A DNA stretch of 35,565 bases from Thermoleophilaceae bacterium (lineage in GTDB: Bacteria > Actinomycetota > Thermoleophilia > Solirubrobacterales > Thermoleophilaceae): NCBI GenBank assembly GCA_013813135.1, contig JACCSF010000188.1, forward strand, positions 1 to 35,565, given 5' to 3'. The translations under genes were made by a program, and so were the position numbers. Each line of letters starts with the position of its first letter. The stretch's first letter is position 1. Positions 1 through 35,565 of this stretch are shown piece after piece. Under the pieces are notes generated by a model, which was given only the letters and a program-made list of their open reading frames with translations, was not told the origin of the DNA and did no database searches.

Positions 1-1188
1 CTCCAGGGCGCCGCAGGCCACCACCACGCGCGGGGCGCGCACGGTCACGCGCGCGGTGTGCCCGCTCTCGGGGTCGGCGTAGACGGCCTCCACCCCCGCG
101 GCGCGCCCGCCCTCGACGAGCACACGCTCCGCGAAGCAGCGCACGATCACCTCGGCGCCGTGCTCGCGCGCGTCCGCGAGGTAGGTGCGGGCCGTGGAGA
201 GCTTGGCGCCGGAGCGGTCGCCGAACCCGATCAGGCCGGCCGTGTCCGCCGAGTAGCGGGACTCGTCGATGTTGCGGGTGATCGTCTTGAACGACCAGCC
301 CAAACGGTCCGCGCCCGCCTTCATGCGCGCCTGGGTCCCGTTCAGGTCCGAGCACCGGTCGTTCACCGAGAGGCGCTTCCACACCGCGTCGAGGTGGCGG
401 TCGAACTCGGGGCCGTCGAGGCCCTCGAGCCCGTGCTCGCGCGCCCACTGCTCGCGCACCCACGGCTTCGTGCGCAGGCAGTTGGTCCAGTTGATCGTGG
501 TGCCGCCGCCGTATCCGGAACCGGCGTAGAGCGACACGTTCATGTCGGCGGTCGGGTTGGGCCCGCCGCGCCAGTAGAGGTTCTGGTAGGCCCACAGCTC
601 GTACTGGTTGAACTCCGACTCGTCGAAGAGCCCGCCCGCGTCGAGCACGATCACCCGCTGGCCCGCCTCGGCGAGCGCCGCCGCGATCACGCCGCCGCCG
701 GCGCCAGAGCCGACCACGATGGCGTCCGCCTCGTAGGCGTCCTCGTCGCGGTCCGGCACTAGCGGGGCCACCGAGCGCGCCTGGGGCTCCGACGGCGCGC
801 CCGGTCCCGGGTAGCCGAACTCAGACCAGAACGCGTTCACTCCCGTTTGCGGGTCCGGCATGCCGTAGGCGAAGAAGAGCGACAGGCCGACGAGCGCCTG
901 CGCGCCTGCGCGCGCCTCCGGCCCGAGGGCGGCGAGGTTGCGCAGCAGCTGCTCGCGCGAGCGCTGCGAGGCGCCCAGGAAGCCCATTTCGGCGAGCCCG
1001 AGCGCGAGCCGGCCGAGGCCTTCGCGCTGAAGGTCGGGCATCTGCGCGAGCGCCTGCGCGACCCCCTCGTGGGCACCCATCTCGCTGCCCGAGCGCGCCC
1101 AGAACCCGTGCGGGTCATCGGGCCGGTCGATGCGGGGCACCACCGTGTCCGCGATCGCTCGCAGGACCTCACGTTGGGTGTCGTTCAT
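1..1188 (-). CDS. GMC-family FAD oxidoreductase (choline dehydrogenase-like), C-terminus runs off the left edge
   Basis: Minus-strand reading from ATG at 1188 (MNDTQREVLRAIADTVVPRIDRPDD...) continues to ...YEADAIVVGSGAGGGVIAAALAEAGQRVIVLDAG..., a Rossmann FAD-binding motif of GMC type. Absent from the ORF track because it runs off the edge. Confidence 0.85.
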   Translation of the reverse strand, partial: MNDTQREVLRAIADTVVPRIDRPDDPHGFWARSGSEMGAHEGVAQALAQMPDLQREGLGRLALGLAEMGFLGASQRSREQLLRNLAALGPEARAGAQALVGLSLFFAYGMPDPQTGVNAFWSEFGYPGPGAPSEPQARSVAPLVPDRDEDAYEADAIVVGSGAGGGVIAAALAEAGQRVIVLDAGGLFDESEFNQYELWAYQNLYWRGGPNPTADMNVSLYAGSGYGGGTTINWTNCLRTKPWVREQWAREHGLEGLDGPEFDRHLDAVWKRLSVNDRCSDLNGTQARMKAGADRLGWSFKTITRNIDESRYSADTAGLIGFGDRSGAKLSTARTYLADAREHGAEVIVRCFAERVLVEGGRAAGVEAVYADPESGHTARVTVRAPRVVVACGALE

Positions 1189-1261
1189 CCACTTACCTCC
1201 CTCTGCTGGGCCGCAAGGACCCCGGCTCGGCCGGGTGCGCGCGGTCCGCTCAAGTGCCGGC

Positions 1262-1332
1262 AGCCTATTGTCGCGCCTCCGGACGGTCAACAGTGCGTTG
1301 ATTTTTCTCGCCTCCCTGTCTAGGTTGGCGCG
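1262..1332. promoter_or_regulatory. Divergent sigma70-like promoters sharing a TCAAC-N5-GTTGA inverted repeat
   Basis: Plus: TTGATT (1298-1303), 17 bp, TAGGTT (1321-1326), 6 nt, ATG 1333. Minus: TTGACC (1290-1285), 17 bp, TAGGCT (1267-1262). Inverted repeat TCAAC 1287-1291 / GTTGA 1297-1301. Confidence 0.55.
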
Positions 1333-1948
1333 ATGGACGCCGGGCCCGCTCGCAGGCGCCGGCCGAGCAAGGGCGATCTCAAGGAACGGGCCATCCTGAC
1401 CACCTGCGAGCGCCTGCTCGGCGACAAGGCACTGCGCGAGATCGGGGTCGACGAGCTGGCGGCGGGCGCCGGCATCTCGCGGCCGAGCTTCTACTTCTAC
1501 TTCGAGTCTAAGACCGCCGTGCTGCGCGCGCTGGTCGAGCGGCTGGCCGACGAGATGTACGCCGAGGCGGAGAGCTGGCTCGAGCGTGAGGACGACTCTC
1601 CGGAGGTGACGGTGTCGCGGTCGATCGGGGCGGCCGCCCAGCAGTGGCGCGAGCACGGCCCCGTCCTGCGTGCCGCGGTCCAGACCTGGGGTTCGGTTCC
1701 CGAGCTGCGGGCTGTCTGGGAGGACGTCGTGCGCCGCTTCGTCGAGCAGTCTGCCGCCCGCATCACCGACGAGCGCTCCTGTGGTGCCGCGCCGCCGGGG
1801 CCCGAGCCCGAGGCGCTCGCCAAGGCCCTGATCTGGATGAACGAGCGCTGCTTCTACACGAACTCGCTGGGAGCGGATCCATCGCTGGCAGACGCCGAGT
1901 TGGTGCCCACGCTCACGGCGATCTGGCTGCGCTCGATCTACGCGAGCG

Positions 1949-1971
<23 letters not shown>
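1333..1971 (+). CDS. TetR/AcrR family transcriptional regulator (EthR-like)
   Basis: 212 aa; N-terminal TetR HTH ([50 protein letters not shown]). Confidence 0.9.
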
Positions 1972-2370
<399 letters not shown>

Positions 2371-2371
<1 letters not shown>

Positions 2372-2778
2372 TAGCCGAGAGCGTCGGCGAGCATGTTGCG
2401 TTGTGTCGGGCGAGCCGCTTCGTAGCGGGCCCTGCCCTCGTCGGTCAGGCAGGCGAAGATGCCGCGGCGGTCCGCCGAGCAGATCGCTCGGGTGACCAGG
2501 CCTTCGGCCTCGAGCCGCCCGATCAGCCGCGACAGGGCGCTTTGGCTGAGATAGACGGAGTCGGCCAGCTCCTGCATGCGGTGCTGGCCCTTGTCGGGCG
2601 CCGCCAGGCGGTCGAGCACCTCGAACTCGCTGACTCCCAGGCCGTGCTCGTCCTGGAGGACGCGTTCGAGCGCACAGGTGACGCGTGCGTGCCGGTCGAG
2701 CAGGTCGCGCCAACTCTCGACGAGGGCCTCGTCGGGCGCCGCCCGCTTCGGGGCCCGCTCCTGTCCGGGTGCGGTCAT
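2371..2778 (-). CDS. MarR family transcriptional regulator
   Basis: Winged-helix MarR pattern ([49 protein letters not shown]). Track start 2790 overlaps a -10 element, so the second ATG at 2778 is preferred. Confidence 0.88.
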
Positions 2779-2872
2779 GACGGGCGCCATTTTAGCAGGA
2801 TCTCGAAAATATTGCGCTTAACAAAAGATGCACGTAAAAACCTTGCGCGTGCATGTACTCTCATCGGCCATG
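2776..2872. promoter_or_regulatory. MarR/MFS divergent regulatory region with ATGCACG-N13-CGTGCAT inverted repeat
   Basis: Arms 2828-2834 and 2848-2854 are perfect reverse complements. Minus extended -10 TGCTAAAAT (box 2794-2789). Plus -10 candidate TACTCT 2856-2861, 8 nt before ATG 2870. Confidence 0.5.
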
Positions 2873-4387
2873 TCTGCTTCAACGTCTTCTGCTTCCACGT
2901 CCCCCGACGCAGGCCTCCACTGGGACGCGCGCCTCTGGGGTGCGCTCGTGGTGCTCTGCGGTGTCCTGTTCCTCGACGGGCTCGACGTCTCGATGGTCGG
3001 CGTCGCGCTTCCCTCTATCGGTTCCGATCTCGACCTCTCGACCTCCTCCCTGCAGTGGGTGGTCTCGGGCTACGTGCTCGGCTACGGCGGCCTGCTGCTG
3101 CTCGGTGGGCGCTTCGCCGACCTGCTCGGCCGCCGCCGGGTGCTGCTGAGCGCCCTCGCCGTCTTCACGGTTGCGTCGATCCTCGGCGGGATGGTCGACG
3201 ACGGCACCCTGCTGATCGCCACGCGGTTTTTCAAGGGCGCCGCCGCGGCGTTCACAGCGCCGGCGAGCCTCTCGATCATCACCACGACGTTCGAGGAGGG
3301 GCCGGCGCGCAACCGTGCGCTCAGCATCTACACCGCGTGCGGCGCCAGCGGCTTCTCGCTCGGTCTCGTCTTCGGCGGCCTGATGACCGAGCTGGGCTGG
3401 CGCTGGAGCTTCCTGCTCCCTGTCCCGGTCGCGATCGCGTTGCTGATCGTGGCGCCGCGCGTACTCCCCAAGGACGCGCCGATAGCCGGCGTGCGGCGCA
3501 GGTTCGATCTCGCGGGCGCGGTAACGCTCACCGCGGGGATGCTGCTGCTCGTGCGCACGGTCGTCGAGGCGCCCGACGCGGGCTGGGACGATCCTGCCAC
3601 GCCCGGCGGGCTGATCCTGTCGGCGCTCCTGCTTGCCGCCTTCGTGGCGATCGAGCGGCGCTCCGCGCATCCGCTCGTGCGGCTCGGCATCCTGCGCTCC
3701 GCGCCGCTGGTGCGGGCCAACCTGGGGATGGCGAGCGTCTTCGGCGCCTACGTCGGCTTCCAGTTCGTCGGCACCCTGTACCTGCAGTCGCTGCTCGGCT
3801 GGTCGCCGCTGGAGACCGCGCTCGCGTTCCTGCCCGGGGGCCTGATCGTCGCTTTCGGATCGCCGCGTCTAGGTCCCCTGGTGGACCGCTTCGGCACCGG
3901 GCGGCTGATCCTGGTCGGCTCGCTGGCCTTCGTGGTCGGCTACGGGCTGTTCCTGCGGATCGGGGACTCGTTCTCGTACGTCGGGCTGTTTCTGCCGACG
4001 ATGCTGCTGATCGGCATCGGCTTCGCGCTCTGCTTCCCGGCTCTGAACATGCAGGCGACGGCAGGCGTGGCCGACCACGAGCAGGGTCTTGCGTCCGGCC
4101 TGGTCAACACCTCGTTCCAGGTGGGCGGCGCGCTCGGCCTGGCGATCGTGACCGCCGTGGTCAGCGCCAACACGGGCACGGCCACGGACGCCGCCTCGAT
4201 GCTGGACGGCTTCCGGCCGGCGATCGCGGTCGTTACGGGCGTGGCGGCGCTGGGGGTGGCGGTGGCGCTGGCCGGATCGCCGCGGTTCTCGCGGGTGGGT
4301 CGGCTCGAGCCCGCGGTGGTGGAGCCTGGTACTGAGGCGGTGCCCGAGGGGCTGCCTGAGGAGGTTGCCGGGCGCGAGGCTGCTTGA
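2870..4387 (+). CDS. MFS drug exporter, DHA2 (EmrB/QacA-like)
   Basis: Multiple TM helices; motifs LDVSMVGVALPSIGSDLDLSTSSLQWVVSGYVLGYGGLLLLGGRFADLLGRRRVLL. ATG 2870 chosen over 2828. Confidence 0.92.
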   Translation: MSASTSSASTSPDAGLHWDARLWGALVVLCGVLFLDGLDVSMVGVALPSIGSDLDLSTSSLQWVVSGYVLGYGGLLLLGGRFADLLGRRRVLLSALAVFTVASILGGMVDDGTLLIATRFFKGAAAAFTAPASLSIITTTFEEGPARNRALSIYTACGASGFSLGLVFGGLMTELGWRWSFLLPVPVAIALLIVAPRVLPKDAPIAGVRRRFDLAGAVTLTAGMLLLVRTVVEAPDAGWDDPATPGGLILSALLLAAFVAIERRSAHPLVRLGILRSAPLVRANLGMASVFGAYVGFQFVGTLYLQSLLGWSPLETALAFLPGGLIVAFGSPRLGPLVDRFGTGRLILVGSLAFVVGYGLFLRIGDSFSYVGLFLPTMLLIGIGFALCFPALNMQATAGVADHEQGLASGLVNTSFQVGGALGLAIVTAVVSANTGTATDAASMLDGFRPAIAVVTGVAALGVAVALAGSPRFSRVGRLEPAVVEPGTEAVPEGLPEEVAGREAA

Positions 4388-4389
4388 CC

Positions 4390-4406
4390 GCGGCCATCAA
4401 GGCCGC
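4390..4406 (+). terminator. GC-rich hairpin just after the MFS stop
   Basis: GCGGCC (4390-4395) ATCAA GGCCGC (4401-4406), starting 3 nt after the TGA; no T-tract. Confidence 0.4.
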
Positions 4407-4424
4407 TCGTCCCTTGCTGCCACC

Positions 4425-4832
4425 ATGCCGCCCATGGCGGCGGTCGACGCGGTCCAGAGCTATGTGAGCGAGCTGCCCGCGCTGCGCGCGCGGCGGCTCG
4501 CTCACGGCGAGTGGGGCATCACCGTGCCGGGCGACGAGCTCGACGGCGAGCCGCTCGACGTCGGCCTGCGCGTCGCGGACGGCCTGCTGCGCGCCCAGGC
4601 CGTGGCGCTGCACGAAGCCGGCGACCTCGACCCCTGGATGCTGCTCTGGTGGAACCGCCAGACGCGCATGGTGCGCTTCGGCTGCACGCGCTCCCGCGAC
4701 CTATGGGTCCACGCGGACCTGCCGGCGGCGTGCGTGGACGAGCCGGCGGTGGACCGCCTGCTCGGACTGCTGGTCGAGGCGGTCGTGGCGCTGCGCGGCC
4801 ACGCCGGGCAAGCCAGGGCCGCCTCATCCTGA
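4425..4832 (+). CDS. Hypothetical protein, possibly YbjN/Tir-chaperone-like
   Basis: 135-aa reading MPPMAAVDAVQSYVSELPALRARRLAHGEWGITVPGDELDGEP...; fold suggestion is weak. Confidence 0.65.
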   Translation: MPPMAAVDAVQSYVSELPALRARRLAHGEWGITVPGDELDGEPLDVGLRVADGLLRAQAVALHEAGDLDPWMLLWWNRQTRMVRFGCTRSRDLWVHADLPAACVDEPAVDRLLGLLVEAVVALRGHAGQARAASS

Positions 4833-4848
4833 GTGTGGTTGGCTCAGG
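4828..4848. terminator. Inverted repeat spanning both convergent stop codons
   Basis: CCTGAG (4828-4833) N9 CTCAGG (4843-4848); contains TGA of the + gene (4830-4832) and the stop of the - gene (4844-4846). Confidence 0.45.
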
Positions 4849-5221
4849 CCGTGCGCAGCCGGTTGCTGAACGCCTGGTAGTCCTTGCGGTCCGGCCGCAT
4901 GTTCGCCGCCAGCGCCGCGTGGCGGCGGGCTTCGGCGGTGCGGCCCGTGTTCGCGAGTGAGCGGCCCAGGCAGAAGTGGGCGTAGTCGTTGACCGGGTGG
5001 CGCTCCACGACGGCGGCGAACTCCTCGGCCGCCTGCTCGAAGCGGCGCGAACGGAAGTACGCGCGCCCGAGCGCCTCGCGGATCGAGCTCTTGTCGGGCT
5101 CCAGCGAGCGGGCCCGTTCGAGCGGGATCGCAGCGGCCGCGAAGTCGCCCGCTTCGAGTAGCTCGCTGCCCTTGCGAAACAGCTCGTACGCGTCCTGGTC
5201 CTGTCGGTCTTCGATGCTCAT
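4844..5221 (-). CDS. Tetratricopeptide-repeat protein
   Basis: 125 aa; TPR-like helices (AYELFRKGSELLEAGDFAAAAIPLERARSLEPDKSSIREALGRAYFRSRRFEQAAEEF). Confidence 0.85.
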   Translation of the reverse strand: MSIEDRQDQDAYELFRKGSELLEAGDFAAAAIPLERARSLEPDKSSIREALGRAYFRSRRFEQAAEEFAAVVERHPVNDYAHFCLGRSLANTGRTAEARRHAALAANMRPDRKDYQAFSNRLRTA

Positions 5222-6486
5222 AATTCGCCCTCAACGGTACTCGCGTCAGGTGAGGTTGTCCTTAGGCGTTCGACCGCATCGAGGATGGCCGCCGCGACGC
5301 TCTCCTTGGACCCCAGCGCAACGTGCCGCTCCGCGTCCGAGGTCACGATCGTGACCTCGTTGTCGGGGGCGTCGAAGCCGACCTCGGCGCGCGAGATGTC
5401 GTTCACGACCACCGCGTCCAGGCCCTTGCGCTCCAGTTTGGCCCGGCCCCGCTCCACGGCGCCTGCGCCGTGCTCGGCGGCGAAGCCGACCAGGGTCTGC
5501 CCGGGCGCCCGCTGAGCCGCCAGCGCGGCGAGCACGTCCTCGGTGGGCTCCAGCGCCAGGGCGAGCCCGTCACGACCCGACTTGCTGATCTTCTCGTCGA
5601 GCGCCTCGCTCGGGCGGAAATCCGCGACCGCGGCCGCCATCAGCAAGACGTCGGCGTCGGCGAAGGCAGCCCGGGTGGCCTCGAGCAGCTCGGCGGCCGT
5701 CTCAACCTCGATCAGCCGAACGCCGGCGGGAGCCGGGAGCGTCACGTTGGCCGCGACCAGCGTCACCTCCGCTCCACGCCGGGCCGCCTGGCCAGCGAGC
5801 GCGAGCCCCATGCGCCCGGACGACCGGTTGCCCACGTAGCGAACCGAGTCGATCGGCTCACGGGTCCCGCCGGCGCTTACCAGCACGTGCAGGCCGTCCA
5901 TCGGCCCGCCCGCCTTGCCGAGCAGCCCCTCGAGGGTCTCGAGGATCAGGGCCGGGTCCGCGAGCCGCCCCACTCCCCGCTCCCCGCGCGAGGCCAGCCG
6001 CCCGGTATCGGGCTCGACGATCGTGGCGCCGCGCGCCCGCAGCACGGCGAGGTTGTCCCGCGTGGCCGGGTGCTCGTACATGTGGTTGTTCATCGCCGGC
6101 GCCACCACGAGCGGAGCGGTGCACGCCAGCGCCGCGCTCGTCAGCAGGTTGTCGGCGAGCCCGTGCGCGAGCTTGGCCAGCGTGTTGGCCGACGCCGGCG
6201 CCACGCAGAACAGGTCGGCCTGGCGCACCAGCTCGAGGTGCGAGATCGGGTCGTGCGAGGGGGCCGGGTCGCCGGGGTAGGCGCCGCGTGCGGGATCGCG
6301 TTCGAACTCCTCGACCAGCACGGGTGCGCCGGTCACGCCCTCGAAGGTCGCGCGCCCTACGAACTGCAGGCTCGCGGGCGTCTGGACCACGCGCACGGCG
6401 TGGCCGGCGCCGGTGGCGAGGCGGACCAGTTCCACTGCCTTGTACGCGGCGATCCCGCCGGAAACGCCGACCAGGATTCGTGCCAC
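5218..6486 (-). CDS. coaBC: Bifunctional phosphopantothenoylcysteine decarboxylase / phosphopantothenate-cysteine ligase
   Basis: ILVGVSGGIAAYKAVELVR; APAMNNHMYEHPATRDN; ISAGGTREPID-type motif (VLVSAGGTREPIDSVRYVGNRSSGRMG). Confidence 0.97.
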   Translation of the reverse strand: MARILVGVSGGIAAYKAVELVRLATGAGHAVRVVQTPASLQFVGRATFEGVTGAPVLVEEFERDPARGAYPGDPAPSHDPISHLELVRQADLFCVAPASANTLAKLAHGLADNLLTSAALACTAPLVVAPAMNNHMYEHPATRDNLAVLRARGATIVEPDTGRLASRGERGVGRLADPALILETLEGLLGKAGGPMDGLHVLVSAGGTREPIDSVRYVGNRSSGRMGLALAGQAARRGAEVTLVAANVTLPAPAGVRLIEVETAAELLEATRAAFADADVLLMAAAVADFRPSEALDEKISKSGRDGLALALEPTEDVLAALAAQRAPGQTLVGFAAEHGAGAVERGRAKLERKGLDAVVVNDISRAEVGFDAPDNEVTIVTSDAERHVALGSKESVAAAILDAVERLRTTSPDASTVEGEL

Positions 6487-6509
6487 GCTGACCGCCTTCC
6501 TAGCGCGAA

Positions 6510-6530
6510 GCAGCCGGCTTGGCCGGCTGC
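6510..6530. terminator. Perfect 9-bp stem hairpin between rpoZ and coaBC
   Basis: GCAGCCGGC (6510-6518) TTG GCCGGCTGC (6522-6530); no T-tract, so it may be a processing or attenuating element. Confidence 0.45.
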
Positions 6531-6543
6531 GCAGCGAATCCCA

Positions 6544-6771
6544 TCAGCGGTACCGGTACTTGATCTTCCCGGCGGCGACTTCCTCGAGCGCGATCTTCAG
6601 GTAGTTCTTCGAGCCCGTCTCCACCATCGGAGGCGGGTACTCGTCGAAGGTTCCCTCGCCGAGGTTGTGGTAGTAGGAGTTGATCTGCCGTGCCCGCTTG
6701 GCGGCGACCAGAACGACCGCGTAGTGCGAGTCGACCTGTTCGAGAAGTTTGTCTAGGCGGGGTTTGATCAC
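6544..6771 (-). CDS. rpoZ: DNA-directed RNA polymerase omega subunit
   Basis: 75 aa; PRLDKLLEQVDSHYAVVLVAAKRARQINSYYH; located between gmk and coaBC. Confidence 0.93.
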   Translation of the reverse strand: MIKPRLDKLLEQVDSHYAVVLVAAKRARQINSYYHNLGEGTFDEYPPPMVETGSKNYLKIALEEVAAGKIKYRYR

Positions 6772-7319
6772 AGCGGTGACATGGTAGCGGCAAGTTTGCT
6801 CAGCTCCTGCAGAGCGCGCTGCAGATCGTCGTTGACGATGCGGTGGTCGAACTCGCCGGCGGCCGCCAATTCGTCACGCGCGGCCGCGAGGCGGCGCTCG
6901 ATCTGCTCCGGGCGGTCCGACGCGCGCGCCGCAAGGCGGCGCTCGAGATCCTCGAACGAGGGCGGCTCGATGAAGATGAGCTTCGCCTCTGGCAGCGCGT
7001 CGCGCACCTGGCGCGCGCCCTGTACGTCGATCTCCAGCACGATCCCGCCTGCGGGGCGCTTGAGCTCGCTTGTCAGCGTTCCATAGCGGTTTGCCGCGTA
7101 TTCGGCGTGCTCGACGAACTCGCCGGCGGCCACTCGCCGCTCGAAGTCCTCCTCGCCCAGGAAGTGGTAGTCGACGCCGTTGACCTCACCCTCGCGCGGC
7201 CTGCGCGTAGTGGCCGAGACCGCCAGCTCCAGCCCCGGCACGCGCTCCAGGAGGCCCTTGATCAGCGTGCCCTTGCCGACACCGGAGGGACCGGTGATGA
7301 CCAGGATCGGGGCGGTCAC
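6768..7319 (-). CDS. gmk: Guanylate kinase
   Basis: ITGPSGVGKGTLIKGLLERVPGLELAVSATTRRPREGEVNGVDYHFL. Confidence 0.97.
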   Translation of the reverse strand: MTAPILVITGPSGVGKGTLIKGLLERVPGLELAVSATTRRPREGEVNGVDYHFLGEEDFERRVAAGEFVEHAEYAANRYGTLTSELKRPAGGIVLEIDVQGARQVRDALPEAKLIFIEPPSFEDLERRLAARASDRPEQIERRLAAARDELAAAGEFDHRIVNDDLQRALQELSKLAATMSPL

Positions 7320-7323
7320 TCGC

Positions 7324-7674
7324 CTAGCGGCGCAGGAAGGAGACGAGCTCGTTGCGCTGGCGCTCTGACAGCCCGCCGATCGTCTTGCTCGGCGAGATGC
7401 GGCAGTGCGTGAGGATGCGATTCACCTTCACGCGCCCGTATTTTGGGACCGCGAGCAGCAGGTCGAAGACCTTCGCGGTGAGCAGATACTCGGGCGGGTC
7501 CAGGAGCAGGCCGTGAATCTGGGCGCGGCCGGCTTTCAGGTCGCGCTTCAAGCGGGCGCGCCGCGTGCGGATCTCGTTCGCACGCTTCAGAGCGTCCATT
7601 CGCTGTGTAAGCGAGCGCTCTGGAGCCAGCCCGGCCGACTGAGTTTTGGCGGGCGTCTGGGGGGCGGCCGGCAT
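7324..7674 (-). CDS. mihF: Actinobacterial integration host factor
   Basis: C-terminal IHF-type region (KRDLKAGRAQIHGLLLDPPEYLLTAKVFDLLLAVPKYGRVKVNRILTHCRISPSKTIGGLSERQRNELVSFL). Start ATG 7674 preferred over track start 7725 from promoter position. Confidence 0.92.
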   Translation of the reverse strand: MPAAPQTPAKTQSAGLAPERSLTQRMDALKRANEIRTRRARLKRDLKAGRAQIHGLLLDPPEYLLTAKVFDLLLAVPKYGRVKVNRILTHCRISPSKTIGGLSERQRNELVSFLRR

Positions 7675-7711
7675 GGGCGGCGATAGTACACGCTGAAGCC
7701 GGGGAGTCCAA
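7675..7711 (-). promoter_or_regulatory. Sigma70-like promoter for a probable leaderless mihF transcript
   Basis: TTGGAC (7711-7706), 17 bp, TACTAT (7688-7683), 8 nt, ATG at 7674. Confidence 0.7.
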
Positions 7712-7956
7712 CGCTCCAGACGCAAAAAACGCGCGAATTCAGCTGGACCTCGACCTTAGCTTTAGGCTGGTTAGGGGAACTTGAGCGTATTGTCATCTTT
7801 TGCAGGGCTTTTCAGACGGGGTGGGTTGACGTAACCGTGAGCGGGCAAAGAAGTTCCCGCATCTTCCGGTGAAACGACGGTAGCCCGTCCCCCGGATGGG
7901 GCGGCGGGACGTTCCCGCTGGGGACCGGGGCCTGTGTGACGTCCCCCTGCCGTGCC

Positions 7957-8820
7957 TCAGACGGCGGCCGGTTCGCCGAGCTCCGCCGCAATACGCAGTC
8001 CGGCGGCCGGATCGCGGAAATTCTCGGTGCCCACGGCCACGCAGGTCGCCCCCGCAGACAGGAAGTCGGCCGCATGCCCGCCGGTCGCGATGCCGCCCAT
8101 GCCGATCACGGGGATCGCAACCACCGTCGTCACCGAGCGGACCTGCTCGAGGGCGATCGCCCGCACCGCCGGTCCCGACACGCCGCCGGTGGTGCCGCCC
8201 AGCCACGGTCGAGCGGTGCGCGGGGCGAGCGCCATGCCCTTGAGCGTGTTGATCAGCGACACGGCATCCGCCCCGGCCTGCTCGGCAGCGCGGGCGACCG
8301 CCGCCGGATCGTTCGCGTTTGGAGTGAGCTTCACGATCAGCGGGCGGTCGGTGAGCGGGCGCACGCGCTCGACGGCGCGCGCGGTCTCGGCCGGGTCGGC
8401 CCCCATGACGAGGCCCGTCTCCACGTTCGGGCAGGACACGTTCAACTCGATCAGCGCGACCTCGTCCCTCTCCCCCGTGCGCCGCACCAGCGTGGCCAGC
8501 TCGTCCAGGCTGAAGCCCATCACCGAGACGATCAGCGGAACCGGGAGCTCGGCCAGCTCGGGCAGGTCCAGGCCGAGAAACCCTTCGAGACCCTTGTTGG
8601 GGAGGCCGATCGAGTTGATCAGTCCCGCGGGGGTCTCCCACAGCCGTGGAGGCGGATTACCTTCGCGAGCGGCTAGCGTGATCGTCTTGGAAACGAAGGC
8701 GTGAAAGGGGAAGCGCTCGAGCACGGCGTCGCCGAAGGCGTGTCGCGCGGCGATGGCGTCGAAGGTGCCCGAGCCGTTGAGCACCGGGCCCGCGAGCGGG
8801 ATGCCGCAGAGCTCGGTCAA
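7957..8820 (-). CDS. pyrD: Dihydroorotate dehydrogenase catalytic subunit (class 1B)
   Basis: TTG start at 8820 overlapping the pyrK stop; VLNGSGTFDAIAARHAFGDAVLERFPFHAFVSKTITL...ELNVSCPNVETG...MGGIATGGHAADFLSAGA. Confidence 0.93.
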   Translation of the reverse strand: MTELCGIPLAGPVLNGSGTFDAIAARHAFGDAVLERFPFHAFVSKTITLAAREGNPPPRLWETPAGLINSIGLPNKGLEGFLGLDLPELAELPVPLIVSVMGFSLDELATLVRRTGERDEVALIELNVSCPNVETGLVMGADPAETARAVERVRPLTDRPLIVKLTPNANDPAAVARAAEQAGADAVSLINTLKGMALAPRTARPWLGGTTGGVSGPAVRAIALEQVRSVTTVVAIPVIGMGGIATGGHAADFLSAGATCVAVGTENFRDPAAGLRIAAELGEPAAV

Positions 8821-9638
8821 TGCCCCGCTCCACCGAGCAGCGCCGATTCGAGCCGCTCGCCATCCAGCACGGGGCCATCGACGCAGAGCCGGATGTAGCC
8901 CTCCTTCGTTGGCACCACGCAGCCGAAGCAGGCGCCGAAGCCGCACGCCATCCCCGACTCCAGCGCCAGCTGGGCCGGCACGGCGAACTCCGCGCAGAGC
9001 AGGCGCACGGCCTCGAGCATCACCGGCGGCCCACAGGCGAACACGGTGGCGACGGGGTCGGCGTCGAGCTGCTCGCGCAGCAGGTCGGTGACCAGCGCCT
9101 GGCGCCCGGCCGAGCCGTCGTCTGTCGCCACCTCGGGCCGGCCCACGAACAGCGAGGCCGCCTCCGCGTGCGCGGCCGAGCGGAAACCGAGCAGGAGCGT
9201 CGCCTCGGGCCCCAGCTCGTCCTGCCAGCACAGCAACGGCGCCGTGCCGATCCCGCCCCCGACGAGCACCGGCCTTGTGCCCTCGCGCGGCGGGCGCCAG
9301 CCCAGCCCGAGCGGCCCGACCAGCGCCAGCCCCTCCCCCGCGCGCAGCTCGGCGAGGCGGGCGGTGCCGGGGCCGACCACCTCGAACAGGAAGCTCAGCT
9401 CGCCCTCGCGCGCGCGCGCGTGGGAGAACGCCCTGGGCAGATAGGGCCGCTCGTCGGCCCCGCCGCCCCACCGCTCGTCGGTGCTGAGCATGTAGAACTG
9501 CCCCGGCTGCGGATCCTGGGGCCCGCCCGAGTCGAGCGCGCGAACCAGGTGGTAGGCCCCCAGGCGCTCCACCGCGGTCACGTGCGCCGTCCGCCGCCGG
9601 GGCGGCGCCAGCGTGCGCGGCTCGTCGGCCACCTTCAC
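8817..9638 (-). CDS. pyrK: Dihydroorotate dehydrogenase electron transfer subunit
   Basis: [21 protein letters not shown], and Cys cluster [29 protein letters not shown]. Confidence 0.93.
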
Positions 9639-12600
9639 GCGGGCCTCTCGGCCCCATCGGGCGATGCTTCGCGCGCGAAGCGGCTGTTGGCCCCGGCATG
9701 CAGCTCCTGCAGCGACACCACCTCGGTGTCGCCGCTGCGGCTCGCGCGGATCGCCCGCTGCGCCGCGCTGGCGCCCGACAACGTGGTGATGCAGGGAATG
9801 CCGCGCGCCACGGCGGCGCGGCGGATCTCATAGCCGTCGGCGCGCGCGCCGGAGCCGGTCGGGGTGTTGATCACCAGGTCGACCTCGCCCGACTCGATCC
9901 GGTCGACCACGTTGGGCGAGCCCTCGGAGACCTTGCTGAGGCGCTCCACCGGCACGCCCATGCGCCGGATCGCCTGCGCCGTGCCGCCCGTGGCCAGCAC
10001 GCGGAAGCCCATGTCGTGGAAGGCGCCGGCGATCTGCGTGGCGGCCGGCTTGTCGCCGTCCGTGACGCTGATGAACACCGATCCGGATCGAGGGAGCTCA
10101 GCCCCCGCCGCCGCCTGCGCCTTGCCGAACGCGGTGGGGTAGTCGGCCGCCACGCCCATCACCTCCCCCGTCGACTTCATCTCCGGGCTGAGCAGCGAGT
10201 CGGCGCCGGGGAACCGCCCGAACGGAAGCACCGCCTCCTTGACGGACACGTGGCGCGGAGCTCGCGGGATATCCAGCGGCATCTCGGCCAACCGCTCGCC
10301 CAGCATCAGCCGGCAGGCGATCTTGGCGAGCGGGACCCCGATCGCCTTGGACACGAACGGCACTGTGCGCGAGGCGCGCGGGTTGGCCTCGATTACGTAC
10401 AGCTCCTCGTCGCCGTAGACGGCGAACTGGATGTTGATCAGGCCGATCACGCCGAGCCGCAGCGCGATCGCCTCCGTCGCGCGCTCGACCTGGCTCAGCA
10501 TCTCCGGGCCAAGCGACATCGCCGGGATCACGCAGGCCGAGTCGCCCGAGTGCACGCCCGCCTCCTCGACGTGCTGCATGATCGCCCCGATGCGGACCCG
10601 CTCGCCGTCGCAGAGAGCGTCGACGTCGATCTCGATGGCGTTCTCGAGAAAGCGGTCGAGGAAGATCGTGGTGCCCGCCCCGCCGTTCGTGCGCTCCAGG
10701 TAGTCGGCCAGCCCGTCGCTCGAGTAGCAGATCTCCATGGCGCGCCCGCCGAGCACGTAGCTCGGGCGCACCAGCAGCGGGTACCCCACCCCGCCGGCGA
10801 CCTCGAGCGCCGCGGCGGCGGACTCCGCGGTCGCGTACGGCGGTCCCTTCAGCCCCAGTTCGTCCAGCAGCCCGCCGAAGCTGGGCCGGTCCTCGGCCAG
10901 GTGGATCGACTCCACCGGCGTGCCCAGCAGCGGCACGCCGGCCTTCGCCAGGCCGGCCGCGAGCTTGAGCGGCGTCTGCCCGCCGAACTGAACGATCACG
11001 CCCTCGGGGTGCTCCACTTCGATCACCGCGAGCACGTCGGACAGGGTGAGCGGCTCGAAGTAGAGCCGGTCCGAGGTGTCGTAGTCGGTGGAGACCGTCT
11101 CCGGGTTGCAGTTGATCATCACCGCGTCACGGCCGGAGCCGCGCACGGTCATGGCGGCGTGCACGCAGCAGTAGTCGAACTCGATTCCCTGCCCGATCCG
11201 GTTCGGGCCCGAGCCGAGGATCACCACGCTCGGCCGGTCGCCGCGCCGGACCTCGTGGAGGGCGCGGCGCTCCCAGCCCGAGTAGAAGTACGGCGTCTCG
11301 GCCTCGAACTCGGCGGCGCAGGTGTCGACCGACTTGAACGAGCGCTCCAGCCCCGCCTCGGGGTCCTCGCCGCGGGCGAGCGCCGCGATCTCCGCCACGA
11401 ACCACGGGTCGATGGCGGTGCGGGCGCGCACCTCGGCCTCCGTGTGCCCGCGCCGGATGGCCTCGAAGACCAGCTCGTAGCGGTCGTGTGATGGCGTCTC
11501 GAGCCGCTCCAGCAGGTCGCCGTCCAAGCCCGCCTCAACGTCGAGCTCCCGCGAGCGCATCGCCTTCACGAACGCCTGCTTGAAGGTGCGCCCGATCGAC
11601 ATCGCCTCCCCCACCGACTGCATCGAGGTGTGGAGCGCGCCGCTGGCCCCAGGGAACTTCTCGAAGGCGAAGCGCGGCCACTTCACCACCACGTAGTCGA
11701 TCGCGGGCTCGAACGATGCGGGCGTCTTGCGGGTGATGTCGTTGTCGATCTCCTCGAGCGCGTAGCCCACGGCCAGCCGCGCGGCGATCTTGGCGATCGG
11801 GAAGCCGGTGGCCTTCGACGCGAGCGCGGACGAGCGCGACACGCGCGGGTTCATCTCGATCACCACGATCTCGTCGGTCTCCGGGTCGACCGCGAACTGG
11901 ATGTTCGACCCCCCGGTCTCCACCCCCACCGCTCGGATCACGGCGAGCGCCTGGTCGCGCAGCCGCTGGTACTGGACGTCGGTCAGTGTCTGCTGCGGCG
12001 CCACCGTGACGCTGTCGCCGGTGTGCACGCCCATCGGGTCGATGTTCTCGATCGAGCAGACGATCACGACGTTGTCGGCGCGGTCGCGCATCACCTCCAG
12101 CTCGAACTCGCCCCAGCCGATCACCGACTCCTCAACCAGCACCTGGCCGATCGGGCTGGCGGCCAGGCCCTCGGCGACCACCTGGCGGTACTCGATCTCC
12201 GTGCGCGCGGTGCCGCCGCCGGCGCCGCCCATGGTGAAGCCGGGCCGCACGATCGCGGGCAGGCCGATCTCGGGCAGGACCCGCTCGGCCTCTCGCATCG
12301 ACTTGACCGCCGCGCTGCGCGGCACGCGCAGGCCGGCGCGCTCCATGGTGGCGCGGAACAGCTCGCGGTCCTCGGCGCGGCGGATCGCCTCGTAGTCGGC
12401 GCCGATCAGCTCCACCCGATGCTTCGCCAGCGTGCCGTCCTCCGATAGCTGGCGGGCCAGGTCGAGGGCGGTCCCGCCGCCGAGCGTCGGCAGCATCGCG
12501 TCGGGCTTCTCGCGCTCGATCACCTTCGTCACCGACGCTGGGGTCAGCGGCTCGATGTAGGTGGCCGTGGCGAACTCGGGGTCGGTCATGATCGTCGCCG

Positions 12601-12751
12601 GGTTGGAGTTGACGAGCACGACCTCGTAGCCCTCCTCGAGCAGCACCTTGCACGCCTGCGCGCCCGAATAGTCGAACTCCGCCGCCTGGCCGATCACGAT
12701 CGGACCGGAGCCGATCACGAGGATCTTGTGGATGTCGTCCCGGCGGGGCAT
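9635..12751 (-). CDS. carB: Carbamoyl-phosphate synthase large subunit
   Basis: ATG at 12751: [58 protein letters not shown]; two ATP-grasp halves and an MGS-like C-terminus. Confidence 0.97.
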
Positions 12752-13875
12752 CAGGCGGCCACCAGGCGTTCCAGGAACCGATCGAAGAGGTGTTGGGCGT
12801 CGTGCGGGCCCGGCCCGGCCTCGGGGTGGTACTGGACCGTCGAGGCGGGCACGTCGCGCAGGACCAGCCCCTCCACGGTTCGGTCGTAGAGGTTCAGCTG
12901 CTGCAGCTCGGCCGCGCCGAAGTCCGTCTCCCAGCGGACCGGTTCGTCGCTGTCGATCGTGCGCTGCCCGCTTGGGCCGAGCACGGCGAAGCCGTGATTC
13001 TGCGAGGTGATCTCGATGCGGCCGGTCTCGAGGTCCTTCACCGGGTGGTTGGCTCCCCGATGCCCGAACGGGAGCTTGAACGTCTCGAGGCCCACGGCTC
13101 GGCAGAGCAGCTGATGGCCGAGGCAGATACCCCAGACCGGGACCTGGCCAACGAGCTCGCGGACGGTGTCGACGACGTAGTCGAGCGCGGCCGGGTCGCC
13201 CGGCCCGTTCGCGAGGAAGACCGCGTCCGGATCGCGGGCCATCAGCTCCTCGGGGCCCACGGTGCAGGGATGCAGCTCCAGCCGCACGCCGCGCTCGCGC
13301 AGGTTGCGAACGATCGAGCTCTTGATCCCGGTGTCGATGCCGAGCACGAGCGGGCCGTCGCCGCCGCCGAACGTTTGCACCTCGCTCGGGGTCACATCGC
13401 GGGCGAGGTCGCGGCCGGTCATCGGCGGCTCCTCCATCAGCCGCTCGCGGGCCGCGGGCTCGGCCACCTCGGCGCCGAACACGCCGCCGCGCATCGCGCC
13501 CTTGTCGCGGATGTGGCGCACCAGTGCGCGGGTGTCGACGCCGGTCAGCGCCGGCACGCCGCAGTCGCGCAGCCAGCTGAGCCAGCCGGCCTCGGCATGC
13601 GCGGCGTCCTCGCGATCGACTCCCTCGCGCATGATCACGGCGCGCGTGTGGATGCGGTCGGACTCCATGTGCGCGCCGGCCACCCCGTAGTTGCCGATCA
13701 GCGGGTACGTGAAGACGATGATCTGGCCCGCGTAGCTGGGGTCGGTGACCGCCTCCTGGTAACCCGACATGGAGGTGTTGAAGACCACCTCGCCGAGCCC
13801 CGTCGCCTCCGCCCCCGCCCAGTCGCCGTCGAAGCGCGTGCCGTCCTCCAGCAGCAGGTAGGCCTGTCCGCTCAC
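12751..13875 (-). CDS. carA: Carbamoyl-phosphate synthase small (glutamine amidotransferase) subunit
   Basis: GTG at 13875; [16 protein letters not shown] and [14 protein letters not shown] class I GATase motifs. Confidence 0.96.
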
Positions 13876-14414
13876 TTGACCAGCCCCTGCACCTGCTTGA
13901 ACTCCTCTGTCCCAGCCGCGCCCAAGAGCTCGAACAGGGCGGTCTCGACACTCGTGACCACGGCGCCGGACCCCTCCATCTTGTGCAGGCCCAGCTCGCG
14001 GTTCTGCTCCGTCCGCGAGCTCACCGCGTCGCGGGCGACGTGCACCTCCACGCCGCGGTCGAGCAGGTCGTGGGCGGTCTGCGAGACGCATACGTGCGAC
14101 TCGATCCCGCACATCAGCACCTGATCGCGCCCCTCCAAGTCGAAGCCGTCCGCCACGACCGCCGAGAAAGAGACCTTGTCGATCGGCTCGATCCCCTCCA
14201 GGTGCTCGGCCACCTCCGGCACGGTCGAGCCGAGCCCCTTCGGGTACTGCTGGGTCACCACCACCGGCAGGCCCAGGATGCGCGCGCCGCGCACCAGCGC
14301 GCCAACGCTCGCCGCCACCTGGTCGAAGTCGAGCACGGCCGGCCGGAACGCCTCCTGGACGTCCACCACCACCAGCGCGGCGCGGCCGCGGTCGAGCACC
14401 CGGGCCGGCGCCAC
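13872..14414 (-). CDS. Isochorismatase-family cysteine hydrolase embedded in the pyr operon
   Basis: GTG 14414; putative D-K-C triad in [19 protein letters not shown] and [21 protein letters not shown]. Confidence 0.88.
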
Positions 14415-15757
14415 TAGGCCACGGCCCCCAGCGCGAAGGTCCGCTCGCGGTAGGCGACCGCGCCGTCGGCGATCGTCATCCGCACCCGCCCGGTCATCCG
14501 GCGGCCGGCGAAGGCGCAGTTGGCCGAGCGGCTCTCGTAGCCGGACTCGCCCACCTCCCACTCGGCGTCGAGGTCGACCAGGCAGACGTTGCCGGGCGCG
14601 CCGCGCTCGATGCGCGGAACGGGGAGGCCGAACGGCTGGCCGCCCGCGGTCATGCGCTCCACGAGCAGCGCCAAGTCGAGCACTCCGGGCAGGACCAGCC
14701 CGGTGTGCAGCGCGGCGAAGGCGGTCTCCAGCCCGGTCACTCCCATCGGCGCGAGCTCGAACGGCTGCTCCTTCTCCTCGCGGGCGTGAGGGGCGTGGTC
14801 GGTCGCGACGCAGTCGACCGTTCCGGAGCGCAGCGCCTGGATCAGCGCCTGGCGATCCGGTTCGCCGCGCAGCGGCGGGTTCATCTTGAAGTTGGTATCG
14901 AGCGAGCTCACCGCCTCGTCGGTCAGCAGCAGGTGGTGCGGCGTGGCCTCGCAGGTCACCCGCGTGCCCGCCGCCCGTGCGCGCTCGATCACCTCGACCG
15001 TCTCGAGCGCGGACACGTGCTGCACGTGAATACGCCCCTGCTCGTAGGCGGCGATCGCGCAGTCGCGCGCCACCTGGGCCGATTCCGAGATCGACGGTAT
15101 GCCGGCCAGCCCAAGCAGGGCCGAGACTTCGCCCTCGTGCATCGCGCCCTGCCCGGACAGCGACGAGTCCTCCTCGTGGAGGGCCAGCAGCCGCCCGGCG
15201 AGGCGCTGGTACTGCAGCGCCTGACGCATCACGCCGCCCGAGCGCACAGGCAGGCCGTCGTCGGTGAAGGCCACCGCCCCGGCATCGGCGAGCTCCGCCA
15301 TCTCGGTGAGCTGCTCACCGAGCTGACCGACGGTGATCGCGCCCAGGAAGCCGGTCGGGATGCGTGCCTCCGCCCGGGCGCGCTCGCGCAGCGAGCGCAG
15401 TATCGGCGCCGAGTCCACGACCGGTGCGGTGTTGGGCTGGGCGAGGATCGCGCAGAAGCCGCCGGCCGCGGCGGCGCGGGTGCCGGAGTCGAGGTCCTCC
15501 TCATCCTCGCGTCCGGGCGTCCGCAGGTGCACGTGCGGGTCGACGAAAGCCGGGAAGGCGTGCAGGCCCTCGCCGTCGACCACCTCGGCCCCCTGGGGTG
15601 GGTCGAGCGCCTCACCGATGTCGGCCACGACGCCGTCGCGCACGAGCACGTCCGCGCGGCCGTCGATGGCGGTGCGCGGGTCGAGCACCCGGGCACCGCG
15701 GATCAGGACGGTGGCCGCCGGCACCGGCGCCCGGTCCAGCTCGGGCGGGCGCCTCAT
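14414..15757 (-). CDS. pyrC: Dihydroorotase
   Basis: FVDPHVHLRTPG, FKMNPPLR, CVATDHAPH motifs; 447 aa. Confidence 0.96.
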   Translation of the reverse strand: MRRPPELDRAPVPAATVLIRGARVLDPRTAIDGRADVLVRDGVVADIGEALDPPQGAEVVDGEGLHAFPAFVDPHVHLRTPGREDEEDLDSGTRAAAAGGFCAILAQPNTAPVVDSAPILRSLRERARAEARIPTGFLGAITVGQLGEQLTEMAELADAGAVAFTDDGLPVRSGGVMRQALQYQRLAGRLLALHEEDSSLSGQGAMHEGEVSALLGLAGIPSISESAQVARDCAIAAYEQGRIHVQHVSALETVEVIERARAAGTRVTCEATPHHLLLTDEAVSSLDTNFKMNPPLRGEPDRQALIQALRSGTVDCVATDHAPHAREEKEQPFELAPMGVTGLETAFAALHTGLVLPGVLDLALLVERMTAGGQPFGLPVPRIERGAPGNVCLVDLDAEWEVGESGYESRSANCAFAGRRMTGRVRMTIADGAVAYRERTFALGAVA

Positions 15758-16704
15758 GCGGGCTGGGGCTCGGTCGCGGGCTGCGCGCGCACGCCGGACG
15801 GTGCCCCGTGGCCGGCGAGCAGCTCGTACAGGACCGCCATTCGCACGACCACTCCGGACTCGACCTGCTCGACGATCAGCGCCTGCGGCGAGTCGATCAC
15901 CTCGGCCGCCAGCTCGACGCCGCGGTTCACCGGGCCCGGGTGCATGAGCAACTGGTTGGGCCGCAGCCGCCGCCCGTCGATCTGGTACTGGGCGGCGTAC
16001 TCGCGCAGCGACGGGACGAACGAGCCGTCCATGCGCTCGTGCTGCATGCGCAAGGCGTAGACCACGTCGGCCTCGGGCAGTTCGTCCAGGGTCGTGCGCA
16101 CCCGACAGCCGAGCGACTCGATCCCGCGCGGGATCAGCGTGGGTGGGCCGCAGACGGTCACCTCGCAGCCCATGCGCGAGAAGGCGAGGATGCCCGACCG
16201 CGCCACGCGGCTGTGCATGACGTCGCCGACGATCCAGACACGCAGGCCCGCGAGCGAGCCGACGCGCCGCGCGAGGGTGTAGACGTCGAGCAGCGCCTGG
16301 GTCGGGTGCTCGTGCTTGCCGTCGCCGGCGTTGATCACCGAGGCGCGCGTCCAGCGCGCCACGAGCGCGGCGGCCCCGGCGTGCGGCGAGCGGATCACGA
16401 TCGCCGCCGGGTCGTAGGCGGAGAGCGTCTGAACGGTGTCCTTCAGCGACTCGCCCTTGTCGACGCTCGAGCCGCTCGACTTCACGCTGACGAGATCGGC
16501 GCTGAGGCGCTTGGCGGCCAGCTCGAAACTGGAGCTGGTGCGGGTGGAGGCCTCGTAGAAGAGGTTGATCACGGTTCGCCCGCGCAGGGTGGGGACCTTC
16601 TTGATCTCGCGCCCCGACACCTCGGCGAAGCTCTCGGCGCGGCCGAGGATGCGCTCGATGTCGTCGCGCGAGAGGTCGTCGATCGACAGCAGATGCCGCC
16701 TCAT
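15754..16704 (-). CDS. pyrB: Aspartate carbamoyltransferase catalytic subunit
   Basis: NLFYEASTRTSSSFELAAKRL, VINAGDGKHEHPTQALLDVYTL, MHPGPVNRGVE. Confidence 0.97.
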   Translation of the reverse strand: MRRHLLSIDDLSRDDIERILGRAESFAEVSGREIKKVPTLRGRTVINLFYEASTRTSSSFELAAKRLSADLVSVKSSGSSVDKGESLKDTVQTLSAYDPAAIVIRSPHAGAAALVARWTRASVINAGDGKHEHPTQALLDVYTLARRVGSLAGLRVWIVGDVMHSRVARSGILAFSRMGCEVTVCGPPTLIPRGIESLGCRVRTTLDELPEADVVYALRMQHERMDGSFVPSLREYAAQYQIDGRRLRPNQLLMHPGPVNRGVELAAEVIDSPQALIVEQVESGVVVRMAVLYELLAGHGAPSGVRAQPATEPQPA

Positions 16705-17252
16705 GCCAGGTCCTCCACTTGCTCGGCGATTGCCACTTCGTCCACCCCGTCGATCTCCTCCACTCGCACGTTGACTCGTTCCCCGCGCGCCGTGGGGAGG
16801 TTCTTGCCTACGTAGTCCGGGCGGATCGGCAGCTCGCGATGGCCGCGGTCTGCCAGCACCGCCAGCTGCACCCGCTCGGGGCGCCCGTAGTCGAACAGCG
16901 CGTCGATCCCGGCCCGCACTGTGCGGCCGGTGTAGAGCACGTCGTCCACGAGCACGATGGTGGTGTCCTCGACGCGGAAGGCAACGTGGGAGGCGTGCAC
17001 GACCGGCTGGGCGGTCGGATCCCGCCGTGCCAGGTCGTCGCGGTAGAAGCTGATGTCGATGTCCCCGAGCGGCACGGGCTCACCGACGAGCTCGGCGACC
17101 AGGTCGCGCAGCCGGGCGGCCAGGACGGCGCCGCGACGGTGGATACCAACGACCGCCACTCCCTCGCCGCCGGTCTTCTCGACGATCTCGTGTGCGATCC
17201 GCACCAGCGTGCGCCGCACGTCCTCGCGGTCGAGGACCGTCTTCTCAGTCAA
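16701..17252 (-). CDS. pyrR: Bifunctional pyr operon regulator / uracil phosphoribosyltransferase
   Basis: LTEKTVLDREDVRRTLVRIAHEIVEKTGG...VVGIHRRGAVLAARL...VILVDDVLYTGRTVRA-type PRPP motif (TIVLVDDVLYTGRTVRAGIDAL). TTG start at 17252 preceded by AGGAAGGGG (17268-17260). Confidence 0.93.
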   Translation of the reverse strand: MTEKTVLDREDVRRTLVRIAHEIVEKTGGEGVAVVGIHRRGAVLAARLRDLVAELVGEPVPLGDIDISFYRDDLARRDPTAQPVVHASHVAFRVEDTTIVLVDDVLYTGRTVRAGIDALFDYGRPERVQLAVLADRGHRELPIRPDYVGKNLPTARGERVNVRVEEIDGVDEVAIAEQVEDLA

Positions 17253-17259
17253 GGCACTG

Positions 17260-17294
17260 CCCCTTCCTGGCCTCACCGGGCCGGGTTAAAGGAA
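17260..17294 (-). promoter_or_regulatory. Candidate PyrR-binding RNA hairpin overlapping the pyrR Shine-Dalgarno
   Basis: Minus-strand GGCC-CGGTGA-GGCC (17282-17269); hexaloop fits CNGNGA. Lower stem TTCCT (17294-17290) can pair with AGGAA (17268-17264) of the SD. Confidence 0.6.
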
Positions 17295-17304
17295 CGTCCC
17301 GCCG

Positions 17305-17313
17305 AGCGTAGCA
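17305..17313 (-). promoter_or_regulatory. Extended -10 (TGCTACGCT) for the pyr operon
   Basis: Minus strand GTGCTACGCTCGG; TACGCT at 17310-17305 with TG one base upstream; no good -35 seen. Confidence 0.4.
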
Positions 17314-17351
17314 CCCGCCCGGGACACCCCGACCGGTCCTATCCTGGCGTT

Positions 17352-18587
17352 GTGCCCTGGCCTACCTCGAGGCGCAGACTGCGCGAGCTCGACGCGCGCG
17401 TGGGGAGCCGGCGCTTGACAGCGATCCTGGCGGTGCTCGTGGGCGTGGTGGTCGCGGTGGCGGCGGTGCCGGGCTTCGTCAAGCTCGACGAGCCGACCTC
17501 GGACGGCCTCTTCTACGAGGTCCAGAAGCTCGAGGTGGAGGGTCACAGCGAGAGGGAGGCCACTCGGATGGTCTTCGACGCGCCGATCGCGCGCCAGGTC
17601 GCCGCGACCGAGGACGAGCCGAGCCACGTGCGCCGGGTGCTCGACCCCGCCTGGGTCGAGTACAGCAAGCGTTTCTACCGGCGGCGCTGGCTCGTGCCGG
17701 CGCTGGCGGCGGCGGCGGAGCCGGTCGTTGGCGACCAGCCCGGGCTGGGCCTGCGCGTGGCGTCTCTGCTCGGCTACGTCCTCCTCGCCCCGGTTCTGTT
17801 CCTGCTGCTGCGGCGGCGGTTCTCGCCGTCCTTGAGCGCGGGGCTGGCGATCGTCTGCACGCTCGCCCCGCCGGTCTACAAGTGGTCGCTCGGCATGCGG
17901 GTGGACTCCTGGGGGCTCCAGCTGGAGGCGCTCGGGCTGCTCGCGGCCGTGCTGGTCAAGGACCTGGGTCGACGCTGGCTGGTGATGTGGGTATTGACGA
18001 TCGCGGCTCGCTCGGTCACGCGCGACGCGGCGGCGATCTTGCTGCCGGCCGTGCTGTGGCTGCTGTTCGTCGAGCGCCGCGACCGCGCCGCGAGGCGCAC
18101 CAACCTGGCGCTGCTGGGCAGCGGGATCGTGGCCGCCCTGCCCGCGTTCCTCGTCGGCGGGTCGCCCGTGCGCGACAACCTCGCCTACGTGATCACCGGC
18201 TACAAGATCCCCGAGGACAGCAGCTGGGCCTTCGTGGCCACGCACTACTTCGACCAGCTGTGGCGCACCATCAGCACCGACCTCACCTATCCGGTCGACT
18301 TCCCCGCACCGGTCGTCGTGCTGCTCTACGCGGGGATCGTGCTCGCAATCGCGGCGCTCGTGGCCCTGGTGACCCGCCCATCGTGCGGCGACACGTACTT
18401 CTCCCTGATGAAGGCGGCCATCCCCGGCTGCGTGCTGTTGCTGTTGCTCGCCAACAACCCTCAGGCGTACCGGCTGGAGCTGGTGTTCGTGCCGATCGCG
18501 GCGGTAGGGCTGGCCGTCCTGGCCGACCGCGTGCTGAGCATCGAGGTTGACCTCGGGCGGGACCGCTACCCTCGCGTGACGGCATGA
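17352..18587 (+). CDS. Multi-pass membrane protein, GT-C glycosyltransferase-like
   Basis: GTG 17352; about 411 aa with one N-terminal TM, a soluble loop starting LDEPTSDGLFYEVQKL, then many TM segments. Confidence 0.7.
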   Translation: MPWPTSRRRLRELDARVGSRRLTAILAVLVGVVVAVAAVPGFVKLDEPTSDGLFYEVQKLEVEGHSEREATRMVFDAPIARQVAATEDEPSHVRRVLDPAWVEYSKRFYRRRWLVPALAAAAEPVVGDQPGLGLRVASLLGYVLLAPVLFLLLRRRFSPSLSAGLAIVCTLAPPVYKWSLGMRVDSWGLQLEALGLLAAVLVKDLGRRWLVMWVLTIAARSVTRDAAAILLPAVLWLLFVERRDRAARRTNLALLGSGIVAALPAFLVGGSPVRDNLAYVITGYKIPEDSSWAFVATHYFDQLWRTISTDLTYPVDFPAPVVVLLYAGIVLAIAALVALVTRPSCGDTYFSLMKAAIPGCVLLLLLANNPQAYRLELVFVPIAAVGLAVLADRVLSIEVDLGRDRYPRVTA

Positions 18588-18865
18588 CCTCGGAGCGTGC
18601 ACAGGCGTACGGCAGGCTGATGCGGACGGTCAGGGAGGACGGCGAGCTCGCCCTGAGCCCGACCGAGTCGGCGCTCGTGCGCGAGGCGGCCGACGCCCTG
18701 CTGTTCTGCGAGAACCTCGCCGCCGACGAGGAGGCGCGGGACGGGCTCACCCGGGTGGGCGACCTCGCGGGCGACCTGGTCGGCTCGGGGCGCTGGGGCC
18801 CGGAGCGCGCCGAGCAGCTCCTGCGAGACATCGAGTGCTGCGGGCCGATGGCCCCCGTCGGCTGA
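18584..18865 (+). CDS. Small hypothetical protein (93 aa)
   Basis: ATGA overlap with the upstream ORF; helical, MTSERAQAYGRLMRTVREDGELALSPTESALVREAADALLF. Confidence 0.6.
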   Translation: MTSERAQAYGRLMRTVREDGELALSPTESALVREAADALLFCENLAADEEARDGLTRVGDLAGDLVGSGRWGPERAEQLLRDIECCGPMAPVG

Positions 18866-18872
18866 CGACGCC

Positions 18873-18914
18873 GTGCCGACGGTCGAGCTGGGCGACATCG
18901 AACTCCACTACTGA
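18873..18914 (+). pseudogene. Possible 5' relic of an alpha/beta-hydrolase gene
   Basis: GTG CCG ACG GTC GAG CTG GGC GAC ATC GAA CTC CAC TAC TGA = VPTVELGDIELHY*, resembling alpha/beta-hydrolase N-termini. Confidence 0.3.
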
Positions 18915-18941
18915 CATCGGGGCCAGCACCGGGTTGCCCGC

Positions 18942-19925
18942 CTAGGGTACGGCCGGACCGGGCGCCGCTTCGGGATCCGGCGCGTCCGGCCCCCGCCCGC
19001 GCTCCGAGGCCTTCACCAGCACGGGCTCACCCCGCTCCGGAAACGGCACCCCGATGCCGTCGAAGTCGCGCGGCACCACTGTGTTCTCGAAGACGGCGCC
19101 GGCCTCGTCGCGTACCTCCTTCCCGCCGTATCGCGGGGAGATGTGCGTGAGGGCCAGCATGTTCACGCCTGCCGCAGCGGCCAGCTCCCCCGCCTGGCGC
19201 GCGGTGGAATGGCGCGTCTCGGCTGCGCGGTCGGCCTCCTCGTCGAGGAAGGTCGCCTCGTGCACGAGCAGGTCGGCCTCGAAGGCGACCAGGCGCGTCA
19301 TCTCGCACGGAGCCGTGTCGCCGGCCAGCACGATCCTGCGGCCGCGCCGCGGATCGCCCATCACCTGGTCCGGGTGCACCCCGCTGACGGTCTCGCCCTC
19401 CTGGAGGCGACCGAAATCCGGGCCCGGGGTCACGCCGAGCTGCCTGGCGCGCTCGGGGTCGAACACGCCCGGGCGCGGATCCTCGACGAGCGCGTAACCG
19501 AGCGCGGCTACGCCGTGGTCGGTCGCGTAGGCGGCGATCCGGTAGCCGTTGCGCTCGAGCTCGTCGTTGGGCTCGAGCTCCTGGAGCTCGAGCGGGAAGC
19601 CGACCCTCCCCACGATCGGCCGCAGCGCGTTGAAGAGCCCGCGCAGGCCGGCCGGCCCGTAGACGGTGAGCGGGCGTTCGCGCTGGCGCAGCGCGAACGT
19701 CTTGAGCATGCCCGGCAGGCCGAGCACGTGGTCGGCGTGGAAGTGCGTGATGAAGATCTCCTCGAGCTCGACCAGGCCGGTCGAGCGCACGAGCTGGCGC
19801 TGGGTGCCCTCGCCGCAGTCGAACAGCAGGCGATCGCCGCCGCGCCGGACGAGCGTGGCGGGCAGGCCGCGGCGGGCGCTGGGAGCGGAGCCGGCGGTGC
19901 CGACAAAGAGAACGTCGAGGTCCAT
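18942..19925 (-). CDS. rnz: Ribonuclease Z
   Basis: LLFDCGEGTQRQLV, FITHFHADHVLGLPGML, AGDTAPCEMT, LVHEATFLDEE. Confidence 0.93.
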   Translation of the reverse strand: MDLDVLFVGTAGSAPSARRGLPATLVRRGGDRLLFDCGEGTQRQLVRSTGLVELEEIFITHFHADHVLGLPGMLKTFALRQRERPLTVYGPAGLRGLFNALRPIVGRVGFPLELQELEPNDELERNGYRIAAYATDHGVAALGYALVEDPRPGVFDPERARQLGVTPGPDFGRLQEGETVSGVHPDQVMGDPRRGRRIVLAGDTAPCEMTRLVAFEADLLVHEATFLDEEADRAAETRHSTARQAGELAAAAGVNMLALTHISPRYGGKEVRDEAGAVFENTVVPRDFDGIGVPFPERGEPVLVKASERGRGPDAPDPEAAPGPAVP

Positions 19926-20119
19926 GGGCCCCTATGTTGACTCGCGGGCCTCGTCATCGAGTTCGTCGTCGTCTCACGTCGACGACGCGATGTCCATCAG
20001 GTCGCGCGGACGCCCTGCCGCCCGCTACATCCGAATCAGGTCATCGAGCCCCGCGATCGCGATCTCGAGCCCGGCAGTCCACCACCGGCGCCCCCGCTCG
20101 CTCAGCTCGTCGAAGGAGG

Positions 20120-20632
20120 CTAGAGCTCAATCAGCTCGAACTCGACCCGGTTGCCCTCGACTCGCGCCAGCCCCATCGTGTGCCTCGCGGCGCGGCGGCG
20201 CTCCGTGGGGCTGCCCGGGTTGAAGATCTGGAAGCCGTCCGCGGCCTGCTCGTGCAGCGGCAGGTGCGAGTGGCCGAACAGGACCGCGTCGGCGACATCC
20301 GCGAAGCGCAGGCGAATGCGCCGCAGCCGCCCGGCGGACGGGCCGGCGTCGTGCACCATCGCGATGCGGGCGTCCTCGACGCCCACCGCCCGCTCGGCCG
20401 GGAGCAGCCGGCGCACCTCGGAGCTGTCCACGTTGCCGTGCACGCCGACCAGGGGCGGCCCGATCGCCTCCAGTTCCCGCACGACCTCCGCGGTAATGAA
20501 GTCACCCGCATGCAGGAGCAGGTCGGCCGCGGCGATGCGCTCGACGCACGCATCGGGGAGCCGCCGCGCGCCACGCGGCAGGTGGGTGTCGGCGATGACC
20601 GCGACCAGCACTCCGGGTCTGCACTCAACCAC
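20120..20632 (-). CDS. YfcE/MJ0936-type metallophosphoesterase
   Basis: VAVIADTHLPRG, LLLHAGDFI, VHGNVDSSEVR, FGHSHLP, NPGSPTERR. Confidence 0.92.
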   Translation of the reverse strand: MVECRPGVLVAVIADTHLPRGARRLPDACVERIAAADLLLHAGDFITAEVVRELEAIGPPLVGVHGNVDSSEVRRLLPAERAVGVEDARIAMVHDAGPSAGRLRRIRLRFADVADAVLFGHSHLPLHEQAADGFQIFNPGSPTERRRAARHTMGLARVEGNRVEFELIEL

Positions 20633-20673
20633 ACTCGCGCCAGTCGCGGCGGCGCGGCGGGCGATCCGGCCCG

Positions 20674-21318
20674 GTGTGGGACGATGAACTGGTGCCTGTG
20701 CCGCTCGATCTGCTCCTCCCCTTCCTCGTCGGGTCGGTTCTCGTGACGGTGATCCCGGGCGCGGACATGGCGCTCATCACCCGGCAGGTCCTCGTCGGCG
20801 GCCCGGCGCTGGCGCAGAAGACGATCTTCGGGAATCTCACCGGGCTGCTCGTCCACGGCGTCGCGCTCGCCGCCGGGCTGTCGGCGCTGCTCGTGGCGTC
20901 AGCGACGGCCTACACCGTCGTCAAGCTCGCCGGCGCCGCCTACCTCGTCTACCTCGGCGTCCAGGCCCTGTTGGCCTCCAGACACCCGCCGACCGACGCG
21001 CCACCGGCCGCCATCGCCGCGCCGCGCCGCGCCTTTCTCCAAGGGCTAATCAGCACCGTCCTCAACCCGAAGCCGGCGCTCTTCTTCCTGACGTTCCTAC
21101 CGCAGTTCGTCGACCGTGACGCGGCTGTCCTGCCGCAGACACTGACCTTGGCCGCCATACACGTGATCGTCGGCCTCATCTGGCTTTCCGCGTACGCCCG
21201 TTTCGTCCACAACGCGCGCGCACTGCTGGCCGCGCCACGCGTCAAGGCATGGCTCGAGCGGACCACCGGCGTGGTGCTCATCGCGTTCGGGCTGCGGGTC
21301 GCCGTCGAGCGGCGCTGA
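20674..21318 (+). CDS. LysE/RhtB family translocator
   Basis: VTVIPGADMALITRQVLVGGPALAQKTIFGNLTGLLVHGVALAAGLSALL...YLVYLGVQALL; start could be 20692. Confidence 0.9.
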   Translation: MWDDELVPVPLDLLLPFLVGSVLVTVIPGADMALITRQVLVGGPALAQKTIFGNLTGLLVHGVALAAGLSALLVASATAYTVVKLAGAAYLVYLGVQALLASRHPPTDAPPAAIAAPRRAFLQGLISTVLNPKPALFFLTFLPQFVDRDAAVLPQTLTLAAIHVIVGLIWLSAYARFVHNARALLAAPRVKAWLERTTGVVLIAFGLRVAVERR

Positions 21319-21347
21319 GGCGACGCATCTCGCCTGGGCGCGGCGAT

Positions 21348-21467
21348 TCTAGGTCACAATCCCGTCGCAAGGGGTTTCGAGCGCGGTCCTTGCCGGTCGC
21401 AGGGGGGAACGGCTCGCGGCTCTACAAATCCGGCTTTCGTAGCACCCGCGCCCGTAGCTCAGTGGAT
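21348..21467 (+). repeat. Diverged copy of the tRNA-Arg upstream region plus first 20 nt of the tRNA
   Basis: Aligns with 28613-28733 through shared blocks tctaggtc, gtcgcaag, gagcgc, ccggtcgcag, gcggctctacaa and a terminal cgcgcccgtagctcagtggat. Confidence 0.85.
21448..21467 (+). pseudogene. Truncated tRNA-Arg (5' acceptor + D-arm start only)
   Basis: GCGCCCGTAGCTCAGTGGAT is identical to tRNA-Arg positions 1-20; downstream sequence does not continue the tRNA. Confidence 0.8.
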
Positions 21468-21635
21468 GCTCGACTCCCGCGAGCAGGCGGGCGGCGCAGA
21501 AGGGCCAAGCGAGGTATCAGGTAAGGATGAAGGCGAAGGGTCAGCGCTAGATACCCATGGCACAGGCTGGCGGCCGCGCTGCTGCCCGCAAGGCCTCAGG
21601 CTTACTGCAGCCCTGGACCGTCGCGCCGGAGCTCC

Positions 21636-22169
21636 CTATTGCCGCGGCTCTGACGGGGGAGCCGGCGCCTGTCGGCTGAAACGAATCGCCAGTGCTGCTG
21701 CTCCGAGGGCGGCGACAGCGCTTTGTGCAACCGCAAGTGCCTCGCTCCCCCAGTACGGGTTGTCCGCTTGGAGAAGCAGCCCGATCTCGTCAAGGACGAG
21801 TCCGGCACCCACCCCGAACAGCGGGCCCAGCCAGGACTCGTGCCCATCGCTACGCGTCAGTATCGCGCCGCCGCCCGCAAGGAAGGTAAGACCGATCCCA
21901 GGGACGAAGTGGTGTACCCGGAGTTCGTTGCCGCCGGGGGCGTGATACGCGCGACGCGCCCAGCTGCGCAGCCGCGGCGCGTGACGATCACGTTCGCGGC
22001 CGTAGCTGATCGCTCGCGCTATGGCTACGGTGACCGCGAACGCGCTCAGCATTCCGAAGCCGGCTCGCTCGGCGGGTGAGCTGACGCGGTAGCCACGAAG
22101 CGTGGCGTCGACCAACTTGTGAGAGGTCATGGAAACCGCCGGCCGAGGCACCGAAGGAGCGGTCGCCAC
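21636..22169 (-). CDS. Predicted membrane protein
   Basis: 177 aa with several hydrophobic segments, HHFVPGIGLTFLAGGGAILTR and GAGLVLDEIGLLLQ. Confidence 0.7.
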   Translation of the reverse strand: MATAPSVPRPAVSMTSHKLVDATLRGYRVSSPAERAGFGMLSAFAVTVAIARAISYGRERDRHAPRLRSWARRAYHAPGGNELRVHHFVPGIGLTFLAGGGAILTRSDGHESWLGPLFGVGAGLVLDEIGLLLQADNPYWGSEALAVAQSAVAALGAAALAIRFSRQAPAPPSEPRQ

Positions 22170-22184
22170 ACGGCCGACGCGAGC

Positions 22185-22400
22185 TCAGCGCTGATCGGGG
22201 TATGGGTCCTTGACGCTGTCACCGCCGCGCACGGTGTGCCACTCGCCATTGCCGCAGTTTGGGCATGGCGGCAGGCTCTTGGTCGAGCCGATCTCAAGCT
22301 CGTGGCTGCAGCTCGTGCACATGTAGGTGCCGGCGGAAACGTCGCTTCCTGATGGGACCGGCTCGGCCATTCGTGACTCCTTCATCTCGGGGTGTTCCAA
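22185..22400 (-). CDS. Zinc-ribbon protein
   Basis: YMCTSCSHELEIGSTKSLPPCPNCGNGEWHTV: CxxC...CxxC ribbon. Confidence 0.82.
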   Translation of the reverse strand: MEHPEMKESRMAEPVPSGSDVSAGTYMCTSCSHELEIGSTKSLPPCPNCGNGEWHTVRGGDSVKDPYPDQR

Positions 22401-22433
22401 CAGCGTTCGCGGCGGCGCCCGTGGGAGGCGTGC

Positions 22434-22607
22434 TCAGAAGCCGATCTTGCCGAGCAGCTCCTTGGGGTCGATGCCGTGCTTCTCGAGCAGGTTGGAATGC
22501 TCTTCGTGGTCGACCTTGTCCGGCAGCTCCCGTTCGGCTTCGGCTGCCTTGTCGTGATCGCCTCGATCCTTGAGCAGCTGGATGATCTTGTCCTTGGGGA
22601 TCTCCAT
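22434..22607 (-). CDS. Small (57 aa) acidic/helical protein
   Basis: MEIPKDKIIQLLKDRGDHDKAAEAERELPDKVDHEEHSNLLEKHGIDPKELLGKIGF; AGGAGGGACGCACATG gives a strong SD. Appears in the track only as the tail of a longer ORF. Confidence 0.8.
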   Translation of the reverse strand: MEIPKDKIIQLLKDRGDHDKAAEAERELPDKVDHEEHSNLLEKHGIDPKELLGKIGF

Positions 22608-22630
22608 GTGCGTCCCTCCTCGCTTGTTGG

Positions 22631-23614
22631 TTACCCGGTTTGCTTGTCCATCTTGCGTGTGTCTCGGGGCTCGACGAACGGCTCTTCGCCTTCGGGATGA
22701 CCCGCTTCGATCGCCCGTCCGCGCTCGAGCTCGGCGTTGAACTCGGCACCCAGCAGGACCATGATGTTCGAGATCCATAGCCAGACCAAGAACACGATCG
22801 GCCCCGCGAGCGCGCCGTAGGTCTTGTTGTAGGAGCCGAAGTTCGCGACGTAGAAGGCGAACGCCAGCGACGCGATCACCCAGCCGATCACGGCCAGTAC
22901 CCCGCCGGGACTGACCCAGCGGAACTTGGGGTGCTTGACGTTGGGCGCCGCCCAGTAGAGCAGCGCGAACATGAAGCTCACGATCAAGAGCAGCACCGGC
23001 CACTTGGCGATGTTCCAGATCGTGATCGCGGTTTCGCTGAGGCCGAGCACTCCGCCGGCCTGCTTGGCGAGGCCGCCGGTCAGCGTGACCGCCACGGCGC
23101 TGATCGCGAGCAGAACGAGGAGGACGAGCGTCAGCACCACGCGCGTGGGCAGCGTCTTCCAGATCGGACGGCCTTCCTCGATGTCGTAGATCGAGTTGGA
23201 CGCGCGCATGAAGGCGGCCACATATCCGGAGGCCGACCACAGCGCTCCCGCCAGACCGACGATGAAGAAGACACCGGCCGCACCCTTCGAGCCCTGCAGA
23301 TTCTTGATTGCGCTGGTGAAGATCTCCTTCGCCGGTCCCGGCGCTACCTTGCCCAGGTTGTCGATCAGCGGCTGGGTGGCCGAGTTGCCGATCAGGCCGA
23401 GCACCGAGACCAGCACGATGAGCGCCGGGAAGATCGCCAGGACCCCGTAGTAGGTCAGCGCGGCCGCCCAATCGGTGAGGTTGTCCTCCTTGAACTCGGT
23501 GACCGTGCGCTTGAGCACCGACCACCAGGAGCCGGCCTTCAGATCGGTCGGTGTCACCGGCGGGCGTTCCCCGCTCCCGCCGGCCGCCGCCTGGGCTTCT
23601 TCTCGTCGTGCCAT
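22631..23614 (-). CDS. YihY/virulence factor BrkB family membrane protein
   Basis: DNLTDWAAALTYYGVLAIFPALIVLVSVLGL; SASGYVAAFMRASNSIYDIEEGRPIWKTLPTR. Confidence 0.93.
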   Translation of the reverse strand: MARREEAQAAAGGSGERPPVTPTDLKAGSWWSVLKRTVTEFKEDNLTDWAAALTYYGVLAIFPALIVLVSVLGLIGNSATQPLIDNLGKVAPGPAKEIFTSAIKNLQGSKGAAGVFFIVGLAGALWSASGYVAAFMRASNSIYDIEEGRPIWKTLPTRVVLTLVLLVLLAISAVAVTLTGGLAKQAGGVLGLSETAITIWNIAKWPVLLLIVSFMFALLYWAAPNVKHPKFRWVSPGGVLAVIGWVIASLAFAFYVANFGSYNKTYGALAGPIVFLVWLWISNIMVLLGAEFNAELERGRAIEAGHPEGEEPFVEPRDTRKMDKQTG

Positions 23615-23638
23615 GCTCCTCCCGATCTTGCGGTCTGC

Positions 23639-23902
23639 CTAGCGGGTGTCCGGATCGATCTCACGCGCCCGGCGCTCGTGCAGCTCAGCCTCCAGCTGGT
23701 CGCGCTCGGCCCGCTGTCTCGCGGACTCTTCCGCCACCTCCGCGCGGGCCCGGTGCTTCTCCGCCTCGATGCGCTCGCGCCGTGCCTGCCCCCGAAGGTC
23801 GCGCTTACGCTGGCGCTTGGCCTTGCCCTTCTTGGCGCCCAAGAGCAGCAGCCCGACGACGACGACGCCAACGGCCAAGACGACGATCAACCAAGTGTCC
23901 AT
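23639..23902 (-). CDS. Small single-TM protein with charged coiled-coil tail
   Basis: MDTWLIVVLAVGVVVVGLLLLGAKKGKAKRQRKRDLRGQARRERIEAEKHRARAEVAEESARQRAERDQ. Confidence 0.75.
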   Translation of the reverse strand: MDTWLIVVLAVGVVVVGLLLLGAKKGKAKRQRKRDLRGQARRERIEAEKHRARAEVAEESARQRAERDQLEAELHERRAREIDPDTR

Positions 23903-23928
23903 CTCACGCCTCCCTCACTTCAGACCCG

Positions 23929-24462
23929 TTAGGACCCAGCTCGAGCCGCCGACCCGGGGCCGGCGCTCGGCTTCGTCTCTTCGACCTTTTGCTGAGCGCT
24001 GTCACGCAGCTCCTCAGCCTGCTTCTCGCCGCTTTGCTGCGCGGTTTCCTTGGCGCTCTGGGCGGCTTCCTGGGCCACCTCTTTGCCTCGGTCGAGAGCC
24101 TCCTGGCCGGTCTCCTTCACGCGTTCCTTGACCTCGTCAGCCATCGGACCGACTTTCTCGTCCTCGACGCGCGTCGACGGCAAGAGCATCCCTGCCACGA
24201 AGCCGACTGCGACGGAGCCGAGCGCCAGCCCGATCGGGTTCTCCTGCGCCACCCCCGCGGCGCGCTTCGCGCCCTGGTTCACCTGGCCGGCATCGGGCGT
24301 CGCACCGCTGATTCGCTCCTTCACCTGGTCCCGCTTGGCGGCGATGCTCTCCTTGGTGCGCGTCTTGACGTCGGCCTGGTGACCGAGCGCCTCGACGGTC
24401 TCCCCCATCTCGCCGCGGGTCTGCTCTATTTCCTCGCGGATTTCGCTCGGGTCTTTGCCCAC
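23929..24462 (-). CDS. DUF3618 domain-containing protein
   Basis: MGKDPSEIREEIEQTRGEMGETVEALGHQADVKTRTKESIAAKRDQVKERI, single TM GLALGSVAVGFVAGMLL. Confidence 0.88.
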   Translation of the reverse strand: MGKDPSEIREEIEQTRGEMGETVEALGHQADVKTRTKESIAAKRDQVKERISGATPDAGQVNQGAKRAAGVAQENPIGLALGSVAVGFVAGMLLPSTRVEDEKVGPMADEVKERVKETGQEALDRGKEVAQEAAQSAKETAQQSGEKQAEELRDSAQQKVEETKPSAGPGSAARAGS

Positions 24463-24836
24463 TGGACGTCCTCCTTCGTGCTCTGGATGGCCTGTTCAGG
24501 CGCTGGCGGGGTTGCCTCCTGAGCCTTGCTCCTGCCAGCCAGCGCCAGCGCTCCGGCGATTGCTGCGTACGCCACGGCCACGATCAAAGCCGCGAGCCAG
24601 AGGCCCATCCCGGTGGCGAGTGCGGCGATCAAGCAGGCGGTCAGTGCACCCAGGGCAAGCAGGCCGACAAGTCCAGCTCCCCCGAACATGCCTGCACCGA
24701 GGCCGGCCTTCTTGCCCTTCTCGGCCATCTCGGCCTTGGCCAGCTCCAGCTCCTGTCGGACGAGCGTGGTCGTCTGGTTCGACAGCTCCTTGAGCAGCTC
24801 GCCGACCGGGCGCTCGTGCAGATCGCTGTCTGACAT
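24426..24836 (-). CDS. Holin-like family protein (Phage_holin_3_6 / DUF1469 type)
   Basis: VGELLKELSNQTTTLVRQELELAKAEMAEKGKKAGLGAGMFGGAGLVGLLALGALTACLIAALATGMGLWLAALIVAVAY. Confidence 0.88.
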   Translation of the reverse strand: MSDSDLHERPVGELLKELSNQTTTLVRQELELAKAEMAEKGKKAGLGAGMFGGAGLVGLLALGALTACLIAALATGMGLWLAALIVAVAYAAIAGALALAGRSKAQEATPPAPEQAIQSTKEDVQWAKTRAKSARK

Positions 24837-24838
24837 CG

Positions 24839-25330
24839 CTACACCCCCTCGGAAGCGGGTCGCTGACCCGCGAACGTCTCGTGGCGCTGGCTCTCGTAGC
24901 GGCGGCTCTCGTAACGCTCCTGGCTCGAAGCCTTCAAGAACCTCGAGGCCACGAAACCGAGCGCAAGGCCTCCGGCGACGATGGCCCAGGGTTGCTTGCG
25001 TCCGAAGTCCTCGAGGTCGCGCAAGATGCGGTCGGCATCAGACTCCTGCAGGTAGCGGCCGAGTCGCTCGGCGCGATGCGCTGCTTGATCGGCCAGCTGC
25101 GCGGGCTTGTCCTTGCCCTGCTTGCGTAGCTGCTCGCTGACCGTGCGGACGTCCTGCGCGGTTGATGCGACCTGCTCGCCCGCCTGCGTCGAGCGCTGAT
25201 CCACCTGCTCGCGCAGCCTGTCCTTCGCCTGCCCGGCCGCCTGCTGGGCCTTCTCCTGAGTTTGGCCAGCGACCTCTTGGACCTTGTCCTTAGCCTGGTC
25301 GGACGGTCTTGTCGATGTCGCGTCCTTCAT
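24839..25330 (-). CDS. LEA/DUF883-like membrane-tethered helical protein
   Basis: Repeated KA.QAA.QAKD amphipathic helix then RKQPWAIVAGGLALGFVASRFLK membrane anchor. Confidence 0.75.
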   Translation of the reverse strand: MKDATSTRPSDQAKDKVQEVAGQTQEKAQQAAGQAKDRLREQVDQRSTQAGEQVASTAQDVRTVSEQLRKQGKDKPAQLADQAAHRAERLGRYLQESDADRILRDLEDFGRKQPWAIVAGGLALGFVASRFLKASSQERYESRRYESQRHETFAGQRPASEGV

Positions 25331-25857
25331 TCGAGGTCCCCCTTGCTCTCGGTCGATCCAGTGGCCCTTGCGGGGTCAGTTCCAGCGTCCCTCGCTTGGC
25401 CGGTCTGCGGTTCCTCGGCGCGGCCCCGAGTCACAGCGGCCTGCGAACTCGGCTCGCGCTGGTCGTCAACGAAGGCTTGGCCCTTTGGTTCATTGGCTGC
25501 GGCAGACCGTCGCCGCTTTAGGACGGCGAGCCCGGCAGCCCCAGCCGTCAGGGCGAGCGCGACCGGACCCTTCTTCGATCGCCCGAAGTTTCGCGAAGAG
25601 ATCAGGCCGGCGGCCGCCGCCACGAGCCCCGCTAGCCGCCCCTCCGGTTGTCGGCGCCGGCCGATGCTCGCCAGGCCACCGCTTCGGGCGCGCGAGTGGC
25701 GTCGAGCTGGCGTGAACGCCCTCCGAGAGGGTGTCGGCACCGAGCCCAAACCACGTGCCTTGGAAGCACGCGAACTCCGGCTCCGACGGCTTGCCACACC
25801 CTTAGGTCGCGTTTGGTCCCTCACCGTTCGCCACCCGCTGCCACTGAGAGCCGCCAA
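25327..25857 (-). CDS. Hypothetical protein; true start probably well inside the ORF
   Basis: C-terminal half has a plausible hydrophobic segment (GPVALALTAGAAGLAVLKRRRS); Arg/Ser-rich N-terminus looks non-coding. Confidence 0.4.
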   Translation of the reverse strand: MAALSGSGWRTVRDQTRPKGVASRRSRSSRASKARGLGSVPTPSRRAFTPARRHSRARSGGLASIGRRRQPEGRLAGLVAAAAGLISSRNFGRSKKGPVALALTAGAAGLAVLKRRRSAAANEPKGQAFVDDQREPSSQAAVTRGRAEEPQTGQARDAGTDPARATGSTESKGDLE

Positions 25858-25890
25858 CGCACCGGCCGCGCGAGTACTCCAGCGCAGGAC

Positions 25891-26622
25891 TCAGTCATCC
25901 TCGACCTCGATCTGCTCCTTGCGCACCTGCTCGGAGACCTGCTGCTCCTCGACGTCGACGTCCTTCCCGAGCCGCACGCGTTCCTTTGGCACCGCCCGCT
26001 TCTCAACCACCGGCTCCTCCTCGTGCAGCACCACCTCGTGCTCGGACTCCGAGATGTCCGGGCCGCTGGTTGCCTCGTCAACCTTCTCGTCGGTGATCGG
26101 CTCGCGCTCGATCCGCGCCTTCTCGCGCCGGACGGGCACCTTCTGCTGGACCTCCTCGGTGACCACGTATTTGCGCAGACGCACCCGGCCCTTCTCCCGC
26201 TCCGTCTTGCCGACTCGCAGCTCCTCCTCTGACCGAGTCATCGCGTCGTCGCCGCTGACGCTGTCCGTGCGATCGCCTTCCTGCAGCCCCGAGCCGGAAC
26301 CCGGATCGGAGTAGTCGAGCCCATAATGGTCGTAGAGCTCTGCCTCCTCCGATTGTGAGAGCTCGCCGTTCGGGTCGATCTTCGGCGCGTCTGTGACCTG
26401 GTTTTTTGCGAACGCGACACGCACGTCTTCGCCGGCCGGTTGCGCATCCGAAAGCGGAACGAAGTTCGACTTCATCCCGAACAGCCCTGTGTTGACCAGC
26501 GCCCACTCGGGCCTGCCGGTTTGCCGATCGAGATAGACCTCCTCAAGCGTGCCGATCTTCTCCTCGTCGCGACCGACGACTGTCCGCCCGCGCCACTCGT
26601 ATGCCTCAGTTACCTGTATCAC
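25891..26622 (-). CDS. PRC-barrel + DUF2382 protein
   Basis: GRTVVGRDEEKIGTLEEVYLDRQTGRPEWALVNTGLFGMKSNFVPL (PRC-barrel), then LRKYVVTEEVQQKVPVRREKARIEREPI (DUF2382). GTG at 26622 with AGGAGG 5 nt upstream preferred over 26763. Confidence 0.88.
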   Translation of the reverse strand: MIQVTEAYEWRGRTVVGRDEEKIGTLEEVYLDRQTGRPEWALVNTGLFGMKSNFVPLSDAQPAGEDVRVAFAKNQVTDAPKIDPNGELSQSEEAELYDHYGLDYSDPGSGSGLQEGDRTDSVSGDDAMTRSEEELRVGKTEREKGRVRLRKYVVTEEVQQKVPVRREKARIEREPITDEKVDEATSGPDISESEHEVVLHEEEPVVEKRAVPKERVRLGKDVDVEEQQVSEQVRKEQIEVEDD

Positions 26623-26792
26623 CCGCTCCTCCTGCGGTTCGCGCTGCTCTTCGTATTCCGTGCCCTGACCGGGTTGATCGAAATCCGCGCACCCTGCTCT
26701 CGTCACGTAAGTGGGACCTAATGTCCGGGGCAGGTTGTTCCAGTTCGCGTAGGCGGGCGCCATGATGTTGGTGCACCGATGGCTTCATCGCC

Positions 26793-28190
26793 GTGAGTCC
26801 GAAGAAACAGACAGAGCTACGCCGGGCCGACGCGCTTCGAAACCGCGAGCGCATCCTCGACGCGGCCGAGCGGATGCTTGAGCGGTCGCCGTCTGCCAGC
26901 CTTGCCGACATCGCCGCAGCCGCCGGTGTCGCGCGGTCCACGCTCCACCGCCGCTTCCGCACGCGCGATGAGCTCCTCGCCGCGGTGCGCGACCGGCCAC
27001 ACGAGCAGAGTCAGGAAAGCTCTCTACGCTCGCTTCCGGCGGGGCGCCTGGGTCGCGGGCGACCGATCAGCCTCGATGCGATCCAGGTCTTCGACGTCGT
27101 GCCTCCAGCCGTGCTACCTGAGCAGCTTGTCGCCGAGGCGCAGCGGATCGCCAAAGTGCCGGTCGCGCTGTACGTGCTCGACATCGATGGAACGCACCTA
27201 CTGCACATGGCCGGACCGCATCGGCTTGGGCAAACGATCGAGGCTCCGTTGGCGATCGGTCCCGAGCTCGACGCCGACGGGCTCTCACAGCTGCGCGAGC
27301 AACTCGCCGTGCGCCGCGGCATCGAGATCTCCGCCCTGTGGCTGCGCGGACGAGCAAACGGCGTGATGATCGCCTTCGGCCGCCCGGCCGAGCCGCTCAC
27401 CGAGCTAGCCCGCCAGGCCGCCGCGGCGGTCACCCTCGCGGATCGCTACACCGACGCCTTCGCCACAGCGCAACGCCGCAAACAGCCGAAGGCCGCTGCC
27501 GAGATCCAGCAGAGCCTGCTGCCCCCACGAATCGTCCGTGTCACCGGTGGGGAGATCGCCGGAAATGTACTTCCAAGCTACGAAGTCGCCGGCGACTGGT
27601 TCGACGTGATCGAGAACGCCGACGGTATCTGGATCACCGTCGCCGACGGGCTCGGAGGCTCGACCCGGGCAGCGGCCAGCAGCGCCGTAGCGCTCGGTGC
27701 CCTACGAGCCAGCCGGCGTAGCGGAGCCGGCATCAGCGAAGCCCTCATCGTGATGCACCAGACGCTTCGGGAGATGCCGGGGCCGCGCGCGGAGATGACG
27801 GCGGTCGCCGCGCGCTGGGACCCCGCCACGAACGAGCTCAGCGTCGCGAATTGCGGTCATGTCGCGCCCGTGATCCTGCGCGGCGACGCTGATGTCGAGC
27901 ACGTCCGCGGTCCCCACGCGCACGGGCTCGGGGGACGGGCCAGCCCCAAGCCCGTCGAACGGTCGACCTCGCTCGCGCCCGGCGACCGCCTCGTGATCGT
28001 GTCCGACGGCGTGATCAAGTCCGGCCAGGGCAAGGCCGGCCTCGGCGTCGAGGGGCTCGTTCGAGCTGCGCTTCGATCCGAGCGCGAGACCGCCGCCGAC
28101 ACCGTCCGAGAGGTCCATAAGGCCGTCCTGGACTCAGCCGGAGGACAGCTCTCGGACGACGCGACGGCCGTCTGCCTGTCCGTCGAGTAA
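26793..28190 (+). CDS. TetR-type HTH / GAF-like / SpoIIE (PP2C) phosphatase fusion
   Basis: N-term NRERILDAAERMLERSPSASLADIAAAAGVARSTLHRRFRTRDELLAAV; C-term LLPPRI...EVAGDWFDVIENADGIWITVADGLGG...VANCGHVAPVIL...GDRLVIVSDGVI...LSDDATAVCL. Confidence 0.88.
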   Translation: MSPKKQTELRRADALRNRERILDAAERMLERSPSASLADIAAAAGVARSTLHRRFRTRDELLAAVRDRPHEQSQESSLRSLPAGRLGRGRPISLDAIQVFDVVPPAVLPEQLVAEAQRIAKVPVALYVLDIDGTHLLHMAGPHRLGQTIEAPLAIGPELDADGLSQLREQLAVRRGIEISALWLRGRANGVMIAFGRPAEPLTELARQAAAAVTLADRYTDAFATAQRRKQPKAAAEIQQSLLPPRIVRVTGGEIAGNVLPSYEVAGDWFDVIENADGIWITVADGLGGSTRAAASSAVALGALRASRRSGAGISEALIVMHQTLREMPGPRAEMTAVAARWDPATNELSVANCGHVAPVILRGDADVEHVRGPHAHGLGGRASPKPVERSTSLAPGDRLVIVSDGVIKSGQGKAGLGVEGLVRAALRSERETAADTVREVHKAVLDSAGGQLSDDATAVCLSVE

Positions 28191-28292
28191 CCCTACGCCG
28201 TCGCCACGCTTGCCGAGGTGTGCGATGCGGGCACGGTGCGTTTCGACGGACTCGACCTCACGTTGCCTGACGGCGCCGACGGCTGACGAGCC

Positions 28293-28607
28293 CTAGTGAC
28301 GGTGGCCGGTCATCCAGTGAGCCAGGCTCATCAGCACGTGGCGCGACCACGCCCAGCGGAAGAGCACGGCCACGGCGGCGAAGGTCGCCACCCCGAGCAG
28401 GACGCGCACACCGAGCCCGACGCCTTGCATGCCGAAGGCGACCGTGAGCGCGATGCCGACCACGATCCCAAGCACCGCGAGGCGCAGGTCATTGAGCCCG
28501 CGCTTGACGCTGAGTTCGGCAGTTCCGGCCACCCCCACCTCGGCCGCGAGCGTGACCTTGGCGGTCTTCGGCGGGCGCTTGGCGGGCTCGTCGTCGACCA
28601 TCGCCAA
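28293..28607 (-). CDS. Small membrane protein (104 aa)
   Basis: Two hydrophobic segments (LRLAVLGIVVGIALTVAFGM; VRVLLGVATFAAVAVLFRWAW). Confidence 0.65.
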   Translation of the reverse strand: MAMVDDEPAKRPPKTAKVTLAAEVGVAGTAELSVKRGLNDLRLAVLGIVVGIALTVAFGMQGVGLGVRVLLGVATFAAVAVLFRWAWSRHVLMSLAHWMTGHRH

Positions 28608-28612
28608 GGGAG

Positions 28613-28733
28613 TCTAGGTCGCAAATCGGTCGCAAGCCGCGTTTTGAGCGCTGCCCTCCCCGGTCGCAGCGGGCGGTGCCTGCGGCTCTACAATGCCGTT
28701 CGCAGTACCACTCGCGCCCGTAGCTCAGTGGAT
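28613..28733 (+). repeat. tRNA-Arg promoter region + 5' end; counterpart of 21348-21467
   Basis: See 21348-21467; conserved -10-like CTCTACAA(T). Confidence 0.85.
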
Positions 28734-28786
28734 AGAGCGCTGCCCTCCGGAGGCAGAAGTCGCAGGTTCGAATCCTGCCGGGCGCG
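28714..28786 (+). tRNA. tRNA-Arg (anticodon CCG), CCA not encoded
   Basis: GCGCCCG/CGGGCGC acceptor stem, CTGCC-CTCCGGA-GGCAG anticodon arm, GCAGG-TTCGAAT-CCTGC T-arm. Confidence 0.97.
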
Positions 28787-28789
28787 TCG
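28744..28789 (+). repeat. 46-bp direct repeat, tRNA copy (attL-like)
   Basis: CCTCCGGAGGCAGAAGTCGCAGGTTCGAATCCTGCCGGGCGCGTCG. Confidence 0.9.
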
Positions 28790-28941
28790 GCGAGTTCCGC
28801 ACGCTAGAGCGAGATGGGTCTACCAGGTCGAGCGGCGAGGCAGAAGTCAAACCCGGTGTTGATCCAGGGCGCCTGTAACCCGCGGCTGGGCGGAGTCCCG
28901 ATCGCCGGAGAGAGCTGCGCGGAGGGAGGCCCCGCCGCGGG

Positions 28942-29409
28942 CTAGGGGCGCGTCGTGGGCTCCGCGTCCAAGATGCCTCGGATCTCGTCGAGCGCTGTCT
29001 GCTCCTCGGCGCTGACCTGCTTTCCGCCGATGCCGATGAAGCCTCCCTCCTTGTGGGCCTCCGCGGCAGCCTGAGCCACCGCGACCACGAAGCGCTTGTA
29101 CTCCTCGACATCCCCCGCGGAGCCCTTCTCGCCCCAAAGCGCCTCTCGCAGTCGCTCGCCGCTGACCGCCGCGATGTCACCCCCACCCTGCAGCTGCTGC
29201 GGGTTGACAGCGGGCGGCGAAGAGACGAGAGCGTCGAGAAATTCGCTCTCGCCCTGAGTCCGCCGCGCCTCGGCGTACACCTGTGCCATGGCGAGGCTTT
29301 CGCGAATCGTTCCGCCCCGCCCGGCAGCCACAACCCTCATCCCAGCCAACACCGGGCCCTCCACCACGGTGGACCATTCCTCGGCGTTGAAGTCAGCCTT
29401 GCTCGTCAC
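28942..29409 (-). CDS. Hypothetical protein (155 aa)
   Basis: MTSKADFNAEEWSTVVEGPVLAGMRVVAAGRGGTIRESLAMAQVYAEARRTQGESEFLDALV; consistent helical composition. Confidence 0.72.
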   Translation of the reverse strand: MTSKADFNAEEWSTVVEGPVLAGMRVVAAGRGGTIRESLAMAQVYAEARRTQGESEFLDALVSSPPAVNPQQLQGGGDIAAVSGERLREALWGEKGSAGDVEEYKRFVVAVAQAAAEAHKEGGFIGIGGKQVSAEEQTALDEIRGILDAEPTTRP

Positions 29410-29574
29410 TGCCCCTCCTGGGCTCCGAGTTCGCGTCCACGTGCACTACCCGGTGGCAGGGGCAGCAATCCTCGACAGCCGCGGGCGGGGTCGTGGCGCC
29501 AGATCGCATTCAAGCGAAACAATCCCGACGTTCAGGTAACGCGAGGGGCCGGTGCCGGTGGCAGTGCGCCGGGC

Positions 29575-30429
29575 TCAGCGCATCATCTGCATCGCGGCGC
29601 CGTGGGGGTCGCCGCTGTCGTGCGTCGCGCTGTCCGGTGTGGCGAATCCCGGCACGTCGGCGGGCACGAATGCCACGCCGAGGCCGAGCGCGAGCAGCAG
29701 CACGGCTACGGTTGTGCGCGCGGCGGCCGGCCAGGGCAGCAGTTTCTCGCCGGCGATGAACGCGGCAATCAGCGCCATCCAGCCGAGGCTCATCACGCCG
29801 ATAGCGAACAGCGCCGCCATCAGCGCCCAGCAGCAGCCCAGGCACCAGGCGCCGTGCCGCAACCCGAGCTCGAGGCCACCCCACCGGCCGTGGCGCCAGC
29901 GCTCCGCGAGGAACATCATGGGGCTGCGACACTTCACGAGGCAGGCCTGCTTGAGCGGTGTCAACTGATAGAGGGCCGCAGCCACGATCACCCCGCCGGT
30001 CAGATAAGGGCCCGCCTCATCCCACGCCAGGAATGCCGGGTCGATCGCGCGAGCCAGCTCGATCAGGCCGTACGCGCCTAGGCCCGCTCCTGTCCAGACA
30101 CACAGGTAGCCGGCCACGAACAGCAACGTAGCGTCCGGCGCCGCCCCCTTCCCTCGCGAGCGATGGCCCGCCCGCAGCCGGTCGTACATCAACACGGTGG
30201 GAGCCACCGACGGGAACATCATCGCCGCCATCATGGTCACCCAAACGGTGATGTAGAACCCGAGGCCTCCGAGGTCCATGCCCGGCACCGATTCCATGCC
30301 GCCCATCCGGTCGTCGGTGACCAGCCAGGCCACCAGGGCAAGCGCGAGCAGCAGGCCCAGCAGCCCGAGCTGGGCACGCTCGAGCCGAAACGTCCCAGCC
30401 GAGCGCTCACTGAGCCGGGCTGCCTCCAA
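29575..30429 (-). CDS. DUF2182 integral membrane protein
   Basis: TVWVTMMAAMMFPSVAPTVLMYDRL; LTPLKQACLVKCRSPMMFL; GLRHGAWCLGCCWALMAALFAIGVMSLGWMALIAAFIAGEKLLP. Confidence 0.9.
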   Translation of the reverse strand: MEAARLSERSAGTFRLERAQLGLLGLLLALALVAWLVTDDRMGGMESVPGMDLGGLGFYITVWVTMMAAMMFPSVAPTVLMYDRLRAGHRSRGKGAAPDATLLFVAGYLCVWTGAGLGAYGLIELARAIDPAFLAWDEAGPYLTGGVIVAAALYQLTPLKQACLVKCRSPMMFLAERWRHGRWGGLELGLRHGAWCLGCCWALMAALFAIGVMSLGWMALIAAFIAGEKLLPWPAAARTTVAVLLLALGLGVAFVPADVPGFATPDSATHDSGDPHGAAMQMMR

Positions 30430-30431
30430 GG

Positions 30432-31037
30432 CTAGGCCGCCCAGGCGAACGGGCTGGCGAAACCGGAGCGACCCTCGTAGGCGAACTCCATACCGAACGC
30501 GCTCAAATGGGACTTTGTCGCTCTGGCGATCGCGAAGTCGTCTCCGGCTGGGTGGAAGATGCCGACAAGTCTCGCCGGCTGGCCGTCCTCCTTGCCGAAC
30601 GGCACGATCTCCGTCACCTCCACCTCGCCGTCTTCGCCCACCTTGATGCGGTGGGTGCCGTTCTCGTGGGAGACCTCCATCGACACCCGCTCCACGCCCA
30701 GCTGCTCCCCGACGAGCGGTCCCAGGGCCTCCATCGGCCCGCCGAGCTGACCGCCGAACACCGCCGCGAGCTTGTCGGCCTGCTCGTCGGACGCCTTGTC
30801 GTCGATCAGCACACCGAGCCGCCAGTTCCCTTCGCTCATCACCTTCGGGGTATCCCCGACCGCCGCGACGGTCAGACCGCTCACGTCTACGCCCTCAACC
30901 TCACCGGACTCCACCTGAAAAACCAGGAACGCGTGACAGCGGTCGCGGTCCGCACCCAAGTCGAGCGAGACAGTGCACGGGCATGGCACGTCGCAGGAGC
31001 AGTTCTCGAAGTACTGGCCTTCCAGCTTCCAACCCAT
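30432..31037 (-). CDS. DUF1326 protein
   Basis: MGWKLEGQYFENCSCDVPCPCTVSLDLGADRDRCHAFLVFQVESGEVEGVDVSGL. Confidence 0.9.
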   Translation of the reverse strand: MGWKLEGQYFENCSCDVPCPCTVSLDLGADRDRCHAFLVFQVESGEVEGVDVSGLTVAAVGDTPKVMSEGNWRLGVLIDDKASDEQADKLAAVFGGQLGGPMEALGPLVGEQLGVERVSMEVSHENGTHRIKVGEDGEVEVTEIVPFGKEDGQPARLVGIFHPAGDDFAIARATKSHLSAFGMEFAYEGRSGFASPFAWAA

Positions 31038-31290
31038 GCCGTCCTCCTCGATCGCTTGGACCGATTATCCGCCCGCCGAGCCGCCGGAGTCAAGGGCACG
31101 CCGCGGAAGAGCACGACAGGTGGTGACCGGGAGGCTTGCTGCAGAGCTTCCGAGATCAGAGTCGCAGCGAGGTGCTTACCGGAATCACCGCGGATGCCTC
31201 AGGTAGACGTTGTGCCATCAGCCGCACGGCGAGCCATGGCTGCAGTTGTCCCAGCCCCACTACGGCCGGAACGCCGCGCAGGTCCCGTCC

Positions 31291-32115
31291 TCAGGCCCGT
31301 GTGCCCACCATGAGCAGGTACTCCTTCTCGAACCGTGCGCGGTCGGGCGTGCCGCGGTTCCACTCGTCACAGAACCGGTTCAGCGCCTCGTCGAACTCCG
31401 CCTCGCGCCCGGTGCGGCGGGCATTCGCCTGCGCCGCGATGGTCGGGCCGTACCGTCCCTTGAAGTGCTCGGCGTAGTCGTGCGGACGCTCGAAGGCGGT
31501 GATTTCCAGCACGTCACGCTGCGGCTTGCGGAACTCGACGCGGTCGCCGAACAACTCATGCACGTGCGCCTCGCTGCCCCACAGCGGCGCCGGTTGCGCC
31601 CCCGGTGGAGGCGTCGGGGCGAACGGCCCCATTGTCCGAAACAGCGCGCCGATCATGCCCTCGGGCGTCCAGCTCAGCAGCCCGATCGTGCCGCCCGGGC
31701 GGCAGACGCGCACGAGCTCGTCGGCGACGTCCTGGTGGTGGGGCGCGAACATCGCGCCGATCGATGATATGACGACGTCGAACGACTCATCGTCGAACGG
31801 CAGGTTCTCGGCGTCGGCTTCGACCCATTCCAGCCCGAGCCCTTCGGCCTCCGCGCGGCGCCGACCGGCCTGGAGCAGCTCGGGCGTCAGGTCGCTCGCC
31901 GTGACGGTTGCGCCGCGCTCTGCTGCCGGAATTGAGGCGTTGCCGGTGCCGGCGGCCACATCGAGGACACGCATCCCGGGGCCAATGTCGCAAGCCTCGA
32001 CGAGCCGTGGCCCGAGCGGCAAGAGGAACGTCTCGACCATGGACGGGTAGTCGCCGGATGCCCACATCGCGCGATGGCGCGCCTTGAGCTCAACATCGGA
32101 CTTGGTGGACGACAA
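31291..32115 (-). CDS. Class I SAM-dependent methyltransferase
   Basis: MRVLDVAAGTGNASIPAAERGATVTASDLTPELLQAGRRRAEAEGLGLEWVEADAENLPFDDESFDVVISSIGAMFAP. Confidence 0.92.
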   Translation of the reverse strand: MSSTKSDVELKARHRAMWASGDYPSMVETFLLPLGPRLVEACDIGPGMRVLDVAAGTGNASIPAAERGATVTASDLTPELLQAGRRRAEAEGLGLEWVEADAENLPFDDESFDVVISSIGAMFAPHHQDVADELVRVCRPGGTIGLLSWTPEGMIGALFRTMGPFAPTPPPGAQPAPLWGSEAHVHELFGDRVEFRKPQRDVLEITAFERPHDYAEHFKGRYGPTIAAQANARRTGREAEFDEALNRFCDEWNRGTPDRARFEKEYLLMVGTRA

Positions 32116-32142
32116 GGGGCCTCCGTTCTGGTTGACACGCCG

Positions 32143-32171
32143 ACCGTACCGCCGCCCGGCCCCGAATCCAA
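32143..32171 (-). promoter_or_regulatory. Sigma70-like promoter for the methyltransferase
   Basis: TTGGAT (32171-32166), 17 bp, TACGGT (32148-32143). Confidence 0.4.
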
Positions 32172-32217
32172 CCGACGTTGCGGGCGGCCGGCGCGATTTT
32201 GCTTCGGTTGCCAGAGT

Positions 32218-32263
32218 CCTCCGGAGGCAGAAGTCGCAGGTTCGAATCCTGCCGGGCGCGTCG
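32218..32263 (+). repeat. 46-bp direct repeat, displaced tRNA-Arg 3' half (attR-like)
   Basis: Identical over 46 nt to 28744-28789, without any 5' tRNA half. Confidence 0.9.
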
Positions 32264-32387
32264 ATCGAGCACCAGCGTAGAGCCGCTTTCGCTGCCGGAT
32301 GGCGAAAGGCCGCGGCAGGGACGATGATGGACCGAGAAGCCTGCTGGCACGGTGCCGGCCAGGAGTTCTGCGTGGTGGGGAGCCCAA

Positions 32388-33902
32388 ATGTCGCTGGTGG
32401 ACAACCTCCGGGAGATGGAGCGAACGCGGGAGGCGTACTGGCTGCGCCACCCGTCGACTTCCTCTACCAAGCTGCACTGGCGGGCCGTCACCGTTCGGCA
32501 CTGCTTTCACGTCCTGCCCGGCGAATCGATCCTCGAGATCGGTGCCGGCAGCGGCCTCTGGACAAAGCACCTGACGTCAGTCCTTCGAGGCGAGAACCCC
32601 GTGACCGCCGCCGCCTTCAACGCCGACCTGGCCGAGCAGGCAGCGGCGCAAGCGCTCGCGAACACAAGCGTTGCCCTGGTATCGCACCTCGACGCAGACC
32701 TCTCTCCCGGCAGCTTCGACTACGTCGTCGGGACCGCCATTCTCTGCCACGACAAGTACTCCGAGAACCTGAGGCAAATCCACCGGCTCCTCAAGCCCGG
32801 GGGACAGCTGCTGTTCTTCGAAGCCAACTATTGGAACCCACAGGTTCTGGTCAAGAGCGCCGTGCCCCCGCTGGGCCGCCGCGCGGGTAACGCGCGCTGT
32901 CAAATCGGCATGCGCAAGTACCGGCTGATGAAGGCAGCGTCGCACGAGGGGTTCACCGACATAGAGATCGTCCCCTACGACATCGTGCACCCACGCACCC
33001 CTCGGCGCATGGTTCCGGCCATCCAGGAAACCGCCTTCGTCCTGGAGCACGTCCCAGGACTTCGGGAGATCTGCGGCACGCTCTACATCTGGGCGAGGAA
33101 GCCGGCCGACGGGCCGGCCCGTCGGCCGAGCGTCAATCTCGCTCGTCATCACGAGCTTCGACAATCGACGTCCGTCGTCGTTCCCTGCCGCAACGAGGCG
33201 ATGAATGTGCCGCGCCTGGTGTCCGGATTGATGGACGCCTACGGCGACTACATCACCGAAATCATCATCGTCAACGATGACAGCGGGGACGCGACAGCGG
33301 CCGTGACCCGGAGCTTGGCCGCCGAGGATCCGCGGATCCGCCTCATCGATCGAACTCCTCCAGGAGGGGTCGGGCGAGCGCTCAGGGATGGCTACGACGC
33401 CGCGCGCGGGAAGTACATCCTGTCCATGGACTGCGACTTCCAGCTGATCGTTCCGGAGCTTCGCGATCTCTTCGACGTGGTTGCCGCGGGTCATGCGGGC
33501 GCCATCGGCAGTCGCTTCTCCCATGAGTCGGTCCTGATCAACTATCCGTTCGCCAAGATCATCGCCAACCGCGCGTTTCACCTGCTCGTACGGCTGGTCC
33601 TGCATCAACCGGTGCGCGACATCTCCAACAACCTGAAGCTGTACCGGGCGGAGATCCTCAAGGACCTCGATATCCGGCGGCCGGACTTCGGCGCCAACGC
33701 GGAGACGGGCCTCAAGCCAATCGCCGCGGGGCACGACATTCAGGAGGTCCCGATCTCCTGGATCAACCGGACCGACGACATGGGCGCCTCCAACTTCGGG
33801 ATCTTGAGGTTCGCGCCAAGCTATCTCCGCGCCTTGGCCGATCTCGTACGCGCCGTCCGAAGCGAGCCGGCTGAGCACGCGAAAGAGCGCGCTCGCCCAT
33901 GA
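32388..33902 (+). CDS. Fusion: SAM methyltransferase + family 2 glycosyltransferase (polyprenyl-phosphate-sugar synthase-like)
   Basis: N-term ILEIGAGSGLWTKHLTSVL; C-term SVVVPCRNEAMNVPRLVSGLMDAYGDYITEIIIVNDDSGDATAAVTRSLAAEDPRIRLIDRTPPGGVGRALRDGYDAARGKYILSMDCDFQ. Confidence 0.9.
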   Translation: MSLVDNLREMERTREAYWLRHPSTSSTKLHWRAVTVRHCFHVLPGESILEIGAGSGLWTKHLTSVLRGENPVTAAAFNADLAEQAAAQALANTSVALVSHLDADLSPGSFDYVVGTAILCHDKYSENLRQIHRLLKPGGQLLFFEANYWNPQVLVKSAVPPLGRRAGNARCQIGMRKYRLMKAASHEGFTDIEIVPYDIVHPRTPRRMVPAIQETAFVLEHVPGLREICGTLYIWARKPADGPARRPSVNLARHHELRQSTSVVVPCRNEAMNVPRLVSGLMDAYGDYITEIIIVNDDSGDATAAVTRSLAAEDPRIRLIDRTPPGGVGRALRDGYDAARGKYILSMDCDFQLIVPELRDLFDVVAAGHAGAIGSRFSHESVLINYPFAKIIANRAFHLLVRLVLHQPVRDISNNLKLYRAEILKDLDIRRPDFGANAETGLKPIAAGHDIQEVPISWINRTDDMGASNFGILRFAPSYLRALADLVRAVRSEPAEHAKERARP

Positions 33903-35470
33903 GCTTGCGACCAGCCGCAAAGCGTTCGCGGATCTCCTCCGCCGCCACAGCGCTGGCCGGCGGCGTAGACCGGAGGGCGGGTCTGCTCCTCATCGCGATC
34001 CTGAGCGCTCTGGGGGCAATCACCGTCCTGCTGGCCGATCGCAAGCCGCTGTGGAACGACGAGCTCTTCACCTACTACATCGGCCGGCTGCCCGGCGCGG
34101 GAGACGTGTGGTCGAAGCTCGCCACGGGTGTCGAGCAAACCCCGCTCTTCTTCTACCTCGTGACGCGAGCGTCCTTTGCCATCTTCGGGCACGGCCAGGT
34201 GGCGATCCGCGTGCCCGAGATGCTCGGCTACATGCTGATGAGCGTCTGCCTGTTCCGTTTCGTGGCACGCCGCTCATCGCCCATATACGGATTGGTCGCC
34301 GCCCTCTTTCCCGTCGCCACGATCGCTCACGGATACGCATACGAGGCCCGCGCCTACGCCCTGGTCCTGGGCTTCTCCGCCGCGGCGCTTCTGTGCTGGC
34401 AGTTGGCGACCGAAGGTGGTCCCCACCGGCGCCTCGCCGCGCTCGGCCTGGCCGTCAGCCTGGCGGCGGCCGTCGGCAGCCACTACTACGCGGCGCTCGT
34501 GCTGATTCCCCTGCTTGCCGGCGAAGCCGCCCGCTCCCTCGCTCGACGGCGCGTCGACTGGCTGGTCGTCGGATCGCTCTCCGGCGCACTGCTCCCGCTG
34601 CTGCTGTTCGCGCCGCTCGTCCGGGAGGCCGGGGAGTACACCACGACGTTCTGGGCCCTACCGACGTGGCCTTCTGCTGTGCGCTTCTATCCCAACTCGC
34701 TGTTGGATCGCGAGCTACCCGCGGTGGTCGGGGTCGTCCTCGCGGTCGCCGCCCTCGCCGCGCTGCGATCGTCGAGCGGTCCATCGGTCCGAGAGCGGGC
34801 ACTCCGCCGCCCGCCCGACCACGAGCTTCTGATGCTCTTGACGCTGGTGCTGCTTCCCTTCTTCGGCGTGGCGCTCGGCAAGTTGGTGACCGGCGCGTTC
34901 ACGGAGCGATCCGTTCTGCCGGCAGTCCTCGGAATAACGATCCTCATCGCACTCGCCGCATGGTGGACCGACCGTGAGGCGCCGATCGTCGCCCTCTCAC
35001 TGTTACTCGTTCTGACCATGTTCGCGGGTGTTCGACTCGCCATGCGCTACGACGACGCCAAGGCAGACGCGGAGCAGCAGACGCAGGCGCTGCACTTCCT
35101 CGAGGGGCACAGCGAGGGCGGCGTACCGATCGCCGTGGCGAGCCCTCATGACTTCTTCGAGCTGAGCCATCTCGCGGTGCGGGACGGCGGGCCACGTCTC
35201 GTGTACCTCGCAGACGCCGCTTTGGCCGTCAGGTACCTCGAAACCGATGCCGTCGATCTCGGCGTGGTCGGCTTGCAGGACATCGCTCCACTGCACGTCG
35301 AGCCGTACCGCTCGTTCGTCGCTTCGCATCCCCGATTCCTCGTGTATGCCGGGCACGGCGCCTGGGACTGGCTCACGTCGGCGCTGGACTCAAGCGGAGC
35401 GAACACCAGGGTCTTCGCGCGGAATCGCCGGAACGGCGACGTCCTCTTCGAGGTGAAACGTCGTCGTTGA
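33899..35470 (+). CDS. GT-C family membrane glycosyltransferase (ArnT/PMT-like)
   Basis: LADRKPLWNDELFTYYIGRL (acidic first-loop motif), multi-TM, 523 aa; ATGA overlap with the upstream gene. Confidence 0.85.
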   Translation: MSLRPAAKRSRISSAATALAGGVDRRAGLLLIAILSALGAITVLLADRKPLWNDELFTYYIGRLPGAGDVWSKLATGVEQTPLFFYLVTRASFAIFGHGQVAIRVPEMLGYMLMSVCLFRFVARRSSPIYGLVAALFPVATIAHGYAYEARAYALVLGFSAAALLCWQLATEGGPHRRLAALGLAVSLAAAVGSHYYAALVLIPLLAGEAARSLARRRVDWLVVGSLSGALLPLLLFAPLVREAGEYTTTFWALPTWPSAVRFYPNSLLDRELPAVVGVVLAVAALAALRSSSGPSVRERALRRPPDHELLMLLTLVLLPFFGVALGKLVTGAFTERSVLPAVLGITILIALAAWWTDREAPIVALSLLLVLTMFAGVRLAMRYDDAKADAEQQTQALHFLEGHSEGGVPIAVASPHDFFELSHLAVRDGGPRLVYLADAALAVRYLETDAVDLGVVGLQDIAPLHVEPYRSFVASHPRFLVYAGHGAWDWLTSALDSSGANTRVFARNRRNGDVLFEVKRRR

Positions 35471-35565
35471 GCACCTCGGGGCCGTCCAGCGTGACCTCTA
35501 GTGCTCCGGCTCGCTCGCCCCACGCCCCCGACTCGCTACCGCTCGTCGTCGGCCTTGTGCCGCTC

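What the first reader, a model, noticed from the sequence alone, without database searches (positions are those of the whole stretch)
26793..28190. TetR HTH fused to a GAF-like sensor and a SpoIIE/PP2C phosphatase: a possible DNA-binding stress phosphatase
One 466-codon ORF (GTG start) joins a canonical TetR DNA-binding helix bundle to a GAF-like region and a SpoIIE domain. The phosphatase keeps the acidic metal-site positions (AGDWFDV, ADG, SDG, DDAT), but the usual DVxGHG motif reads ADGLGGS. TetR proteins normally end in a ligand/dimerisation domain, and SpoIIE enzymes usually act on phosphorylated anti-sigma antagonists. No RsbV/RsbW-like partner is in the window. The fusion could couple promoter occupancy to partner-switch signalling, with the DUF2382/DUF3618/YihY cluster it faces as the obvious target. 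I know of no described system of this form.
Basis: partly seen in the sequence, partly recalled or inferred. Interest (0 to 1): 0.7.

Follow-up and report, generated by a model that had tools for sequence, protein, structure and literature searches.

The report
TetR–GAF–phosphatase fusion with predicted operator
A single protein, conserved in one group of soil actinobacteria, joins a TetR DNA-binding head, a GAF sensor and a stress-signalling phosphatase, and a predicted binding palindrome lies between its gene and a cluster of membrane-stress genes, so one molecule may control both a nearby promoter and a sigma-factor pathway.

Summary
One uninterrupted 465-aa ORF (26793-28190 +) encodes a TetR_N HTH, a GAF fold and a SpoIIE/PPM phosphatase with its metal Asp residues kept. 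It is not an artefact: about 50 relatives in Solirubrobacterales/Thermoleophilia carry the same fusion in one frame, and it arose once on the tree.

(1) The gene borders DUF2382, Holin-X/DUF3618/YihY or mechanosensitive-channel genes in 38 of 53 relatives, divergently in 33; HTH-less relatives do so in 1 of 9. (2) The divergent promoters share a palindrome, AACTGGGACA-N3-TGTCCCAGTT. A model trained without the window's clade finds it in the window (26721-26747; 0 of 300 shuffles as good). It is the best operator candidate for the TetR head. (3) The window lacks RsbV/RsbW, but some relatives have STAS, STAS+RsbW or a SigB-type sigma gene next door.

Best explanation: a bifunctional regulator that binds its own divergent promoter and whose GAF-controlled phosphatase feeds anti-anti-sigma partner switching. 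DNA binding, enzyme activity and substrate are untested. I found no published TetR-SpoIIE system in the held papers. It is a new architecture built from known parts.

The parts
26793..28190 (+). Fusion gene, 465 aa: TetR HTH, linker, GAF, helical segment, PPM phosphatase
   Evidence: Open frame; in-frame orthologues
26853..26987 (+). TetR_N helix-turn-helix, residues 21-65
   Evidence: Pfam PF00440 E 8.5e-10; helices 3-66 in the model; R48, R53, F55, R58 invariant
27078..27440 (+). GAF domain, residues 96-216
   Evidence: Model, Foldseek to GAF structures, Pfam GAF in 11 of 31 relatives but not in the window protein itself
27531..28184 (+). SpoIIE/PPM phosphatase, residues 247-464, metal Asp D268, D271, D285, D405, D455/D456
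   Evidence: Pfam PF07228 E 6.3e-29, Foldseek, conservation
26707..26733 (.). Predicted TetR operator, weaker of two overlapping sites (GTAAGTGGGACCTAATGTCCGGGGCAG)
   Evidence: 11.4 bits
26721..26747 (.). Predicted TetR operator, stronger site (ATGTCCGGGGCAGGTTGTTCCAGTTCG)
   Evidence: 16.5 bits; found by a model trained without the window's clade, 0 of 300 shuffles as good
25891..26622 (-). PRC-barrel + DUF2382 gene, divergent; single copy of DUF2382 in the genome
   Evidence: Pfam, whole-genome search
25327..25857 (-). Small gene of the cassette, no Pfam match
24839..25330 (-). YqjD-like (amphipathic repeat plus TM) gene of the cassette; name by eye
   Evidence: Weak Pfam apolipoprotein-type match only; homologues next to several relatives
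24426..24836 (-). Holin-X (Phage_holin_3_6) gene
   Evidence: Pfam PF07332 E 4.3e-38
23929..24462 (-). DUF3618 gene
   Evidence: Pfam PF12277 E 4e-13
22631..23614 (-). YihY/BrkB membrane protein gene
   Evidence: Pfam PF03631 E 1.2e-72

Best explanation
The protein is a bifunctional stress regulator. The TetR head, as a dimer, binds a roughly 22-bp palindrome in the divergent promoter region (two overlapping sites, 26707-26747) and so regulates, probably represses, its own gene and the facing PRC-DUF2382/Holin-X/DUF3618/YihY envelope-stress cassette. The GAF domain senses an unknown cue and, through the helical segment that ends in AAEIQQSLLPP, controls the RsbU-type phosphatase, which most likely dephosphorylates one or more STAS anti-anti-sigma proteins and so frees a SigB/F-type sigma factor. 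Shown by sequence comparison: the fusion, the three folds, the intact metal site, the conserved cassette, the conserved palindrome. Inferred: that the palindrome is the TetR operator, that the head represses, that the phosphatase is active, that its substrate is a STAS protein. Unknown: the signal, and whether the two outputs are coupled.
For: Domains and folds. Metal residues and recognition-helix residues conserved in 44 members. Single origin and long retention of the fusion. Cassette next to the gene in 38 of 53 HTH-bearing loci, 33 divergent, against 1 of 9 HTH-less relatives and 0 of 13 SpoIIE loci from outside the family; DUF2382 single-copy in the genome. Inward dyad YGRRACA-N3-TGTYYCR in 21 of 54 upstream regions against 2.6 in shuffles and 0.4 in control windows; held-out, leave-clade-out and new-genome tests of the fitted palindrome pass. 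STAS, RsbW or SigB-type sigma genes adjacent in several relatives, including Solirubrobacter copies of the window's own clade. The genome holds STAS, RsbW-like and SigB-like genes elsewhere.
Against: No experiment on any step. No partner gene in this window. About half of the relatives show no convincing palindrome, and 14 of 53 lack the cassette. The HTH arose once, so the link between HTH and cassette is one event that was kept, not many. The seed of the palindrome was chosen after seeing all regions.
Confidence: 0.63

Rival explanations
1. It is a transcription factor only: GAF and PPM serve as sensing and dimerising modules and the phosphatase is a pseudo-enzyme, as in RssB-type adaptors.
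For: One member (L059) has lost D285 (to Glu), three have Asn at D405; the Gly after D285 is variable; Foldseek also lists RssB.
Against: Metal Asp residues kept in 41-44 of 44 members, including this one; partner-switch genes next to several members.
Confidence: 0.12
2. DNA binding and phosphatase are both real, but the phosphatase acts on another phosphoprotein (for example a Hanks-kinase substrate), not on an anti-anti-sigma factor.
For: No STAS or RsbW gene in the window; most relatives also lack one within the fetched flank.
Against: STAS, STAS+RsbW or SigB-type sigma genes adjacent in L024, L026, L057, L061, L064, L065, L074 and in HTH-less relatives L076, L077, L083, L087; known enzymes of this type act on STAS proteins.
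Confidence: 0.12
3. The HTH is a relic or a protein-binding module, and the shared palindrome is a promoter element or the site of another regulator.
For: No DNA-binding data; close relatives share TGTTCCAGTTCG, which could be part of a promoter.
Against: HTH as conserved as the enzyme (0.53 against 0.48 mean identity) with invariant recognition-helix residues; inverted half-sites at a fixed 3-bp gap fit a dimeric repressor better than a promoter; HTH-less relatives score low (7 of 8 below 6 bits; L087 10.2).
Confidence: 0.11
4. Artefact: two genes joined by a frameshift or an assembly error.
For: None found; one relative (G003, L055) is itself broken by a frameshift.
Against: In-frame orthologues at 40-82% identity in dozens of independent assemblies.
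Confidence: 0.01

Closest known systems
RsbU/RsbP/RsbZ/OsaC-type general-stress phosphatases (PPM, Pfam SpoIIE)
   Same: Sensor domain, helical linker and PPM phosphatase in the same order, metal residues kept; RsbZ and OsaC also carry GAF domains (PMC12143880); partner-switch genes next to some relatives.
   Different: N-terminal TetR HTH with a predicted operator; no partner genes in this window; none of the phosphatases found in that paper's text search has a DNA-binding head.
Rv1364c of Mycobacterium tuberculosis (sensor-phosphatase-kinase-STAS fusion)
   Same: Nearest solved sequence to the phosphatase domain (3ke6, E 1e-11; 5.7e-18 by profile).
   Different: Rv1364c carries its kinase and STAS domains in the same chain and no HTH.
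TetR family repressors (nearest solved: LfrR, 2v57)
   Same: HTH by sequence (E 1.2e-9) and divergent-promoter palindrome.
   Different: The all-helical ligand/dimerisation domain is absent; GAF and PPM follow instead. A sub-clade of relatives (L039, L056, L058, L063, L068) has an extra TetR_C/PAS-like stretch between HTH and GAF.
SigB-regulon DUF2382 protein YsnF of Bacillus subtilis
   Same: The divergent gene is PRC-DUF2382; B. subtilis has DUF2382 (control) and ysnF is listed as a SigB/general stress gene (PMC7824861, PMC5717166). That ysnF is the DUF2382 gene is from my own knowledge.
   Different: No TetR-phosphatase fusion is known to me there.

Membership tests
TetR family regulators | TetR_N helix-turn-helix above the curated cut-off | tested here: met
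   PF00440 38.7 bits against cut-off 24
TetR family regulators | C-terminal all-helical ligand/dimerisation domain | tested here: not met
   Linker, GAF and PPM follow the HTH
TetR family regulators | Palindromic operator in the own or divergent promoter | tested here: met
   As a prediction only; binding itself not testable here
RsbU/SpoIIE-type PPM phosphatases | PPM fold and SpoIIE profile | tested here: met
RsbU/SpoIIE-type PPM phosphatases | Metal-binding Asp residues | tested here: met
   D268, D271, D285, D405, D455/D456
RsbU/SpoIIE-type PPM phosphatases | STAS/RsbW/sigma partner genes | tested here: inconclusive
   Absent from this window, adjacent in several relatives, present elsewhere in the genome
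RsbU/SpoIIE-type PPM phosphatases | Dephosphorylates a phospho-STAS protein | not testable with these tools
   Needs an enzyme assay
GAF domains | GAF fold or profile match | tested here: met
   Fold match; 11 of 31 relatives reach PF01590, the window protein alone does not

The most novel reading that the evidence does not exclude
One protein is both the repressor of an envelope-stress cassette and the activator of a sigma factor: operator binding and phosphatase activity are allosterically coupled through the GAF domain and the helical linker, so that one signal releases the promoter and switches on partner switching at the same time, a direct joint between one-component regulation and the general stress response.
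Probability: 0.33. Interest if true: 0.85.

Novelty: new variant of a known kind. Interest (0 to 1): 0.72.

Why it matters
Partner-switch phosphatases are known as the input that turns a stress cue into sigma-factor release, and TetR proteins as simple repressors. A conserved, single-origin fusion of the two, with a predicted operator beside an envelope-stress cassette, would put both logics into one molecule. It gives a concrete, testable case of a phosphatase whose input module is itself a transcription factor, and an entry point to the little-studied stress responses of Solirubrobacterales and to the role of DUF2382/DUF3618/Holin-X genes.

Tried and rejected
Artefact or frameshift: rejected by dozens of in-frame orthologues. 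Damaged metal site from ADGLGGS: rejected, Asp kept. Exact palindromes shared across loci with identical arms and gap: none above chance; the degenerate dyad was found only after k-mer counts and motif fitting. A GGAAC-type promoter pattern suggested by the upstream alignment did not hold as a gapped pattern. Sigma-70 and terminator consensus scans: nothing above chance. A regulon elsewhere in this genome: the pattern with up to 3 mismatches gives 10 places against 3 for the reversed control, so few extra sites at most; not pursued. Literature for a described TetR-SpoIIE fusion: none in the held papers, but subscription journals are mostly missing. Outside the class no HTH-covering match in a draw of 297 phylum genomes; independent TetR-SpoIIE fusions of another origin are not excluded.

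Full report
1. What is there. The window holds one open frame of 465 residues at 26793-28190 on the plus strand, starting with GTG. Pfam places TetR_N at 21-65 and SpoIIE at 277-464, both above the curated cut-offs. An AlphaFold model built on 44 family members has mean pLDDT 87.9: HTH helices 3-66, a poorly ordered linker about 67-95, a compact alpha/beta domain 96-216, and a PPM domain 247-464. Foldseek puts the PPM part with RsbU/SpoIIE-type enzymes (3pu9, Rv1364c 3ke6, RssB 3f79, SiaA 6k4e; E about 1e-11). The middle domain modelled alone (pLDDT 82.8) best matches GAF domains (DevS GAF-B, E 1.5e-4), and 11 of 31 relatives reach Pfam GAF.

2. It is not an artefact. A search of 61 related genomes found full-length copies at 82%, 63-65% and about 40-45% identity in one frame. 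A scan of one genome per species kept 80 loci; 54 carry the HTH, and in 49 of these HTH, GAF and PPM lie complete in one open frame (the rest are cut by contig ends or shifted). Named organisms include Solirubrobacter, Conexibacter, Patulibacter, Paraconexibacter and Thermoleophilaceae bins. In 299 Thermoleophilia genomes 23 have a match that covers the HTH and 3 more have the long form (my count of the rows); in 297 genomes drawn from the phylum only the window's own does. On a tree of the GAF-PPM core (59 rows, quick method) the HTH-bearing proteins are one side of a branch (support 96) and the long TetR+PAS form is one sub-clade (support 99): a single origin of the fusion. Other heads on the same core exist: none (for example L071, L076, L077) and REC-GGDEF (L079/L017).

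3. The enzyme looks active. In 44 members D268, D271 and D456 are invariant, D285 and D455 are kept in 43 and D405 in 41. ADGLGGS keeps the metal Asp of the DVxGHG motif; the residue after it varies in the family (24 Ala, 7 Gly).

4. The DNA-binding head looks used. R48, R53, F55 and R58 are invariant, and mean pairwise identity of the HTH (0.53) is no lower than that of the enzyme (0.48).

5. Neighbourhood. The facing genes are PRC-DUF2382 (25891-26622), a small unknown gene, a YqjD-like gene, Holin-X, DUF3618 and YihY. They lie nearly end to end on the minus strand, so I take them as one operon (inference). Of 53 HTH-bearing loci (one near-duplicate left out) 38 have a member of this cassette, or a mechanosensitive-channel TM-helix gene that replaces or joins it, within the fetched flank; in 33 the nearest lies upstream on the opposite strand, in 28 within 600 bp of the HTH. 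HTH-less relatives have it in 1 of 9, and the 13 loci fetched for SpoIIE genes outside the family (12 Streptomyces) in none; Fisher p 0.0007 for HTH against HTH-less, not corrected for kinship. DUF2382 is single-copy in this genome. Because the HTH arose once, this is one event that was kept, not many independent ones.

6. The palindrome. K-mer counts in the upstream regions showed an excess of TGGGAC/GTCCCA, about six-fold over the rest of the loci and confined to about 400 bp upstream of the HTH. Counting pairs of half-sites YGRRACA showed one preferred arrangement, inward-facing with 3 bp between: 21 of 54 regions against 2.6 in shuffles and 0.4 in control windows; outward and direct arrangements show no such peak. 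A fitted palindromic model reads AACTGGGACANNNTGTCCCAGTT and holds 12.4 bits against 7-8 for shuffled sets. With half of the loci held out, 33-56% of the rest pass the 99th percentile of shuffles and 0% of control windows do. With one whole clade held out at a time, 30 of 54 regions pass p<=0.05; in the window's clade 5 of 7, the window itself with 0 of 300 shuffles. In 11 regions not used before, 5 pass p<=0.05 and 3 have 0 of 200 shuffles. In the window two overlapping sites, 26707-26733 and 26721-26747, are the only ones above 8.5 bits in 35.6 kb and lie between the two start codons. Outside the upstream regions 1 of 1.04 million positions exceeds 15 bits, and that one, nearly a perfect palindrome, lies between a fusion gene and a STAS gene in L074. 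Caveat: the seed was picked after looking at all regions.

7. Partner switching. No STAS or RsbW gene is on the window's contig, but the genome has 6 STAS, 6 SpoIIE and 10 HATPase_c_2 matches above cut-off and several SigB-like sigma genes. In relatives the fusion is followed directly by STAS and RsbW genes (L064), by a STAS gene with RsbW further on (L065), by a STAS gene (L074; L061 in the opposite orientation), faced by a STAS gene (L057), or followed by DUF2382 and a SigB-type sigma gene on the same strand (Solirubrobacter L024, L026). L024 and L026 are in the window's own well-supported clade of seven. This makes a STAS protein the likeliest substrate.

8. Mechanism. RsbU is switched on by dimerisation through a helical linker controlled by its sensor part, and this is proposed for GAF- and PAS-bearing relatives too (PMC12143880). 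I infer that the GAF domain does this here, that the TetR heads are brought together in the same dimer, and that they sit on the palindrome to repress the cassette and the gene itself. Whether one signal acts on both outputs is open. DUF2382 fits a stress regulon: ysnF of Bacillus subtilis is listed as a SigB/general stress gene (PMC7824861, PMC5717166; that ysnF encodes DUF2382 is from my own knowledge).

9. Novelty. No paper in the held library was found to describe a TetR-SpoIIE/PPM fusion; the library lacks most subscription journals. All parts are known; their combination and the operator are not, as far as I could test. I rate it a new variant of a known kind, with high interest because both halves can be tested directly.

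Noticed in passing
L039, L056, L058, L063, L068 (long form, about 700-737 aa): A sub-clade carries a longer version in which a TetR C-terminal-like stretch and a weak PAS match lie between the HTH and the GAF domain.
   Followed up: partly
L055 / L008 (genome G003): The long form in this genome is broken by a frameshift or stops between HTH and GAF; pseudogene or sequencing error.
   Followed up: no
L079 (L017): The same GAF-PPM core fused to a response-regulator receiver and a GGDEF domain (851 aa open frame).
   Followed up: no
L074:4183-4209: Palindrome CCAACTGACACATGCTGTGTCAGTTGA between the fusion gene and a downstream STAS gene, the only site above 15 bits outside the upstream regions in about 1 Mb.
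   Followed up: partly
L035, L045, L050, L073: Patulibacter-type members have RATAYRHF in place of RSTLYRHF in the recognition helix, and three of them (L045, L050, L073) have a shifted palindrome half-site (GTAACCGATAC / GGTTCC), possible co-variation of head and operator.
   Followed up: partly
L024 and L026 (Solirubrobacter), downstream of the fusion gene: Fusion gene, DUF2382 gene and SigB-type sigma gene follow each other on one strand.
   Followed up: yes
window 28713-28788 (+) and 10875-10964 (+): tRNA-Arg (ccg) downstream of the fusion gene and tRNA-Ser (cga).
   Followed up: no
window 32352-33902 (+): A 516-aa ORF looks like a methyltransferase joined to a family-2-like glycosyltransferase; judged from the translation only.
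   Followed up: no
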